DNA of 64,000 bases from Sphaerochaeta associata (lineage in GTDB: Bacteria > Spirochaetota > Spirochaetia > Sphaerochaetales > Sphaerochaetaceae), in assembly GCF_022869165.1 (NCBI RefSeq), contig NZ_CP094929.1:1240001-1304000 (forward strand), given 5' to 3'. A program made the position numbers and the translations under genes. Below are positions 1 through 64,000 of the stretch, piece after piece. Position 1 is the stretch's first letter. Every line of letters begins with the position of its first letter. The notes beneath the pieces are model-generated. The model did not search any database. It was not told where the DNA came from and saw only the letters and a list, made by a program, of their open reading frames with translations.

Positions 1-2
1 TC

Positions 3-461
3 GTCGATGCTGCGTTTCTTTCGTGGATGGAACAGGTCGATTCGTATCTCCCCCTCGGTCTGCCCAAATCTACGGGAAGGGAGTTGTATGGAAAAGCCTA
101 TATCCAGCGGCTCTTGGAGCAGGCGGACAGCAGGCGGCTTTCATCATCCGACGTATTGGCAACAGCCACCCGGTTCATCGCCCGTTCGGTTAAGATAGGC
201 TTGAAGCGTTTCTATAACGCCGACCTTGACTATCTGGTCGTCGGTGGGGGAGGAAGCCACAACCTGGCAATCCTGAATGCACTGGAACAAGAGTTGGGGA
301 CGGCTGTCCATACCTGGCAGGATTTCGGCCGTGACAGCGACAGCAAGGAGGCTGTAGCCTTCGCGCTTTTAGCATGGCAGCGGCTGGTTCGAAAGCCGAA
401 TACCCTACCTTCCGCAACCGGGGCAAATCATAGCGTGGTAATGGGAAAATTGGAGTTGTAA
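3..461 (+). CDS. anmK: Anhydro-N-acetylmuramic acid kinase, C-terminal part (partial)
   Basis: This is the 3' end of a gene that begins before the window; the frame is open back to base 3, so the ATG at 27 is internal. The family phosphorylates and opens 1,6-anhydro-MurNAc to MurNAc-6-phosphate during cell-wall recycling in the cytoplasm. Visible family signatures are G-R-E-L-Y-G, the run L-A-T-A-T-R-F-I-A, the nucleotide-fold motif V-V-G-G-G-G-S-H-N, and D-S-D-S-K-E-A-V-A-F-A-L-L-A followed by L-P-S-A-T-G-A and V-V-M-G-K at the end, all in the order expected for AnmK. The protein ends at a TAA (459-461). About 150 of roughly 370 usual residues are present. The next gene has its own promoter, so I do not join the two in an operon. 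Confidence 0.85.
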   Translation, partial: VDAAFLSWMEQVDSYLPLGLPKSTGRELYGKAYIQRLLEQADSRRLSSSDVLATATRFIARSVKIGLKRFYNADLDYLVVGGGGSHNLAILNALEQELGTAVHTWQDFGRDSDSKEAVAFALLAWQRLVRKPNTLPSATGANHSVVMGKLEL

Positions 462-508
462 CTAAAAAATATTTTCAGTTTTATTTCCAACTACAGTAAA
501 AAATATTG

Positions 509-538
509 TTGCTAGTTGCTGGAATTGGTGCATATACT
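509..538 (+). promoter_or_regulatory. Putative sigma-70 type promoter for the 648-4002 importer
   Basis: TTGCTA (509-514) and TATACT (533-538) are separated by 18 bases. AT tracts (A6TATT) at 464-507 lie just upstream and could act as an UP element. The expected transcription start falls near 545, immediately before the palindrome at 547-556. Confidence 0.5.
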
Positions 539-546
539 ATACAAGT

Positions 547-556
547 GGTGTACACC
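547..556. promoter_or_regulatory. Perfect 10-bp palindrome, candidate operator
   Basis: GGTGTACACC is a perfect palindrome located where transcription from the 509-538 promoter should start. That is a classic position for a repressor site. No copy was noticed upstream of the LacI gene or the 5245 operon, so the regulator is unknown. Confidence 0.3.
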
Positions 557-647
557 TGTTGTTCCTTGCACCCTCGCGCTACTGTGCACCTGATGTTGTC
601 CGAAATCACCGTTTTACGGTTGTTTCTAATACAAAAGGAGGGGCACT

Positions 648-2186
648 ATGAAGAAAACCCTGTTGGTTGCTCTCTTGGTTTTGGTTTCACTTTCCTTCTC
701 GCTGTTTGGGGCGGGGGTTAAGGAGACCACAAGCGGCCCGATTGCATTTTCCGTATTTTATTCGGACAATGCCACCCTGCCGTTCAAGCATGATTGGTTG
801 ACAGTCACCGAAGTCCAGAAGCGGGTGAATGCCAAGGTCGAATTTGAAGTAATCCCGATCGTCGATTACCAGACGAAGGTTTCATTGGCGCTGAATACCG
901 GAACCAATGCACCTGATGTAATCCTCTATCAGTCCACCAAGGGTGAGAATGCCGCCCTTTCGCTCAATGGTGCCATTGTGCCCATCAGCGATTATGAGGC
1001 CTGGACACCCAACTTCAACTCCAGAGTCAAGGAGTTCGGTCTTGAGGAGGATGTAGCGGCTCTCAAGCTCAAGGACGGCAAGCGGTACTTCCTGCCTGCT
1101 CTCTTTGATGTCCCGTTCTACGACGGCGGCCTGATCTTGCGTGAGGACCTCCTGAAGAAGTACAACCTTACAGCACCAAAGACCTTTGACGACCTGTACC
1201 AGGTGCTCAAGGTGTTCAAGCAGCACAACCCATCCTCCTATCCGTTGACCATCCTGGCCGGCCCGCGGGTGCTCTACCGCATGACCATGCCCGCGTGGGG
1301 CATCAGCCTGGGCAAGAACGGCGCCAGTGGAAGCAACACCCTCAGCTGGGACTATGCAACCAAGCGCTACTTTGCCGGTGCCATCAGCGAGCAGTACAAG
1401 AGCTACATAACTTATATGCACAAGCTCTATGCCGAAGGCCTGCTCGATCCTGAGATGGCCGAACCAATCGACGGCGACCGCTGGACGCAAAAGCTTGCGA
1501 CCGGCAAGGCCATGGCCAGCTATGCCTACTACGACCAGATCGGCGGGGTGACGGCGAACAGCACCATCGATGGTTTCAAGCTGCAGATGTATCCCGCCCT
1601 TGCAGGGCCTGCCGGTGCACACCATCAACCCAAGAGCAAGACAGGGTCGGGAATCCTCTTCCCGATCAAGACGGCCAAACGCTCCGATTTCGAGCAGCTC
1701 GTCCGTACAGTCGACGAGATGTTCTTCTCCGAGGAGAACGCCAAGCTCTGGTGTCTGGGTGTTGAAGGTACGACCTATACCGTGCAGAACGGCAAGGTGG
1801 TCTTCTCCGATGAGATCCGAAACTCCAGCGAAGGCATCTACAAGAGTCTGCAGGTCAAGTACGGCTGCGGCAGCGATGTAACGCAGATGGTGTGGGTCAA
1901 TGCCCGTGAGATGACCAAGTACGATGAGAACTATGCGCGCATCAACGCAGAGGTTGAGGCCATCGGTGATGTCATCCAGGCCATCCCTCCGACTCCGAAG
2001 TTCGACGACCGGAAAGCCGAGGAAGCGGGCACCTTGCAGACTCCGCTCTCCGATGCCTTCGAACGATGGAATTCGGCCTTCCTGACCGGCAGCAAGAGCA
2101 TCGAGAAGGATTGGGACGCCTACGTCAAGGAGATGAAGAGCCTTGGCATTGACAAGTTTACCGAGTTGTACAACACCAGCTTGTAA
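648..2186 (+). CDS. Extracellular solute-binding protein of a complex-sugar ABC importer (LplA-like)
   Basis: A 512-residue periplasmic binding protein expected to capture an oligosaccharide or glycan fragment and deliver it to the two permeases encoded next. The N-terminus is a signal peptide (M-K-K-T followed by about 17 hydrophobic residues) ending around F-G-A-G-V-K-E-T. There is no lipobox cysteine, so cleavage by signal peptidase I is likely. The length and the downstream LplB/YtcP-type permeases place it in the large family-1 binding proteins that serve such permeases. The ATG has a strong AAGGAGG seven bases upstream. No ATPase gene is in this operon, as is usual for this importer type, which borrows a shared MsmX/UgpC-like ATPase. 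The substrate cannot be named from sequence. Confidence 0.85.
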   Translation: MKKTLLVALLVLVSLSFSLFGAGVKETTSGPIAFSVFYSDNATLPFKHDWLTVTEVQKRVNAKVEFEVIPIVDYQTKVSLALNTGTNAPDVILYQSTKGENAALSLNGAIVPISDYEAWTPNFNSRVKEFGLEEDVAALKLKDGKRYFLPALFDVPFYDGGLILREDLLKKYNLTAPKTFDDLYQVLKVFKQHNPSSYPLTILAGPRVLYRMTMPAWGISLGKNGASGSNTLSWDYATKRYFAGAISEQYKSYITYMHKLYAEGLLDPEMAEPIDGDRWTQKLATGKAMASYAYYDQIGGVTANSTIDGFKLQMYPALAGPAGAHHQPKSKTGSGILFPIKTAKRSDFEQLVRTVDEMFFSEENAKLWCLGVEGTTYTVQNGKVVFSDEIRNSSEGIYKSLQVKYGCGSDVTQMVWVNAREMTKYDENYARINAEVEAIGDVIQAIPPTPKFDDRKAEEAGTLQTPLSDAFERWNSAFLTGSKSIEKDWDAYVKEMKSLGIDKFTELYNTSL

Positions 2187-2207
2187 TCAGACGTGAGGAG
2201 GGTTTGG

Positions 2208-3131
2208 ATGAAACAAGGGAAGCAACTGCCGAGGAAATCGTATTTCGCACGGTATTGGCAGCTGTATGCCATGATGGTGCTTCCCTTGCTCTATTTCTTG
2301 GTGTTCAAGTATGTTCCCATGCTTGGCAGCGTCCTTGCCTTCCGACGATATCGTCCTGGAATGGGTCCGTTCGGAACCGAGTGGGTGGGCTTGACCTACT
2401 TTTCCCGATTTTGGTCGGACCCTGCATTCTGGCGGGCCTTTCGCAATACATTGGTCCTCAGTATTCTAAACCTGGTGGTGAACTTTCCCATACCGATTCT
2501 GTTCGCCATCCTGCTCAACGAGGTGCACATCCTCCCGTTCAAGAAAGTGGTGCAGACCGTCTCATACATGCCGCGTTTCATTTCAACGGTGGTCGTCATC
2601 GCCATTTTAGGGGAGTTGCTTTCCCCCTCAAGCGGCATCATTAACCTGCTCCGGCAGCACCTGTTCGGCAAAGAGGCGCTCTACTTCATGAATGAGGCCC
2701 GATTCTTCAGGGTCATCTACATCCTGGTCGACACCTGGCAATATACAGGCTGGACCGCCATCATCTATCTCGCCGCCATTACGGCAATTCCCGCCGAGCT
2801 GTACGAAGCTGCCACCATTGACGGAGCAAGCCGTACCCAGCAGATATTCTTTGTCACCATCCCTTCCATCATGAGCACGATCATGGTGATGTTGATCATA
2901 AGTGTGGGAAGGCTTCTCTCCCTTGGCTTTGAGAAGGTATTGTTGCTCTATACCCCGGACAACAGCATGGTCAGCGACATCATCGATACCTTGGTGTACC
3001 GAACCGGTCTTGCCAACCAAAACTACTCCTATGCCACGGCCATCGGCCTGTTCAGCGGCATCATCGGCGTCATCTTGGTTTCATCCTCCAACGCCTTGAG
3101 CAAGCGACTGACCGGGGAGGGGATATATTAG
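2208..3131 (+). CDS. Sugar ABC transporter permease, LplB type
   Basis: Inner-membrane permease of about 307 residues and six predicted membrane segments. It starts with a charged stretch, then Y-A-M-M-V-L-P-L-L-Y-F-L-V-F and the K-Y-V-P-M-L-G-S motif typical of LplB/YtcP partners. The cytoplasmic EAA loop that docks the ATPase is visible as E-L-Y-E-A-A-T-I-D-G-A-S-R. I chose the ATG at 2208, preceded by GAGGAGG at good spacing, over a GTG at 2193. It follows the binding protein by 21 bases and lies one base before the next permease, so the three genes are one transcription unit. Confidence 0.85.
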   Translation: MKQGKQLPRKSYFARYWQLYAMMVLPLLYFLVFKYVPMLGSVLAFRRYRPGMGPFGTEWVGLTYFSRFWSDPAFWRAFRNTLVLSILNLVVNFPIPILFAILLNEVHILPFKKVVQTVSYMPRFISTVVVIAILGELLSPSSGIINLLRQHLFGKEALYFMNEARFFRVIYILVDTWQYTGWTAIIYLAAITAIPAELYEAATIDGASRTQQIFFVTIPSIMSTIMVMLIISVGRLLSLGFEKVLLLYTPDNSMVSDIIDTLVYRTGLANQNYSYATAIGLFSGIIGVILVSSSNALSKRLTGEGIY

Positions 3132-3132
3132 C

Positions 3133-4002
3133 ATGAGAACCTATAAAACCCCGTCTTCGATGCTCTTCTCCTTCGTGGTGTACCTGGTGATGGTCCTCAC
3201 CCTTGCCGTCTGCCTGATTCCCTTCCTCTACATGCTCGCCCTCTCGATCTCAAGTCCGAAGGCAATCATCAACAATGAGGTTTTTCTCATCCCCAAGGGG
3301 TTGAACCTTCAATCGTACATCCAGATTTTTTCCTATCCGAACTTCTTCAAGGCGTATGGCAATACCTTCTTCTATACGATAGCCGGGACGGCGATCAGCC
3401 TGACGCTGATGATATTGTTCGCCTATCCGTTGAGCAAGACACGCCTTAAGGGTGTGAAAGCCGTCATGCGTCTGGTCATTTTTTCGATGTTCTTCTCAGG
3501 TGGACTCATTCCCAACTACTTGTTGGTATCCTATCTCCAGCTGACCAATACACGGCTTGCAATGCTCATTCCGTTTGCAATCAATCAGTTCAACCTGATT
3601 TTGTTGATCAACTTCTTCAAGTCGATCCCCGTCGATTTGGAGGAGGCCGCCATCATCGACGGTCTTGACTATAAAGGCATCCTGGTTCTCATCGTTTTGC
3701 CGTTATCGACTGCAGCCTTGGCTACCGTCGGCCTCTATGCCGCCGTCTTTTTCTGGAATGACTGGTTCCACGGCCTCATCTACCTCAAGAGCAGCCAATT
3801 TCCGGTCATGCTCTTTCTGCGCAACATTGTAACCGGCACCAGCATGGTCGGCGATGCGGCCGGTTCGGGGGACAAGAGCACGATCGCCATTTCAATCAAG
3901 AGTGCGGTGATCATCACCAGCACGCTTCCCATCATCGTGCTCTATCCCTTCCTCCAGCGGTATTTCGTCAAAGGCGTCATGATCGGGGCCGTGAAAGGGT
4001 AG
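3133..4002 (+). CDS. Sugar ABC transporter permease, LplC/YtcP type
   Basis: The second permease subunit (289 residues) pairs with the 2208 product to form the membrane channel. It shows the typical start P-S-S-M-L-F-S-F-V-V-Y, six hydrophobic segments, and the EAA loop L-E-E-A-A-I-I-D-G-L-D. It ends V-K-G-V-M-I-G-A-V-K-G, a characteristic C-terminus of CUT1 permeases of this subgroup. The ATG follows the upstream stop by one base. The last 26 bases overlap the end of the converging LacI gene, and I see no terminator hairpin there, so the two transcripts probably run into each other. Confidence 0.86.
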   Translation: MRTYKTPSSMLFSFVVYLVMVLTLAVCLIPFLYMLALSISSPKAIINNEVFLIPKGLNLQSYIQIFSYPNFFKAYGNTFFYTIAGTAISLTLMILFAYPLSKTRLKGVKAVMRLVIFSMFFSGGLIPNYLLVSYLQLTNTRLAMLIPFAINQFNLILLINFFKSIPVDLEEAAIIDGLDYKGILVLIVLPLSTAALATVGLYAAVFFWNDWFHGLIYLKSSQFPVMLFLRNIVTGTSMVGDAAGSGDKSTIAISIKSAVIITSTLPIIVLYPFLQRYFVKGVMIGAVKG

Positions 4003-5014
4003 TAGAGGGCTTCTGGGTTGTTTCGCGTACGATCAACTCGGTATCCATGTACATGCTGGAGATGGGAATCTGCTCGCCGCTTATGCGCTTGATGAGCATC
4101 TCGCAGCTGAGCAGGCCAAGTTGGAACTTGGGCTGGTTGACCGTGGTGATTGACGGGGTGCACATGGTGGACAATTCGATGTTGTCGAATCCGACGATGG
4201 CGATGTCCTTCGGGACTTCCAGTGCCGACCTTCTCACCGCCTTGATGGCCGCCGCAGCATAGACATCGCTGGAGGCGAAGAACGCATCGGGCCTTTGGTC
4301 GGAATTAAGCAGCTGGAACGCCGCCGAGACAGCCATGTCGTAGCTTATTTCCTGCAGCTGGATGATGATTTCAGGGTCCTTCTTGATGGATGCCTGCTCC
4401 AAGGCCTGTAGATACCCCTTCAGCCTGTCCTGGGCATACTTGTACTGTAGAGGGCCGTTGATGAAGGCTATCCGCTTTCTTCCTAGGGAGATGAGGTACT
4501 CCACTGCATTGCGGGCCGCCGATACATCGTCGATGGTCACAAAAGGAATGTCGACACTGCTGATGCATTCACAACATTGGACCAAGGGGATGGACGAGTT
4601 GAGCTTGAGCAGGGTAGATCGGTTGATGCAGTTGGTGGTGATCAGCCCGGCTGCATTTGTTTTTTTCAACAAATCTGTAAAAGTGTCATAGGATTTTTCA
4701 TCGATTGGATCTTCATTGACCAACATATTGTACCCGTTGCGCTGGGCGGCGGCTTTTGCTCCTTGGATGATGAGGCTGTAGAAAGGGTTGTCCAGGCTGG
4801 GGATGTTGAAGATGATCAGGTCGTTGGTTTTCGAGCCTACCGCCTCCAGGCTGGAGGTGTCGAATCCAAGAGCCTTCATCGCATCGATGACCATCCTGCG
4901 TGTTTCTTCACGTACATTGGGACTGTTGTTGATGACCCTGCTGATGGTGGCGATGGAGATGCCTGAGAGTTCGGAGATAGCCGTATAGGTGATTTTCTTT
5001 GGTGCAGCTGCCAT
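3977..5014 (-). CDS. LacI-family transcriptional repressor
   Basis: A 345-residue sugar-responsive DNA-binding protein. Residues about 8-55 are the LacI helix-turn-helix and hinge helix (A-I-S-E-L-S-G-I-S-I-A-T-I-S-R-V-I-N, then R-R-M-V-I-D-A-M-K-A-L-G-F). The rest is a periplasmic-binding-protein-like effector domain with V-G-F-D-N-I-E-L-S near the C-terminus. The gene is divergent from the ribose-type operon at 5245 and convergent with the LplABC-type operon at 648-4002. It could therefore control either or both; the divergent operon is the more usual target. A 7-bp inverted repeat lies upstream of its start (5070-5093). Confidence 0.9.
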   Translation of the reverse strand: MAAAPKKITYTAISELSGISIATISRVINNSPNVREETRRMVIDAMKALGFDTSSLEAVGSKTNDLIIFNIPSLDNPFYSLIIQGAKAAAQRNGYNMLVNEDPIDEKSYDTFTDLLKKTNAAGLITTNCINRSTLLKLNSSIPLVQCCECISSVDIPFVTIDDVSAARNAVEYLISLGRKRIAFINGPLQYKYAQDRLKGYLQALEQASIKKDPEIIIQLQEISYDMAVSAAFQLLNSDQRPDAFFASSDVYAAAAIKAVRRSALEVPKDIAIVGFDNIELSTMCTPSITTVNQPKFQLGLLSCEMLIKRISGEQIPISSMYMDTELIVRETTQKPSTTLSRPRS

Positions 5015-5069
5015 GGGTATACCTCTAGATGTACTATAGAAGCAGTTTTCATTGCAGGCAAGTAAAAAA

Positions 5070-5093
5070 TGTAAAACTGTGAAAAATTTTACA
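5070..5093. promoter_or_regulatory. Inverted repeat in the lacI/SBP divergent region, possible operator
   Basis: TGTAAAA (5070-5076) and TTTTACA (5087-5093) form 7-bp arms around a 10-base centre, 56 bases upstream of the LacI start. Position is compatible with autoregulation. The arms are AT-rich, so chance occurrence is possible. Confidence 0.22.
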
Positions 5094-5169
5094 AGATTTG
5101 AAATAAATTTCTGTTTTTTAGGTTATAACTGTTAGAATGGTCGTCATAATTGTAATATTACGAAAAATG

Positions 5170-5197
5170 TTGACAGATTTTCAGAAAGATTTATACT
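5170..5197 (+). promoter_or_regulatory. Strong sigma-70 type promoter for the 5245-10904 operon
   Basis: A consensus TTGACA (5170-5175) is followed after 16 bases by TATACT (5192-5197). The expected start is near 5204, which gives a leader of about 40 bases containing TAGGAGG before the ATG at 5245. This is one of the best matches to the promoter consensus that I found in the window. Confidence 0.75.
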
Positions 5198-5244
5198 GAA
5201 TCAAACACAGGCAACACAGATCATCAGCCTGTAGGAGGTTTGTA

Positions 5245-6252
5245 ATGAAAAAGGTATTGGTACTCCTTCTTGTCCTGCTGGTAGCAACCAGCGTCGTGTT
5301 TGCACAGGGCTCCAAGGAAGCTGGTGCAAAGAAGCAGTTGATGGGAGTCGTAACCCCCAGCGCCGACCATGGATTCACTGCAGAGTCCATACGCCACAGT
5401 GAGGCTCAGGTAAAGGCACTGGCTGCACAGTACGGTTTTGACTACCGCTTCATGACGGCAGCTGAAAGCAGTGAGCAGAGCAATGCCGTTGAAACCATCC
5501 TCGGCATGAACCCCGATGTAATGGTTCTCTGGCCGGTCAATGGCGATGAACTGCGCAGTGTCGCCCAGTCGGTAATGGACGCTGGTGTTCCCTTGATTGT
5601 CTATGACCGATTCATCCCCGGTCTTGTTCCCGATGCAGAAATCAGCGGTGACAACGTTGCGATCGGCGAAGGCGCCGGAGTGTATTTCAATGAGTTCTTC
5701 AAGGACGACCTGGCCAAGGGCAAGGTAAACTACCTCGAGTTCAAGGGAGACAGCTCTACCGTCCCGATGGAACGCACCAATGGATTCCTCTCAACTGCAA
5801 GTCCCAACTTCAACTTGGTGCAGTCCTTTGTCACCAACTGGAGCCAGCAGACTGCCATGGAACAGATGGAGAACTTTTTGAACACCAAGAGCAAGGCTGA
5901 GATCGAATCAATCAAGGCGATCTGGACTCATGACGACGAAATCGTCTTCGGTATCGTCGAGGCCCTGAAGAACTATCACGGAAGTGCAAAGATCAACATC
6001 CGCCTGATCAACGGCGTCTCCGCCGGTGAAGGGTTCATGAACCTCTTTGAGAACTCCGGCCTCAGCGGCATCGATTTCATGACCTACACCTTCTCCCCGT
6101 CCATGGTCCGCGATGCTATCGACCTCGGTCTGAAGGTACTGCAGGGCGAGAAGCTCGAGAAGAACTACAAGGTTCCCACCGAGATGATCGACAAGACCAA
6201 CTACAAGACCTATATGCAGGGCGAGCTGTACAAGGTACGCTACAGCCTGTAA
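5245..6252 (+). CDS. Sugar-binding protein of a ribose/galactose-type ABC importer
   Basis: A 335-residue periplasmic binding protein with the RbsB/MglB fold. The signal peptide ends at V-F-A-Q-G-S-K-E-A, again with no lipobox cysteine. Features include the first-lobe hinge region A-V-E-T-I-L-G-M-N-P-D-V-M-V-L-W-P-V-N and D-E-I-V-F-G-I-V-E-A-L-K, which resembles the D-x-x-A-x-G-x-x-x-A-L segment of the family. TAGGAGG stands eight bases before the ATG. It is the first gene of a five-gene operon with ATPase, permease, dehydrogenase and isomerase. The sugar is not identifiable; the catabolic genes suggest a polyol, inositol-like or modified sugar. Confidence 0.87.
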   Translation: MKKVLVLLLVLLVATSVVFAQGSKEAGAKKQLMGVVTPSADHGFTAESIRHSEAQVKALAAQYGFDYRFMTAAESSEQSNAVETILGMNPDVMVLWPVNGDELRSVAQSVMDAGVPLIVYDRFIPGLVPDAEISGDNVAIGEGAGVYFNEFFKDDLAKGKVNYLEFKGDSSTVPMERTNGFLSTASPNFNLVQSFVTNWSQQTAMEQMENFLNTKSKAEIESIKAIWTHDDEIVFGIVEALKNYHGSAKINIRLINGVSAGEGFMNLFENSGLSGIDFMTYTFSPSMVRDAIDLGLKVLQGEKLEKNYKVPTEMIDKTNYKTYMQGELYKVRYSL

Positions 6253-6273
6253 GGGTTGGGTTTTTGGAACATG

Positions 6274-6311
6274 TGCCCTCTGGAGGCTGGATTATCGGCC
6301 TCCTCTGGGCA
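6274..6311 (+). other. Intercistronic hairpin after the binding-protein gene
   Basis: TGCCCTCTGGAGGC (6274-6287) and GCCTCCTCTGGGCA (6298-6311) pair as 5 + 6 base pairs around a symmetrical 3x3 internal loop, with a 10-base terminal loop. There is no following T-run. Such structures between a binding-protein gene and its ATPase gene commonly protect the upstream mRNA and so favour excess binding protein. Confidence 0.5.
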
Positions 6312-6337
6312 TCTCTTGTATAGGTAGGGAGATTGTT

Positions 6338-7840
6338 ATGATCCTTGAGATGAAGAACATATCAAAGTCGTTTGGGGCGGTGCAGGCCCTGAAGGATGTC
6401 TCTTTTTCCGTCGGCAGCAAGGAGATTCACGGCCTGCTCGGTGAGAATGGAGCAGGAAAGACGACCTTGATGAACGTTCTGGCCGGAACGTTTGGTCCGG
6501 ATGCAGGTACGATTGGGATCGATGGGAACATCGTCGAGGGTATGACCCCTAAAAAAGCGGCAGAATTGAAGATTCGATTCATCCACCAGGAGTTGAATCT
6601 ATGCAACGACCTGACGGTCTTTCAGAATATGTTCCTCGGTGAAGAGTACACCAGGCAGTGGTGGATGGTTGATAGGAAACGGGAACTGGAGCACGCCCAG
6701 AAGGTGCTCAATTCCATGAACAGCGGCATCGATGCGCATACCCTCGTCGCCGAGCTCGATACCGCTCAAAAGCAAATGGTAGAGATTGCCAGGGCGCTGT
6801 TGTTCTCCAGTGAGCTCATCATCATGGATGAGCCGACAACCGCCTTGAACAACCGGGAGATTGAGAAGCTGTTCTCCATTATGCAGCGGCTGAAGGAGGA
6901 GGGCGTCTCCTTCATTTATATTTCTCATAAAATGCCTGAGATTTTCCGCATTTGCGATCGATATACCGTTCTGCGCGATGGATCGTTCATTAGAAGCGGT
7001 TTGATCAAGGATATTAATGAGCATCAGGCGACTGAGCTGCTCATTGGAAAGAGCTTTGTACAGGCCCATATAAAGGATGGCATTGCCGCCAGTATTACCG
7101 ATGAGGTGGTTCTCACCGCAAAAGACTTGTCGGGTTCCAGTTTCAGCAATGTCTCGTTTGAACTCCATCGAGGGGAAATCCTGGTTTGTACCGGCTTGCA
7201 AGGTTCTGGAACAGATGAACTTGCCACTTCATTGTTCGGCGCTTCTACCCTGAAAGGGGGGACAGTCGAGACGGCTGCAGGTCCGCTTGCGATGCACGAC
7301 ATCAAGGGTGTCATGAGGCGGGGAATCGCCATGGTGCCCCGTAATCGAAAGGAACGGGGTATTCTGCCGGATTTGAGTATCAGGAACAACAACTCCCTCG
7401 CTTTCTTTGTTGCCAGGCACAAGAGCTTATTTGTTGACAAAAACGAGGAGAAGAGGCGCTTTGATGCAAGTCAGAAGCGATTGGGTATCAAGGTGGGTAG
7501 TGATATGGACGTCATTACTTCTCTTTCGGGGGGGAATCAGCAGAAGGTGATTCTCAGCCGGTGGCTTGAACTCGATGCCGACGTCTACATTATGGACAAC
7601 CCGACCCAGGGCATCGATGTGGGGGCGAAGTTCTCCATCTACAAGCTGATCGTCGAGTTGGCTTCCCAGGGTAAGGGAGTCATTGTATTCACCAGTGAAT
7701 ACCCTGAGATTCATCAGCTGGCGGACCGTTGCCTTGTGCTCTATAAGGGAATGCCTGCGGCAGTACTGTCTCGTGATGAGATTACCGAAGTTGCAATTAT
7801 GGAATATTCGACCGGAACAAGAGGGGAGGTGCTCAATTGA
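6338..7840 (+). CDS. Sugar ABC transporter ATP-binding protein, RbsA/MglA type
   Basis: A 500-residue protein with two fused ABC domains that powers the importer at the inner membrane. Domain 1 (about 1-240) has Walker A G-E-N-G-A-G-K-T and Walker B L-I-I-M-D-E-P-T, with an unusual signature region D-T-A-Q-K-Q. Domain 2 (about 250-495) has a degenerate Walker A (G-L-Q-G-S-G-T-D-E-L) but a clear L-S-G-G-N-Q-Q-K signature and Y-I-M-D-N-P-T-Q-G-I-D-V-G. This one-good, one-degenerate pattern is the rule in RbsA-type proteins. Its stop overlaps the TTG start of the permease. Confidence 0.92.
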   Translation: MILEMKNISKSFGAVQALKDVSFSVGSKEIHGLLGENGAGKTTLMNVLAGTFGPDAGTIGIDGNIVEGMTPKKAAELKIRFIHQELNLCNDLTVFQNMFLGEEYTRQWWMVDRKRELEHAQKVLNSMNSGIDAHTLVAELDTAQKQMVEIARALLFSSELIIMDEPTTALNNREIEKLFSIMQRLKEEGVSFIYISHKMPEIFRICDRYTVLRDGSFIRSGLIKDINEHQATELLIGKSFVQAHIKDGIAASITDEVVLTAKDLSGSSFSNVSFELHRGEILVCTGLQGSGTDELATSLFGASTLKGGTVETAAGPLAMHDIKGVMRRGIAMVPRNRKERGILPDLSIRNNNSLAFFVARHKSLFVDKNEEKRRFDASQKRLGIKVGSDMDVITSLSGGNQQKVILSRWLELDADVYIMDNPTQGIDVGAKFSIYKLIVELASQGKGVIVFTSEYPEIHQLADRCLVLYKGMPAAVLSRDEITEVAIMEYSTGTRGEVLN

Positions 7841-8814
7841 AGGGTTTGACGCTATCGAGGATGCAGGTGCGGGACACCTGGAGAAATATTAGTGGCAACT
7901 ACAGCCATTGGTTGAGTTTTGTACTGCTTTTACTGGTGGCGGTTATTGTCAGTCCCTCGTTCTTGACGTGGAACAATATCACCAACCAGTTCGTACAGGG
8001 TGCGATTGTCGGCATCTGCGCCATGGGTATGAGCCTGATCATCTCCGCCGGTATGATTGATTTGTCGGTTGGTTCCACGGTCGCCCTGATCAGCGGTTTC
8101 GGTGTGGTGGTCCTCAATTCCACCCACTCCATCCCTCTGGCCTTCCTGTTCTGTCTGGGAGCTGGAATCCTGGCCGGCTTGATCAACGGCCTTTTGGTGA
8201 CCAAAGGTCGAATCGCCCCCTTCATCGTCACCCTTGCCACCATGAGTGCATGGCGCAGTGTGATCAACCAGATGGGGCAGGGAGGGCCTTTCACCGTCGA
8301 CAAGGACATGTATGCACCCTTCCGTGCCATTGCCGCCGGTCGTATTCTTTCAATTCCCCATCTGATGTTGTTTCTGATCTTCATTACCGTACTTACCGGC
8401 CTGCTCATGTCAAAGACCAAGTTCGGTACGTATGTCTACGCTGTCGGTTCCAATCAGCAGGCTGCACGCCTCAGCGGCATCAATGTGAATCGGGTTAAGA
8501 CTCTCATTTTTACCTATGCAGGCATGCTCTATGGGTTGGCGGCTTTCCTGCTTGCCAGCCGCCTGACTTCAATTCAGGCCGCCAGTGCCGGGATGGGCTA
8601 TGAGATGGATGCCATCGCAGCAGTTGCCATCGGAGGCACAAGCATGGATGGCGGGCGGGGCAAGATCATCGGCACCTTCCTCGGTGTCCTGATGCTCAGG
8701 ATCATCAATACCGTCTTGATCATGGCAAACGTGCCTCCATTCCTCAACGGGTTGGTCACCGGCATCATCATCATTGTTGCAGTGCTTGCACAAAGCAACA
8801 AGAAGGGAAAATAG
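7837..8814 (+). CDS. Sugar ABC transporter permease, RbsC type
   Basis: A 325-residue polytopic membrane protein of the BPD_transp_2 family with 8-10 hydrophobic segments. Recognisable motifs are G-M-S-L-I-I-S-A-G-M-I-D-L-S-V-G-S, the run P-F-I-V-T-L-A-T-M-S, and A-A-V-A-I-G-G-T-S-M-D-G-G-R-G-K. The start is a TTG that overlaps the ATPase stop in ATTGA, with GGGAGG eight bases upstream, which indicates translational coupling. The next ATG (7861) would remove a plausible N-terminus without a better ribosome site. Confidence 0.9.
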   Translation: MKGLTLSRMQVRDTWRNISGNYSHWLSFVLLLLVAVIVSPSFLTWNNITNQFVQGAIVGICAMGMSLIISAGMIDLSVGSTVALISGFGVVVLNSTHSIPLAFLFCLGAGILAGLINGLLVTKGRIAPFIVTLATMSAWRSVINQMGQGGPFTVDKDMYAPFRAIAAGRILSIPHLMLFLIFITVLTGLLMSKTKFGTYVYAVGSNQQAARLSGINVNRVKTLIFTYAGMLYGLAAFLLASRLTSIQAASAGMGYEMDAIAAVAIGGTSMDGGRGKIIGTFLGVLMLRIINTVLIMANVPPFLNGLVTGIIIIVAVLAQSNKKGK

Positions 8815-8824
8815 GAGAAGCGCC

Positions 8825-9901
8825 ATGAATATTGGTATAGTTGGGGCAGGTGGAATGGCAGCCTACCATGTGAAGGGTTTCCAGAAGGCCGGTGCCGTTG
8901 TTTCGGCCGTCGCCGATTCCAACGCCGAACGTGCCCGCCTGTTTGCGGAACATTGGGGGATACAGTCCATCTACCCAAACTTGGAAGCAATGCTTGGGCA
9001 GGAGCCTGGTTTGGACGCAGTTTCCATTGTTACCCCGAACAAGTTCCATGCACCGCTTACCGTACAGGCTCTTGAAGCCGGTAAGCATGTGTATTGCGAA
9101 AAGCCTCCTGCCCGCAATGCACAGGAGATGCTTGGCATGTATGAGGCGGCAAAGAGGACGGGCAAGCATTTGATGTTCGGTTTCAACAACCGTTGCAGGC
9201 CTGAAAGCCAAGCCATCTACCGCTATCTGGAGAACGGGGATGCGGGAAGGATAAACTCGGCGCAGGCTACCTGGATCCGCCGATCGGGCATCCCCGGTTT
9301 CGGAGGCTGGTTCACCGACAAGGAACTCTCCGGAGGCGGACCGGTGATCGACCTCTTGCATATGATCGACTTGGCTCTTTCGTTCATGGGTTACCCTGAG
9401 CCTAAGGCCGTCCTTGCCGTCACGTTCAATGACTTCATGGGTAACGCCTCGTTCAAAGGGCCTTGGGGTATCGCTGACGGCAATGGCAACACCAATGTGG
9501 AGACAGCCTGCCATGCCATGGTAACCTTTCGGGACGGCAGGTGCCTTACGATCCGTAACTCCTGGGCTGAGATGAATGAACGGGAAGTGGTTTCGGTGAC
9601 ATTCCAAGGCAGCAAGGCTGGGGGAAAGGTCGAGCGCCTGTTTGGTATTGATGGGGTGGATGAAACCAGCTGCGACACTGTTATGCTCTTTACCGAGGAG
9701 TATGGCAGGCAGGTGAATCGCGAAATTCTGGTTGAGAAGGACGAGACGATGGGCAGGGTTGCCAATGCAGTGAATTTTGTCCAGAGCATCACGAAAGGTG
9801 AAAAGCCGATGAATACACCGGCTGAGGCTTTGATCCTGATGCGCATCACCGATGCAATCTATACAAGCAGTGAGACTGGTGAATGTGTGCGGTTTGCATA
9901 A
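8825..9901 (+). CDS. Gfo/Idh/MocA family oxidoreductase
   Basis: A 358-residue cytosolic NAD(P)-dependent dehydrogenase, the family that oxidises inositols, sugars and sugar acids. The N-terminal Rossmann motif is G-I-V-G-A-G-G-M-A. The family E-K-P catalytic motif appears as Y-C-E-K-P-P-A-R-N-A about residue 95; the lysine contacts substrate and cofactor. The C-terminal alpha/beta domain contains G-G-P-V-I-D-L-L-H-M-I-D, which holds the usual catalytic D and H. ATG 8825 is preceded by AGGAG and lies 10 bases after the permease stop. The exact substrate is unknown. A long open frame on the opposite strand is a shadow of this gene. Confidence 0.88.
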   Translation: MNIGIVGAGGMAAYHVKGFQKAGAVVSAVADSNAERARLFAEHWGIQSIYPNLEAMLGQEPGLDAVSIVTPNKFHAPLTVQALEAGKHVYCEKPPARNAQEMLGMYEAAKRTGKHLMFGFNNRCRPESQAIYRYLENGDAGRINSAQATWIRRSGIPGFGGWFTDKELSGGGPVIDLLHMIDLALSFMGYPEPKAVLAVTFNDFMGNASFKGPWGIADGNGNTNVETACHAMVTFRDGRCLTIRNSWAEMNEREVVSVTFQGSKAGGKVERLFGIDGVDETSCDTVMLFTEEYGRQVNREILVEKDETMGRVANAVNFVQSITKGEKPMNTPAEALILMRITDAIYTSSETGECVRFA

Positions 9902-9914
9902 AGAGGGAGTGTAT

Positions 9915-10904
9915 ATGAGTCGATTGGTTACCTTGGCTTCAGGCCAGTTCGGGGATTTGGCTTTGGAAGACCTCTGCCGTCTGGCAAAAGAGATGGGGTA
10001 TGATGGGCTCGAACTTGCCACCCACGCACATTTCGATGTGCAGAAGGCGCTGCATGATCCTTCCTACCTTCCCATGGTGCACGAAACCCTGCAGCGACAC
10101 GGCCTTGTCTGCAAAGCGATCAGCGCCCATTTGACAGGACAATGTGTCTGTGATGTGTGGGACGAGCGCCTTGACGGGTTCGCACCTGCCCACTTGGCGG
10201 GTAAGCCCGAGGCGATCAGGGCATGGGCCATCGAGGAGATGAAGGATACTGCCCGGGCAGCCCAAAAGTTCGGTGTCTCGGTGGTGAATGGGTTTACCGG
10301 TTCTCCCATCTGGGCGCGATGGTACTCGTATCCGCAAACCAGCGAAGCGATGATCGATGCAGGCTTCCAGTTGGTATATGATCTTTGGACTCCGATTTTC
10401 GATGTGTTTGATGCATGTGGTGTACGATTTGCCTTGGAAGTTCATCCAACCGAAATCGCCTTCGATTGGTACACAACCGAGCGTCTGTTCGAGCTCTTCA
10501 ATCACCGACAAACCCTTGGCCTCAACTTTGACCCCAGCCATCTGGTATGGCAAGGTGTTGATGAGGTTGGGTTTGTCCGAGATTTCGCAGATCGCATCTA
10601 CCATGTGCATATGAAGGATGTGAAAATCAATCGCAATCCCCGTGCAGGGGTTTTGGGTTCGTTCCTTCCTTTCGGTGATACCAGACGCAGCTGGGACTTT
10701 GTTTCGGTAGGCCATGGGAATGTCGATTTTGATGGAATCGTCCGTGAACTCAACCGCGCCGGATATACCGGCCCCTTGTCTGTTGAGTGGGAGGATTCAG
10801 GCATGGACAGGGTCTACGGGGCTGCAGAAAGCTGTGCATATGTGAAGAAAATGAATTTCAACAGCTCATCGGTGGCCTTCGATGCCGCCCTGAAAACCCA
10901 ATGA
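9915..10904 (+). CDS. Sugar phosphate isomerase/epimerase (xylose isomerase-like TIM barrel)
   Basis: A 329-residue protein of the AP-endonuclease-2/xylose isomerase-like family, whose members isomerise or epimerise keto-sugars using a divalent metal. Metal-ligand regions are visible: F-A-L-E-V-H-P-T-E, L-N-F-D-P-S-H-L-V-W-Q, I-Y-H-V-H-M-K-D, and L-S-V-E-W-E-D near the C-terminus. The ATG at 9915 follows AGAGGGAG and is 13 bases after the dehydrogenase stop; an upstream ATG at 9852 lies inside the dehydrogenase gene and is rejected. Pairing with a Gfo/Idh/MocA enzyme is typical of inositol or 3-keto-sugar pathways, which is the likely role of this operon. Confidence 0.85.
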   Translation: MSRLVTLASGQFGDLALEDLCRLAKEMGYDGLELATHAHFDVQKALHDPSYLPMVHETLQRHGLVCKAISAHLTGQCVCDVWDERLDGFAPAHLAGKPEAIRAWAIEEMKDTARAAQKFGVSVVNGFTGSPIWARWYSYPQTSEAMIDAGFQLVYDLWTPIFDVFDACGVRFALEVHPTEIAFDWYTTERLFELFNHRQTLGLNFDPSHLVWQGVDEVGFVRDFADRIYHVHMKDVKINRNPRAGVLGSFLPFGDTRRSWDFVSVGHGNVDFDGIVRELNRAGYTGPLSVEWEDSGMDRVYGAAESCAYVKKMNFNSSSVAFDAALKTQ

Positions 10905-10917
10905 GTGAGCAATATGT

Positions 10918-10954
10918 GTCTATTTATATGCAATAATTATGCATATAAATAGAC
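10918..10954. repeat. Perfect 15-bp inverted repeat upstream of ilvE
   Basis: The arms GTCTATTTATATGCA (10918-10932) and its exact complement (10940-10954) flank the 7-base loop ATAATTA. It lies 13 bases after the sugar operon stop and 75 bases before the ilvE ATG. There is no T-run on either strand, so a classic terminator is not obvious. A dimeric-regulator operator or an mRNA hairpin are both possible. Confidence 0.6.
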
Positions 10955-11029
10955 GAAATGCATACGAAGTTGTACAATGGCCCGCAATACAAGTCACACA
11001 AGGCTCTATTTCGGCCGAAGGAACAGCGT

Positions 11030-12055
11030 ATGGAAAAGAAAAACATTGATTGGGGCAGTCTTGGGTTCTCCTATACCAAGACCGATAGTCGGTATGTCTC
11101 GTACTGGAAGAACAACCAGTGGGATGGTGGGGCTCTGGTAGAGGATGCCAATGTAACCATCAGCGAGAGTGCAGGTGTTCTCCAATACGCACAGACCTGT
11201 TTTGAAGGCCTGAAGGCCTATACCACCATCGATGGAAAGGTTGTAGCATTCCGCCCCGATCTCAATGCCCAACGCATGTACGATACAGCACACAGGCTTC
11301 TGATGCCTCCGTTTCCCCAGGACCGCTTTGTCGATGCCCTGGACAAGCTGGTGAAAGCCAACCTTGCCTATGTGCCTCCCTACGGCAGCGGTGCCACCCT
11401 CTATATCAGGCCGTTCTTGTTCGGCAGCGGCCCGGTCATCGGTGTTGCTCCCGCCCCCGAGTACACCTTCAGGATGTTCTGTACTCCCGTAGGTCCTTAT
11501 TTCAAGAGTGGAATCAAGCCTTTGAAGCTTCAGGTCAGTGAATTCGACCGAGCGGCACCTCGCGGTACCGGACATATCAAGGGTGGACTGAACTACGCCA
11601 TGAGCCTCTATGCAGGGCACGAAGCCCACAAGAACGGTTTTGCAGAAAACCTCTACCTCGATGCAGCAACACAGACCTTTGTTGAGGAGACCGGTGGAGC
11701 AAACTTTATTTTTGTAACCAAGGACAACAAGGTGGTAACCCCCAAGAGTCCTTCGATCCTGCCGTCCATCACCCGTCGTTCGTTGATGTATGTTGCCAAG
11801 GAGATTCTTCATCTCGAGACCGAGGAGCGCCCGGTTCCGCTTGAGGAAGTTGCCGAATTCGCTGAAGGCGGTCTGTGCGGTACTGCAGCAGTCATCTCTC
11901 CCATCGGTTCGATTACCACCAGCAAGGGCGTTATCAACATGCCAAGCGGCATGGAGAAGATGGGTCCGATCACCCAGAAGCTGTACGACACCCTTACCGG
12001 CATCCAGATGGGAAGGCTCGAGGCTCCTGAAGGTTGGATTCATACGATTGCATAA
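11030..12055 (+). CDS. ilvE: Branched-chain amino acid aminotransferase
   Basis: A 341-residue PLP enzyme catalysing the last step of leucine, isoleucine and valine synthesis, or the first step of their breakdown. It is of the longer, eukaryote-like class II form: it has Q-T-C-F-E-G-L-K-A-Y, R-P-D-L-N-A-Q-R-M, the PLP-lysine region G-T-G-H-I-K-G-G-L-N-Y-A, and E-E-T-G-G-A-N-F-I-F-V. The ATG at 11030 (AAGGAA upstream) fits the usual N-terminus I-D-W-G-S-L-G-F; an ATG at 10958 would add a meaningless 24-residue tail that begins next to the inverted repeat. It is a single-gene unit bounded by that repeat and a strong terminator. Confidence 0.92.
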   Translation: MEKKNIDWGSLGFSYTKTDSRYVSYWKNNQWDGGALVEDANVTISESAGVLQYAQTCFEGLKAYTTIDGKVVAFRPDLNAQRMYDTAHRLLMPPFPQDRFVDALDKLVKANLAYVPPYGSGATLYIRPFLFGSGPVIGVAPAPEYTFRMFCTPVGPYFKSGIKPLKLQVSEFDRAAPRGTGHIKGGLNYAMSLYAGHEAHKNGFAENLYLDAATQTFVEETGGANFIFVTKDNKVVTPKSPSILPSITRRSLMYVAKEILHLETEERPVPLEEVAEFAEGGLCGTAAVISPIGSITTSKGVINMPSGMEKMGPITQKLYDTLTGIQMGRLEAPEGWIHTIA

Positions 12056-12075
12056 AGGTTTTCAAGCTTTCTTTC

Positions 12076-12106
12076 CCCCGCCGATACGGCGGGGTTTGCT
12101 TTTTCT
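12076..12106 (+). terminator. Rho-independent terminator of ilvE
   Basis: CCCCGCCG (12076-12083) and CGGCGGGG (12087-12094) form an 8-bp GC stem with a 3-base loop, followed by TTTGCTTTTTCT. Confidence 0.9.
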
Positions 12107-12186
12107 GTATGCAGATGTCGGAGAGCTCACTCCTTGTTTCTTTACTGTCAAAGCAGGTTGCAGTACAGTAGGGCAAGGAGTGCTTC

Positions 12187-14838
12187 ATGGCCCGTTTAAA
12201 AGTTCTACTGCTTGTGCTTCTTTTTAGTTCCGCCTCACTGCTGGCCGTCTCCTATCAGCAGATTGAGACCGAATATACCCGCATAATCTTTGAAGAGGAA
12301 GATGTAGCATATGCTCGGCACGTTTCGGTTTTTGCCGACGAGGTCTTTGAACAGCTCACCTCATTTCTTTCTCATACCCCTGCGGCCAAGGTTCCGGTAA
12401 TCGTCACAAGCAATACGGCTTGGGCGAACGGATACTATATCAATTTCCCATCAGCCGTCTATTTGTATGTCACCAGTCCCGAAGACCGTTTCCTTGGTTC
12501 TCGAACCCAGGACTGGCTGAAAAGCTTGTTTATTCACGAACTGACTCACTACATCCACCTCACCGCCCCGGTAGGGCCTGCCAAGTTCCTGCGTTTTCTC
12601 GGCCCGGGAGTGACTGCAATGAGCACCGTCTTTATGCCCGGTTGGTGGATTGAAGGCATCACCACCTATGCAGAGACGGCGTTTGCAGCAAACGGGGGAA
12701 GGGGGGACAGCCTACCGTTTGCCCGAATCTACCAGGCATCGTTGGCCGAAGACTCCATGTGGTCTCTCTCCCAAGGAGCCTACAACGGCCCCTTCAATCC
12801 CTCCAACCGCATCTACGTCACCGGCTACCTGATGATCGACTACCTCATCCGTCATTACGGGCCTTCTGCATTCGCTGACATCAATCGCCGCTTTGCAGCA
12901 TTTCCTTTCTTCGGCCTCTCTCCTGCTTATAAGAAAGTAACCGGCCATTCGGCCAACGAGGTGTTCTCTCTCTCCCTGCATGAAGTCGACGATGTAGACA
13001 CTTCCTCGGACAATCTATTCTCGGAGCCTATGGCTGGTGATCGGTTCCTTCCTGTTTCCACATCCATCGGGCTCATCGGTTATGTGCAAAGTCCCTATAA
13101 GGGAAGAGCGTTGTATCGGTATTTGCCTGATGGTTCGGCGGAGAGGCTGATGGACTTGAGCATCGAAGGAGGCTCTTCCATCTCCTTTGGAACCGATAAG
13201 GCGGTCTTTTCCTCATTATGGGCCGATACCAACGACCCTTCCTCGCTTGCCATGGCTGCCGTCAGCTACAGCGACCTGTATCTGCTCGATCTTGCAACAC
13301 TCAAGGCAAAAAGACTTACCAAGGCACAGCGCTTGGTGCAGCCTGCCATCAGCGGTGACGGATCACGTATTGTAGCCAGCCGCATCAACGGGAGCTTCTA
13401 CGACCTGGTTGAACTGGATATCGATACCTTGGAAACAACCACGCTTGCAACAGATGAACGGACAAGTTTCTTTGAGCCTTCATTGAATGCAAACGGAACG
13501 AGACTCGTGTATCTTTCCTTGAAGGATGGAAATTCTTCCCTGTTCCTGCTTGAAGAAGGGAAAGAGCCGTTGTTGCTGGTGGGCCCTACCGCCGATGAGC
13601 TACGCAGCCCTTCCTTCGCCGACGATGAGTCGATACTGTTCGTCAAGGAGCTGGAACTCTATAGCCTCAATCTTGAAACAGGCAACATGCAGCTTGTCCA
13701 CACCGACGGTGTGGGAGTCTACAACGCCCATGTGCAAGAGGATGAACTCTTCTATGAAACGTATACTCCGCAAGGTGTTGCAGTCAGAAAGGTTGAGCGC
13801 TCACCCAAAAGTGAAGGTCAGGTTACGTTGCGTCCTCCCTTGGAAACCGCTCCGCTTGCAAAATCCAATTCGTATCAGGTGACTCCCTATTATGACAGCC
13901 TGCAATTCAATCTGGCGTTGCCGTTCCCATTCGTCGAAGCAAATCAATTCCAGCCCGGGGTGTGGTTTCACACAACCAGCCTGCTGCGCCGGCACAGTCT
14001 TATAGGCAGTGTAGGGTGGTCGATTCGCAAAGCCAAACTGGTGACTGATGTGACCTATCAGTACGACGGCTCGACCTATGCCATTGCACTGGGCTTGGCC
14101 TTGAACCAGTATATATCCGAGAATAAACCGTATAGGAGCAATGCCTATGCTGCCGCGGTAGTACCTCTTTTCTCACGGACGGGGTACTCCCATTTTCAGG
14201 CGCTGAGCATCAAACCCCAGATATCCCTAGTCTGGGACCCGACAGGCATAACCACAACCGGCTCTACAGTGCTTGGGTATACCCTGCAAAAGCGCAACAG
14301 CCGGACCATGGATTTCTTCGGAACCTCAGGATTTACCGCCAGTGGTGGTGCAATGTTGCAAAGCGGGGTGAACGCTCCGATTCTTTTTGGATCGGTGGGG
14401 ATACAGGTGCGTCTTTTTGAAAGCTCGGCCATGGTACGATTTGTTGGGGATGCCATCGGGACAAGCTCGGCGAATATTGGCAATAATTTTGCATTGTTCT
14501 CCTTTGCTCCATTGCAACAGGGTAACGGCAAGCTTCGCATATCAGCCTCACTTCGGCTTCCTCTGGGCCTTTTCGATGCACCGATTCCCTATGGAGGAAT
14601 GACCGGTGCCGGCTTGGAGCTGACTGCCCAAAGTGCCTGGTATTTGAATACCGGCTCACTGACATGGGAGGGTGCTTGGGCTGCTGGTGCTCGATTGACA
14701 ACGAATTTGGTTCTGGGAGGCCCTTCGATTGCATTCAGGCCCTTTACCCAGGTTGCCTATCTTTTCGGTCCCGGGCTATGGCAATTTACCTTGGGATTGG
14801 ATGGGCAATCACTATTTGAGCGGTTTTCGCTTAGCTGA
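12187..14838 (+). CDS. Exported metallopeptidase-like protein with propeller and C-terminal barrel-like region
   Basis: An 883-residue protein with a signal peptide (M-A-R-L-K-V then about 14 hydrophobic residues). Residues about 25-250 resemble a gluzincin/peptidase-MA domain: H117-E-L-T-H121 is an HExxH zinc motif, and W-W-I-E156-G-I-T-T-Y supplies the third ligand. Residues about 290-560 hold TolB/PD40-like propeller repeats, with lines such as S-G-D-G-S-R-I-V-A-S and N-A-N-G-T-R-L-V-Y-L-S. Residues about 565-883 are alternating, aromatic-rich strands that look like an outer-membrane beta barrel. I infer that it sits at the outer membrane and may cleave protein or peptide. Substrate and activity are unknown. 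It is convergent with the next gene by 8 bases. Confidence 0.75.
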   Translation: MARLKVLLLVLLFSSASLLAVSYQQIETEYTRIIFEEEDVAYARHVSVFADEVFEQLTSFLSHTPAAKVPVIVTSNTAWANGYYINFPSAVYLYVTSPEDRFLGSRTQDWLKSLFIHELTHYIHLTAPVGPAKFLRFLGPGVTAMSTVFMPGWWIEGITTYAETAFAANGGRGDSLPFARIYQASLAEDSMWSLSQGAYNGPFNPSNRIYVTGYLMIDYLIRHYGPSAFADINRRFAAFPFFGLSPAYKKVTGHSANEVFSLSLHEVDDVDTSSDNLFSEPMAGDRFLPVSTSIGLIGYVQSPYKGRALYRYLPDGSAERLMDLSIEGGSSISFGTDKAVFSSLWADTNDPSSLAMAAVSYSDLYLLDLATLKAKRLTKAQRLVQPAISGDGSRIVASRINGSFYDLVELDIDTLETTTLATDERTSFFEPSLNANGTRLVYLSLKDGNSSLFLLEEGKEPLLLVGPTADELRSPSFADDESILFVKELELYSLNLETGNMQLVHTDGVGVYNAHVQEDELFYETYTPQGVAVRKVERSPKSEGQVTLRPPLETAPLAKSNSYQVTPYYDSLQFNLALPFPFVEANQFQPGVWFHTTSLLRRHSLIGSVGWSIRKAKLVTDVTYQYDGSTYAIALGLALNQYISENKPYRSNAYAAAVVPLFSRTGYSHFQALSIKPQISLVWDPTGITTTGSTVLGYTLQKRNSRTMDFFGTSGFTASGGAMLQSGVNAPILFGSVGIQVRLFESSAMVRFVGDAIGTSSANIGNNFALFSFAPLQQGNGKLRISASLRLPLGLFDAPIPYGGMTGAGLELTAQSAWYLNTGSLTWEGAWAAGARLTTNLVLGGPSIAFRPFTQVAYLFGPGLWQFTLGLDGQSLFERFSLS

Positions 14839-16132
14839 GGTCGTGGTCGATATCGAGCACGATTCCGGCCATAACAATCCAGGGGCCGGTATGAGGTTTG
14901 AAATACTCCACGGTGGTAATCGAATCAGCATTGAACACATAGTAGAGGGCCACTGCAAGCCGTGGATGGTAGCTTGTGTTACCGACCACCCACCAATGGG
15001 TATTTCCAATCTTCAGGCCGACCTCCATGCCAATGCTCGGCCTGATTTCCTCCACCAACGTGGTGGTATAGTTCTGCTGGAGATTGAAACGGTGCAGCCC
15101 GGCGGATACTTTTACAACGGGAGTGAAGAAGGCTGACAGGCTCTTAAATTCCCACCGGTATCCAAGCTGCCAGGACCCGAGGTTCATCCGGTCGTTCTGG
15201 TCCTCCCATCGGTTGAGCATGGGGCCGTTTGTATGTCTGGTCTCAAGACTGATCGGGCCGAAGGAGAATGCCACGAGGCGGTTTTGGTGACCTTCCATAT
15301 TGTACAAGATACCGGATGTGAAGGTGAAATCGGTTTGTGTATAGGTCTTGGGCCGCTTGAATGCAAGTACATCTAGGCCGAAAGAACCGTATGAGGCTCC
15401 CGACCCCAAGAAAGAGAAGAAAGAAGACTGAAACAGGCCTCCGTCGTAGACATAGGCAAGCCTGAGGCCTTCATACCGCTGTTCTTGGATCTTTTGGCTT
15501 GGATAGAGATCTTCTACGAACTTCTCTATGTACCCAAGTCGAATGGTGAGAAAACCACCATACGAGACAAAGGTATTCGCTTCAAGGAGGAATTCCCATT
15601 GGTGGGTGTAGGATGTTCCCAGCTCGATACCTACCAATGTGTTGGAAACAAGATAGCCGGCTTGTGCTTTCAGTGCAAGATAAGGGTGGCTCTTGAATTG
15701 GTCCTCATAATATGTCAAGGTGACCTGATCGCGGCCGATGAGGGTGTGGAACCTGTTCTGGATGGTCTGCAAGCCCAAGTTTCCACTTAATACAACCCCT
15801 GCCGAGCCTACGATGCCGATTCCTGCATTGTGCATTGCAGGAAAGAGAAAAGGGTAGGTTGCACCTATCTGAATTTCATCGTAACGTCGGTTGCTTTGAA
15901 TGCGGTCGGTATAACTTCTTATGAAGGTCTGGAAGCTGAGATTGTTGTCAAAGGTCGCTTCCAAGGACGACCCGAAGGAAAATCCATCATCCTGGTTGTA
16001 TCCCAACCCCATGGTGTACCAATCATTGCCGGTCCCGATTGAGAGGGAAGACAATGAGAAAGCATAGGCCGGTATTGGCAAGCCGAGGATGCATAGCAAA
16101 AAAAGGATGTCAGCTCTTTTGCGCAAGCTCAA
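14831..16132 (-). CDS. Outer-membrane beta-barrel protein, unknown function
   Basis: A protein of about 433 residues with a signal peptide (L-R-K-R-A-D-I then a hydrophobic run ending P-A-Y-A) and a mature part made of alternating short beta strands rich in G, Y, F and T. The C-terminus reads V-M-A-G-I-V-L-D-I-D-H-D-L-S. I do not recognise the family. The first ATG in frame (16294, or 16174) lies well inside the upstream ABC-F gene. I prefer a TTG at 16132 that has GGAAG nine bases upstream, overlaps the ABC-F stop by 23 bases and leaves a normal-length signal peptide. The start is uncertain. It probably forms a unit with the ABC-F gene. Confidence 0.6.
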   Translation of the reverse strand: MSLRKRADILFLLCILGLPIPAYAFSLSSLSIGTGNDWYTMGLGYNQDDGFSFGSSLEATFDNNLSFQTFIRSYTDRIQSNRRYDEIQIGATYPFLFPAMHNAGIGIVGSAGVVLSGNLGLQTIQNRFHTLIGRDQVTLTYYEDQFKSHPYLALKAQAGYLVSNTLVGIELGTSYTHQWEFLLEANTFVSYGGFLTIRLGYIEKFVEDLYPSQKIQEQRYEGLRLAYVYDGGLFQSSFFSFLGSGASYGSFGLDVLAFKRPKTYTQTDFTFTSGILYNMEGHQNRLVAFSFGPISLETRHTNGPMLNRWEDQNDRMNLGSWQLGYRWEFKSLSAFFTPVVKVSAGLHRFNLQQNYTTTLVEEIRPSIGMEVGLKIGNTHWWVVGNTSYHPRLAVALYYVFNADSITTVEYFKPHTGPWIVMAGIVLDIDHDLS

Positions 16133-17969
16133 GCCAACGGTCTTCCAGATTTTCAAGTTCGCTTCGAAGTGCATGATATTTCTCTGTCCGCTCAGCGAGC
16201 GTTCCCTCTTTGGTAGGTTTTGCATCAGCAAAGCTTGCTTCCAGTTCTCCAAGACGTTGCTGCATCGATTCCATGGTGGATTCCAACTCTTCAAATTCCT
16301 TCTGCTGCCTGAAGCTCAAGCCCTTTTTCTCGTTGCGCTTGTTTTGTACAGGCGGAGGCTGGACAGGTTGGACTGCCTTCGCAGGTTTCTCATTCTCGCG
16401 TTCACGCCACTGACTGTATCGCATGGTTTCATAGGTGACCGACCCGTCATCGGCGAGGATGAAGAGCTCATCACAGGTGAGGTCGAGAAATGCCCGGTCA
16501 TGGCTGACAATGAGAGTACAGCCGGCAAAGTCCTGGATGTACTGTTCGAGGTTCTCCATGGTAGGAAGGTCGAGGTCGTTGGTGGGCTCGTCGAGCAAGA
16601 GAAAGTTTGGATTGGCCAGCAACCTGGAAACCAGATACAACCTACGCTTCTCGCCTCCGGAGAGGCTGGCAATGCTTTGTCGGTGCATGGAGGCAGGAAA
16701 CCCGAAGAGCTCAAGGAACTTGGCGGCGCTTACCACCTGGTTGGGGCCCAATGTCACTCGTTCGGCGATGTCCTCGACATATTCGAGGATGATCTTGTCG
16801 CTTGTCAAAGCCCTGCCGCCCTGGTCATAGTAGGCAAACACGGTGTTCACTCCGACATCCAGACTGCCTTCATCGGGCTCCAGATAACCGCAAAGCAGGT
16901 CAAGCAAGGTTGATTTGCCGCTTCCATTCGGCCCAACCACCCCTATTCGGGCTCCTTTGATGAAGGAAAATGAGAAGTCCTGGATTACCACCTGATCGCC
17001 ATATCGTTTGCTCAGGTGCTTTGCCTCAAGGATTTTCTTGCCCATGCGTCGGTTTTGGGAGCTGAACCTTTGCATCGCTTCGTCGCCTGTTGCACTCTGA
17101 CTGGCCAGCAACGCTTCGATGCGGTCCTTCCTTCCACTATCCTTGCCTGTACGTGCCTTAGGTCCACGCTTGAGCCACTCAAGTTCACGTCTGAGGACGG
17201 TTTTGATCCGGTCCTGTTCTTTTTGCAGACGTTCAAGTCGTTCCTCCCTTCGCTCCAGGTAGGAAGAAAAAGAACCTGGATGGAGAAAAATTGAAGCGTT
17301 GTCCATCTCCAGGATGGCCGAGCACACCGAGTCAAGGAAGTAGCGGTCATGAGTGACCAAAATGATGGTTGCACTGCTGTTTTTCAAGTACTGTTCCAAC
17401 CACTCGATGGTCTGGATATCCAAGTGGTTGGTCGGTTCATCGAGCAGGAGCATGGTAGGTTTTGCACACAGAACCCGTGCAATGGCAACCTTTTTCTGCA
17501 TCCCCCCAGAAAGGGTATCCATACGTTGGTCCTGAATATCGTAGAGACCCAGTTCTCCCAGCAGCGAGGCATAATCATTCTCAAGGTTCCAAGCACCCAA
17601 GAGCTCCATCTGCTCGGTGAGATGGGCCAACACCGCCTCATTGTGCTCGCTTTCCAACGCCTGACGGTAAGCACGATAGGTCTCAATGCGCACCCCTTGT
17701 CCGTCATACAGGTAGCTTGCTACGGTAGCACCCTCTTCGAACTGAACTCTCTGGTCGAGCATGACCAAATCGGTACCGTTTTTCATGGCAATGGTTCCGC
17801 TGTCGCAGACGATTTGGCCGGCGATAAGCTTGAGAAAGGTGGATTTCCCTTGGCCGTTGCGTCCGATGAGAGCAACATGGTCGCCTTCTTCCAAACCGAA
17901 GCTGACTCCTTCAAAGAGTGGTTCATCCTTCAGTGTTTTGGATACAGATTCCAGAGAGAGTACATTCAT
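16110..17969 (-). CDS. ABC-F family ATPase (Uup/EttA-like)
   Basis: A 619-residue cytosolic protein with two ABC domains and no membrane segment, of the ABC-F class that acts on ribosomes or DNA branches. Domain 1 has Walker A G-R-N-G-Q-G-K-S-T, signature L-S-G-G-M-Q-K-K and L-L-L-D-E-P-T-N-H-L-D. A charged linker follows (E-R-R-E-E-R-L-E-R-L-Q-K-E-Q). Domain 2 has G-P-N-G-S-G-K-S-T, L-S-G-G-E-K-R-R and L-L-L-D-E-P-T-N-D-L-D. The C-terminal 80 residues form a coiled coil as in Uup. The subtype is not certain; the C-terminal coil favours Uup. No strong ribosome site precedes the ATG. Confidence 0.92.
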   Translation of the reverse strand: MNVLSLESVSKTLKDEPLFEGVSFGLEEGDHVALIGRNGQGKSTFLKLIAGQIVCDSGTIAMKNGTDLVMLDQRVQFEEGATVASYLYDGQGVRIETYRAYRQALESEHNEAVLAHLTEQMELLGAWNLENDYASLLGELGLYDIQDQRMDTLSGGMQKKVAIARVLCAKPTMLLLDEPTNHLDIQTIEWLEQYLKNSSATIILVTHDRYFLDSVCSAILEMDNASIFLHPGSFSSYLERREERLERLQKEQDRIKTVLRRELEWLKRGPKARTGKDSGRKDRIEALLASQSATGDEAMQRFSSQNRRMGKKILEAKHLSKRYGDQVVIQDFSFSFIKGARIGVVGPNGSGKSTLLDLLCGYLEPDEGSLDVGVNTVFAYYDQGGRALTSDKIILEYVEDIAERVTLGPNQVVSAAKFLELFGFPASMHRQSIASLSGGEKRRLYLVSRLLANPNFLLLDEPTNDLDLPTMENLEQYIQDFAGCTLIVSHDRAFLDLTCDELFILADDGSVTYETMRYSQWRERENEKPAKAVQPVQPPPVQNKRNEKKGLSFRQQKEFEELESTMESMQQRLGELEASFADAKPTKEGTLAERTEKYHALRSELENLEDRWLELAQKS

Positions 17970-18010
17970 ACTTCGAGCGTAGCGAAAAGCAGGGCGCTAG
18001 GCAAGCTGTA

Positions 18011-18922
18011 TCATGCAGCCAAAAAGAGAACAGCAACCCCGGCTATCGAGAGGAACGTGCCTGCAAGACTCGAGGCAGTGAGACGTTTATGCAGTATGAA
18101 ACGGTCGAAAGGGAACAGGAGAATCGGGGTGATCTGGGTGATGGTGGTGACAATGCCGACCGGTGCGAGCGTGAAAGCACGCATCTGGCTGGACATGCCC
18201 AGCACTGGGCCGGCGAATGCGGCGAGGATGAGAAGAATGAGGTAGCGGCGGTTGCGAAAGACCTTGAAGTGCTGGACTGCATTACGCTTGTAGAGGAAGT
18301 TGAAGACAAGGAAACAGGATAAGCCCCCGATATTGCGCAGAAGGTTGGTGGAAACCGGGCCTGTTTCGTCGAGGGCGAACTTGGCCAGCAGGAAGGAGAG
18401 TGACTGTAAAGCCGATGCAAGGATTGCATATACAAATCCCTTGAGGTTGGTGTCCCGCTCATTTTTCTCTACGTTTCGGCGCGAATCGAGCAGCACCATC
18501 ACAGCAACACCTGCGATGGTGGTGAATATGCCAAGTATTTGGATGAGGTTCAGCCGTTCATCGAAGAGAAGGTAGCCGAAGAAGGCTGTCACAACCGGAG
18601 AGAGTGTCATGATGACCATCGACTCCCTGCTTCCCAGCAGGATGTAGGCCTTGAATAAAAGCATGTCGGTGACGAAATAGCCGAACGCCCCGCTTGCAAG
18701 CAGGAAGACATAGGTCCGGGCGGAAAGGGAGGTTGGGAACCAAAAACCTTCCACCGCGTAGGTGAGGGCAAGGATCATGGGAAGGGCGATCCACATTCTG
18801 ATGTGGGCCACAGCATCCGAGCCTACCTTTGCACCGATATGGCGGTAGATGATCGAGTTTTGTGCCCAACAAGCTGCGGTCAAGAGGGCGAGCAGCTGCC
18901 CGACGATTAGGTTGTGTTCCAT
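18011..18922 (-). CDS. EamA/DMT-family transporter
   Basis: About 303 residues with ten predicted membrane segments in two repeated EamA halves. This is the drug/metabolite transporter superfamily, usually exporters of amino acids or metabolites. The second half shows the typical P-V-G-I-V-T-T-I-T-Q-I-T-P-I-L-L-F-P-F-D and ends with A-G-V-A-V-L-F-L-A-A. I chose the ATG at 18922 (M-E-H-N-L-I-V-G-Q); a longer form would start with TTG at 18961. No clear Shine-Dalgarno is seen for either. The substrate is unknown. It lies upstream of the ABC-F gene with a 41-base gap and could be co-transcribed. Confidence 0.85.
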   Translation of the reverse strand: MEHNLIVGQLLALLTAACWAQNSIIYRHIGAKVGSDAVAHIRMWIALPMILALTYAVEGFWFPTSLSARTYVFLLASGAFGYFVTDMLLFKAYILLGSRESMVIMTLSPVVTAFFGYLLFDERLNLIQILGIFTTIAGVAVMVLLDSRRNVEKNERDTNLKGFVYAILASALQSLSFLLAKFALDETGPVSTNLLRNIGGLSCFLVFNFLYKRNAVQHFKVFRNRRYLILLILAAFAGPVLGMSSQMRAFTLAPVGIVTTITQITPILLFPFDRFILHKRLTASSLAGTFLSIAGVAVLFLAA

Positions 18923-18966
18923 GATGGGCCAAACACTATCACAAAGGCTTTGGTTAGGCAATGAAA

Positions 18967-18990
18967 GGCATGCCCCTTGCGAGGCATGCC
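18967..18990 (-). terminator. Possible terminator of the RND operon
   Basis: GGCATGCC occurs at 18967-18974 and 18983-18990 and can fold into an 8-bp stem with an 8-base loop. On the minus strand it is followed by a weak TTTC. Each arm is itself palindromic, which makes the assignment less sure. Confidence 0.4.
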
Positions 18991-19021
18991 GAAGTACGTT
19001 TGGAGAGAACGTCTTGAAGAA

Positions 19022-22000
19022 CTATCTTCCCTCCTTGTCAAACACTGCAAGTTGGTTTGCAAGGCTGTTGGGATCGAAGAATCGTTTCTCCCTGCGTTTA
19101 TTCAAGAGTGAATACAAACTCGGGGAGAGAAAGAGGGTGAGAAAGCCTGCAGTGACCAGGCCCCCGATGAAGGTGAGGGCGATGGGTTGCATCATCTCAG
19201 CACCTTCGCCGGGAAAGAAAGCAAGTGGAACAAGACCGAGAATGGTAGTCATTGTGGTCATCAGGATGGGTCTGAGCCGGGTGCGTGCCGCAGTAAGACA
19301 TGCTTGTTTGACCGGCATCTTCTGCCTGACCAGTTGGTTGATGGAGTCGACCAGGACAATGCCGTTATTGACTACAACCCCGATCAGGGCGACGATACCG
19401 ACCACCGAGAAGAGGGTGAACGCCTGGGAAGTGATGATATGGATGAAGATGACACCGATGAGAAGAAGCGGTATGGTGGCAAAGATGATGAAAGGATCTA
19501 CCAACGATTCGAACTGGGCGGCCATTACCGCGAAGACGAGAACCAAGGCGAGCAGGAAAATGATCACCAGCGTTGGACCGTAATTGGCAAGCTGCTGCAT
19601 GTCGCCGCCTTGGCTGACAGTCACACCTTCGCTTACCAACAGATGTTGATCGAGGGCCGTCTGGATTCTCTGCTGCACCACATCGGCCGTATAGCCCTCT
19701 GCAAGGCTGGCAGTTACATGGTTCACCCGCTCCTTGTTCTCACGGGTGATTGAGGCTGGGGCGGTAGAGGTTGAAAATGTGGCTATGCTGTCCAGATGTA
19801 CGGTGCCGCTTTTGCTGCTGACCAACAGGTTCCCGAGGTCGCTGATGGAACTATATTTTGTACCATCCATGGAGACTACCACATTATAAGACTGGTCGAC
19901 GTTCATCGTCGTGATGGTGGTGGCGGTCGAGCCGGCAAGGGCGGAGGAGAGCGTTGAAACAACCTCGCTTACCGAGATACCCAACTCCTCGGCCAATTGG
20001 TGATTTATTGCAATCGTCACCTTCGGCGATCCATTTGCCAAGTCGGTAGCGACATTGGTCGCCTCGGGAACGAAGGAGGCGATGACGGAGGCTATCTCAT
20101 TGACGGTCCGGGCGAGTGTTTCGGCATCACTGCCGCTCACGCTGATGTTGATGGGACTACTGTTCATTGGTCCTCTACCACCACCGAAAGTCCATACAGC
20201 AGCAGGATTTGTTGCAAGCAGAGGAGTGATGATTTTCTTGACTTCACTTGCAGTATAGTGTTGTTCGGTAATGTCGGGAAGACTGATTTCAATCGACCCT
20301 GTATTGGTGGACCCCACCTGTACCATGATTTGTGAATATGCATCTGCGGGCAGCTCTTCCATTACCAGTTTCTGGATCCTGAACAGCTCATTGCGGCTTG
20401 CCTCCTTGGTGGTTCCGCTTGGCAGGGTGAGCGAGAGCGTGACGCTGTCGTCTGCATTCATCTGGGGCGTGAGGTTCATCCCGATGCCCTCGAAAAATGA
20501 GAGACTGAAGATAAGCAAGAGTATCAACAGCATGATCAGCAGGAATCGATGGCGCAAAAAATAGGAGAGAAAGTGTGCGTAAGCCTGTTCCAGCTTGGTT
20601 TCCATAAAGGCGTACCAAGTATCGAGCGTACGGAGAACCCTCCATTTCAACGGTTTTTGCACCCGGGTATCCAGACGCAGGATGCTGCCGCTGAGAGCAG
20701 GAACCAAGGTAAGCGCCACAATCAGCGAGGAAAATAAAGCGATGCAAACGGTGAGGATGAGGTCTTGGAACATGATGCCGATCATTTCCAGCTCGTTCTT
20801 GTAGATGAGGAGGGGAAGAAATACACAAATCGTTGTCAGGGTGGATGCAATGATCGCCGTACTCATATTGTGGCTTCCCAGTATCGCTGAGGCGGCGCTG
20901 CTATGCTTTTGTTGACGATACGTATAGGTGTTTTCCAAAATGATGATCGAAGCATCGACTATCATGCCGATACCGAGTATCAAGCCGCTCATGCTCATGC
21001 TGTTGATGGTGATGCCCAGCAGCGACATGATCATCAGCGTGAAAAAGATGGAGATCGGCATGGACAGGGAGATGACAAGAGTTGCTTTCAGATTTCTGAG
21101 AAACAAGAAAATCACCACAGCAGCCAAGATCACCCCTTGGATGGCGCTCTTGTATACTTCTGACAGGGTGGAGGAAATCATGGAAGTCGAGTCTTGCTGC
21201 ACCACCAGGCGGATGCCTTCAGGCAGTTGGTTTTGGATTTGTATAAGGTTCTTCGTCACCTGACCGGCTACGGTGGCCGCGTTGCTGTCCGAAGCATTGG
21301 AAAGGCTGAGTGTTACTACAGCCGATCCATCCAGATATTGCTCATCGAAGCCGGTTTCCAAAGATTCGGCCACTGTCCCGATATCCTCTAGGCGAATCGG
21401 CACCCCGTCGATGGTTGCCACTACCGTCTGCCGTATGGATTGAAGATCGGTGTATCGTTCATCCAAGGAGATGGAGTATTCGATGAGGTTCTGGGTGATG
21501 GTCCCCACTTTTCCTTGGACATTTCGTGAGGCGAGTGCATTCTTGACATCGGAGAGCGTCAAGTTGAAGGCTTCGAGCCGGATCGGGTCGATGGAGACTT
21601 CAATCCGGGTATCGCCTGCTCCTCTGACTTCGACCTGACTTACTCCCTCAAGTCGCAACAAGAGAGGGGATATGGTGTCTTCAGCGATTTGTTTCAGTGC
21701 TTGCTCATCCATGGATCCGGTGAGCATCAGGCGCATGAAGGTGGAGGATGAGGACATGTCGAATCGCATCACCGATGGGGTTTCGGCCCAGTCGGGCAGC
21801 TGCCTGGTCATCCTGCCGAGCAGCGTTTCCAAGCTGTTGGCAGCCTCATCCAGGTCGGTGCCATACGCGAATTCGAGCATCACCATCGCCCTGCCGTCGG
21901 ACGATTGGCTTGTGATGCTTTCAAGTCCCTCAAGCGATCCCACCGTATTCTCGATGATTTTTGTAACTTGCTGTTCGACCTCTTCGGGTCCTGCATCACC

Positions 22001-22153
22001 TGTTTCGACCATCACCGAAAGCACGGGCATTTCAACCGAAGGGTAGAGTGCAATATCAAGGTCCTTGAGGAAGAGGAGCGAGACAAGAAGCAGCAGGAGG
22101 TAGGTCATGCTGATCAGAACCGGTCTGCGTACGGAAAATTCACTGAGTTTCAT
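19022..22153 (-). CDS. RND-family efflux pump, inner-membrane permease (AcrB-like)
   Basis: A 1043-residue proton-driven exporter with the 12-segment RND plan: short N-terminal tail (M-K-L-S-E-F-S-V-R-R-P-V), a first membrane helix, and two large periplasmic loops around residues 35-330 and 550-860. The relay segment in TM4 reads G-M-I-V-D-A-S-I-I-I-L-E-N. It keeps the first aspartate but has alanine where AcrB has a second one, which is common in multidrug or lipid RND pumps outside enterobacteria. Its ATG overlaps the adaptor stop by four bases (ATGA). It works with the adaptor and the TolC-like protein encoded just upstream. Substrates cannot be told from sequence. Confidence 0.92.
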   Translation of the reverse strand: MKLSEFSVRRPVLISMTYLLLLLVSLLFLKDLDIALYPSVEMPVLSVMVETGDAGPEEVEQQVTKIIENTVGSLEGLESITSQSSDGRAMVMLEFAYGTDLDEAANSLETLLGRMTRQLPDWAETPSVMRFDMSSSSTFMRLMLTGSMDEQALKQIAEDTISPLLLRLEGVSQVEVRGAGDTRIEVSIDPIRLEAFNLTLSDVKNALASRNVQGKVGTITQNLIEYSISLDERYTDLQSIRQTVVATIDGVPIRLEDIGTVAESLETGFDEQYLDGSAVVTLSLSNASDSNAATVAGQVTKNLIQIQNQLPEGIRLVVQQDSTSMISSTLSEVYKSAIQGVILAAVVIFLFLRNLKATLVISLSMPISIFFTLMIMSLLGITINSMSMSGLILGIGMIVDASIIILENTYTYRQQKHSSAASAILGSHNMSTAIIASTLTTICVFLPLLIYKNELEMIGIMFQDLILTVCIALFSSLIVALTLVPALSGSILRLDTRVQKPLKWRVLRTLDTWYAFMETKLEQAYAHFLSYFLRHRFLLIMLLILLLIFSLSFFEGIGMNLTPQMNADDSVTLSLTLPSGTTKEASRNELFRIQKLVMEELPADAYSQIMVQVGSTNTGSIEISLPDITEQHYTASEVKKIITPLLATNPAAVWTFGGGRGPMNSSPINISVSGSDAETLARTVNEIASVIASFVPEATNVATDLANGSPKVTIAINHQLAEELGISVSEVVSTLSSALAGSTATTITTMNVDQSYNVVVSMDGTKYSSISDLGNLLVSSKSGTVHLDSIATFSTSTAPASITRENKERVNHVTASLAEGYTADVVQQRIQTALDQHLLVSEGVTVSQGGDMQQLANYGPTLVIIFLLALVLVFAVMAAQFESLVDPFIIFATIPLLLIGVIFIHIITSQAFTLFSVVGIVALIGVVVNNGIVLVDSINQLVRQKMPVKQACLTAARTRLRPILMTTMTTILGLVPLAFFPGEGAEMMQPIALTFIGGLVTAGFLTLFLSPSLYSLLNKRREKRFFDPNSLANQLAVFDKEGR

Positions 22154-23088
22154 ATCTCCTCCTTGATGACGGCAATCCTGCTGCCTTCAACCACGGAGCC
22201 TGCGGTGATGAGTTGTTCACCTCCTGAAAGGCCACTGGTTATCACACTGAGGTTGTCGTCCGAAACGGAGATGGTGACGGCAACCCGCTTTGCTGTTCCT
22301 CCTTCGGCAATATAGACAACCGGCTCTCCGAGGTATGTGGTTATTGCATCACTGGGAATCACGATAACATCCTCAAGCTTTTCGGTTATGAGAGTCACCG
22401 AGACAAACATGCCTTCCTTGAACCGGTCATCCTGGACAGAAGGGGACAGGATGACCTTGACGGTCCGATTGGATGCCTGTACCTTGGACCCTATGTGTGT
22501 GACTACGGCTCTCTGAATTTCGTTAGGCCATGCTGCGGTAGTGAAGGAGGCCTCAAGCCCCGTATGCAACGTTGCCAGATACCGTTCGGACAAGGCTGTC
22601 TCTATCACCAACTCCCCGGTTTTCCCGACGGTGGCCAGCACCGTCCCGTTGGTGGCTTGCTGTCCGACATAGGCGGATACTTGATAGACTGTCCCATCCA
22701 TCACACTGGTGACGGTGGTGCTTTTATAGGTGCTTCCAGCTGTGGATGGATCGATTACTGCAATTGGATCACCTTTGGAAACAGTCTGCCCTTCGGTTAC
22801 AAACACTTCGGTTACTTTACCCGAAAGGGTGCTGGTGATCGACACAGCTTCGCGTTCGCTGGTCAACTCGCCTCCGAGGGTGGTGGTTCGTGAGAATGTA
22901 GTACGGTTCACTTCCTGCACCGCTACATTCACAACCGACGATTCATTCGAACGGGCCTGCATGCCCGGTTGGTTCATTCCGGATTCCGATGAACCACCGG
23001 TGAACCGAGCGATGATGACGACACTGAGTACGAGGCAGATGAGAAGCAGGATGATGGTTGTGATACGATCCAGCATGGATGATTTCAT
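22150..23088 (-). CDS. RND efflux periplasmic adaptor (membrane fusion protein)
   Basis: A 312-residue HlyD/AcrA-type adaptor that bridges the inner-membrane pump and the outer-membrane channel. Residues about 8-28 form a membrane anchor or signal (I-T-T-I-I-L-L-L-I-C-L-V-L-S). A lipoyl-like half follows, with V-T-E-V-F-V-T-E-G-Q-T-V-S-K-G-D-P. Then come a barrel domain and a C-terminal domain with V-V-Y-I-A-E-G-G-T-A-K-R-V. The alpha-hairpin is nearly absent, so this is a short adaptor. It is the middle gene of the operon, 12 bases after the TolC-like gene and overlapping the permease start by four. Confidence 0.88.
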   Translation of the reverse strand: MKSSMLDRITTIILLLICLVLSVVIIARFTGGSSESGMNQPGMQARSNESSVVNVAVQEVNRTTFSRTTTLGGELTSEREAVSITSTLSGKVTEVFVTEGQTVSKGDPIAVIDPSTAGSTYKSTTVTSVMDGTVYQVSAYVGQQATNGTVLATVGKTGELVIETALSERYLATLHTGLEASFTTAAWPNEIQRAVVTHIGSKVQASNRTVKVILSPSVQDDRFKEGMFVSVTLITEKLEDVIVIPSDAITTYLGEPVVYIAEGGTAKRVAVTISVSDDNLSVITSGLSGGEQLITAGSVVEGSRIAVIKEEI

Positions 23089-23100
23089 AGTTGATTTCCT

Positions 23101-24366
23101 TTATGCATTGATGATGGTTTTGACGTCGGTTTCCAAAAGATATGCGAGCTCGTAGAGCGATACGGTATAGGTGACTTGTTGCTGCAGGATGGAAAGCCGG
23201 GCGTTCTGCATGTGTTGTTCGCTCTCCATGAGCTCCAGGTAGGTGATTTCACCGGCCTCGTAGGCGGCTTGGGAATAGGCGAAAGTGACTTCCGATGCCT
23301 CTCGGTACTCAAAGAGATACTGCAGCTGCGCCTCAAGCTGCATTAGGTTCTGGTAGAGGGTTTTTACCTCTGATTTTGCAGCATGTATACCCTGTTGCAG
23401 TTCGTTTTCTGCAAGGGCGATATCCTGCTGGAGATTTTCCAAAGTAACTTGAGAACTGGAATTCGGCAGATAGGGGTCAAGGGAGAGTGATACGGAAATG
23501 CCGATCTGGGTGGTGTCCCGGATGTAAGAATTACCGGCGGTCGACAAGGAGCTTGCAAGCGAAGTCGATGCACTGAATGCCAAGATGGGAGAGGCGGTGG
23601 TTGCGTGGGTCTGCTTAAGGGAGATTTCTGCTTGTTCAATCTTGTATGCGAGTAGTTGTATGGAGGACGTTGCGAGTACGAGGTTCTGTAAATCGGCGAG
23701 CGGCTTGAGTGATTGGATGTCCAGCAACTCGTCGGCGGTTTCCTCAAACTCATAGCCTACCAGGGTCTGTAGAGTCTGCTTGGCACTCTCATAGTCGTTT
23801 TTCCGGCTCTCCAAGGTAAGGGATGCTTGTGAGAATGCAAGCTTGGCCTGACTTACTGCAAGGCTGCTGGCCCTTCCTCCTTCGTATTTTGCTTGCATCG
23901 CCTCAAGCGAAGCCTGTGCCTGTTTCCACGCCGCTTTTTGTTGTTCATAGGATAGTTGTGCTGCAGCTACATTCCAGTATGCCCGCATTACCTGCATCCC
24001 TAGGCTCTGGAGGCTGGAACTGTAGGTCGTTTGAGCGGTTTTTGCGAGCGATGCATTGGAAGCTTTTGCATATCGGTCTGTACTGGAGAGCGAGAAGGAG
24101 AGGGATGCTGCAGGCGAGATCTGGGCGCTTGAGTTCTGCTCAAGCAGGCTTGTTGAAGCCGTCGCTCCCGCCGATATGCTGATGGATGGCAGATGGGCAT
24201 TGATGGAGGCTTGGTTCAACTGCTTCTCCAAGGTCAGCTTTGCATTATGGGCGGTCAGGCTGGAGGCTGTTGCACTTTGCAGTGCTTGCTCAAGGGTGAG
24301 TTGCCGGGCGGTGAGCGGGGTGCAGACCAGCAGGAATACAAGTAGGATGATTCGTAATCTTGGCAT
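23101..24366 (-). CDS. TolC-family outer-membrane efflux channel
   Basis: A 421-residue protein with a signal peptide (M-P-R-L-R-I-I then a hydrophobic run ending L-T-A-R-Q) and two long heptad-like helical repeats of the OEP family, e.g. L-T-L-E-Q-A-L-Q-S-A at the start and Y-E-A-G-E-I-T-Y-L-E-L-M-E-S-E-Q near the end. The latter is the classic G-x-x-x-x-L-E-L-x-x-x-x repeat. It forms the outer-membrane exit duct for the pump encoded downstream. GGAGA precedes the ATG. The gene is divergent from the FAD oxidoreductase at 24482, with 115 bases between; I found no convincing promoter pair there. Confidence 0.9.
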   Translation of the reverse strand: MPRLRIILLVFLLVCTPLTARQLTLEQALQSATASSLTAHNAKLTLEKQLNQASINAHLPSISISAGATASTSLLEQNSSAQISPAASLSFSLSSTDRYAKASNASLAKTAQTTYSSSLQSLGMQVMRAYWNVAAAQLSYEQQKAAWKQAQASLEAMQAKYEGGRASSLAVSQAKLAFSQASLTLESRKNDYESAKQTLQTLVGYEFEETADELLDIQSLKPLADLQNLVLATSSIQLLAYKIEQAEISLKQTHATTASPILAFSASTSLASSLSTAGNSYIRDTTQIGISVSLSLDPYLPNSSSQVTLENLQQDIALAENELQQGIHAAKSEVKTLYQNLMQLEAQLQYLFEYREASEVTFAYSQAAYEAGEITYLELMESEQHMQNARLSILQQQVTYTVSLYELAYLLETDVKTIINA

Positions 24367-24481
24367 AAAGGGGTCTCCTCATTGATTTGTATGTCGACAC
24401 GGTACGTCCTCCCTATGAATGGTTGGCCAAGAGTATATGCAGAGTTGCAGGAGGAATATGAAGTTTTAAAGGAGAGCTTCA

Positions 24482-26071
24482 TTGACCCTGCTTGAGGTAC
24501 GCCGATACAATACAGGCATGCACATTGATATCAACCTCAGGCTGTCTCCCAAGGAGGCCGCCGATATTTCCTCTCTTAAGCAAGCAGCTGCAAAGAAAGC
24601 AGGTATTCCGGTACGCGACATCGCAAGTGTCCGCATCATTCGACGCAGCATAGACGCTCGTCGGCGTCCCGTAGTGGTCGACTTGATCGTCAGGCTCTCC
24701 TCGACAGAGGATGATGCGCCCTTTGAAGCGGTTTCGTACTGCAACGTCGGTGAGAGCAAAAGCGTAATTGTAGTCGGTGCGGGTCCTGCCGGTCTCTTTG
24801 CCTCGCTCAGACTGTTGGAACTGGGACTCAAACCCATCCTCCTCGAACGGGGAACCGATGTACACCAGCGCAAGAAGGATCTTGCCTCCCTGGTGCGTAC
24901 CGGTGTGGTGAATGAGGAGAGCAACTACAGTTATGGTGAAGGCGGAGCCGGTGCCTTCAGCGACGGCAAGCTCTATACGCGTGCCACCAAGCGAGGAGAT
25001 GTTTCCAAAATCTTAAGCCAGCTCTGTCAGCACGGAGCCGATTTGGATATTCTTTACGACGCCCATCCCCATATCGGCAGCAACAAGCTGCCCCAGGTGA
25101 TCGAGGCGATACGGACTACCATTCTTTCCCATGGGGGAGAGGTTCACTTCCAAAGCAAGGTGGTCGCGTTGTTGAGGAAGGGGTCGGTGGTAGAAGGGGT
25201 GCAAACCTCTGACGGTGCAACCTATTTCGGTCCCGTTGTTCTTGCCACCGGTCACAGCGCCCGAGACATGTATCGGTATTTGCATGCTGAGGGAATCAGC
25301 ATAGAGAGCAAAGCCATGGCCATGGGTGTACGCCTTGAGCATAAGCAGCACCTCATCGACCAGATGCAATATAAACAGGAAGAGGGCAGGGGGTTATACC
25401 TTCCTGCAGCTGAATACTCGTTCGTCCATCAGGTGGAGGGCCGTGGTGTTTACTCCTTCTGTATGTGTCCCGGCGGCTTCGTCATTCCTGCAGCGACGCA
25501 GGCCGGCCAGCAGGTGGTCAACGGAATGAGCGCATCGGACCGCAAGGGTGAGTTTGCCAACAGCGGCATGGTGGTCGAGCTTCATCCCGAGGATCTCCCC
25601 ACCGACAAGTTCAGCGGTCCCCTGGGTATGCTTGAGTTCCAAGAAGCCCTTGAAAGACGAAGCTTTTCGTATGCGCAGCAGAGCATCAAGGCCCCGGCGC
25701 AGCGCATGGTGGATTTTGTCAAGCATGTACGTTCGAAGGATTTGTGCGAATCATCCTATATCCCCGGGTTGGTGAATGCAGATCTGCACGCCCTCTTTCC
25801 TGCCTTTATATCCAAGCGGCTTGCCCTTGCATTTGAGGCATTCGGCAGGAAGGCTTCTCGATTCTTGACCAATGATGCCCTGTTACTGGCATCTGAGACG
25901 AGAACCAGCAGCCCTGTGAGGATTCCTCGTGATTCTGAAAGCAGGATGCACCCTGATCATGCAGGTCTTTTTCCCTGTGGCGAAGGGGCCGGGTATGCCG
26001 GAGGAATTGTCAGTGCAGCAATGGATGGTGTTGCCTGTGCAGAGAGTGTGAAGGAGTATCTTGGATGCTGA
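24482..26071 (+). CDS. FAD-dependent oxidoreductase (COG2509-like)
   Basis: A 529-residue predicted NAD(P)/FAD dehydrogenase. After an N-terminal alpha/beta region of about 95 residues comes the FAD Rossmann motif V-V-G-A-G-P-A-G-L-F-A-S-L and E-R-G-T-D-V-H-Q-R. Further on are Y-G-E-G-G-A-G-A-F-S-D-G-K-L, the run V-L-A-T-G-H-S-A-R-D and the C-terminal flavin motif G-E-G-A-G-Y-A-G-G-I. This arrangement is typical of the uncharacterised COG2509 family; the substrate is unknown. I prefer a TTG start at 24482 because AAAGGAGAG stands seven bases upstream; the next ATG (24518) has only a poor site. Its end overlaps the glycosylase gene by 7 bases. Confidence 0.85.
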   Translation: MTLLEVRRYNTGMHIDINLRLSPKEAADISSLKQAAAKKAGIPVRDIASVRIIRRSIDARRRPVVVDLIVRLSSTEDDAPFEAVSYCNVGESKSVIVVGAGPAGLFASLRLLELGLKPILLERGTDVHQRKKDLASLVRTGVVNEESNYSYGEGGAGAFSDGKLYTRATKRGDVSKILSQLCQHGADLDILYDAHPHIGSNKLPQVIEAIRTTILSHGGEVHFQSKVVALLRKGSVVEGVQTSDGATYFGPVVLATGHSARDMYRYLHAEGISIESKAMAMGVRLEHKQHLIDQMQYKQEEGRGLYLPAAEYSFVHQVEGRGVYSFCMCPGGFVIPAATQAGQQVVNGMSASDRKGEFANSGMVVELHPEDLPTDKFSGPLGMLEFQEALERRSFSYAQQSIKAPAQRMVDFVKHVRSKDLCESSYIPGLVNADLHALFPAFISKRLALAFEAFGRKASRFLTNDALLLASETRTSSPVRIPRDSESRMHPDHAGLFPCGEGAGYAGGIVSAAMDGVACAESVKEYLGC

Positions 26072-26553
26072 AAGGCTTCCCTCCCATTCACTCGCAGCAG
26101 AGCAGGATCCTGATTCTTGGTACCGGACCGAGCGTGGTATCGAGTCTCAAGCAGCAGTATTACGGTCATGAACGCAATGCGTTCTGGCCGATTATGTCAG
26201 AAATACTCCAAGGTCCGATTGAAACCTATGAGCAGAAGTGGAATCTCCTTCTGGCTAATGATATCGCCTTGTGGGATGTCTTGGCAGAGTTTGAGCGAAA
26301 AGGCTCGGCCGACTCTGCATACACCACTGTGATACCCAACGATTTGAAACTGTTCATTGACGAACATGCCATGCTGAATCGAATTTTGTTCAATGGACAG
26401 AAAGCCTCCGACTTCTATCGTCGCCTTATCGGCTATTACCCCCCTGCCATTGAGTTTCAGACACTTGCCTCGACCAGTCCTGCCTATACACTGGGCTTTG
26501 GGCAGAAGCTGGAGGTATGGAGAAACTCAATTGTTCACCCGATACAGTGCTAG
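26065..26553 (+). CDS. Hypoxanthine/deoxyinosine-type DNA glycosylase (UDG superfamily)
   Basis: A 162-residue base-excision repair enzyme. The N-terminal motif I-L-I-L-G-T-G-P-S-V-V-S-S-L-K-Q-Q-Y-Y, then H-E-R-N-A-F-W-P-I-M, is the signature of the hypoxanthine-DNA glycosylase (family 6-like) branch of the uracil-DNA glycosylase superfamily. The usual first residues L-G-S-M-P-G are changed here to L-G-T-G-P-S. The C-terminal motif A-S-T-S-P-A-Y-T corresponds to the family's S-T-S-P-A loop. AAGGAG lies just upstream, inside the end of the oxidoreductase gene, with a 7-base overlap. It likely removes deaminated adenine from DNA; the activity is inferred from family only. Confidence 0.85.
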   Translation: MLKGFPPIHSQQSRILILGTGPSVVSSLKQQYYGHERNAFWPIMSEILQGPIETYEQKWNLLLANDIALWDVLAEFERKGSADSAYTTVIPNDLKLFIDEHAMLNRILFNGQKASDFYRRLIGYYPPAIEFQTLASTSPAYTLGFGQKLEVWRNSIVHPIQC

Positions 26554-26597
26554 GAAAAGGAAAGTTTAGGAAAATTGAAAAGCAAAAAAGAAAAGGG

Positions 26598-26626
26598 ATG
26601 ACAAATTTCCCTAGCATTATTACAAT
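26598..26626 (+). promoter_or_regulatory. Sigma-70 type promoter for the deoR operon
   Basis: ATGACA (26598-26603) and TACAAT (26621-26626) are spaced by 17 bases, placing the start near 26633. A purine-rich tract with repeated GAAAAG lies upstream. The 10-bp palindrome TTGTCGACAA (26641-26650) falls between the start and the ribosome site. Confidence 0.6.
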
Positions 26627-26659
26627 ACAAGTGTTACTGTTTGTCGACAAGGAGAGACC

Positions 26660-27424
26660 ATGAATCCTGCAGCTAGGAAAAAAGAGATTCTTTCGGTGCT
26701 TGCTCGGGATGGGTCTGTGCAAGTGGTGGAGCTTGCTCGTTCACTGGATGTTTCGAAAGTTACCATCCGTAGCGACTTGGATGAATTGGAGACGAAAGGA
26801 TTGCTGGTACGAACCCATGGGGGAGCAGTACCTGCGGAAACACAGGGAAGTTCACGATTCATTTCCCAAACCATCAATGAATATACCAACCAGAAGATAG
26901 CGATTGCCAAGCTTGCATCTACGTTCATTAAAAGTGGACAGTCCATTATCATCGACAATGGAAGCACTACACTGCACATAGCTCAGTATATTGCCGATCT
27001 GCCCATCACCGTTACTACAAGCTCCTTATTGGTTATGCAGGAGTTGATGCACGCTGAGAAAGTAGACCTTTTAATGGCTGGCGGCATTCTCCGAAGGCCG
27101 TCGATGGGGTTGATGGGAAATTTCTCCAAGGAGTTTTATCGACAAATCCATGCTGATTGGTGTTTTCTTGGTGCTGCCGGGTATTCTTCCAGGCATGGTG
27201 TCTATTGTACGAACCTCATTGAGGCCGACACGAAACAAACCATGATCCAAAGTGCTTCCAAAGTCTGTCTCCTGGTCGATAGCTCCAAGATGGAGCATCT
27301 TTCCCTGGCAAAAGTGTGTGATTGGAATTCCATCCACTACCTCATCACCGATTCCATTTCTGAAGAGATCAGAACGGTCATTGAAAGCCAGGGAGTGAAA
27401 GTAATGGTTGTGGATGAAGCCTGA
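26660..27424 (+). CDS. DeoR-family transcriptional regulator
   Basis: A 254-residue repressor of the DeoR/GlpR family, whose members sense phosphorylated sugars. Residues about 5-57 are the winged helix (R-K-K-E-I-L-S-V-L-A, V-S-K-V-T-I-R-S-D-L-D-E-L, then L-V-R-T-H-G-G-A-V). The C-terminal DeoRC effector domain shows I-I-I-D-N-G-S-T-T, A-G-G-I-L-R-R-P-S-M-G-L-M-G and L-L-V-D-S-S-K-M-E, which bind sugar phosphate. It is followed by two genes in the same direction and then the sugar importer and nagAB, so it is the probable regulator of that whole set. A DeoR effector domain fits a phospho-sugar substrate. Confidence 0.9.
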   Translation: MNPAARKKEILSVLARDGSVQVVELARSLDVSKVTIRSDLDELETKGLLVRTHGGAVPAETQGSSRFISQTINEYTNQKIAIAKLASTFIKSGQSIIIDNGSTTLHIAQYIADLPITVTTSSLLVMQELMHAEKVDLLMAGGILRRPSMGLMGNFSKEFYRQIHADWCFLGAAGYSSRHGVYCTNLIEADTKQTMIQSASKVCLLVDSSKMEHLSLAKVCDWNSIHYLITDSISEEIRTVIESQGVKVMVVDEA

Positions 27425-27426
27425 TT

Positions 27427-28347
27427 ATGCAAAAACACGTAATGTCTCTCGTTGGATTTTCTTCTGCATCAGAAATTGCAGCATATAAAACTGCATTCCC
27501 GTCGATGCATTATGAACTATCCTATAAGATGAGCGAGCAACTCTTATCTGAAGTCAGTCCCATGCTTGCAGGTCGCATCGCATCGGTGCATGCTTGTTGC
27601 CCGGCCCTTCCCATTTTTCCAAATTTTGGAAGTCATGATGAGCAAGTAATTGCACAAAGCTATGATGCCATCTGCAAAAGCTTTGAAACTGCACGGTCCT
27701 GCAATGCCGATATTGTGGTGCTCCATCCGGGATATGTCTGTGATCGGGCAATGCCGTCATCCAACGCTGCAAGGAAACAACTGCTTGACGACCCCTCTTT
27801 TTCCCGGTACATAGTGCATGCCGATGGTGCCATTTGCGGCGCTGACTATCCGAACCAGGACATCTACCGCTACCATGCCGTTCAGGCTTTCAAGCAACTT
27901 GAGCATGTCGCGCAGGTTGCCAGAACCTATGGAGTCAAACTGGCCGTCGAGAACCTGAATCCTCGTGTGGGGTATCTTTTCCAAACCCCATGGGAAATGG
28001 AGCGGCTTGCTGCCCTTCAGGATGTGTATCTGTGTTTGGATGTCGGCCATTTATGGATATCAAGCTTTGTTTATGATTTTCCTTATCTACCTGCTATTCA
28101 AAGAATAATTGAAACCGACAAGGTTGTTAACTGTCACTTGCACAGTAATGCCACCAATACGGCGGCAAAGCATTTCTCTGATGACCACCATACATTCGAT
28201 AAATACGGTTTTCCTGCACGCCAAGTGCTTGAACTGTTGGCAGGAACCCATGCAAACCTGACACTGGAGATGGTGGAGGATTTTGACTATAACACCCGCT
28301 TTCTCCTTAAGGAAATTGCTGCAATACAACACGGTGGACAGGAGTAG
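27427..28347 (+). CDS. Sugar phosphate isomerase/epimerase, TIM-barrel family
   Basis: A 306-residue xylose-isomerase-like TIM barrel. Metal and substrate positions are suggested by I-V-V-L-H-P-G-Y, L-A-V-E-N-L-N-P-R, L-C-L-D-V-G-H-L-W, N-C-H-L-H-S-N and L-T-L-E-M-V-E-D, which follow the usual E-D-H-E spacing. It starts 2 bases after deoR, with only a weak ribosome site, so translation may be coupled. Such enzymes interconvert keto/aldo sugars or act on sugar-acid phosphates. Here it likely channels the imported sugar toward the nag pathway; the reaction is not known. Confidence 0.82.
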   Translation: MQKHVMSLVGFSSASEIAAYKTAFPSMHYELSYKMSEQLLSEVSPMLAGRIASVHACCPALPIFPNFGSHDEQVIAQSYDAICKSFETARSCNADIVVLHPGYVCDRAMPSSNAARKQLLDDPSFSRYIVHADGAICGADYPNQDIYRYHAVQAFKQLEHVAQVARTYGVKLAVENLNPRVGYLFQTPWEMERLAALQDVYLCLDVGHLWISSFVYDFPYLPAIQRIIETDKVVNCHLHSNATNTAAKHFSDDHHTFDKYGFPARQVLELLAGTHANLTLEMVEDFDYNTRFLLKEIAAIQHGGQE

Positions 28348-28350
28348 GGG

Positions 28351-29181
28351 ATGCAAGTTCTAGAGCAACTGTGTATTGGCAAAAGAGGTAAGGCTGAATT
28401 ATGCGAGGATGGCGTGTTCGTCAATGCACACTTTGCCGCTGTTGTTGATGGATGTACCAGCCGTCTCCAGTTGGTTTCTACACAGCGAAGTAGTGGGATC
28501 ATTGCAAAAGAGAGTATACTCTCCTGCCTATCCACATTGGACCCTGCAGCGACTATGGAGCAGGCATTTCATGCAATGAACGCATCAATACTCTCTTGGT
28601 ATCAAAGCCAAGGGGTAGAGGAGGAGGCCTATTCCAATCCTGCAAAGCGTTGCTCGGCATATGTTTCTCTTGTGAGCAGGTTCCATAGGCAGGTATGGGT
28701 GCTCGGCGATTGCCAGGCTCTTGTCGGCTCTGTTTTAACGACGCGTCATAAGGCTGTCGATACTCTTATGGAGGATGTTCGTGCACTGTTGGTTGAACAT
28801 GCGATGTTGCAGGGTCAAACCGTTGAATACCTTTTGGCAAATCCGCAGGTGATCCAGGCAAAACTTGAGGAATTCATGCAACTGCAACCAGCTTTTCAGA
28901 ATTCCGTATTTCCATCATCTTACAGATACACTGTGTTGGATGGTTTTTTCTCTGATTACCAACACGTACAGATTGTGAACCTCCCCGATGCTCCGACCAT
29001 AGTCGTACTGGCAAGCGATGGGTATCCTCAGCTCCATCCAACCCTCGCAGCGACTGAAGAAGCGCTGGAACTGCAATTACGCCAGGATCCCTTGATGGTT
29101 TCCACCTTCAGAGCGACAAAACCACTCATTGCAGGAAATCTTTCGTTTGACGATAGAAGTTTTTTGCGTATTATTGTTTAA
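28351..29181 (+). CDS. Divergent PP2C-like (PPM fold) protein
   Basis: A 276-residue protein that I read as a protein-phosphatase-2C-like fold. Metal-site motifs occur in PPM order: E19-D20, then V-V-D33-G, then L-G119-D120, then L-A-S-D-G-Y near residue 228 and F-D-D-R-S near 268. The D-G, G-D, S-D-G and D-D positions match PPM motifs, while the remaining sequence is far from classic Ser/Thr phosphatases. No membrane or sensor domain is present. It follows the TIM-barrel gene by 3 bases with AGGAG upstream. It could be a small-molecule phosphatase acting on the imported sugar phosphate, or a signalling phosphatase. Function is not established. Confidence 0.6.
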   Translation: MQVLEQLCIGKRGKAELCEDGVFVNAHFAAVVDGCTSRLQLVSTQRSSGIIAKESILSCLSTLDPAATMEQAFHAMNASILSWYQSQGVEEEAYSNPAKRCSAYVSLVSRFHRQVWVLGDCQALVGSVLTTRHKAVDTLMEDVRALLVEHAMLQGQTVEYLLANPQVIQAKLEEFMQLQPAFQNSVFPSSYRYTVLDGFFSDYQHVQIVNLPDAPTIVVLASDGYPQLHPTLAATEEALELQLRQDPLMVSTFRATKPLIAGNLSFDDRSFLRIIV

Positions 29182-29256
29182 AATTGCTATTTCTGATTGT
29201 ATATCCGGAAAAGAAAAGTTGATATGCGTTAATAGATAAAAAAAGAAAAATAAAAC

Positions 29257-29286
29257 TTGCGTTTTCTTTCATGTCGCCCATATACT
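29257..29286 (+). promoter_or_regulatory. Putative promoter for the 29342-38149 sugar operon
   Basis: TTGCGT (29257-29262) and TATACT (29281-29286) are separated by 18 bases. The expected start is near 29293, with AGGAGG before the ATG at 29342. The motif AAAAGAAAAG (29209-29218) upstream is also present near the deoR promoter (26586-26595). Confidence 0.5.
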
Positions 29287-29341
29287 ATGGAAAATTTACT
29301 TTCTTGGTTTCAAGAACGTACCAACACATAGGAGGCATGGT

Positions 29342-30328
29342 ATGAAAAAGGCGCTTATTGTTTTCTTCACTCTGATTCTTTTCTTCAATCCCTTGTTCGC
29401 ACAAGGTGCAAGTGAAACGAAAAAGGTTGACAAGCTCACCATCTGGAGTGGAGCCAGCGAGGATGAGGCAGAAGCTCTCGTAAAGAAGTTCAACGAAAAG
29501 CAACCGGGTATCAATGTAAGCATTATCCGGGCTGGCTCCGGGGAATTGGTGAATCGGCTCTATTCCGAACAGCCAAAACCAGATGGAGATATTCTTTTGA
29601 TGGTTGCAAAGGAAAATATGGAGCTTGCCTATGATTTCCTGGCACCGTATAAATCCATCAATCATGCCAAGATTGATGTATCGGTTCGCGATAGTGCAGA
29701 CGTGCCGAGATTCTATGGATCCTCCATGCCGCTTCAGGCGATTATGGTAAATACCAATCTGTTGAAGAGTTCGGACTATCCAAAGTCCTGGGCCGACCTT
29801 GTCGACCCCCGCTTCAAGGGTGAAATCATTCTTGCAAATCCGGCTCTCTCGGGTTCTGCCTATGCTCAGGTCTACATGCTCTACAAGTTGTATGGGAATG
29901 ATTTCCTGGCAAAACTCGCAAAGAACGCAGTATTTACAGCAAGCTCCACTGCAGGTCCGGAGTCTGTAGCGCGCGGTGAGTATGCAATCACCGTCACAGG
30001 TGAGTCCAATATCGGTAAATATATTGGCGAGGGTTCTCCTGTCACCTATGTCTATCCTGCGGAGGGAACAGGTGCACGCTTTGACGCTACCGGAATTATT
30101 GCAAACGGACCAAATCCCGAGGCTGCAAAATTATTCATGGACTTCATCACCAGCTTGGAAGCGTACGAAATCATTCGTTCAACACGTAACAGAAGAGTAG
30201 TGACCACCGAGTTGCCCGGACCTGAGAATCTGCCGGCGCTCAGTGAAATAAAGCTCTTCCCCTACGATGATCTTGAAGCAAAGAACATCAAGGAAACCTT
30301 GATCAACGATTTCTCGAATATGATGTAA
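29342..30328 (+). CDS. Periplasmic binding protein of an FbpA/AfuA-type importer, proposed sugar-phosphate binding
   Basis: A 328-residue binding protein with a signal peptide ending L-F-A-Q-G-A-S-E-T and no lipobox. It shows the FbpA/AfuA-family motif R-A-G-S-G-E-L-V-N-R-L-Y-S-E and P-D-G-D-I-L-L-M. Ferric-binding proteins of this fold use an adjacent tyrosine pair in the second lobe; the corresponding region here (R-G-E-Y-A-I-T-V-T-G-E-S-N-I-G-K-Y) has no Y-Y. That, and the sugar genes around it, argue against iron. In Actinobacillus the related AfuA binds hexose phosphates, which I take as the best model. First gene of an operon with a hairpin after it. Confidence 0.75.
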   Translation: MKKALIVFFTLILFFNPLFAQGASETKKVDKLTIWSGASEDEAEALVKKFNEKQPGINVSIIRAGSGELVNRLYSEQPKPDGDILLMVAKENMELAYDFLAPYKSINHAKIDVSVRDSADVPRFYGSSMPLQAIMVNTNLLKSSDYPKSWADLVDPRFKGEIILANPALSGSAYAQVYMLYKLYGNDFLAKLAKNAVFTASSTAGPESVARGEYAITVTGESNIGKYIGEGSPVTYVYPAEGTGARFDATGIIANGPNPEAAKLFMDFITSLEAYEIIRSTRNRRVVTTELPGPENLPALSEIKLFPYDDLEAKNIKETLINDFSNMM

Positions 30329-30333
30329 TGTTC

Positions 30334-30365
30334 ATTCCTGCCTGGGGATTCACCCAGGCAGGAAT
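30334..30365 (+). other. Intercistronic hairpin after the binding-protein gene
   Basis: ATTCCTGCCTGGG (30334-30346) pairs perfectly over 13 bp with its complement at 30353-30365 around a 6-base loop. No T-run follows, and the ATPase gene begins 31 bases later. It is likely an mRNA-stabilising or partial attenuation structure that keeps binding protein in excess. Confidence 0.6.
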
Positions 30366-30396
30366 AGTCAAGTAACTACAGGAGTACCTACCAATC

Positions 30397-31515
30397 ATGA
30401 GTCTGAACCTGACATATAAACACGTGAATAAAATCTTCGGGGAACAATCCAAGAATCCCGTACATGCTTTGAAGGATGTTTCCTTTGCCATTGAACCCGG
30501 TGAGCTCTTTTGTCTTCTCGGTCCCTCCGGGTGTGGAAAAACCACGCTATTACGCTCAACTGCGGGATTGGAGTCGATTACAGACGGTCAGATACTCTAT
30601 GGAGATAAGGATATGACCCTTATTCCTCCTTTCAGAAGAAATATTGGCATGGTATTCCAGAGCTTTGCTCTGTATCCACATATGAATATTTTCGAAAACG
30701 TAGCCTATGGGCTGCGTGTTCGAAAGACTGCGGATGACATCGTCCGGAAAAAAGTCACAGAAGTGATGGAGTTGGTCGGCCTGACCGAGGAGTTGAAGCG
30801 CAACCCCTCTCCAACAGGACTTTCCGGTGGCCAGCAGCAGCGTGTTGCAATCGCCCGGGCGCTCGTGTATGACCCGGATATACTGTTGCTTGATGAACCG
30901 CTCGCCAATTTGGATGCCAAGCTTCGTCGTTACATGAGGGCTGAGATAAGAAGAATTCAAAAGGCTACCAACATTACCACCATTTTTGTTACTCATGACC
31001 AGGAAGAAGCAATGGCTATCGGAGACCGGTTGGCTGTCTTGCGCAAAGGTGTAGTGGAGCAGATTGGTTCTTCCAATGAACTCTATACCCGCCCGAACAA
31101 TGCTTTTGTATCAAACTTCATTGGCAAAATGAATTTCTTCAATGCAAAGCTTTCCGGACAAGGAAAAGCCACTATTGTAGGTACTCAAACGACTATTTCA
31201 GTGCGTCCTGAGAACATTCGATTCAGCAACAAAAAGATTGTGGAAAATGGAGCCTCTGTTCTGCTCGGAGCACGTCCCGAACAACTGGAAATCTGCAGGG
31301 AGAAGACCCCTGAAGGCATCAGGGGAACCGTACAGATCATACAGCATCTGGGACAATTCGTCAGATACGAGGTGGTTCTGGATTCGAGTATAAGCGATGC
31401 CTCGATGGAGATCGATATGCCCTATATGGTGGAAGGTGTTTTCGAACGTGATTCAGTGTACGTAAAAGTGAAGGAAGGCTTGCCGTTCATGTTCCTGCCG
31501 GAGGTTCGAAACTAA
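30397..31515 (+). CDS. ABC transporter ATP-binding protein (FbpC/UgpC/PotA class)
   Basis: A 372-residue ATPase that energises the fused permease encoded next. The nucleotide-binding domain (about 1-240) contains Walker A G-P-S-G-C-G-K-T-T, Q-loop V-F-Q-S-F-A-L-Y-P-H, signature L-S-G-G-Q-Q-Q-R and Walker B I-L-L-L-D-E-P-L-A-N-L-D with the H-loop V-T-H-D-Q. The remaining 130 residues are a TOBE-type domain with I-S-V-R-P-E-N-I. It might also serve the ATPase-less importer at 648-4002, since ATPases of this class can be shared. Stop and next start overlap in TAATG. Confidence 0.92.
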   Translation: MSLNLTYKHVNKIFGEQSKNPVHALKDVSFAIEPGELFCLLGPSGCGKTTLLRSTAGLESITDGQILYGDKDMTLIPPFRRNIGMVFQSFALYPHMNIFENVAYGLRVRKTADDIVRKKVTEVMELVGLTEELKRNPSPTGLSGGQQQRVAIARALVYDPDILLLDEPLANLDAKLRRYMRAEIRRIQKATNITTIFVTHDQEEAMAIGDRLAVLRKGVVEQIGSSNELYTRPNNAFVSNFIGKMNFFNAKLSGQGKATIVGTQTTISVRPENIRFSNKKIVENGASVLLGARPEQLEICREKTPEGIRGTVQIIQHLGQFVRYEVVLDSSISDASMEIDMPYMVEGVFERDSVYVKVKEGLPFMFLPEVRN

Positions 31516-33260
31516 TGAATATCAATAAGTCCACACCTCCAGTCAACATAAAGGGCAGTGATGAGAAAAGCTTGAAGAAGTTTTTGCAGAAAGATCTGAC
31601 TCCCTATCTTGTTTTTGCAGTTCCTCTTGCCTTTATGGCAATCTTCCTTGTGTACCCGATGGTGGTGACCATGCTCAGGGCATTCATGCCTTCGGGGAAC
31701 AAGTTGGTTCTGGGATCCTTTTCTTTGCAGGGATTTACCAAATTCTTTGAAAGTGCGATGTATCAGAAGGCATTGCTCAATTCGTTTATTGTAAGTCTTG
31801 CAGTTACGTTCTTCTGTGTTTTGATCGGTGTTCCTATGGGCTATTTTGTGGCTCGTGTGAAAATGCCCGGTAAAAATTTGATGCTGAGTCTAGGAATTCT
31901 CCCGATAATCATGCCTTCCTTCGTTGGAGCTTTCACCTGGGTGATTCTTTTGGGCAGACAAGGGGTGGTTCGTCACTTCCTGAATTTCATATTTGCTCCT
32001 CTCGGCATAGAAGTACCGACAATTTATGGTATGTTCGGCATGATTCTCTGTATGACGCTGACGTATTACCCGTTTGTGTTCCAACTCTCCTACGGTGCTT
32101 TTGCCTCGGCAAACTCATTGTTGGAAGAAGCAGGCATGCTGATGGGTGCCGGTCGATGGCACATCTTCAGAACCATCACCTTTCCCTTGATTCTCCCCAG
32201 CCTAGGCGCAGGTGCTTTGCTGGTTTTTGTCAGGGCAATTGGAAATTTCGGTATCCCTGCGATTATCGGCGGAGACAAATATGTACTTCCTACGTTGATT
32301 TATTTCCGGGTCAATGGTTTTTGGGACCTCAATGGTGCTGCTTCCATTGCAGTTGTCAATGTGTTGATTACCGCCTTGGTTTTGTATCTTCAGAAAAAGG
32401 TGATCAATAGACACGAGTATGAGACCATTTCGGCAACACACTCGGAAATCAAGCTACATGAAGGAAAGGCTATCAGAATTATTGCCATCGTGTATTGCAT
32501 CATAATTCTTGTGGTTTCACTCTTGCCTCAGATTACCATCATCGTGATGTCTTTCTTTGAGAAGTGGGTAGGTCTCTTCCCTGAAGGTTTCACATTCAGA
32601 AATTATCTTCGGATTCCCCAATATTCAAACAAGGAGCTCTTCAACACCTTCTACCTATCTATCCTGGCAACGGTATTGGCAGCGGTATTGGGAAGCCTTA
32701 TCGCCTACATCACAGAAAGGAAGAAGCCCAAGGGGGCTGCCTTGCTCGATCTATCGATCATGGCCCCATTCATTCTTCCTGGTACTGTTGTCTCTGTTGC
32801 CCTGCTTTCGGCTTTCAGCGGCAATAGTCTGATCAAATTGACGGGTACCTATACCATCATCGTCATCTCTTACATGGTTCGTCGCACTCCATATGTATAT
32901 CGCTCGGTTGCAGCCAGCCTTTCGCAATTGAATCCTTCGCTGGAGGAAGCCTCCACCATTGCAGGGGCTAACTGGTTCTATACATTCCGCAGGGTTAGTG
33001 TTCCTCTCATAATGCCGGCGATTATTAGTGGGTCGATTCTCACCCTCACAACGTTGTTGCAGGAGTTGAGTACTACCATTCTGCTCTACAGCTCACGAAC
33101 CAGAACGGTTCCCATTCAGATTTATGGAGCCGTAGCTGATGGCAAGCTTGGAGAAGCAAGTGCACTCTCGGTCATCTTGTTGGTGGTCGTATTTGGAATC
33201 GTCTACCTGATGAATCATAAGCAAGGGAAATCCATTGCCTCAAGTTTCAAAATGGGTTGA
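31515..33260 (+). CDS. Fused two-domain ABC permease (FbpB/AfuB type)
   Basis: A 581-residue inner-membrane protein made of two tandem BPD_transp_1 domains with about 12 membrane segments. Two EAA docking loops are visible, one per half: L-E-E-A-G-M-L-M-G-A-G-R-W and L-E-E-A-S-T-I-A-G-A-N-W. Fusion of both permease halves is the hallmark of FbpB/AfuB transporters. The ATG overlaps the ATPase stop by one base, with GGAGG upstream. Substrate is inferred from the neighbours to be a sugar phosphate, not Fe(III). Confidence 0.88.
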   Translation: MNINKSTPPVNIKGSDEKSLKKFLQKDLTPYLVFAVPLAFMAIFLVYPMVVTMLRAFMPSGNKLVLGSFSLQGFTKFFESAMYQKALLNSFIVSLAVTFFCVLIGVPMGYFVARVKMPGKNLMLSLGILPIIMPSFVGAFTWVILLGRQGVVRHFLNFIFAPLGIEVPTIYGMFGMILCMTLTYYPFVFQLSYGAFASANSLLEEAGMLMGAGRWHIFRTITFPLILPSLGAGALLVFVRAIGNFGIPAIIGGDKYVLPTLIYFRVNGFWDLNGAASIAVVNVLITALVLYLQKKVINRHEYETISATHSEIKLHEGKAIRIIAIVYCIIILVVSLLPQITIIVMSFFEKWVGLFPEGFTFRNYLRIPQYSNKELFNTFYLSILATVLAAVLGSLIAYITERKKPKGAALLDLSIMAPFILPGTVVSVALLSAFSGNSLIKLTGTYTIIVISYMVRRTPYVYRSVAASLSQLNPSLEEASTIAGANWFYTFRRVSVPLIMPAIISGSILTLTTLLQELSTTILLYSSRTRTVPIQIYGAVADGKLGEASALSVILLVVVFGIVYLMNHKQGKSIASSFKMG

Positions 33261-33269
33261 CCCGTATTT

Positions 33270-33295
33270 CGGTACCGAAGGAGACTTCGGTACCG
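33270..33295 (+). other. Hairpin between permease and epimerase genes
   Basis: CGGTACCGAAG (33270-33280) pairs over 11 bp with CTTCGGTACCG (33285-33295) around the tetraloop GAGA, which is a GNRA loop. It begins 10 bases after the permease stop and ends 14 bases before the preferred ATG at 33310. There is no T-run. It may modulate expression of the downstream catabolic genes or mark an RNA-processing site. Confidence 0.55.
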
Positions 33296-33309
33296 GGTTA
33301 GGACTTACT

Positions 33310-34548
33310 ATGGACATCGATTTCTCATGGTTCAAAGACCATCTATTGTCCCAGATTCTTCCATTTTGGGATTCAGCATTTGATGATGCATACGGTGGGG
33401 TGTTTACGTGTTTCACGAATGATGGAAAGCAAAAGGTTTCAGATGACAAGTTCACGTGGTCCCAAGGAAGGATGTTGTGGTGTCTTTCGTACCTTTTGGA
33501 TCACCCTCATTGTTCTGAAGGCCTTGATGACGCAACGCTCATGCGCTACAGAAAACGATGCGATGCACTCTACAGCCTGCTGAGCGAGCATGCACTGCTG
33601 GGCGGTGAGGATGAGGTCTGTGCTTTCTTGCTTGATCGTACGGGGCAGGCAAAGCCATGCGCCTCCGATGGCAGCAAGTATGCAAGCATGTATGCCGACT
33701 GTTTTGTAATCATGGGTTTCTCCCGTTATGCCCTGCTTGCCAAGCGAAAGGACATTGGTTTGAAAGCTCTCGGCATCTATAACAAAATGAAGCAGGTTAT
33801 GGCACGGGGTATCATCAGAACCGAGCCCTACCCACTTCCCCCTGGCGCGACTGCGCAATCGATTCCCATGATTATCTGCAACACCGCTCATGAGCTGGCA
33901 ACGGTCCTTCGAGCGCTGGGATTGCCCGAAGCCTCTGATGTCCACAAGGATGCCCAAACTGCAGCCCATTCCGTGCTTCAGGTTTTTGCACAGAATCGAA
34001 CCATGCAGATTCGTGAGGTGGTCTACAAGGAAGCTGGCAAGGAACATGGATTGCTGGCCAGGCATCGCAATCCCGGGCATGCAATTGAATGCATGTGGTT
34101 CTGCCTTGATGCGCTTGGTGACGAGTATTATGAGGTGCTTTCTCCCTATGTATTATCATCGCTCGAACTAGGATGGGATGAAGAGTGGGGAGGTTTGCTG
34201 CGCTATGTGGATACCGATGGGGGAGAACCGAAAGGAGTGTGTGATGGTTCGGCATTCTCCCGACTCGTGGCGTCCACTTGGGATCTGAAGCTCTGGTGGC
34301 CTCATGTAGAAGCACTCTATGCATGTGCCCGTTTTTATAGGGTTGCCAAAGATGAGCGTTTTGCTCTTTGGTATGAGCGTTTGAAACAGTACACCTATTC
34401 CACCTTTCCTTCTGACAGAGGAGAAGAGTGGATTCAGATACGTACACGGAAGGGGTTGCCCCAAGAGCGAATCGTCGCACTTGGGGTGAAGGATCCCTAT
34501 CATATACTTCGTATGCATCTGCTTATATTGGATATGAATGTAGAGTAA
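33310..34548 (+). CDS. N-acylglucosamine 2-epimerase (AGE) family protein
   Basis: A 412-residue (alpha/alpha)6-barrel protein of the AGE family, which interconverts N-acetylglucosamine and N-acetylmannosamine, or mannose and fructose/glucose. Typical motifs are P-F-W-D-S-A-F-D-D-A-Y-G-G-V-F near the start, D-D-K-F-T-W-S-Q-G-R-M-L-W, the run A-R-H-R-N-P-G-H-A-I-E, and the late T-W-D-L-K-L-W-W-P-H. These include the histidines used as acid/base. I set the start at ATG 33310; a TTG at 33235 lies inside the permease gene and would translate the hairpin. With nagA, nagB and a hexomutase nearby, amino-sugar epimerisation is the likely role. Confidence 0.82.
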   Translation: MDIDFSWFKDHLLSQILPFWDSAFDDAYGGVFTCFTNDGKQKVSDDKFTWSQGRMLWCLSYLLDHPHCSEGLDDATLMRYRKRCDALYSLLSEHALLGGEDEVCAFLLDRTGQAKPCASDGSKYASMYADCFVIMGFSRYALLAKRKDIGLKALGIYNKMKQVMARGIIRTEPYPLPPGATAQSIPMIICNTAHELATVLRALGLPEASDVHKDAQTAAHSVLQVFAQNRTMQIREVVYKEAGKEHGLLARHRNPGHAIECMWFCLDALGDEYYEVLSPYVLSSLELGWDEEWGGLLRYVDTDGGEPKGVCDGSAFSRLVASTWDLKLWWPHVEALYACARFYRVAKDERFALWYERLKQYTYSTFPSDRGEEWIQIRTRKGLPQERIVALGVKDPYHILRMHLLILDMNVE

Positions 34549-34564
34549 TTCAAGGATATTGACC

Positions 34565-36163
34565 ATGAAATATGAAGAGTTGTCGGAAATTGAAAGAAAA
34601 GCGCTGAACACGAGCATGTTCAAGGCATATGATATCAGAACAAAAAGTGCAGAGCTTCATGCACCATTGATGCTGCGTCTTGTCAAGGCCATCGGCCGGT
34701 ACTTCATCGAAGTCCTGCAGGTGTCTTCTGTTGTTGTTGGAAGAGACGCACGACTGGCAGCTCCACCATTACTAGAGCTTGCCATTGAAGTATTTGCTGA
34801 CATGGGTTTGGATATTGTCGTAAATCCATTGCAGATTTCCACCTGTCAGTTTTATTACAGTTGTATGCAGAACCCCCAATCAGCAGCAGTCATGTTTACT
34901 GCAAGCCACAATCCGGGAAGCTATATAGGAATGAAGGTAATGGCTCCTGGATTCCAGACCTTGGCTATGGGAAGCGGCCCCAAAGGAGGTATTACCTGTA
35001 TCCGGGAATTCTATTGCGATAACTCCGACCAATGGTCCTCATCGAAGAAGAGAGGGTTGGTGAAGGTGCACCGTTATCTGGATGAATACATCTCATACTC
35101 CCTGAAACTCGCCGGCTTGGAAAAAGATTCTCTGAAGGGCACTTCCATTTTAGTAGACTACCTGTGTGGAGCTGCAGGCACCGAGGTTACCGAGGCTCTG
35201 CAATTTGCAGGTGCTGCAGTGCGTGCAAGGAATCTGATTCCAGATGGCCGGTTTCCCGCAGGTGATCCGAATCCTATTATCGCACAAAGTATTAAGCCGA
35301 CATGGGACATGATGAGAAGTGGGGAATTTGATTTTGGATTCTGTTTTGATGGTGATGGTGATCGAATGGACATCATGACCAAGGAGGGTGAACAAATTAC
35401 CCCATCGTTCAACCTCTCAATCCTGATTCCACATATCAATGAGTTCTTCAAGAAAGTGCATGCCTCTGGTTTCTTTGGAACTTCTGCATGGGACCCTCAC
35501 ATGTATTACGATGTGAAGGCAAATCCTCTCTCTGTCGTGTATCAAGCGAAGAGCGGCATTGGGGTTCATATCATTCGAAACGGACACTCCTTTATCAAGG
35601 AGGCACTTCGAAGGAACCTGAAGAAGCAGTATTTTGTGGCCAGTGAGGAATCCGCTCATTATTATATGAATTTTCCCTATAATCTGGACGACTTTTCTCA
35701 GGGCTTTGCCGCAACTGAAAACACGTTGTACTTCACCTTGCTCACTGCCAAAGTATGGGCTGCTTCTCCCGAGCTTTATATGCTAGCCCTTAAGCGGCAA
35801 CAGAGTATTTTTAGAGAAAGGGAGTGGCCGTGCCATTTCTTCTCTGATGAGTACCTGGAACCGGTTGTTGCAGAAGTGGAAGACTTGTTTCGTAAACAAG
35901 GTCTTAAGGTTTTTACTGCAATGGAGGATGGAAGCAGTTTGGACGCGACACTCATGCGTCGCGGGCTTCCGGAGCACATTGATGTACAAACCGATCTAAC
36001 CGGGGATTGGCTGCAAATAGCCCAACGCATCAGTCGTAGTGAGGAAGGAATGGCTCGCTGGGAAGTTGCTTCAAACAGCCAAAAGTGTTGTGAACAGGCG
36101 GTTGCCGACATTAGAAGCATTACTGATCGCTATGTAAACGCAAATCTAGCCATCTACGAATGA
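34565..36163 (+). CDS. Phosphomannomutase/phosphoglucomutase family protein
   Basis: A 532-residue alpha-D-phosphohexomutase that shifts phosphate between C1 and C6 of a hexose. The N-terminus has K-A-Y-D-I-R and V-V-V-G-R-D-A-R. The catalytic phosphoserine loop is F-T-A-S-H-N-P-G-S-Y-I-G-M-K near residue 112. The magnesium loop is F-D-G-D-G-D-R-M-D near 262. The sugar-specificity loop V-A-S-E-E-S-A-H-Y-Y-M-N matches the G-E-x-S-G-H class. ATG 34565 follows AAGGA. Its end overlaps an out-of-place ATG of the nagA frame but not the chosen nagA start. The true substrate (Man, Glc or GlcN phosphates) is open. Confidence 0.88.
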   Translation: MKYEELSEIERKALNTSMFKAYDIRTKSAELHAPLMLRLVKAIGRYFIEVLQVSSVVVGRDARLAAPPLLELAIEVFADMGLDIVVNPLQISTCQFYYSCMQNPQSAAVMFTASHNPGSYIGMKVMAPGFQTLAMGSGPKGGITCIREFYCDNSDQWSSSKKRGLVKVHRYLDEYISYSLKLAGLEKDSLKGTSILVDYLCGAAGTEVTEALQFAGAAVRARNLIPDGRFPAGDPNPIIAQSIKPTWDMMRSGEFDFGFCFDGDGDRMDIMTKEGEQITPSFNLSILIPHINEFFKKVHASGFFGTSAWDPHMYYDVKANPLSVVYQAKSGIGVHIIRNGHSFIKEALRRNLKKQYFVASEESAHYYMNFPYNLDDFSQGFAATENTLYFTLLTAKVWAASPELYMLALKRQQSIFREREWPCHFFSDEYLEPVVAEVEDLFRKQGLKVFTAMEDGSSLDATLMRRGLPEHIDVQTDLTGDWLQIAQRISRSEEGMARWEVASNSQKCCEQAVADIRSITDRYVNANLAIYE

Positions 36164-36183
36164 GCCAAGGAGGGCTTTGGCCG

Positions 36184-37377
36184 ATGCAACTCTTCATCAA
36201 TGCCAGTCTTATCTTGGAAGATAGGATTGAGGAAAACGGATATTTGGTGGAAGAGCAGGGGCGCATCCTTGCATTTGGACCGATGTCTGCTGCTCAAACC
36301 TGGGCAAAGAAAGCAGGCTCCACCATCGATTGCCGCCACCAGTACCTCTCCCCCGGCTTTGTGGACATCCACACCCACGGCTCGGGAGGCTTCGACTACA
36401 TGGACGGGACGGTCGAGGCCTTCGAGCAGGCTGCGAAAGCGCACCTGCGCTACGGGGCCACGACGATTCTGCCCACCACCCTTGCCTCCACGGACAAGCA
36501 CCTCTATCAGACCCTTGATGTATTCAAGCAGGCAAGCGCATTGACCGAGGGAATGCCGCACCTGCCGGGCCTTCATCTGGAAGGGCCGTACTTCAGCCCG
36601 CTGGAGAAGGGTGCGATGGAACAGCGGCACCTGCGCCTGCCCGACGAGCGGCACTACCTGCCGGTTGTCGAGTACGCCGAAGGGCTCATCCGCCGCTGGT
36701 CGCTCGCCCCCGAGCTTGAGGGGGCCCTTGCCATGGCGGACAAGCTTGTTCCGATGGGCATCCATCTCTCGGCTGCACACACCGCCGCCACCTACGAGCA
36801 GATGAGCGAGGCCTTCGACCACGGCATCAACCACCTGACGCACTTCTATTCGGCGATGTCCACCATTACCCGAAGGAACGGGTTCAGGATCCTGGGGGTC
36901 GTGGAGAGCGGCTACCTCATCGACGGGCTGACGCTGGAGGTGATCGCCGACGGCATGCACCTTCCCCCGGCCCTGCTCAGGCTCGTCTACCAGGCCAAGA
37001 AGAGCGAACAGATCTGTGCGTGCACCGACAGCATGAGGGCCGCCGGCCTGCCTGAAGGGCCCTCCATCCTGGGCCCGATCGAGGGGGGCACTGCGGTGAT
37101 CGTCGAGGACGGGATCGCCAAGATGCCGGACAAGAGCTGCTTCGCCGGCAGCGTCGCAACGTGCGACCGGATGGTCCGCGTCCTCATGCGTGATGCAGGA
37201 CTTTCCTTGTGGGAGGCGGTGAGGGCGTCGTCTCTGCTGCCTGCTTCCTTCATGGGGCTGGGCGACGTTACCGGCTCGATTGTCGTCGGCAAGCAGGCCG
37301 ACCTCCTGGTCTTCGACCGGGACATCACCATCGAACGAGTATTTGTATCAGGAAAAGAGGTGCAGCCGAGAGGCTGA
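36184..37377 (+). CDS. nagA: N-acetylglucosamine-6-phosphate deacetylase
   Basis: A 397-residue cytosolic metallohydrolase that removes acetate from GlcNAc-6-phosphate to give GlcN-6-phosphate. It carries the amidohydrolase motif D-I-H-T-H-G-S-G-G-F-D, then L-H-L-E-G-P-Y-F-S-P, H-L-S-A-A-H-T-A-A and H-F-Y-S-A-M-S, and finally C-T-D-S-M-R-A-A-G-L-P, where the aspartate is catalytic. AAGGAGG stands 10 bases before ATG 36184. From about 36330 onward the gene is strikingly GC-rich, whereas its first 140 bases resemble the AT-richer upstream genes, so its coding sequence is a composite. nagB follows 28 bases later. Confidence 0.94.
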   Translation: MQLFINASLILEDRIEENGYLVEEQGRILAFGPMSAAQTWAKKAGSTIDCRHQYLSPGFVDIHTHGSGGFDYMDGTVEAFEQAAKAHLRYGATTILPTTLASTDKHLYQTLDVFKQASALTEGMPHLPGLHLEGPYFSPLEKGAMEQRHLRLPDERHYLPVVEYAEGLIRRWSLAPELEGALAMADKLVPMGIHLSAAHTAATYEQMSEAFDHGINHLTHFYSAMSTITRRNGFRILGVVESGYLIDGLTLEVIADGMHLPPALLRLVYQAKKSEQICACTDSMRAAGLPEGPSILGPIEGGTAVIVEDGIAKMPDKSCFAGSVATCDRMVRVLMRDAGLSLWEAVRASSLLPASFMGLGDVTGSIVVGKQADLLVFDRDITIERVFVSGKEVQPRG

Positions 37378-37405
37378 CCGAACCAAGAACCAGAGGAGAC
37401 AACGT

Positions 37406-38149
37406 ATGAGCATTACCATTACGATCGCCGAGACGGCGCAGGAGCTGGGCCTGAGGGCGGCTGCGAAGATAGCCGACCTGCTCAACCAGGCGATAGAGGC
37501 GAGGGGGGAGGCGAGGATCATCCTCTCCACCGGGGCGAGCCAGTTCGAGACGATGGAGGCCCTGACGCAACAGGCCGTCGACTGGAGCAAGGTGGAGATG
37601 TTCCACCTGGACGAGTATGTGGAGCTGGGCGAGAGCCACATCGCAAGCTTCCGCAAGTACCTGAAGGAGCGCTTCGTATCCAAGGTGAACCTGAAGGCCG
37701 CCCACTTCGTCAACGGGGAGGGCGATGTGCAGAAGAACATCGCCGCCTTGAGTGCCGAACTGAGGAGGAAGGTGGTGGACGTGGGGGTCATCGGCATCGG
37801 GGAGAACGCCCATATCGCCTTCAACGACCCGCCGGCCGACTTCGAGACCGACCTTGCCTACAAGGTGGTGGAGCTGGACGAGCGGTGCAAGCAGCAGCAG
37901 GTGGGCGAGGGGTGGTTCAAGTCCTTGAAGGATGTTCCCAGGCAGGCCGTCACGATGTGCCCCCGCCAGATCATGGCGTGCCGGCATGTCGTCTCCTCGG
38001 TCCCTCATGCAGTGAAGGCCGAGGCGGTCTACAACACCATCACCCGGCCTGTGGACCCGATGGTTCCGGCAACCCTGCTGAAGACCCACCCGGATTGGAA
38101 TTTGTTCATCGACATCAATTCCGCCTCAAAATTGGTTGCTTTAGCCTGA
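37406..38149 (+). CDS. nagB: Glucosamine-6-phosphate deaminase
   Basis: A 247-residue enzyme that isomerises and deaminates GlcN-6-phosphate to fructose-6-phosphate and ammonia, feeding glycolysis. Family motifs are L-S-T-G-A-S-Q-F-E-T, M-F-H-L-D-E-Y-V-E-L and G-I-G-E-N-A-H-I-A-F-N-D-P-P. The ATG at 37406 has AGAGGAG upstream; a longer frame starts inside nagA and is rejected. It is the last gene of the operon and is followed by a hairpin terminator. Nearly the whole gene shares the GC-rich composition of the 3' part of nagA; the last 50 bases return to local composition. Confidence 0.94.
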   Translation: MSITITIAETAQELGLRAAAKIADLLNQAIEARGEARIILSTGASQFETMEALTQQAVDWSKVEMFHLDEYVELGESHIASFRKYLKERFVSKVNLKAAHFVNGEGDVQKNIAALSAELRRKVVDVGVIGIGENAHIAFNDPPADFETDLAYKVVELDERCKQQQVGEGWFKSLKDVPRQAVTMCPRQIMACRHVVSSVPHAVKAEAVYNTITRPVDPMVPATLLKTHPDWNLFIDINSASKLVALA

Positions 38150-38167
38150 ATGTATTCTTGATAGGAC

Positions 38168-38208
38168 ACTCTTGGAATATTCAATAATATTCCAGGAGTT
38201 CTTTGCTT
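38168..38208 (+). terminator. Terminator of the nagAB operon
   Basis: ACTCTTGGAATATT (38168-38181) pairs with AATATTCCAGGAGT (38186-38199) over 14 positions with one G-U, around the loop CAAT, followed by TCTTTGCTT. Confidence 0.7.
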
Positions 38209-38291
38209 CACGCTTCCTCCATCGCTTCTGCTGTGGTATCCTACTCTCGTAGTGATTCAGATGCCCCGCTGGTGTGTACAAGGGAGACGCA

Positions 38292-40952
38292 ATGGTCCTG
38301 CATGGAAAGATACCCAGGCGCATTCTACGCTTGATGTTTTTACTGGTCCTTCCGATAACGTTGGTCTGTTTCACCCTGCTCTTTGGATATGAGCGCTCTC
38401 TCAAGGCACAAGCCTCGCTCACCCTGCAGGCAGAGCAGCAGAAAGGCACACTCATCATTACCAATCAGATCGAGTCGGTATTTTCACAATACGTGTCTGA
38501 TTTATTGGTGGTCTACAACTCAAATGAGTTCTCGGACTATGCACAGGATCCCAACGAGACGACGCTTTTGGATTTGGCCAGGCTGTTTGTCAGAATAACA
38601 AATCAGAAAGAGTATATTTTTCACCAGCGATTCATCGACACGCAAGGGAAGGAGCTTATCCAGGTGGATCGAAACCCCGGTGGTCTCATTACCTTGGTAA
38701 GTGAAGAGCAATTGGAGGACCTGCATAAGTTTGAACTATTCTTGTCTGTTCGCAATCTAGCCCCACGGGTGCTCTATATATCCAAGGTAACCGCTGAAAC
38801 GGATGAGAAGGGGAATCAAAAATCAGTCATCACCCTTGCATTGCCCGCTTATCGTGGATCGGTGTTTCTCGGTGTGGTAGCCATCGATTTCGATGCATGC
38901 CATCTACTCTCCTTTATGGCAGCCTATCAGGGTACATTGAACAAGGATCTGAGCTTCTCCCTTATAGACCCGCAAGGAAGAGTGCTTCTCAGCGGTGAAA
39001 ATTCATGCCTGGCCCTTTACGAGACCAATAGGAATCTTTTTACCGAAATCCCGGAACTTCGCTCCTCCCTTTATGATTCGGATCAAGGTTCGGTTGTAAT
39101 AGGAAATGTTATTTACACCTATCAAGCCGTCTATCCCAGAACCTACGAGCGGCTCTCCTGGAACCCGGGTCGTGTTCGTCTTTGGACGCTGGTAAGCTCA
39201 TTCAACACCGCCGATGTTCCGCACCTGACCCACGAATTCCTGCTCTCCCATGGTTCCGTTAAATATGCAATTAGTGTATTGGTCTTTGTATTGGGCAGCA
39301 TATTGGTTGTCTTTTTTCAGGTACGTGCAGGTGACAAACAGCAAATGCGCATCAGCTCCCTGATTGCAGAGTATGCCACCAACGGCATTGTCGTGTGTGA
39401 TGCGCAGCAGAACATCACCTTCTGCAACCAGGCTTTCGAGGAGTTGTCGGGGTACACGCAGAATGAGCTGATAGGCAGGAGCTCCCATCGATTGAGGCAG
39501 GATCTTCAAGTGGTCACGCATACTCGGCATCAGGAAGAGATACATCCGGCGTGGGTGTTTCATCGCTCCGGCAACAAGTTCTTGACCAGCCTGTCCATAA
39601 CCCATCTCTTCACCAGGGGGAACAAACTCGAGTACAGTGTAGAAGTGTACAGTCCCTCCCAGTGGACACCCTCTGACATCAGCGAGCTGTGTGAGTTGGC
39701 AAACCATGACCCCTCGCAGTGTTTTTCATCGGTTTTTTCCTTATTGAACCATAAGACCACGGTGAGTTGTCTGTGCATCAGGGTGCAGAACAGCAAGGAA
39801 TTGGGTATGCTGCTCAATCAGAGCGAGCGTGTCAAGTTTTCTCAAAGTCTGGCCGCTACGCTTTCAACGCTTCTGGGCACGACAATAGGAGTCCATGCTT
39901 TCTCCTTTGATTCCTATTTCGTTTTCCTTAAGGACACCGAACTGGATGAATCAATGTCCAAGAAGATTCAATCACTGGTAAGAACGTTCCAAGAGCCTTA
40001 CAACACCTTGGACATCCGCTTGGATTGCGGAATTTCTCATTACCCCTCCACCTCCTCAAATATCTTCGATCTTTTGGTGGATGCATATCTGGCAAGCCAG
40101 ATGGTGGAGAAACTGAAGAACGGGCGGTATGTTTTCTATACAAGTGATGTCAAAAAGCGTTACCAACGACATACAGCAATCCGCGATGCGCTTTCGACTG
40201 TCTTCAATACCGATCAGATGCGGTTGTACTATCAGGCTCAGCTCTCCGTTGAAAGTGGAACCATCATCGGGGCGGAAGCCTTGATCAGATGGGAGCATCC
40301 GGTTCTAGGAACCGTTAGCCCCGACGAATTCTTGCCGATACTTCAAGAGCAGCAACAACTTGACCATTTGGGACGATTTGTTATCACAGAGTCCATTCAA
40401 TTTCTCAGCCGAAATCTAGCATTTCTGCGAGCAGCCTGTCCGGCCTTCTCCCTGTCCATCAATCTGAGTCCCGAGGAGTTTTCCAACCCATCCCTGATTG
40501 ATCTTTTGGGTTCCCAACTCAGGGAGCATCGTATTCCCGACAACTTTCTGACTGTTGAGTTGACAGAGCATACCGCAGTAGAGAACCTGACTTCTGCAAA
40601 CTCAACCTTGGACAAACTGCATGCCCAAGGCATAGCCATCGCCATCGATGACTTCGGAACGGGCTTCTCTTCCCTCTCGTATATCATGGAACTGTCGATT
40701 GATATGATCAAGATCGACCGTTCATTCATTTCCCGTTATCCGGACTCACAATCCATCACCATCTACAAGACGGTTTTGCTCCTGGCCAAGGAAGTTGGGG
40801 CCACGGTGCTGGCCGAAGGTGTGGAGAAGGCCGAGCAACTGGCATTTCTCGCTGAGATCGGATGTGATCAGTATCAGGGTTACTATTTTTCCAAAGCCGT
40901 TGATGAGGCAGTATTTCTCAAGCAAGTTGAACAAGTTACCATAAAAACATAA
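38292..40952 (+). CDS. Membrane c-di-GMP phosphodiesterase (sensor-PAS-degenerate GGDEF-EAL)
   Basis: An 886-residue signalling enzyme. Residues about 10-32 and 320-342 are membrane helices that flank a Cache-like periplasmic sensor. A PAS domain follows (A-T-N-G-I-V-V-C-D, Q-A-F-E-E-L-S-G-Y-T). The GGDEF-type domain is degenerate: S-F-D-S-Y-F replaces GGDEF near residue 537, so no cyclase activity is expected. The EAL domain (from about 655) keeps G-A-E-A-L-I-R-W, S-I-N-L-S-P, V-E-L-T-E-H, I-D-D-F-G-T-G-F-S-S-L and L-A-E-G-V-E, so it should hydrolyse c-di-GMP. ATG 38292 follows GGGAGA; a GTG at 38274 is an alternative. Confidence 0.88.
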   Translation: MVLHGKIPRRILRLMFLLVLPITLVCFTLLFGYERSLKAQASLTLQAEQQKGTLIITNQIESVFSQYVSDLLVVYNSNEFSDYAQDPNETTLLDLARLFVRITNQKEYIFHQRFIDTQGKELIQVDRNPGGLITLVSEEQLEDLHKFELFLSVRNLAPRVLYISKVTAETDEKGNQKSVITLALPAYRGSVFLGVVAIDFDACHLLSFMAAYQGTLNKDLSFSLIDPQGRVLLSGENSCLALYETNRNLFTEIPELRSSLYDSDQGSVVIGNVIYTYQAVYPRTYERLSWNPGRVRLWTLVSSFNTADVPHLTHEFLLSHGSVKYAISVLVFVLGSILVVFFQVRAGDKQQMRISSLIAEYATNGIVVCDAQQNITFCNQAFEELSGYTQNELIGRSSHRLRQDLQVVTHTRHQEEIHPAWVFHRSGNKFLTSLSITHLFTRGNKLEYSVEVYSPSQWTPSDISELCELANHDPSQCFSSVFSLLNHKTTVSCLCIRVQNSKELGMLLNQSERVKFSQSLAATLSTLLGTTIGVHAFSFDSYFVFLKDTELDESMSKKIQSLVRTFQEPYNTLDIRLDCGISHYPSTSSNIFDLLVDAYLASQMVEKLKNGRYVFYTSDVKKRYQRHTAIRDALSTVFNTDQMRLYYQAQLSVESGTIIGAEALIRWEHPVLGTVSPDEFLPILQEQQQLDHLGRFVITESIQFLSRNLAFLRAACPAFSLSINLSPEEFSNPSLIDLLGSQLREHRIPDNFLTVELTEHTAVENLTSANSTLDKLHAQGIAIAIDDFGTGFSSLSYIMELSIDMIKIDRSFISRYPDSQSITIYKTVLLLAKEVGATVLAEGVEKAEQLAFLAEIGCDQYQGYYFSKAVDEAVFLKQVEQVTIKT

Positions 40953-40968
40953 AACCAAGAAGGTGCCT

Positions 40969-43665
40969 ATGCATAAAAGCAGGTTGCTTTGCGTATGTGG
41001 GTTGGTTATTGGGTCCTTACTCTTTGCCTCTGTACCGTATCGTGAACTTATGGCCGGTTACGGCATGAGCGATGAGGACATAGAGTTTGCAATGCAGTAC
41101 ATGGACGATGCCGGTATCGGGCAGAGCGGGCATGCAGAACCTGAACCCTTGGAATATCAGCCATTTGTCGATGAGTACCAGATTCCGGATTTTGATGAAG
41201 GGACCGAGGACCTGTTGCTCTTGCAGGCAAAGAAAGTGTATGCAGAATTGACCAGTCGACTCACTGCGAGGGAAACTGGTGCGCTTCGTTCCCTGTTTCC
41301 TCATTCTCCAACCTTTGACGGCCAATCCATGCCGGGTTTCTCTCTGCAGGATATTTCGCTGATGACAAGCACACTGCTTGGATCTGCTGTTGATGCTCAT
41401 TTGGCGGCAGCCCTCTGTACGGCGGCCTTTTCCTTCTGGCCTGATGAGAGTGCCATAATTTCGAATTACGCAGTCTCACTGGCCTCGCTCGTACAACGCG
41501 GTCATTCTCTACCGCTCGGAGAGGAGGAGATCATTACCATTGCCTCCTATGCAGTCAATCGATCCCTTGACCATGGACGTTGGAGCGGGGCAAGTGTACG
41601 CAGGCTGCTCAATGTGGGACAACTCTTAAGTGGTTTCGGTCGCTATGATGAGGCCCTGGCGGTGTTGGAAAAGGCGTATTCACTCGATGCCAGCGACAGT
41701 GAAGTCTGTGTCGCCCTTGCAAGCATCTACCAAAAGCTGGGACAAACGCAAAAGGCGAAAAACCTGCTTGCCAAGCGGCAGTTCCTGCCGTCTGCAACCA
41801 TGCAACAGAGCAAGGCCGTCAAAGCGGATGCCGATATTGTAGCTGATTACCTCGGGCTTGGAGCCTCCGTGCCTGTGGAAGCGATGGAGCCTGCATTTGC
41901 TGCTTTGGAGAGTCAGGAGATTGTCACCGCTGCTGATTTCCTCAAGGATTTGGTCCCCCAAGAGGCAGAGAAGGTACGCAGGTTTGTCAGCTCTTTGGTC
42001 CACGAGCAAATCTACAAGCTCCCCAATCCTGTATTACTTACCCAATACGCCACCGTACAGGCGGTCAACGCCCCTCTGGGAAGCAGCGCCCTGGTAGAAT
42101 TCACCCAAGCACTTGCAATCTATGCTGTACGAAGTGTTGCTGCGACGGCGGCTTATCAGGCAAAGATGTTTGAGAATCTGGGAGTTGATTTCAGGCTGAA
42201 GGTCGACCCGATGAAGATGCTTGCAAATCCTCAAGCGTATGAGCATTACACCGAGGATATGGTCATCGAGTACGATGATGCCGCACTTGATGAGAAGATT
42301 GCTGAAATCGAAGAGGCCGCCATGGATTTTGAATCCCTTATTGCGCAAGGCAATGTTGGAGCGGTAATGAGAACCCTCTCAACAATCGATCCTTCCTACG
42401 GACTCTTCGACCTGCGTCCCCACGACTACGCCGATGCGCAGAATATTGTGTTCCAACAGCAGAATTTTCTTGCAATGCAACAGGTGTACCAATTCTACAC
42501 ATCCTATATCGGGCGATTGACATTGGAAACGCTCAAGGTCGTACAAGATAGCCTTCATGCATATGATGAATCATATAAAGCACTGTCCATGAAAGAAAAT
42601 GCAGATCTACAGAAAGCCGAGGGCATCGAGGATGATGATCAGCGGGCTCTGGCCGTCCATAAGGTGCATACCACCTATATTCCGCAATACAATGGGATTG
42701 CAAACCGATATTTCATGCAGGCCTCGAACGCATCGGTTCCCGCATATAAGAAACTTGAACGGATGGTCCAGCCCATGTACCAGAAGGTGTTTTCCCACAT
42801 TCTTCTCATCAGCGACCCGCACGTACGCGAAGAGAAAGAGCTGATGCTTCGCTCTTTCATCCTCACCTATGTTACGTTGGCTTTGGAAAACATCCTGAGC
42901 AGCTACGCCGGGTACGAGTACAAGGATCCTTGGGACTGCGGGTGTGATTTTGCATCCTTGCGCCAGGCAGCCGATCGAGAACAGAACGAGCGCGATAAGC
43001 TGGAGAAAGAGAGGGAGGCGCGCGAACGTGAAGGAAAGAGGCAGTTTGACTCCAAGGAAATACCTCCGACTTCACCGCTTTACAAGAAATTGGATGCCTA
43101 TGGCACCGACCTTTCCATCCCATTCATTCCCAGCCTCAAGGGGCGCATCAGCTGCGCCCGTACCGAAGCTGTTTTCACCGCCGACTTCTCCCCTGTCGGG
43201 GGGCCGAATCTTGACTACACCTTCAGTCAGAGTGCCAATAGCGGGGCAACCAATCATAGCGGCGGTCTGAGCATGGAGCTCGCCGACGGAAAAGCCTCCC
43301 TCTCGCTCAGAACATCGGTTTCTACGGATGGGAAGGGGGTGGTGACCGATTACCAGTTCAAAGGCAATCTGGATGTATCCGCATCAGCAGGACCTGCAAG
43401 CGCAGGCATAGGAGCAGAACTTTCCTACGGTTCTCAATCTGGATGGCAAAGTGATCTCCAGGCAAACGCATCGTTATCCGCCCAGACCTTTGCTGGCTCA
43501 GCCAAGGCTGGATATACCACATCGGTGAATGCTGGCAGCAACCTCACCGCTTCGTTTGAGAGGAATTTGAATCCGTTGCAGTCTCTCAGTGAAAGTGCAT
43601 TCAATCAGTTGTCCGACATCGATGATGCTCCTAAACCTATATGGTCGGGCAGGTTCACTGAATAA
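40969..43665 (+). CDS. Large exported TPR-containing protein, unknown function
   Basis: An 898-residue protein with a signal peptide (M-H-K-S-R-L-L-C-V-C-G-L then a hydrophobic run). A tetratricopeptide-like segment appears around residues 215-275 (F-G-R-Y-D-E-A-L-A-V-L-E-K-A-Y-S-L-D, then A-S-I-Y-Q-K-L-G-Q-T-Q-K-A). A charged coiled segment lies near residue 685 (E-K-E-R-E-A-R-E-R-E-G-K-R). The last 190 residues are glycine- and serine-rich strands, e.g. S-A-G-P-A-S-A-G-I-G-A-E-L-S, that resemble a barrel or repeat surface domain. I do not recognise the family. It starts 16 bases after the phosphodiesterase stop, so the two genes are likely co-transcribed. ATG 40969 is preferred over GTG 40963. 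Confidence 0.65.
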   Translation: MHKSRLLCVCGLVIGSLLFASVPYRELMAGYGMSDEDIEFAMQYMDDAGIGQSGHAEPEPLEYQPFVDEYQIPDFDEGTEDLLLLQAKKVYAELTSRLTARETGALRSLFPHSPTFDGQSMPGFSLQDISLMTSTLLGSAVDAHLAAALCTAAFSFWPDESAIISNYAVSLASLVQRGHSLPLGEEEIITIASYAVNRSLDHGRWSGASVRRLLNVGQLLSGFGRYDEALAVLEKAYSLDASDSEVCVALASIYQKLGQTQKAKNLLAKRQFLPSATMQQSKAVKADADIVADYLGLGASVPVEAMEPAFAALESQEIVTAADFLKDLVPQEAEKVRRFVSSLVHEQIYKLPNPVLLTQYATVQAVNAPLGSSALVEFTQALAIYAVRSVAATAAYQAKMFENLGVDFRLKVDPMKMLANPQAYEHYTEDMVIEYDDAALDEKIAEIEEAAMDFESLIAQGNVGAVMRTLSTIDPSYGLFDLRPHDYADAQNIVFQQQNFLAMQQVYQFYTSYIGRLTLETLKVVQDSLHAYDESYKALSMKENADLQKAEGIEDDDQRALAVHKVHTTYIPQYNGIANRYFMQASNASVPAYKKLERMVQPMYQKVFSHILLISDPHVREEKELMLRSFILTYVTLALENILSSYAGYEYKDPWDCGCDFASLRQAADREQNERDKLEKEREAREREGKRQFDSKEIPPTSPLYKKLDAYGTDLSIPFIPSLKGRISCARTEAVFTADFSPVGGPNLDYTFSQSANSGATNHSGGLSMELADGKASLSLRTSVSTDGKGVVTDYQFKGNLDVSASAGPASAGIGAELSYGSQSGWQSDLQANASLSAQTFAGSAKAGYTTSVNAGSNLTASFERNLNPLQSLSESAFNQLSDIDDAPKPIWSGRFTE

Positions 43666-43750
43666 TGGAATACTAGGGTTGTAGAAGGTAAGATATACAA
43701 AATACCAAGATAGGAATAAACATAGTGTTTGGTTTAGCATTTGCTGAAAG

Positions 43751-43776
43751 AAAAAGGGAATCCCGAAGGATTCCCT
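43751..43776 (-). terminator. Terminator of the RRM-protein gene
   Basis: Read on the minus strand, AGGGAATCC and GGATTCCCT form a 9-bp stem closed by a TTCG loop, an exceptionally stable C(UUCG)G hairpin. It is followed by TTTTCTTTC. Confidence 0.88.
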
Positions 43777-43797
43777 GATGTGCTCGATCAAGCGCTC

Positions 43798-44070
43798 TTA
43801 GTAGCGGTTGAAGCTCGGGCGGGGCTTGGCGATGGCTTCGTTGACACGAAGGTTACGACCACCAAAGTCCTGGCCGTCAAGCTGGCTGATGGCGGCGATA
43901 GCAGCAGAATCGTCTTCCATCTCTACGAAACCGAAGCCCTTGGGGCGGCGGGTCTCGCGGTCAATGATGATGTTTGCACTCAGTACGGTGCCGTACTGTG
44001 CGAACAGGTCGCGAAGTTCCTCTTCGCTGGTGTTGTAACTCATGTTACCAACATAAATTTTCTTTGCCAT
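43798..44070 (-). CDS. RNA-binding protein with a single RRM domain
   Basis: A 90-residue protein that is almost entirely one RNA-recognition motif. RNP2 is K-I-Y-V-G-N-M and RNP1 is K-G-F-G-F-V-E-M, with the conserved aromatic residues that stack on RNA bases. The C-terminus is a short basic, disordered tail (A-K-P-R-P-S-F-N-R-Y). Such small RRM proteins in bacteria are often cold-induced and act as RNA chaperones. AAGGA lies eight bases before the ATG. The gene stands alone, with a strong terminator and a long upstream leader (see 44071-44396), which fits post-transcriptional control. Confidence 0.93.
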   Translation of the reverse strand: MAKKIYVGNMSYNTSEEELRDLFAQYGTVLSANIIIDRETRRPKGFGFVEMEDDSAAIAAISQLDGQDFGGRNLRVNEAIAKPRPSFNRY

Positions 44071-44396
44071 TCAAAGCATCCTTCACAGGCCATTGCCTGT
44101 ACAATAGAGTATTTGCTCTTTTTGGCGCAGTCTCGAACGTTTAACCTGTCTGCTAGTGGATTCAGTGAAGAACGCATACATACAAAGATAGGATAAGGGA
44201 CTAGCTGCAACGCAAAAACCAAAGCAACTGTACGGTAGCATGCCCAAATACTCTTGTCAATGAAGGCCCTCCGCCTCTTTAAACATTTTTTGCAAATATG
44301 TAAGAGAAAAGTGCGGCAATATGTGCCGAAAACAGTACAGGGGGTAAAGACTTTATCCTGCTGGAAACCCTTTGCTTGAAATGATACCATCACTGT
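44071..44396. other. 326-base intergenic region: leader of the RRM gene and upstream region of the Nudix gene
   Basis: No gene or RNA I recognise lies here. On the minus side it holds a candidate promoter at 44232-44260 and an untranslated leader of about 155 bases. That leader ends in a small hairpin (ACAGGC/GCCTGT, 44085-44100 on the plus strand) directly before the ribosome site. The side facing the Nudix gene shows no clear Shine-Dalgarno or promoter; the ATG at 44397 may be read from a very short leader. Confidence 0.45.
44232..44260 (-). promoter_or_regulatory. Candidate promoter of the RRM gene
   Basis: On the minus strand a perfect TTGACA (44260-44255) is followed after 17 bases by TACCGT (44237-44232). 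The -10 element is weak. If used, the transcript has an untranslated leader of about 155 bases before the ATG at 44070. Confidence 0.4.
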
Positions 44397-44789
44397 ATGA
44401 AACACATCGAAGTAGCTGCAGCGGTTCTGCTTGAAGATAATGCAGTCTTTGCCGCACAACGCGGCCATAGTGGTCCGCTTGCCGGTCGTTGGGAGTTCCC
44501 TGGGGGAAAGCTGGAGGAGGGAGAGGATGGTACAGTTGCCATCGTCAGGGAGATCGAGGAGGAGTTGAAGACACAGATCGAGGTTGTACGTCATTTAATC
44601 ACCGTCGAGCACCAATATCCGACATTTTTTCTGACGATGCATGCCTATCTTTGTAGACGGATTTACGGAGATCTTGAGCTGTCGGAACACATAGCCTCGT
44701 GCTGGATCGGCAAGGATGATCTTCTCACGCTTGATTGGGCGGAGGCGGATATACCGGTTGCCCGTGAGGTGGAAAAACTGCTCCGTTGA
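44397..44789 (+). CDS. Nudix hydrolase, MutT-like (d)NTP pyrophosphohydrolase
   Basis: A 130-residue Nudix enzyme, probably cleansing the pool of oxidised nucleotides or acting on CTP-type substrates. The Nudix box reads G-G-K-L-E-E-G-E, then seven residues, then R-E-I-E-E-E-L-K. It fits G-x5-E-x7-R-E-U-x-E-E, but the usual glycine near the end is a lysine. The early segment A-A-A-V-L-L-E-D-N-A-V-F-A-A-Q-R and W-E-F-P-G-G-K match MutT/8-oxo-dGTPase relatives. No Shine-Dalgarno is seen. The next gene starts about 55 bases later in the same direction. Confidence 0.88.
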   Translation: MKHIEVAAAVLLEDNAVFAAQRGHSGPLAGRWEFPGGKLEEGEDGTVAIVREIEEELKTQIEVVRHLITVEHQYPTFFLTMHAYLCRRIYGDLELSEHIASCWIGKDDLLTLDWAEADIPVAREVEKLLR

Positions 44790-44844
44790 ACTGCCCTTGA
44801 TTCCTGCCGGTTCTCCAGCGATACTGAAGTCAAGAGAGGGTTTT

Positions 44845-45750
44845 GTGGAAAGTGTCCTGATTCCATCATTCGACAAGTTTTTTATCTCCTGCAACCTCTA
44901 TAGGGTTGAACCAAGCAAGGCTGTAGTGCAAATCATCCACGGGGCTGCAGAGTACAAGGGCCGCTACCATGTCTTTGCAACCTATTTGCAAAGTCAGGGA
45001 TACAGTGTACTGGTCAGCGATCAAAGAGGACACGGGAATTCCATCGATGCGCGTTTTGTGCGAGGTTTCATGCCGTCTGTAGAAGTATTGGTCGAGGACC
45101 AGTGGTATATAACCCGATTCCTCAAACAAGAGTTTTTTGGACAACCCATTCATCTGCTGGCACACTCGTTTGGTTCAAACATCGCCCGTCTCTATCTGCA
45201 TTCCCATGATGAGCATATCGCTTCCTTGGTGATGACCGGTTCTCCGTGTTACGTGCCGGGAATCAGGATCGGGATGGCCTTTGTCAAATTGCTGATGCTG
45301 TTTCTTTCACCACACGGCTATGGCTTCATCTCAGGCAAACTTACTACCAGCGCCTCCTTGAAGTGGGTTTGTTCGGACCCGTCCGTCATCGAAGAGCGAA
45401 GAATTGATCCGTATCGGAAGAACTTTCGCTATCAGCTGGCGGCCATACATACCATTTTTAACTCGGTGAATGCATTGCATACGTATCCAAATCGCCCGAT
45501 CAAGCATCCATCACTGCCGATTCTCTGTATATCGGGCTCTGAAGATCCTGTTCCGGGTTTTGCAAAAGGCTTGGCCGATACCCAAGCCTCGCTGAAGCGG
45601 ATAGGGTATACTCGGATCTTCATGAAAGTATTCCAGGCGATGCGGCATGAGGTGCTGATGGAAAGGGAGAAAGAGCTGGTATTTACCCTGATCACCCAAT
45701 TCCTGGACGGTAAATATCAGGGCGCAAGGCTTGACGATTGGCAGTTGTGA
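44845..45750 (+). CDS. Alpha/beta hydrolase, monoacylglycerol-lipase-like
   Basis: About 301 residues of the serine-hydrolase fold. The oxyanion region is I-I-H-G-A-A-E-Y, followed by V-S-D-Q-R-G-H-G-N-S. The nucleophile elbow is L-A-H-S-F-G-S, where alanine replaces the first glycine of G-x-S-x-G. The later acid and base are in I-S-G-S-E-D-P-V and M-R-H-E-V-L-M-E. These motifs match lysophospholipase/monoacylglycerol lipase relatives. The frame is open back to 44716, inside the Nudix gene, but I choose GTG 44845 because GAGAGGG lies four bases upstream. The natural ester is unknown. Confidence 0.83.
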   Translation: MESVLIPSFDKFFISCNLYRVEPSKAVVQIIHGAAEYKGRYHVFATYLQSQGYSVLVSDQRGHGNSIDARFVRGFMPSVEVLVEDQWYITRFLKQEFFGQPIHLLAHSFGSNIARLYLHSHDEHIASLVMTGSPCYVPGIRIGMAFVKLLMLFLSPHGYGFISGKLTTSASLKWVCSDPSVIEERRIDPYRKNFRYQLAAIHTIFNSVNALHTYPNRPIKHPSLPILCISGSEDPVPGFAKGLADTQASLKRIGYTRIFMKVFQAMRHEVLMEREKELVFTLITQFLDGKYQGARLDDWQL

Positions 45751-45822
45751 TACGATTGTATAAGAAAGCATTGTTTTCTTTCAGGGCAAAGCCCGATTTC
45801 ATCTTGTAAGGAGCGATGGATT

Positions 45823-45990
45823 ATGAGAAAGAACACACGAGAAACGATTAGAAGGCCCAAGGATTGGGAAAGCGACCCGGCGTGGGATTCTGATGGAAAA
45901 GAGGTTTTCACGGAGGGGGGCAGGAAGCCTAAAACCAAAACAATAGAAAAAGATGAGGTGTTCGAGGCTGATAGGGGGGAAGATTCCTGA
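45823..45990 (+). CDS. Small highly charged protein (55 residues), unknown
   Basis: The ATG at 45823 has TAAGGAG ten bases upstream, and the frame runs to TGA at 45988. The product begins M-R-K-N-T-R-E-T-I-R-R-P-K-D-W and is rich in K, R, D and E with no hydrophobic stretch, so it is probably soluble and partly disordered. A GNRA-loop terminator follows 20 bases after the stop, which supports a real, separately ended transcript. I do not recognise it. Confidence 0.6.
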   Translation: MRKNTRETIRRPKDWESDPAWDSDGKEVFTEGGRKPKTKTIEKDEVFEADRGEDS

Positions 45991-46010
45991 CTGCAGTCAA
46001 ATACACATGC

Positions 46011-46039
46011 ATCCTCCCAAGCGATTGGGAGGATTTTTT
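46011..46039 (+). terminator. Rho-independent terminator after the small protein gene
   Basis: ATCCTCCCAA (46011-46020) and TTGGGAGGAT (46025-46034) form a 10-bp stem with the GNRA loop GCGA, followed by TTTTT. Confidence 0.92.
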
Positions 46040-47366
46040 ATGGGGCGTAATAGGTTTCACACAGGTTCAAGGCATTCAGCTTCACTTCTTGGTTGGGAAG
46101 GGTCATGGTGTGCAATACCCGTCCGGATGCATTGAGGAAGGAGAACTCCAGGTCATAGACACCAGGATCCAGGTCGATGGAACCTACCCATGCCTCTGAA
46201 GGCAGGAAATGAGTGGAACGTACATCAGCACGCTCAGAGACATCCTGGGCGACACGGAAGATCAAGCCCAACAGCTCCTCGGCGGCTGTTACCTTTTCAT
46301 CCTGTTGAGCAACAGAATCATAGATGGCGATACCCACCGCTTTGGCCATGGCACGCAAGACTGCCTTGGTCTTGGCTAATTCACTCTTCGATCGGAAGGT
46401 ATCGATCGCAACATCACTGATGGATTCAATCTTTTGCAGGACGGTCTCTTCCTGTCCCGTTGCCTTGACCCTTATGCTCTGCACGTTGGAGTATCGTCCC
46501 ACCAGAACAGGGTAGGCGATTTTGGCATGATTGGTCGGGCTGACAGAGAAGTACTCCCACCGCTCCTGTTTTTGCGGAGCCTGTCCGCTGAATGAGAGGA
46601 GATGCAGCCGTGCCTTACCCTCTTGAGGATCGCTTTGCTCGACCGAAGAGGGAAGGGAGAAGCGGTATAACTGCGGTTGGGAGGCAAACGCATGCTTTAC
46701 TTGCTCCTTGGCGTAATATGCCGTTGAACTCTCACCTAATGACTGAGCAACAAGAGAGGCCAGGTAGTTGGTGAGTGCGCTTGTTGAGAAGGAGGCTGCA
46801 AAGGTTTCTGTATTGACACCCCCCAAGCCTTGCTGCGAGGCATAGTCACGAACCTGTTTTCTGTACTGTTCGTATTTCTGCTTCAGCAACGCCTGCTTCT
46901 CCATGCTGCGGTTGAGTTCAACCAAGGCGGACTCTTCCTGGCCGAGAGCAAGGAAATTCAAAGCCTTGAACAGGTTCAGGTAGATATCTTCATACTCCTC
47001 ACCTTGATAGGCCTTGGTGTTGTCGTTGACGATGAAGGAGGCGATATTGGCTGTGATGCTCTGGGTATAGGCTTCACGGATAAGCCGTTCCGATTCGGAG
47101 AGCAGGTTGTTCGACTCCTGGTAGTTTTTATTCAGACGGGCGAGCATGCCTAAATCGTAGTTGACGATGATCGGTCCCTGGGCTTTCAGCAGACTGGGGG
47201 CCTGCATCTGAAGATTTTGGTAGGCTTTGTCATAGTTCCCTTGCATGATATGCATTTGGGAGCTGGAGAGATCAACATAGGATGAACATCCAAGGAACAA
47301 GGTTGGACAGAGCAGCAGCAGGCAGAGCAAACGGGTCGTAAAAATCATGTGGTGTGTAGTTCTCAT
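46038..47366 (-). CDS. Lipoprotein, COG3014-like, TPR-type
   Basis: About 442 residues. The signal peptide ends with the lipobox L-F-L-G-C-S-S, so the mature protein should be lipidated. It begins with helical repeats (M-Q-G-N-Y-D-K-A-Y-Q-N-L, A-L-N-F-L-A-L-G-Q-E-E-S-A-L-V-E-L-N-R) that resemble TPRs and the COG3014 family, then a mixed strand-rich half. In other bacteria COG3014 genes neighbour lpoB, as here in divergent orientation. ATG 47366 and ATG 47348 are both possible; neither has a strong ribosome site. The in-frame ATG at 47417 would put too long a tail before the signal. Function is unknown, likely envelope-related. Confidence 0.75.
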   Translation of the reverse strand: MRTTHHMIFTTRLLCLLLLCPTLFLGCSSYVDLSSSQMHIMQGNYDKAYQNLQMQAPSLLKAQGPIIVNYDLGMLARLNKNYQESNNLLSESERLIREAYTQSITANIASFIVNDNTKAYQGEEYEDIYLNLFKALNFLALGQEESALVELNRSMEKQALLKQKYEQYRKQVRDYASQQGLGGVNTETFAASFSTSALTNYLASLVAQSLGESSTAYYAKEQVKHAFASQPQLYRFSLPSSVEQSDPQEGKARLHLLSFSGQAPQKQERWEYFSVSPTNHAKIAYPVLVGRYSNVQSIRVKATGQEETVLQKIESISDVAIDTFRSKSELAKTKAVLRAMAKAVGIAIYDSVAQQDEKVTAAEELLGLIFRVAQDVSERADVRSTHFLPSEAWVGSIDLDPGVYDLEFSFLNASGRVLHTMTLPNQEVKLNALNLCETYYAP

Positions 47367-47555
47367 ACCTTGGTTTGTTCCCTTCGCCATGGCAACAATG
47401 TAGCATTCCTGCCTCATGCACGCAACAAGACAGTACTCAAAAAATGGGGCATTTGTATGTTTAAACCTCTTTTATTCTACACAATGGGCCGCTTATCTGG
47501 TACACTTTGTAACGAAACACGCCCTTTATGGGTTTTGGAACAAGGAGAGCCTGAA

Positions 47556-48167
47556 ATGAAACGAACCTTGTATGGGAGCCTGCTCCTTTTTATTATGATG
47601 ATGTTGCTTCTCTCCTGCCAATCGGGCGTTTCGGTGAACCGGCTCAGCGCTGATGCCGACATCGATTTGAGCGGGAACTGGAACGATACCGATATCCGTA
47701 TTGTCTCTGAAGCCTTGGTTGAGTCGAGTTTCTCCTCACCGTGGATAACGCAGTTCCGGATGAAGCATCCAGGAAAGAATCCGGTGGTCATCGTCGGCAC
47801 CTTCCTCAATCGCAGCAGTGAGCACATCGATACATCCATTATTGCGAAACGTTATGAGATGTCGTTGATCAATTCCGGTAAAGTCGACATGGTCGCCGAC
47901 CAGTCCTTCCGTGCCTCTGTACGCGATGAACGGGAAGAGCAGCAGTACTTCGCAAGCGAAGAGACCGCCAAGGCCCTGGGTAAGGAAATTGGTGCCGATT
48001 ACTTGTTGCAGGGAGCGGTTCGAACCAATCTCGACCAGAGTGGGAACCAAACAGTCCGGACCTACTATGTCTCTGCCGAGTTGATCGACATCGAAACCAA
48101 CCGCAAGGTCTGGGTTGGTGAAGAGACCATTAAGAAGCTCATTAAACAGAGCAAGTACAAGTTCTAG
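47556..48167 (+). CDS. LpoB-family lipoprotein (penicillin-binding-protein activator)
   Basis: A 203-residue lipoprotein with lipobox L-L-L-S-C and the LpoB family start D-I-D-L-S-G-N-W-N-D-T-D. In enterobacteria LpoB reaches from the outer membrane through the wall and stimulates PBP1B. The remaining half shows V-V-I-V-G-T-F-L-N-R-S-S, A-D-Y-L-L-Q-G-A-V and I-E-T-N-R-K-V-W-V-G, all typical. ATG 47556 has AAGGAGAG eight bases upstream; the frame is open back to 47349 but carries no other good site. It heads a five-gene lipoprotein operon. The partner PBP is not in the window. Confidence 0.88.
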   Translation: MKRTLYGSLLLFIMMMLLLSCQSGVSVNRLSADADIDLSGNWNDTDIRIVSEALVESSFSSPWITQFRMKHPGKNPVVIVGTFLNRSSEHIDTSIIAKRYEMSLINSGKVDMVADQSFRASVRDEREEQQYFASEETAKALGKEIGADYLLQGAVRTNLDQSGNQTVRTYYVSAELIDIETNRKVWVGEETIKKLIKQSKYKF

Positions 48168-48175
48168 GAGGCCCG

Positions 48176-49201
48176 ATGACCAAACTTGGCAGATTCGCAC
48201 TCCCGGTCTTGGTTTTCCTGATGCTCGTCTCCTGTACTCAGTTGGATGGCTCCCGTTCTGGTGCTCCGATGTGGTTGGATCGTGCATATGACGGAAAGTA
48301 TAATGAAGAGACATACCTGTGTGCGGTCGGTTCAGGTTCGACCAGGGAACGGGCCGTCGAATCGGCGCTCTCCTCATTGTCCCAGATTTTCAACGCCCAG
48401 GTTCGTTCGGTCACCGAGGTGACCAGTCTTTCCAGCAGGGAGACCGATGTTGCAGGAAATGTCACCTTCGCAGAGTCTTCAGATATGTTGGAGATCGGGT
48501 CTGTCACTTCCCGGACGGAGCAAATCATCGGAGCGGAGGTCGTCGGCACCTATACCGACGCACTGGGAAGGGTGTATGCCCGGGTAGCCTTGCATCGAAA
48601 GCGCACTGCAGATCTCTATCAGAACCGTATAGCAGATCTTTCGACCTCGTTGGCGCAAGCGCGGACGAAGAGTGCTCTCGCCTCGGATGACGTACGTTCT
48701 TATTTACTGTTGTTGCAGGCCAAGAGTCTTGCCCGCGAGCAGCAATCGCTGTATGACCAGTTGCAAGTGCTGCTTCGTCAGCCTCAGAAGCAGGTACTGC
48801 TCGGCTATGAGCGCGAGCTTGCAGCCCTCGCAGAGCGAATACAGGTCAAGGTGGAAGTCTCCTCTGACAGCCTCAGCACTCCAGTATTGCAGGCGGCCTT
48901 CGAGAAGGGACTGCAAGATTTTGGATTCAGGATTTCCGATCAAGGACAGGGTCCGGTCCTCACGGTTGTGTATACTGTAGAGCCCCTTGAGATGGCTGAC
49001 AGCCCGTATCGATATGCCAGATACACGCTTGCTGTTCAGTTCAAGCGTGGCTCCGAGACCTATCTTTCCTACGAAAAAAGTGAGCGGGAAGCAGCTCTCT
49101 CACAGGTCGATGCGGTGGCAAAAGCCTTGCGGTCGGCTGGTAAAAACGGTGTTGAAGAATTCTTTAGCCTCATGCTGACAACGCTTGGGGATGAAACGTA
49201 G
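48176..49201 (+). CDS. LPP20-like lipoprotein, 341 residues
   Basis: The lipobox is M-L-V-S-C, followed by A-P-M-W-L-D-R-A-Y-D, a tryptophan motif shared with LPP20-type proteins. A helix-strand domain (S-G-S-T-R-E-R-A-V-E-S-A-L-S-S-L-S-Q-I-F) resembles the LPP20 fold, and V-G-T-Y-T-D-A-L-G-R-V-Y-A-R-V-A-L closes it. The rest is helical (about 150-210) and then strand-rich. It starts 8 bases after lpoB with AGGAGG, so it is co-transcribed. Role unknown, presumably outer-membrane or periplasmic and linked to LpoB. Confidence 0.75.
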   Translation: MTKLGRFALPVLVFLMLVSCTQLDGSRSGAPMWLDRAYDGKYNEETYLCAVGSGSTRERAVESALSSLSQIFNAQVRSVTEVTSLSSRETDVAGNVTFAESSDMLEIGSVTSRTEQIIGAEVVGTYTDALGRVYARVALHRKRTADLYQNRIADLSTSLAQARTKSALASDDVRSYLLLLQAKSLAREQQSLYDQLQVLLRQPQKQVLLGYERELAALAERIQVKVEVSSDSLSTPVLQAAFEKGLQDFGFRISDQGQGPVLTVVYTVEPLEMADSPYRYARYTLAVQFKRGSETYLSYEKSEREAALSQVDAVAKALRSAGKNGVEEFFSLMLTTLGDET

Positions 49202-49214
49202 TGGAGGTTTCACA

Positions 49215-49799
49215 ATGAAAACAAAGTATGCGGTAATCGCACTCGTATTGCTGGCACTTATCTTAACCGGATGTGCATCAACCAAAGTAAAAGACGCTCC
49301 GGCTCCCGCCCGTCCTGTGATAATCGGTGCTGAAGGCATCCCCCAGCCTGAGTGGGTGTACAAAACCATTTCCACCCAGGATGTCCATTTTGAGACCGGG
49401 TATGGAAAGATGAGCGACAAGCAGAATTCCATCAAGCGTGCTACCGTTGAAGCGAAGAACAAGATTGCTGCATGGGTGAGTACCACCGTCAAGGAAGTGG
49501 TGGTAACCTATGTCAATGATGCAGGCAGCGGGGACAACCGTCAGGCCCTCGATGCCATGGAAGTAATCAGCCAGCAGGTTGCGGAGGCCACGCTCAGCGG
49601 AGTCACCACCGAAGAGATTTGGGTTGATGCAGAAGGGGCTGTGTGGGTTCTCTGTTCCATCCCGATGGCTAACATAGAGAAGAATTTTGAACCCGCTGCC
49701 GATGCTGTAGCGGAAGCCTTTGTTGAAAGCGACGCAGCAGCTGCTGCAAATGCAAAAATGAAGGATGCGTTCGCCAACCTGCTCAAGGGAGCAATGTAA
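49215..49799 (+). CDS. LPP20-like lipoprotein, 194 residues
   Basis: The lipobox is I-L-T-G-C-A-S. The mature part follows the LPP20 plan: P-E-W-V-Y-K, F-E-T-G-Y-G-K, S-I-K-R-A-T-V-E-A-K-N-K-I-A-A-W, and late V-D-A-E-G-A-V-W-V-L-C-S-I-P. The C-terminus is alanine-rich and helical. It resembles the product of 50575 closely in architecture, so the two look like tandem paralogues. ATG 49215 is 13 bases after the previous stop. Function unknown. Confidence 0.78.
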   Translation: MKTKYAVIALVLLALILTGCASTKVKDAPAPARPVIIGAEGIPQPEWVYKTISTQDVHFETGYGKMSDKQNSIKRATVEAKNKIAAWVSTTVKEVVVTYVNDAGSGDNRQALDAMEVISQQVAEATLSGVTTEEIWVDAEGAVWVLCSIPMANIEKNFEPAADAVAEAFVESDAAAAANAKMKDAFANLLKGAM

Positions 49800-49802
49800 G
49801 CT

Positions 49803-50564
49803 TTGGCGGCTAAGAGTGGCCATGTAATGCTCTCTTTGCTCATACTCCTGGCTTTCAGCAGCTGTGCTACGGTTGGCCGGGAGGGGGGCTCTGATGTACT
49901 TGCTTCGCTGGATGTCAGCAAGTACCCGGGCAATGTATATGTAGGCATCTCAGGTCCCTACTCAACAAAGGAGAGGATGGTTGAAGAGGCCATCCTCTCT
50001 GCTGCAAAAAGCATCCATCTCAATCAGGCCATCGCCTTGGACAGTCGTCTGGTTACCTCCTATCACTCAAGCGTTGGACTTACCTCCTTTGCTGTGGATG
50101 AGGCCGCATACTTTGACGATACCGCCATGGCACAGACCATTGAGGCCCTCAAGGTCCTCTCGGTTCAGTTTGACGAACAGGCAGGGGCAGTGGTTTTGGT
50201 TGCCTATCCAGAGCAGAAGGAGCAGAAGCGCATCTATCAATCGATATATGATGACCAAGGAAGACCCACTTGGTTGAAAACCTACCCAAAGGTTGAAGGG
50301 TATCGATTTGGAATCGGGTCTGCAAAGCGCTACTACTTTCTCAATGACTCATTGGAAGCGGCCGACTTCGCCGCCGCCCAGAATTTACTGGATTTGAAGA
50401 CCGACCATGCACTATCGGTGGAGAAGGTCAGCACCCATGATGAGGTGATGCAACGCGATCTCTATCAGGCCCAGCGGGGTCTTTTGTCCGGTTTTACCAT
50501 CCTTGCCCGCTATTATGACAAGGAAACGCAGACATACTGGAGCTTGGCCTCCTGCTATGAATAA
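49803..50564 (+). CDS. LPP20-like lipoprotein, 253 residues
   Basis: The lipobox is A-F-S-S-C-A-T. The mature part starts with G-N-V-Y-V-G-I-S-G-P-Y-S-T-K-E-R-M-V-E-E-A-I-L-S-A-A-K, an LPP20-like core. It later has R-F-G-I-G-S-A-K-R-Y-Y and a C-terminal L-L-S-G-F-T-I-L-A-R-Y-Y. The start is uncertain: TTG 49803 has AAGGGAG ten bases upstream, and ATG 49827 is the alternative. Either leaves a valid signal peptide. Third LPP20-like gene of the operon. Confidence 0.7.
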   Translation: MAAKSGHVMLSLLILLAFSSCATVGREGGSDVLASLDVSKYPGNVYVGISGPYSTKERMVEEAILSAAKSIHLNQAIALDSRLVTSYHSSVGLTSFAVDEAAYFDDTAMAQTIEALKVLSVQFDEQAGAVVLVAYPEQKEQKRIYQSIYDDQGRPTWLKTYPKVEGYRFGIGSAKRYYFLNDSLEAADFAAAQNLLDLKTDHALSVEKVSTHDEVMQRDLYQAQRGLLSGFTILARYYDKETQTYWSLASCYE

Positions 50565-50574
50565 GGATGTATCC

Positions 50575-51135
50575 ATGAAACGAAGTGTTGTTGTAATCCT
50601 GCTTGGCGTATTGCTTCTTGCAAGTTGCGCCACTCCCAAAATTAATCCTGATGGATCGCCGTACTGGACGACCCATACCCCTAAGAGCACTCGGACCATG
50701 CACTACGAAGTAGGCTCGGCAAAGCAATCTACGCCTCAGTTGAGTCAGCTGCGTGCCGAATCAGCAGCCAAGGATGCCATCGGTCGATGGGCCTCCACCA
50801 ATGTGGATAATGCATTGGTGACCTTCATCGAGGAAGCCGGAGAAGTGCTGAAGACGCAGCAGATGCTGGAAGTCCTTCAGAACCTGAGTATCCAGACGGT
50901 CAACATCGGTCTCAGAGGCGTTACCTTTGAAGAGCGCTACACCGCACCCGACGGTACCGTATGGGTTCTTGCCTCCTATCCGGTCAAGAACCTCAAGGAT
51001 GCCTACAAGCAGCAGGCGGTCGAGCTTCAGCAGCGCATGGCCCTTGCCGAGGCACAGGCACAGGCTCAAGTGCTCCAAGCAGAAGCCATGCTTGCATTCC
51101 TTGATGCACAGCTTGAGAAAGAAATCGAAGAGTAA
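50575..51135 (+). CDS. LPP20-like lipoprotein, 186 residues
   Basis: The lipobox is L-L-A-S-C-A-T. It shares P-Y-W-T-T, Y-E-V-G-S-A-K, A-K-D-A-I-G-R-W-A-S-T-N and P-D-G-T-V-W-V-L-A-S-Y-P with the 49215 product, then ends in a long glutamine/alanine-rich helix (A-L-A-E-A-Q-A-Q-A-Q-V-L-Q-A-E-A) likely to be a coiled coil. ATG 50575 has AAGGAT nine bases before it; the longer frame from 50503 lies inside the previous gene. Last gene of the lipoprotein operon, followed by a terminator. Confidence 0.78.
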   Translation: MKRSVVVILLGVLLLASCATPKINPDGSPYWTTHTPKSTRTMHYEVGSAKQSTPQLSQLRAESAAKDAIGRWASTNVDNALVTFIEEAGEVLKTQQMLEVLQNLSIQTVNIGLRGVTFEERYTAPDGTVWVLASYPVKNLKDAYKQQAVELQQRMALAEAQAQAQVLQAEAMLAFLDAQLEKEIEE

Positions 51136-51156
51136 CCAGTCCATTGCATGTTTCAG

Positions 51157-51191
51157 GAGCCGGGAGGATTTTCTCTTGGCTCTATTTTTTT
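51157..51191 (+). terminator. Terminator of the lipoprotein operon
   Basis: GAGCCGGGAG (51157-51166) pairs with CTCTTGGCTC (51173-51182), including two G-U pairs, around a 6-base loop, followed by TATTTTTTT. Confidence 0.85.
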
Positions 51192-51252
51192 GTGTCCACC
51201 AGTTGACGTATTGTCGGTATTTTGCCATCTTGAGCAGAGGAGAACCCAGTAA

Positions 51253-51663
51253 ATGAGTAAGATATATATCATTCTGCTAATCATTCTTGTTGTGGTGCTG
51301 TTCGTTTCCTTCAAGAATCAGCAGGCAAAAACCGTGCCGGCAAATGCTGCACCATATAAAAAAATATCAGCCGATGAGGCTATGAACATGATGCAAAGCG
51401 GTCAAAAGGTGACCATCGTCGATGTCCGCACGCCCGCTGAATTTGCAGGCGGTCATATCCAAGGGGCCATCAATGTTCCCAACGAGAACATTGCCTCCAG
51501 CACAGTGCCCGCACTTCCTGACTTGGATGCAACCATTCTTGTCTACTGCAGGAGCGGTTCACGCAGTGCGCAGGCTGCGAGGAAATTGTTGGCGGTCGGA
51601 TACACGAATGTCATTGATTTCGGCGGCATCATCAATTGGCCGTACGGGGTGGTTCGGCAGTGA
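51253..51663 (+). CDS. Membrane-anchored rhodanese-domain protein
   Basis: A 136-residue protein with an N-terminal membrane helix (I-Y-I-I-L-L-I-I-L-V-V-V-L-F-V) followed by one rhodanese domain. The active-site loop is V-Y-C-R-S-G-S-R-S, with the catalytic cysteine, and V-D-V-R-T-P-A-E-F-A-G-G-H-I-Q-G-A is the family N-terminal motif. Rhodaneses move sulfane sulfur; this one would face the periplasm. The stop overlaps the GTG of the next gene (GTGA), which implies coupled translation and a shared task. Confidence 0.9.
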   Translation: MSKIYIILLIILVVVLFVSFKNQQAKTVPANAAPYKKISADEAMNMMQSGQKVTIVDVRTPAEFAGGHIQGAINVPNENIASSTVPALPDLDATILVYCRSGSRSAQAARKLLAVGYTNVIDFGGIINWPYGVVRQ

Positions 51664-52280
51664 ACGGAACACTGTTTCTCAAGCATCCCGAGTATCTGAC
51701 GGTACAGGATGAACAAGGCGCTCTTTACCACGGTGCCGACCAGGAGTGGTTCGGCCTGTTATGGCAACGTAAAGCCGGCTGCGGACCAACCACCGCCAGC
51801 CACTTGGTGTTGTACAACCGATCAGGCTCTCCTCCAATCCAAAAAAATGATATGGTTGGCTTGATGGAAGCCATGTGGACCCATATTACACCCGGCATCA
51901 TGGGGGTTCATCTGGTGAGCCAGTTCACCAAAGGCCTTAAGGAGTACCTCGATGAGCAATCGCTTCTTTACAGCATCACCAGCCTGAAGGTATTGAAGGA
52001 TCGTTCCCGAAGGGTCTCGTTTGAGCAAATCACCGCCTTCATCGAACAAGAGCTGCAAGCAGACCAGCCTGTGGCGTTTCTTAATTTGTCGGCAGGGGAG
52101 GTGAAAAACCTTGACTCCTGGCATTGGGTCACCATTGTGGGGTTGGAACGACGTGAGAGCGAAACGTACATTCATGTATATGATGGGGGTACACAGTGGG
52201 TCATCGATCTGAGGCTATGGTACGAAACGACAACAAGGTCGGGAGGCTTTGCCAGCCTACAGAGAGGTGAGAATCTGTGA
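51660..52280 (+). CDS. Peptidase C39-like protein
   Basis: A 206-residue protein with a papain-like C39 core: R-K-A-G-C41-G-P-T-T-A-S carries the candidate catalytic cysteine, D-S-W-H-W-V-T-I-V-G-L the histidine, and V-Y-D-G-G-T-Q-W-V-I-D-L a possible acid. No signal peptide or ABC exporter domain is visible. The GTG start overlaps the rhodanese stop. Its last 24 bases overlap the converging GGDEF/HD-GYP gene. Proteolysis is possible but unproved; it may act on a protein or peptide related to sulfur chemistry. Confidence 0.65.
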   Translation: MNGTLFLKHPEYLTVQDEQGALYHGADQEWFGLLWQRKAGCGPTTASHLVLYNRSGSPPIQKNDMVGLMEAMWTHITPGIMGVHLVSQFTKGLKEYLDEQSLLYSITSLKVLKDRSRRVSFEQITAFIEQELQADQPVAFLNLSAGEVKNLDSWHWVTIVGLERRESETYIHVYDGGTQWVIDLRLWYETTTRSGGFASLQRGENL

Positions 52281-55022
52281 GACCATGACAGGATCGACTT
52301 CAGTTCCTGCCAGCTTGTTCAAGACAGCTTGTTTTGTCTCCATGGACGCTTCATCCAAGCCTTCACGCTCCCAAACCTCGGCGAGTCGGAGTACTCGGGA
52401 GATATAGGGTATTTCCTCACCATGCAAACCTTTCAGATAGCCCGAGCCATCCCACCGTTCATGGTGGTGCAGCACCAAGGGAGCCAAATCGATGGTTTCC
52501 TCGAAGGTATTGAGAATCCTGAAGCCGGAGATGACATGCTCCTGATACTGGCGCTGCATTGCTGAATCCCTGCCCTTGGCGTTGATTAGCTTTGTGTCCA
52601 GTACAACCTTTCCTATGTCGTGGTAGAAGCCGGCACGGGTTATCAGGCTTACATCCTCGCTGCTGGCATGCAGCAGCTCTCCAATACGCTTGGCATGTTG
52701 TTGCACCCGTAGTGCATGCTCCCTCTCCTTGGGTGCCTTGGTAAAGAGCATATTGGTAAGTACTTCCAACTGCTGGCGCTGGGTTTCGGTTCTCCCGAGG
52801 GTTTTTTGCCGGTACATTCTATCCTCGGCGGCATCGAACAGGTCGTGAATCCTCTCTTCCTTGAGCGTTTTTGTCGCCCAACCAAGGGCAATGCTTCTTC
52901 GCCCTGCAAGTACTCCTTTGGAGTCGAGATTGTGCAGGATCCGATCTACAATTTCTTGTGCTGTGTTACTACCGGTATTCGGAAGGAGAATGACAAACTC
53001 ATCCCCACCGATACGGCTGATGATATCGCTGCTTCTGCAGGATGAGGAGAGAACCTTTGCCACATCGGTCAGCAAGGTGTCTCCTGCAGTATGGCCGAAG
53101 ATATCATTGGTGAGTTTCAAACCGTTTACGTCTCCGACAATGATTGATATCGGATATGCTCTCTTGTGATCGATTGCGACGAGCGTCTCGTCGAAATATG
53201 CCCGGTTGTATAATCCTGTCAGCTGGTCATGGAAGCTGAGATACTCAATTTTTGCAAGGTTCGCCTTGCGTTCGGTGTTGTTGGTAAAGGTGACGACGGC
53301 ACCGACTACTGCATCTTCCTTGATCTGAGGGTAGGAGTAGCACAGCACATCGAAGCAGGACCCGTCCTTTCTCCAAAATACTTCATCTTCCATCTCCACC
53401 CCAATCCCCGTAAGAAGTGTCTTTCTGATCGGGCAGTCGTGTTCGTTGATGAGAGTCCCATCGACAGTACTGTGGTGGATGAGCGCATGGATGTTCTTGC
53501 CCAACAACTGCTGTTCACATTCGTATCCGAGCAATGAAAGACAACTGGCATTGCAGAAGGTGCACAACCCTTGTTGGTCGATGCCGAAAATACCTTCGGC
53601 GGTGGAGTCGAGGATCAGGCGCAGACTCTGCCGGCTTGCAGCAAGTTCCTCCTCCTTTTGCTGTTTAATCATGGATGTATGAACACTGCCGAAGAGTAGT
53701 TTTATTTGGTAGCTGTCCTGCTCCTTGTAGCCGACAGGACTGTTTGCAAGCAGGACGATGCCTGCAAGTTCATGATCGACGGTGTAGGCAACGGTACACA
53801 GGGAAGTCAGCTCATTACAGGAGATGTCAAAAAAGTCGAAAAGAGGGCACTTGATGGGCGCATGGTTTTGAATCAAGGCGGAATTGTCTGCAAGCATGGT
53901 TTGAAAAAGTCGGGTGACTTCCAGCGGCAAATCCTTAACCGCAGGGTTTTCAATCCCGTACCATGCCTGGATATGCAATGCACCATTCGAAGAGTCGGAA
54001 CGCAGCAAGAGCCCGATGGGGCTCTTTGTGAGTTCTGATACTCTGACAAGGGCTACCTCCAACTGGTCTTGAGGCTTCTCATACGAGGAAAGTACATCCA
54101 CCAATAGAGCCGAGCGTTTGAGATTTTGCTTCAAATCCTCTTCCTGACCGACCTGTTCGGTGATGTCCATCACAAAGGTTCCCAAGCCGGGATTGCCATC
54201 GGGAAGGACAAGAGGGAACTTGCTGATTCTATATATGCATTTGTTCCAGGCTATGTCCTCCTCCATTCTTCTCTGCCCGGTTGTAACCTCCTCATCAAGA
54301 TGTTCAAGCTTGATGGCGAAATCAGGGTCCACGAGGCTCGCAATCGTACTTCCCAGCATTTGGTCGGTATGTTTTCCGATGAACATCTCAAGGGCGGCAT
54401 TCACGAACATGAGTCTTCCCGTCTCATCCTGTACATAACTGATTCGCCTGTCGGAATCCAGAAAATTCTGCAGCAGCTTGATTGAATACACCTGCTTCTT
54501 TTGCTGCTCCTCCAGCTTATGCATCAACTTGATTTGGAGAACCAGAAAGAGGGCGATGAAGAGGACGGAAACGATGAGCAGGGTGAACAGTGAGATGGAC
54601 AGGATCCTGCTTCTTGTCAGTTGATGTTCCTGTGCTGTTCTGTCCTGCAACATGACCAGATAGAAATAGGTGCCGTCGCTGACCAAGCTTTGAACAGAAG
54701 CTTGCAGCTTCCGGTTCGGTCCATCAGCCTGGGGAATCGACAGGATCTTTCCATGCAGATCGACGATGCTCTGATTCTTCAGACCTAGCAGTGAGAGGAG
54801 CGAACGACCGTTGAGACGGTCGTGGGGGATGGAAAAAAACGTAGAGGTTATGGGATTGGCATGGACAATCGATTTAGTCTGCGCTTCTATGAGCAGCACC
54901 GGGCTGCTCATGTGCTTTATTGCCTCGTCGAGGGTCGGCAGGCTAACCGACCACAGGGAGAGAGGCGTAAGGAAGAACATCAAGAGGATAAGCAGAATCC
55001 TGGTTTTACGGCTGTTCATCAT
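52257..55022 (-). CDS. Bifunctional-type c-di-GMP protein (PAS-GGDEF-HD-GYP)
   Basis: About 921 residues. Two membrane helices near the N-terminus (L-L-I-L-L-M-F-F-L-T-P-L, then I-S-L-F-T-L-L-I-V-S-V-L-F-I) flank a sensor domain. Further PAS/GAF-like segments follow (S-R-Q-S-L-R-L-I-L-D-S-T-A-E-G-I-F). The GGDEF domain (about 570-720) is intact as R-I-G-G-D-E-F, with an R-S-S-D inhibitory I-site five residues upstream. The HD-GYP domain has F-Y-H-D-I-G-K-V and H-H-E-R-W-D-G-S-G-Y-L. It could both make and degrade c-di-GMP. The start (ATG 55022, or 55019) overlaps the end of the EAL gene by 17 bases, so the two are coupled. Confidence 0.9.
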   Translation of the reverse strand: MMNSRKTRILLILLMFFLTPLSLWSVSLPTLDEAIKHMSSPVLLIEAQTKSIVHANPITSTFFSIPHDRLNGRSLLSLLGLKNQSIVDLHGKILSIPQADGPNRKLQASVQSLVSDGTYFYLVMLQDRTAQEHQLTRSRILSISLFTLLIVSVLFIALFLVLQIKLMHKLEEQQKKQVYSIKLLQNFLDSDRRISYVQDETGRLMFVNAALEMFIGKHTDQMLGSTIASLVDPDFAIKLEHLDEEVTTGQRRMEEDIAWNKCIYRISKFPLVLPDGNPGLGTFVMDITEQVGQEEDLKQNLKRSALLVDVLSSYEKPQDQLEVALVRVSELTKSPIGLLLRSDSSNGALHIQAWYGIENPAVKDLPLEVTRLFQTMLADNSALIQNHAPIKCPLFDFFDISCNELTSLCTVAYTVDHELAGIVLLANSPVGYKEQDSYQIKLLFGSVHTSMIKQQKEEELAASRQSLRLILDSTAEGIFGIDQQGLCTFCNASCLSLLGYECEQQLLGKNIHALIHHSTVDGTLINEHDCPIRKTLLTGIGVEMEDEVFWRKDGSCFDVLCYSYPQIKEDAVVGAVVTFTNNTERKANLAKIEYLSFHDQLTGLYNRAYFDETLVAIDHKRAYPISIIVGDVNGLKLTNDIFGHTAGDTLLTDVAKVLSSSCRSSDIISRIGGDEFVILLPNTGSNTAQEIVDRILHNLDSKGVLAGRRSIALGWATKTLKEERIHDLFDAAEDRMYRQKTLGRTETQRQQLEVLTNMLFTKAPKEREHALRVQQHAKRIGELLHASSEDVSLITRAGFYHDIGKVVLDTKLINAKGRDSAMQRQYQEHVISGFRILNTFEETIDLAPLVLHHHERWDGSGYLKGLHGEEIPYISRVLRLAEVWEREGLDEASMETKQAVLNKLAGTEVDPVMVSQILTSL

Positions 55023-57246
55023 TGTTCTCTGCAGCAAGTAGCAGGTCCAAAGCCTGTTCGGCGGGTACGGGTCTGCTGTACAGGTAGCCCTGCATATAAT
55101 CGCAGCCGAGCTTTTGCAACTCTTCTTCCTGCTCCTCCGTTTCAACGCCTTCGGCGATAACCAGTTTGTCTATATGGTGTGCCAAGGAGATGATATCGCT
55201 GACGAATCCATGCTCACCGGAATTCTGCAACTTCTCAACAAACGAACGGTCCAGCTTCAGATAGTCGATCGGCAGGGTTTCCAAGCGGCTCAGTGATGAG
55301 TATCCGGTTCCAAAGTCATCGATGGCAACCAAAATACCGAGGGCTCTGAGCTCTTCCAGTTGGGTGGCGATGAATTGAAGATCCTGAGCGAAGACCGATT
55401 CGGTCAATTCGACTTCCAGCTGGGTGAGCGGTATCTGCTTTTCTTTAGACAAATTAACAATATGGCTGATGAAGGAGTCTTCCATCAACTGCAAGGCGGA
55501 TACATTGACTGCGACCGATACCTCGTATATACCCCGCATTCGTAGCTGCGTGATGAAGTCACAAGCCAAGGATAGGATTTTCTGTCCCAAGGCAATGATG
55601 AGCTGCCTTTTTTCGGCAATCGCAATGAATTCAAGAGGATGTATCACTCCCAGTTTCTTGCTCTTCATCCTGGCAAGGGCTTCAAAGCTGACGATTTGCC
55701 CGACATCGCCATCGTATATCGGTTGGAAGACGAGGCTGATGATACCCTCTTCTCCGCCCAGCGCCTGTTTGATTTCCTGCTCTATGGCATCGACTCTGAT
55801 GAGTTTTTCCTCAAGCTCGGTGTTGTATGCCTGAATCAGGTGGGAATCTGAGGTGCTGTTCAAGGCGATGAGGGCTTCCTTCAGTAACCGTGTTGCATCG
55901 TGGGAAGGCCCTGTACTTTGCACAAGCCCGATCGAAACTGCAATCGATCCGACCAGGTTCGTATCTTCCTTGATGCAAAGCAGTTCCTGACAGATGGCGA
56001 GCAAGTGATCCAAGGAAGCCTCGTCCTTGATGACCACGAGAAATCGGTCGTCGGAGAGTCTGAATGGCTGTAGATTCTGTTTTTGCATCGAAATTTCTCT
56101 CAGATGCCGGCCAATTTGGATAAGGACACTGTTGCCATGGTCATAGCCGTAAAGGATGTTGACCAATCTGAAATTCAATGGATTTAGGACTATCAGCGCA
56201 AGATGCTGACAACGCAGTTCCTCAAGATACGCATGGTAATTTCTCAAGTTCGGCAGACCGGTGAGTTCGTCGAGATAGGCGAGGTGTAGAATGCGTCGAT
56301 TTTTCTTGTAGACGGTAAAGAGGGAATATGCGAAGAGAAGATAAAATACCAGCAGGGTGAGACTGATGATGATGGTCAACCTCAGGATGAGCTTCTCCAT
56401 CTGTGTCAAATCATAGTAGAGAACCAAGGAGCCTGCAAAGGCCTCCTTGAGGGTGATAGGAAGATGGAGCGCAAGGTAATTTCTGCCTTCCCAGCCGGTC
56501 TTGATGTAGGAATTCGCGGATATCGGCAGGCCAATGGTATCAGGATGGAGTACAGAGCCTCTGAGCGAGGAGTCAGTAGCAGCAATGACCTTTCCTTCAG
56601 GGCCGAGAAAGGCAAGGCGGGTATGTGTTGCATCCTTGCTCAACCGCTCGACGATGTACTGAGGCTCAAACTGGGCGTAGAGCTCTTCGATGTTGGATGC
56701 CAGAATACCGACCTGCACCATTCTTCCATCATCGAAGCGATAATAGCCGTACTTGTAGAGAACCCCGCTCTCCGTATCGGCCCTGATCTCCTCGGCACGG
56801 AATTGTTCTGTACTCTCATAGAAGTCTCGTACCGGATGGGATGCAGGGGTGATCCATCCTATATACTTGTCGTCGCTTGAATGGGTGATTGTTAAATTAC
56901 TGTCATATAGATAAATGACATCGATATCAAGATTCTCTGCCATTGTTGCCAGCTGCGCATTCGAAATAGGCTCGGTATATTTGCTCATGATGACGCCCGC
57001 TACCTTCAGAGTGCTACGCAACTGCAGGTCAAGCTGGTGTTCGGCATCGATGACCGTGCTCAGGACACTGGTATAGCTTTTTGCAAGAAGCGAGGCTTCT
57101 TGTACTCGTTCTTGATAATAGAATGTCGAAAGGGCGTTGATCACCAAGAGGCCTGCCGCTAAAAACAAGACAAGGATGAGCAGGGAGGGTACAATGAAAG
57201 ACTTCCAAGAGCTGAGAGTTTTCTTGTTTTTAGGAAAGTCTAGCAC
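55006..57246 (-). CDS. Membrane c-di-GMP phosphodiesterase (Cache-degenerate GGDEF-EAL)
   Basis: About 746 residues. The N-terminus has a membrane helix (I-L-V-L-F-L-A-A-G-L-L-V-I), then a large Cache-type sensor up to about residue 280, and a second helix (L-T-I-I-I-S-L-T-L-L-V-F-Y-L-L-F). The GGDEF domain has L-S-D-D-R-F in place of GGDEF and is likely inactive. The EAL domain is intact: S-F-E-A-L-A-R-M, L-T-E-S-V-F, I-D-D-F-G-T-G-Y-S-S-L, A-E-G-V-E-T. I prefer GTG 57246 (AAGGGAGA six bases upstream) over ATG 57276, whose upstream purine motif touches the start codon. It is the first gene of the pair. Confidence 0.88.
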   Translation of the reverse strand: MLDFPKNKKTLSSWKSFIVPSLLILVLFLAAGLLVINALSTFYYQERVQEASLLAKSYTSVLSTVIDAEHQLDLQLRSTLKVAGVIMSKYTEPISNAQLATMAENLDIDVIYLYDSNLTITHSSDDKYIGWITPASHPVRDFYESTEQFRAEEIRADTESGVLYKYGYYRFDDGRMVQVGILASNIEELYAQFEPQYIVERLSKDATHTRLAFLGPEGKVIAATDSSLRGSVLHPDTIGLPISANSYIKTGWEGRNYLALHLPITLKEAFAGSLVLYYDLTQMEKLILRLTIIISLTLLVFYLLFAYSLFTVYKKNRRILHLAYLDELTGLPNLRNYHAYLEELRCQHLALIVLNPLNFRLVNILYGYDHGNSVLIQIGRHLREISMQKQNLQPFRLSDDRFLVVIKDEASLDHLLAICQELLCIKEDTNLVGSIAVSIGLVQSTGPSHDATRLLKEALIALNSTSDSHLIQAYNTELEEKLIRVDAIEQEIKQALGGEEGIISLVFQPIYDGDVGQIVSFEALARMKSKKLGVIHPLEFIAIAEKRQLIIALGQKILSLACDFITQLRMRGIYEVSVAVNVSALQLMEDSFISHIVNLSKEKQIPLTQLEVELTESVFAQDLQFIATQLEELRALGILVAIDDFGTGYSSLSRLETLPIDYLKLDRSFVEKLQNSGEHGFVSDIISLAHHIDKLVIAEGVETEEQEEELQKLGCDYMQGYLYSRPVPAEQALDLLLAAENNDEQP

Positions 57247-57317
57247 ACTGAATCTCCCTTGGCATATGTCTTGCATCCTACCATCGGCTTAGGTATGCGT
57301 CAACAACGAGGCTTCCC

Positions 57318-58376
57318 CTATTTGTCGTTCTTCAAGGCTCTAAGATAGGACAAAAATGTTGTTTCATACCGGAGTGTCTGCTTTGGGCAGGCATCGATGC
57401 AATGGCCGCATCCTACACACCGGGAAGAGAGAACAGGCAAGCCCGATAATGCCTTTTCCTGTATGGATATCGAGAGGGGACAGGCTCGATCGCAGGCCCC
57501 ACAGCCAATGCATGAACCGACATCGGTTTGTATGCGCATTCCCCCCAGCTTCGCCAAGGCGGAGAGGGTGGTCCCCAAGGGGCACAGATGGCAGTAAAAC
57601 CTTCCGTTGACGGCAACCCAAAAGGCCATTGCGAGTATCAGGTTGGCTCCAAGATACCAGAACAATTCAAGCATACGTACAGCACCCATATGGTGTTGCA
57701 GTTCGTCGAAATAGGGAATGAAGATCCAAAAGAACGTGAAAGCCAGGGCCAAGACTAGGTAGATGATTCTTAGATGGGTCAGTAGCTGTAACGATTTCTC
57801 GCTTTCTCTTCTCTTTTTCTTGGAAAAAAGTGGAATGGCAGGATCAAAAATCTCAGCAGCGAAGCCGTTGAAGAGACAAAGGGAGGAACATTGCAGTCTT
57901 CGCCCCAGCAACACGGTGCCGATTGCGATGAAAGCACTGTAGATCCAGAAAAAGCGAAGTGCGAACCGTATGCCCCCAAGACCGAGTGTCTGCAAATGGC
58001 TTTGGTAGAAGGCCGAACCTTCATAACCGGCCTGCAGCGGCAGTGTCGTCCAGGGAAGCGGCATGGCAAAGAAGTAAAGCTCGGGATTGCCCGTGGCGAT
58101 CGGCAGGGTGATATGCAGGATGAGGGCTGCAAGGAAGAACCTCTTGAGGTTCTTCGATCGCATGGTGTTCCGGCCCTTACGACCCGTGATGCGATAGGTA
58201 AGGAGGCCGCAGATGAGAATCAAGAGGGTTTTCCCCTCGTTCTCATAGGCATGCCAATAGGGGGCGACGACTTTCGCCAACTCCTTGTCCGGTCCCTGGT
58301 TGAGCCCGGCAAGAATGAGGCAGAAGAGGATGTAGAGAAAGAGGAGCACCCTAAGGATTGTTACATCCCGTTTCAT
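57318..58376 (-). CDS. Membrane polyferredoxin with two 4Fe-4S clusters (NapH/NosR-like)
   Basis: A 352-residue protein with six or so membrane helices and a C-terminal ferredoxin domain containing C-I-G-C-G-A-C-D-R-A-C-P and C-V-G-C-G-H-C-I-D-A-C-P, two complete 4Fe-4S sites. The periplasm/cytoplasm motif C-H-L-C-P-L-G-T preceding them is typical of NapH/NosR/CcoG-type electron carriers. It overlaps the stop of the TspO-like gene by four bases (ATGA). It likely moves electrons between membrane and cytoplasmic partners. The partner is not known. The frame is open farther upstream but only as antisense of the neighbour. Confidence 0.85.
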   Translation of the reverse strand: MKRDVTILRVLLFLYILFCLILAGLNQGPDKELAKVVAPYWHAYENEGKTLLILICGLLTYRITGRKGRNTMRSKNLKRFFLAALILHITLPIATGNPELYFFAMPLPWTTLPLQAGYEGSAFYQSHLQTLGLGGIRFALRFFWIYSAFIAIGTVLLGRRLQCSSLCLFNGFAAEIFDPAIPLFSKKKRRESEKSLQLLTHLRIIYLVLALAFTFFWIFIPYFDELQHHMGAVRMLELFWYLGANLILAMAFWVAVNGRFYCHLCPLGTTLSALAKLGGMRIQTDVGSCIGCGACDRACPLSISIQEKALSGLPVLSSRCVGCGHCIDACPKQTLRYETTFLSYLRALKNDK

Positions 58377-59128
58377 ACACGCTTGGGTTGTCTGAAGAGG
58401 AGACCGAGCGAAACTACAAAGGCGGCCAAAGCAAGACATACTACGACAATAACCATCGTGTACTGTGAGGCGAAGCCTTCTTGCGAAGTATGCTTGATCA
58501 GGATGCCTGTGTACGCCCAGATAAGGGTTATAAGATACGCTTTTTCCTTGGCCTTGAACGCCCAAGCCAGGCCGATGAGTACTCCTGTCACCAAGATTAC
58601 CGCCGTCCATACTGGTTCGGAGATTCCGAATCCTGTGAATTTGGCTGAAACCAGCAGTGTTGTTACATTGGCGATGGTGGCAACGGTGATCCATCCGAAA
58701 TAGACGGCAAAGGGGATGCGCACCGACCAGTGAAACATCCTGTCCCCCTTCATGTTCTGAATCAAAAGATTGATGCGGATCAGAAGCCCGAGAATGCACA
58801 GCATCAACACTACCGAAAGGCCGATCTTACGATAGTGCCAGCTGAAGATCCACAGTGCATTGGCTACCGAGGAGAGGGAGAAAAGCAGACCGATGGTGTC
58901 AAGTTTTCCCTCCAGTTTATTGGTGAACTGGTAGAGCGTATGCAAGGCGAGCAACAGGTAGATGACACCCCAGATGGAGAAGGTGATGCCTGCCGGTGCG
59001 AACAGGTTGGGGTAGGAATCCGAGACAGCACCGGTATTCATCCCGGCTATCGGAAGAATATTTGCAAGGGCGTTTACGGTAACCATGATCAGGTAGCTGA
59101 GGGCGACAAGAACGGGAACTCGTTTCAT
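58373..59128 (-). CDS. TspO/MBR-like membrane protein
   Basis: A 251-residue integral membrane protein with about seven to eight helices. The segment Y-P-N-L-F-A-P-A-G-I-T-F-S-I-W-G-V-I-Y resembles the P-x-x-F-x-P-P-G-x-x-F-x-x-V-W-x-x-L-Y signature of TspO tryptophan-rich sensory proteins, and A-L-W-I-F-S-W-H corresponds to the A-L-N-x-x-W-S region. It is longer than classic TspO (about 160 residues). TspO binds tetrapyrroles or cholesterol-like ligands. GGAGG precedes the ATG. Coupled to the polyferredoxin gene, so a redox or tetrapyrrole link is possible. Confidence 0.7.
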   Translation of the reverse strand: MKRVPVLVALSYLIMVTVNALANILPIAGMNTGAVSDSYPNLFAPAGITFSIWGVIYLLLALHTLYQFTNKLEGKLDTIGLLFSLSSVANALWIFSWHYRKIGLSVVLMLCILGLLIRINLLIQNMKGDRMFHWSVRIPFAVYFGWITVATIANVTTLLVSAKFTGFGISEPVWTAVILVTGVLIGLAWAFKAKEKAYLITLIWAYTGILIKHTSQEGFASQYTMVIVVVCLALAAFVVSLGLLFRQPKRV

Positions 59129-59244
59129 ACAACCTCCAATTGAACATGCCTTATGCTGTCAGTCTATCAGCGAATTTGGAGAAGTCAAAAGAAATAGAGT
59201 TGTTGCTTGGTTTATTGTATACTTGCCCATACAAGGAGTTGTGT

Positions 59245-60270
59245 ATGTATAAACCAAACCCTCAGCGCTACGATGCCATGTTGTACAATCGGTGTGGCAA
59301 AAGCGGATTGAAGCTGCCGGCCGTCTCCCTCGGGTTGTGGCAGAATTTCGGGGACCAGACATCTTTGGCGAATGCAAGGAAGATGTTGCATACGGCATTC
59401 GACCTCGGTATAACCCACTTTGACTTGGCCAACAACTATGGTCCTCCCGCAGGATCGGCTGAGCTGAATTTCGGTAAGCTTTTGGCCCAGGATTTCGCCT
59501 CCTACCGCGATGAGCTGGTGATTTCCACGAAAGCCGGATATTTGATGTGGCCCGGTCCGTATGGAGAGTGGGGGAGTCGCAAATACCTGCTGTCCAGTCT
59601 CGATGCAAGTCTCAAACGGATGGGGCTTGAATATGTGGATATCTTCTATTCGCATCGCTTCGACCCCGATACACCGCTTGAGGAAACCATGGGAGCCCTT
59701 GCTTCTGCCTATCGAAGCGGCAAGTGCCTGTATGTGGGAATCTCATCCTATTCGGCTGCAAAGACGAAAGAAGCGTATGCCATACTCAAGCAGATGGGCA
59801 TTCCCCTGTTGATTCATCAACCATCCTACTCCATGCTCAATCGTTGGGTGGAGGCTGATCTGCTGGGTACACTGGATGAGTTGGGCATGGGAACCATCTG
59901 CTTCTCCCCCTTGGCACAAGGTATGTTGACCGACCGATACCTGAAGGAAATTCCCCAAGGCAGTCGTGCTTCCCGTCAAGGCAGCTCCCTCTCTCCGGCC
60001 ATGCTCAGTGAAGAAAACCTCGCAAACATCCGTTCACTCAATGAGATCGCCAGGCAGCGCGGCCAAAGCCTGCCTCAAATGGCTTTGGCTTGGTGCTTGA
60101 GACGCAAGGAGATCACCAGTGTCCTCATCGGGGCAAGCTCGCCCGAGCAGATCATCGAGAACGTCGGAGCGTTGCAAAACCTGGTGTTCAGCGAGGATGA
60201 ACTTGCCGGAATCGATTCCTTTGCAAAGGATGGAAATATCAACCTCTGGGCGCGATCGAGCAAGGATTGA
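59245..60270 (+). CDS. Aldo/keto reductase (YghZ/L-glyceraldehyde-3-phosphate reductase type)
   Basis: A 341-residue NADPH-dependent reductase with a TIM-barrel fold. The N-terminus R-Y-D-A-M-L-Y-N-R-C-G-K-S-G-L-K-L-P matches the YghZ group. The catalytic tetrad is suggested by F-D-L-A-N-N-Y-G-P-P (D and Y), T-K-A-G-Y (K) and F-Y-S-H-R-F-D (H). The cofactor loop has I-G-A-S-S-P-E-Q. ATG 59245 follows AAGGAG; upstream in-frame ATGs have no site. It probably detoxifies small aldehydes such as methylglyoxal. A consensus promoter for the next operon begins inside its stop codon. Confidence 0.92.
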   Translation: MYKPNPQRYDAMLYNRCGKSGLKLPAVSLGLWQNFGDQTSLANARKMLHTAFDLGITHFDLANNYGPPAGSAELNFGKLLAQDFASYRDELVISTKAGYLMWPGPYGEWGSRKYLLSSLDASLKRMGLEYVDIFYSHRFDPDTPLEETMGALASAYRSGKCLYVGISSYSAAKTKEAYAILKQMGIPLLIHQPSYSMLNRWVEADLLGTLDELGMGTICFSPLAQGMLTDRYLKEIPQGSRASRQGSSLSPAMLSEENLANIRSLNEIARQRGQSLPQMALAWCLRRKEITSVLIGASSPEQIIENVGALQNLVFSEDELAGIDSFAKDGNINLWARSSKD

Positions 60271-60295
60271 CAAGAATATTTGCTTCTGTTATATT
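60267..60295 (+). promoter_or_regulatory. Strong promoter of the peroxidase operon, overlapping the preceding stop codon
   Basis: TTGACA (60267-60272) shares bases with the aldo/keto reductase TGA. After 17 bases comes TATATT (60290-60295). The start is expected near 60302. An imperfect inverted repeat (CAAnnTAATTnnTTG-like, 60301-60315) overlaps it and could be the site of the downstream OhrR-like regulator. Confidence 0.75.
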
Positions 60296-60327
60296 GTTCG
60301 CAACTTAATTGATTGAAAGGAATGCGT

Positions 60328-60804
60328 ATGCTGACCATATATGATTTCAAGGCGGTTGCGAACAACCAGAGCGAGTTTGATTTTGCACAATTGCAGAACA
60401 AGACGCTATTGATTGTCAACACAGCCAGCAAATGCGGTTTTACACCGCAATATGATGATTTGGAGAAGTTGTATCAGCAATACAAGGACTCCGGTCTTGT
60501 GGTCATAGGTTTCCCTTGTGACCAATTCGCCCATCAGGAGCCCGGCAGTGATGCCGATATCGCCGAATATTGCAGAGTCAACCACGGAGTTACGTTTCCC
60601 TTGATGAGTAAAATTGATGTCAATGGAAAGAATACCCATCCCGTCTTTGCCTGGCTGAAAGAGCAAGCCTCGGGCAAATTGGGGAGTTCCATCAAATGGA
60701 ATTTCACAAAATTCCTGGTCGAGAAGGATGGACTTACCGTCCACCGCTATGCTCCTACAGAATCCCCACTCGCTCTGATTCCAAAACTCCAGGAGGTACT
60801 CTAA
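60328..60804 (+). CDS. Glutathione peroxidase family thiol peroxidase
   Basis: A 158-residue thioredoxin-fold enzyme reducing hydroperoxides. The catalytic region N-T-A-S-K-C-G-F-T-P-Q-Y has cysteine at the peroxidatic position, and F-P-C-D-Q-F gives the second conserved cysteine. The W-N-F-T-K-F-L motif supplies the catalytic tryptophan and asparagine. Bacterial members usually use thioredoxin rather than glutathione. ATG 60328 follows GAAAGGA; earlier start codons at 60313 and 60322 are less well placed. Its stop overlaps the regulator ATG in TAATG. Confidence 0.93.
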   Translation: MLTIYDFKAVANNQSEFDFAQLQNKTLLIVNTASKCGFTPQYDDLEKLYQQYKDSGLVVIGFPCDQFAHQEPGSDADIAEYCRVNHGVTFPLMSKIDVNGKNTHPVFAWLKEQASGKLGSSIKWNFTKFLVEKDGLTVHRYAPTESPLALIPKLQEVL

Positions 60805-61277
60805 TGGCCTATGATCAACTCTTGCTGTCCAATCAACTCTGCTTTCGCTTCTACGCCTTGGAACGGGAGCTCATGGCTGCCTACCGACCGCTGCTCGACC
60901 ACCTGGGTTTGACCTATGCCCAATACATCACGCTTCTCTATTTGTGGGAGCATGAAAAAGCGACGGTGGGGGAACTCTGTACAGCATTGAGCCTGGATAC
61001 CGGGACCATGTCGCCACTGCTCAAGCGCCTCGAATCTGCACATTTGATCGAGCGTCACCGCCTTCCCAGCGATGAGAGGACGGTGGAGGTGTTGCTTACC
61101 AAGAAAGGATGGGAGTTGGAACAGAAGGCTGTCTCCATCCCAAGTCATATAGCAACATGTCTGCTCAGCAACGATCGTGATGAACAGGGCAGAAAGTATG
61201 TAGAGTTGAGACAGATGCTCGACCAGACGCTCGAACAACTGAAGCAGACCCGCAAGGAGCGGGAAGAAGGCAGGTAA
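60804..61277 (+). CDS. MarR-family regulator, OhrR-like peroxide sensor
   Basis: A 157-residue winged-helix repressor. The N-terminal N-Q-L-C-F-R-F-Y-A-L-E-R contains the single cysteine that OhrR uses to sense organic hydroperoxides, followed by Y-R-P-L-L-D-H-L-G-L-T-Y-A-Q-Y. The DNA-binding core reads L-S-L-D-T-G-T-M-S-P-L-L-K-R-L-E and the wing R-L-P-S-D-E-R-T-V-E. A second cysteine lies in the middle. AGGAGG precedes the ATG, which overlaps the peroxidase stop. It probably represses its own operon until oxidised. Confidence 0.9.
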   Translation: MAYDQLLLSNQLCFRFYALERELMAAYRPLLDHLGLTYAQYITLLYLWEHEKATVGELCTALSLDTGTMSPLLKRLESAHLIERHRLPSDERTVEVLLTKKGWELEQKAVSIPSHIATCLLSNDRDEQGRKYVELRQMLDQTLEQLKQTRKEREEGR

Positions 61278-61278
61278 C

Positions 61279-61833
61279 ATGAAACAGGTGCAAAAAGTTG
61301 CGATGATCTGTGTTGTAGCGGCTGCATTGGCATCCCTCGTCGGGTGTGCAACCACAATCCCTGAAGCGGATCGCCTTACAACCGTCGATGCTTTGGACTT
61401 GGATCGGTATCTTGGGTCTTGGTACGAAATTGCTCGGTACCAACACGGTTTCGAGAAGAACCTGGTTGGGGCGAAAGCCGATTACTCCCTTCGTGACGAC
61501 GGACGCATACAAGTGGTGAACAGTGGATTGAAAAAAACATTGGACGGAAAACTCACCTCGGTCAAGGCGGTGGCTTGGAGGCCCGATGAAGCACAGCCCG
61601 GGCGGCTTAAGGTGAAATTTTTCGGTCTGTTCACTTCCGACTACCTGGTGTTCGGTTTGGATGAGCAGCAGTACCAGTGGGCGTTGGTGGGCAATGATTC
61701 GAGAGACTATCTTTGGTTCCTGTCCCGAACGCCTTTCGTCAGTGATGAGCTGCTCTCCACCATGAAGCAGCTGGCCCGGGAACAGGGCTATGACCTGGAG
61801 AACCTCTTTTTAGTACCCCAGAAAGAGCGATGA
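61279..61833 (+). CDS. Bacterial lipocalin lipoprotein (Blc type)
   Basis: A 184-residue lipoprotein with lipobox S-L-V-G-C-A-T. The lipocalin signature is R-Y-L-G-S-W-Y-E-I-A-R-Y, with the structurally conserved G-x-W. The closing motif D-Y-L-W-F-L-S-R-T-P is also typical. Blc binds lysophospholipids or fatty acids and is stress-linked in E. coli. It follows the OhrR-like gene by one base with AGGAG nearby, so the operon joins peroxide removal with membrane-lipid maintenance. A hairpin terminator follows. Confidence 0.92.
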   Translation: MKQVQKVAMICVVAAALASLVGCATTIPEADRLTTVDALDLDRYLGSWYEIARYQHGFEKNLVGAKADYSLRDDGRIQVVNSGLKKTLDGKLTSVKAVAWRPDEAQPGRLKVKFFGLFTSDYLVFGLDEQQYQWALVGNDSRDYLWFLSRTPFVSDELLSTMKQLAREQGYDLENLFLVPQKER

Positions 61834-61865
61834 TCGTACTTCCTTTTCGTTTTCGTTTTTCAAGC

Positions 61866-61893
61866 AAGGGCTTGCCACGTACGGCAAGCCCTT
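61866..61893. terminator. Shared terminator between lipocalin and pflA
   Basis: AAGGGCTTGCC (61866-61876) pairs perfectly over 11 bp with GGCAAGCCCTT (61883-61893) around a 6-base loop. A weak CTT follows on the plus strand. The convergent position suggests that it ends transcripts from both sides. Confidence 0.7.
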
Positions 61894-61899
61894 CTTGGG

Positions 61900-62664
61900 T
61901 CAACCGACCTTGCTCTCCTTCTCATCGGTAAGGTTGGTCATCAAGACCCTATGACCTTGTTCCTCGAAGATCGACCGGGCCATCAGCAACTCACGTTTCG
62001 TAGGCTCGGGGACGTCCTTGAAGCTGTAGTGCAGCTTCAGCTGCTCCCACTTGTACTGACCCATCCTGTGGTAGGGCAGCAGTTCGACCTGTTCGATGCA
62101 GCTGAAGGCTTTCAAAAAGTCAGCCAGCTCTTTCAGCATCTGTTCCTCAAGCGTCCAGCCAGGAACCAATACATGTCGTATCCACACCTTCTTGCCGATG
62201 CTCTGGCAGTAGGCGAGGGTGGACAAGGTGTTTGCGTTGCCCATGCCGGTAAGACTGAAGCACATCCTGTCGTCCAGGCTCTTGATATCCAGAAGGATCA
62301 GGTCGGCGGCATCGAGCACCGGCTTGGCCAGTTCCAGCGGGACGCTGCCGGCAGTGTCGAGGGCTGTGTGCAAGCCTTCCTGCTTCAGTCGCTCGATTAC
62401 GTCAAGTGCGAACTCGGGTTGCTTCAGCGGCTCTCCGCCGCTGATGGTGACCCCGCCCTTGGCGATGAAGTTCCGGTATCCCAGAATCTCCTTTACCAAG
62501 TCCCTGCTGTCGGTGCTCTTTCCTCCCTTCAAATTCCATGTATCGGGATTATGACAATAGCGGCATCTCAGCGAGCACCCTTGCAGGAAGACCACATAGC
62601 GCAGCCCCGGACCATCCAAGGTCCCGAGACTCTCCACCGAGTGTACAGATCCGATTACCGACAT
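61900..62664 (-). CDS. pflA: Pyruvate formate-lyase activating enzyme
   Basis: A 254-residue radical-SAM enzyme that installs the glycyl radical on pyruvate formate-lyase. The cluster motif is C-S-L-R-C-R-Y-C-H-N-P-D-T-W (C-x3-C-x2-C), with S-G-G-E-P-L-K-Q as the SAM-binding segment. Length is normal for PflA. AAGGAGG lies seven bases before the ATG. It starts 12 bases after the pflB stop, as in most pfl operons. The active enzyme needs anaerobic conditions, consistent with a fermentative lifestyle. Confidence 0.95.
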   Translation of the reverse strand: MSVIGSVHSVESLGTLDGPGLRYVVFLQGCSLRCRYCHNPDTWNLKGGKSTDSRDLVKEILGYRNFIAKGGVTISGGEPLKQPEFALDVIERLKQEGLHTALDTAGSVPLELAKPVLDAADLILLDIKSLDDRMCFSLTGMGNANTLSTLAYCQSIGKKVWIRHVLVPGWTLEEQMLKELADFLKAFSCIEQVELLPYHRMGQYKWEQLKLHYSFKDVPEPTKRELLMARSIFEEQGHRVLMTNLTDEKESKVG

Positions 62665-62675
62665 GGTTTGCCTCC

Positions 62676-64000
62676 TTACAGGGATTCGTGGAAGGTGCGG
62701 TGAATGACGTCAAGCTGCTGCTCGCGGGTGAGCTTGATGAAGTTGACCGCGTACCCGCTGACCCTGATTGTCAGCTGGGGATACTTCTCAGGGTGATCCA
62801 TGGCATCCAGCAGGGTGCTTTTCTCCATGACGTTCACGTTGATGTGATGCCCTGTCTGGGCGAAGTAGCCGTCCATGAGGGTGGTCAGGTTGGCTGTCTG
62901 CATCTCCTTGTTCTTTCCAAGGGTGGAAGGAACGATGGAGAAGGTGTAGCTGATGCCGTCCTGTGCATAGGCGTACGGCAGCTTTGCCACGCTCTTCATG
63001 CTGGCGACACAACCCTTCTTGTCACGACCGTGCATCGGGTTCGCTCCAGGAGCGAACGGTTCGCCCGCCTTCCTGCCGTCGGGGGTTGACCCGGTTTTCT
63101 TTCCATACACCACATTGCTGGTGATGGTCAGTACCGAGAGGGTGGGGATGCTCTGCCGATAGGTGGTATGCCTCTTCATTTTCTGCATGAATGATTTCAC
63201 CAACTCCCGGGCGATGGAATCGACGCGGTCATCGTCATTGCCATACGAGGGATAATCTCCCTCGATCTCAAAGTCGACGGCGAGGCCGCTCTCATCCCTG
63301 ATCGGTTTGACCTTGGCATGCTTGATGGCTGACAGGCTGTCGGCAACAACGCTCAGCCCCGCAATGCCGCCCGCCATGGTTCTGACTATCTGTTCGTCGT
63401 GCAAAGCCATCTCCAATCGTTCATAGCTGTATTTGTCGTGCATGTAATGGATGACATTCAGCGTGTCGATGTAGAGCTTTGCAAGCCAGCTGCTCATCGC
63501 CTCGAAGCGGTCCATCACCGTTGCATAGTCGAGGTACTCATCCGTGATGGGTGCCAAGGTGGGACCGATCTGCTCTCCGCTCTTCTCATCACGGCCGCCG
63601 TTGATTGCATAGAGCAACGTCTTGGCAAGATTCACCCGGGCGCCGAAGAACTGCATTTGTTTTCCGATGCGCATCGCGGATACGCAGCAGGCGATGCCAT
63701 AGTCATCCCCGTAGTCCGCTCTCATCAGATCGTCATTCTCATACTGGATCGAAGAGGTTTCGATGGAGAGCTTTGCACAGAAGTCCTTGAAGTCCTGGGG
63801 AAGTTTCTGACTCCACAGTATCGTGAGATTCGGCTCGGGAGCAGGCCCGAGGTTGGTCAGGCTATGGAGGAAGCGATAGCTCATCTTGGTGACCATGTGT
63901 CTTCCATCATGGCACATGCCTGCAATGGATTCGGTTACCCAGGTGGGGTCGCCGCTGAACAGCTGGTCGTAGGCCGGAGTTCGGAGAAATCGGATGATTC
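62676..64000 (-). CDS. pflB: Pyruvate formate-lyase (formate C-acetyltransferase), C-terminal part (partial)
   Basis: The gene continues past base 64000, so the N-terminal part is missing; the ATG at 63917 is internal, as [18 protein letters not shown] precedes it in frame. The enzyme splits pyruvate with CoA into acetyl-CoA and formate. The catalytic pair is I-A-C-C-V-S-A-M. The glycyl radical site is [14 protein letters not shown] near the C-terminus. About 441 of the usual 750 residues are present. It heads the operon with pflA. Confidence 0.95.

Follow-up and report, generated by a model that had tools for sequence, protein, structure and literature searches.

LpoB-like proteins outside the enterobacteria carry the name "penicillin-binding protein activator" by similarity. 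In Escherichia coli, LpoB is an outer-membrane activator of PBP1B, and a disordered stretch of 145 Å is reported to let it reach the UB2H dock (PMC6220978); LpoB with its UB2H dock has been described, using stringent cut-offs, as restricted to enterobacteria (PMC3060616). In Helicobacter pylori, the lipoproteins HP1454 and HP1456 are encoded in a single operon and have the disk protein FlgP and also FapH as interaction partners (PMC11756786), and the LPP20 fold has been reported for FlgP and FlgT. Deletion of hp1456 is reported to leave bacitracin resistance normal. Homologues of the TPR lipoprotein HP0018 adjoin an LpoB homologue in enterohepatic Helicobacter species; H. pylori without HP0018 hypervesiculates and is less helical, and HP0018 co-immunoprecipitates with MltD and AmiA (PMC11394524). 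For Sphaerochaeta, PBP1a, 2 and C, rodA and mreC have been reported absent (PMC7738495), and S. coccoides is reported to have a single transpeptidase (PMC4423922). Missing PBPs had thus been described before; in the literature searched, we found no report of lpoB being retained alongside the missing PBPs.

A cluster of six lipoprotein genes

The window analysed here is a stretch of 64,000 nucleotides from the complete 3.55-Mb genome of Sphaerochaeta associata. Between positions 46038 and 51135 it contains six neighbouring lipoprotein genes (Table 1), all present where the first-pass annotation had placed them and each encoding a product with a lipobox (LLSC, LVSC, LTGC, FSSC, LASC, or FLGC). 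The run lpoB-lpp1-lpp2-lpp3-lpp4 is co-directional with intergenic gaps of 3 to 13 bp and ends at a 12-pair stem followed by a T-run, in agreement with the proposed five-gene operon and strong terminator. A promoter scan, covering the intergenic region between the divergent units (47349..47555), gave promoter-like signals that were not in excess over shuffled sequence. Across the genus, the COG3014 gene is divergent and the five-gene run is retained at most loci, so that the arrangement is not due to chance; conservation of the cluster had been suggested as a check.

Table 1. Features of the lipoprotein cluster (positions are those of the window)
Feature	Position	Strand	Description
COG3014-like lipoprotein, about 436 aa	46038..47348	-	lipobox FLGC; N-terminal TPR-like helices; C-terminal beta + long-helix part
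Intergenic region between divergent transcription units	47349..47555	.	
lpoB-like lipoprotein, 203 aa	47556..48167	+	PF13036; motif N-R-S-S-E-H-I-D-T; short tail after lipid anchor
lpp1, 341 aa	48176..49201	+	LPP20 domain + LptE/CsgG-like domain, HP1454 architecture
lpp2, LPP20-like lipoprotein, 194 aa	49215..49799	+	PF02169 8.5e-4, 20.1 bits, below cut-off
lpp3, two LPP20-like halves, 253 aa, TTG start	49803..50564	+	profile comparison
lpp4, LPP20-like, lpp2 paralogue, 186 aa	50575..51135	+	PF02169 1.1e-3, 19.8 bits, below cut-off
Intrinsic terminator-like stem-loop	51156..51183	+	12-pair stem, then T-run; ATTTTTTTGT tail

The window LpoB matches PF13036 with an E value of 1.1e-34 (119.9 bits against a gathering score of 22.3), and a profile built from spirochaete LpoBs matches the LpoB structures 4q6z and 2mii. 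On the TIGR02722 equivalog it reaches 91.1 bits, below the cut-off of 110.55. Five further LpoBs paired with COG3014, taken from three phyla, likewise stay below it (75 to 94 bits), whereas E. coli LpoB scores 218 bits. The distance between the lipid-bearing cysteine and the domain is about 20 to 25 residues, compared to about 50 to 60 in E. coli. A motif, N-x-[ST]-x-E-H-[IL]-[DE], is retained across phyla and present in 66 of the 69 LpoBs encoded directly upstream of COG3014, but is missing from E. coli LpoB. The window protein is a member of a COG3014-paired subfamily. The first-pass annotation had taken as its starting point that the usual function of LpoB is to activate a class A PBP; given the equivalog score, the paired subfamily, and the reported restriction of the LpoB/UB2H system to enterobacteria (PMC3060616), this function should not be transferred here.

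The partner protein owes the name "COG3014-like" to that annotation. It matches no Pfam family of its own, although its size, its TPR part, and its lpoB neighbour fit the name. The gene is present and divergent, with its start corrected: position 47348 is likelier than 47417, with upstream starts possible as far as the latter. In the AlphaFold model (pLDDT 90.9), the structural neighbours are TPR-like, those in the PDB covering mainly the TPR-like N-terminal half. An alignment of COG3014 that is blind to lpoB, used to scan 84,980 species genomes, gave 71 loci, which belong to Spirochaetota, Bacteroidota, and Omnitrophota. At 69 of them, the gene immediately upstream is an lpoB in the same orientation, and at the other 2 the COG3014 gene is at or near a contig end. 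Because this association spans three phyla, lpoB-COG3014 is, on the evidence of gene order, an ancient pair. In Spirochaetota, lpp1 often follows as the third gene.

The description of the remaining four genes as LPP20-like holds, on evidence that differs between them. Lpp1 lies above the Pfam cut-off (PF02169, 2.9e-9; 37.7 bits against a gathering score of 25.9). Its predicted model (pLDDT 85.9) aligns with HP1454 (4kzs; Z 11.6, rmsd 5.5, 236/242 residues), its first domain (residues 29-152) with Lpp20 (5ok8; Z 9.7), and its second domain matches LptE, CsgG, PelC, and FlgT. For lpp2 and lpp4 the assignment comes from their joint profile, which finds H. pylori Lpp20 in the PDB (5ok8, E 0.0011). 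The two are 37% identical over 120 aa (E 2e-21) and are thus duplicates, as had been proposed, though not adjacent ones, since lpp3 lies in between. Lpp3 has no Pfam match and is assigned by profile comparison only: hhalign relates its second half to the lpp2/lpp4 profile at 97% and the first to the lpp1 profile at 91%.

Wall-synthesis genes in the genome and its relatives

No GT51 (PF00912) class A PBP was found in the whole window genome, nor in any of the 139 genomes of its family, with 10 of 14 controls positive. Across the phylum, GT51 is present in 241 of 247 genomes, and the six without it are the sample's six members of the window genome's family. A class A PBP elsewhere in the genome, which the first-pass annotation had named as the finding that would count against it, is therefore absent, while lpoB is conserved: counted at E below 1e-20 for the family, it occurs in 55 of the 139 family genomes and in 25 of the 26 genomes of the genus. 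The accompanying premise of a genome devoid of PBPs is correct for class A but not in general: the genome retains a single protein with a transpeptidase domain, which is a class B PBP of 555 aa (PBP_dimer + Transpeptidase), together with one SEDS protein. PF00905 is found in 59/139 family genomes, with a single match in each. The MraY of the genus (C1:1527465-1528271 in the window genome) does not reach the equivalog cut-off, and the match starts only at about position 16-28, the N-terminal part being diverged or short.

A search for UB2H gave no hit in the window genome, although strongly diverged docks could be missed. In the phylum, 79 weak hits were rejected as docks because the ORFs that contain them mostly have the sizes of UvrB and Mfd (about 660-700 or 1070-1290 aa) and because the top four proved to be UvrB_inter domains. 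The lpoB-COG3014 pair lies 4 to 13 kb from a GT51 gene in 16 relatives from other families (f30, f38, and f46; loci L081-L090), possibly reflecting a former connection with class A PBPs. In relatives, eight such PBPs whose genes are close to lpoB consist of Transgly and Transpeptidase only, with no UB2H.

MraY is present in 63 of the 139 family genomes. True MurG, for which we required an E value of 1e-50 or lower and coverage of most of the model, is almost wholly limited to these, the other family genomes having weak, partial matches. Taking a genome with MraY or a PBP as a wall-maker divides the family into 65 wall-makers and 74 others; lpoB is found in 46 of the former and 9 of the latter, as raw genome counts that ignore kinship. 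The nine (G263, G270, G286, G293, G300, G312, G359, G362, and G366) have no MraY, PF00905, or GT51, and at most weak and partial MurG matches; five of them are 95% to 96% complete. In G286, G300, G362, and G366, the lpoB, COG3014, and LPP20 genes are adjacent with open frames, and in G300 lpoB shares a 217-kb contig with the genome's own diverged SEDS gene, which argues against contamination of that genome. From their gene content, some lpoB-keeping relatives appear not to build a cell wall.

We joined the LpoB and COG3014 sequences, including the four intact wall-less copies, and built a tree. These four and three wall-making family members form one clade (SH-aLRT 99), which neighbours the copies of f3, another family of the class (SH-aLRT 99), by inference the treponemes, and stands apart from the main family clade that holds the window. 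In this tree, the relation between the wall-less copies and the window's is not one of simple orthology; the former may have been transferred or descend from an old second copy rather than reflecting plain retention.

Several further features of the genomes without wall synthesis deserve mention. The COG3014 gene of G293 (L109 6584-9558) is broken into three open pieces next to an intact lpoB. Among the family's 74 genomes that have neither MraY nor PBPs, most (e.g., G226, G300, and G311) still encode a SEDS protein, though a diverged one (E from about 1e-20 to 1e-45), an odd retention for cells without genes for lipid II synthesis. In two wall-less genomes, a transglutaminase-core gene lies just downstream of an LPP20 gene (L115:1149-2216 and L146:12713-13804); PF01841 is matched in L115, and a relative of the protein is present in L114.

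Candidate roles of the module

We favour, with a probability of about 0.55, the reading that the module is a periplasmic outer-membrane lipoprotein scaffold that is independent of PBPs. Its core would be the LpoB-like protein and the COG3014 TPR partner, an ancient lipoprotein module, to which LPP20/HP1454-type lipoproteins would add an accessory layer in spirochaetes. The lipid anchors of these proteins probably sit in the outer membrane, where the proteins would assemble into a periplasmic scaffold that stabilises this membrane or ties it to periplasmic partners, acting other than by class A PBP activation. The stabilising role is suggested by the reported Helicobacter phenotypes together with the folds. 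The "PBP-independent envelope role" of the first-pass annotation has become likelier with the lpoB copies in genomes without wall-synthesis genes and is put forward here as a proposal. Several observations run against the scaffold: in the family, lpoB goes with wall genes (with the reservation about kinship given above), 16 relatives have it close to a class A PBP gene, and the wall-less copies form a separate clade near Treponema-like ones. The normal bacitracin resistance of the H. pylori hp1456 deletion also counts against it. A wider claim is more tentative, namely that PF13036-COG3014 represents an old lipoprotein machine of the outer membrane that has nothing to do with making peptidoglycan and was kept or acquired even by bacteria that no longer have a wall, with enterobacterial LpoB a late derivative recruited to PBP1B.

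The co-occurrence of lpoB with wall genes in the family, and its proximity to class A PBP genes in some relatives, would suit a switch of partner, in which LpoB activates wall synthesis via the SEDS-class B PBP pair that remained after class A PBP loss; a single SEDS protein and a single class B PBP are indeed still present. We nevertheless regard such a switch as unlikely, since lpoB copies occur in genomes without PBP, MraY, or true MurG, about nine wall-making genomes of genus g127 do without lpoB, and in the window genome lpoB lies about 240 kb from ftsW and the class B PBP gene. The same wall-less copies bear on a second alternative, that the module controls peptidoglycan hydrolases (an amidase and a lytic transglycosylase), a role put forward for HP0018 acting with AmiA and MltD, both of which co-immunoprecipitate with it (PMC11394524). 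Such control would have no purpose in genomes without wall synthesis, and we consider it rather less probable still.

The module might also be an inherited leftover of the class A PBP system that is gradually being lost, as its disappearance from many family members and the broken COG3014 gene in G293 could indicate. This we find very improbable: within the genus, lpoB is lacking from a single genome, the frames are mostly intact, the motif is conserved, LPP20 paralogues have been added, and the lpoB-COG3014 pair is conserved over three phyla.

Irrespective of which role applies, a group with lpoB but no class A PBP, some members of which have no wall-synthesis genes, offers a clean natural experiment on LpoB-COG3014 function and makes a case against automatic naming as "penicillin-binding protein activator". 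Genes of the same kind are present in Helicobacter and Campylobacter.

Comparison with known systems

With E. coli LpoB, the window protein shares the LpoB domain (PF13036) and the lipoprotein anchor. It differs in falling below the equivalog cut-off, in its shorter tail, in the N-x-S-x-E-H-I-D-T motif, and in having a COG3014 partner, in a genome with no UB2H-bearing PBP1B. The FlgO/FlgP/FlgT disk and ring proteins and the lipoproteins of the CsgG/PelC/LptE type resemble the window's proteins at the level of the fold only, and the window cluster shows no flagellar, curli, or Pel genes. HP1457 (the LpoB homologue), HP1456 (Lpp20), and HP1454 of H. pylori have counterparts in the window cluster. 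HP1454 and HP1456 interact with flagellar disk proteins, whereas the non-spiral spirochaetes are reported to have lost their genes for motility (PMC12236494), and a flagellar role in the window genome is therefore unlikely. The homologues of HP0018 that stand beside the LpoB homologue in Helicobacter may be likened to the COG3014-like TPR partner of the window; H. pylori differs in that HP0018 is encoded apart from its LpoB homologue.
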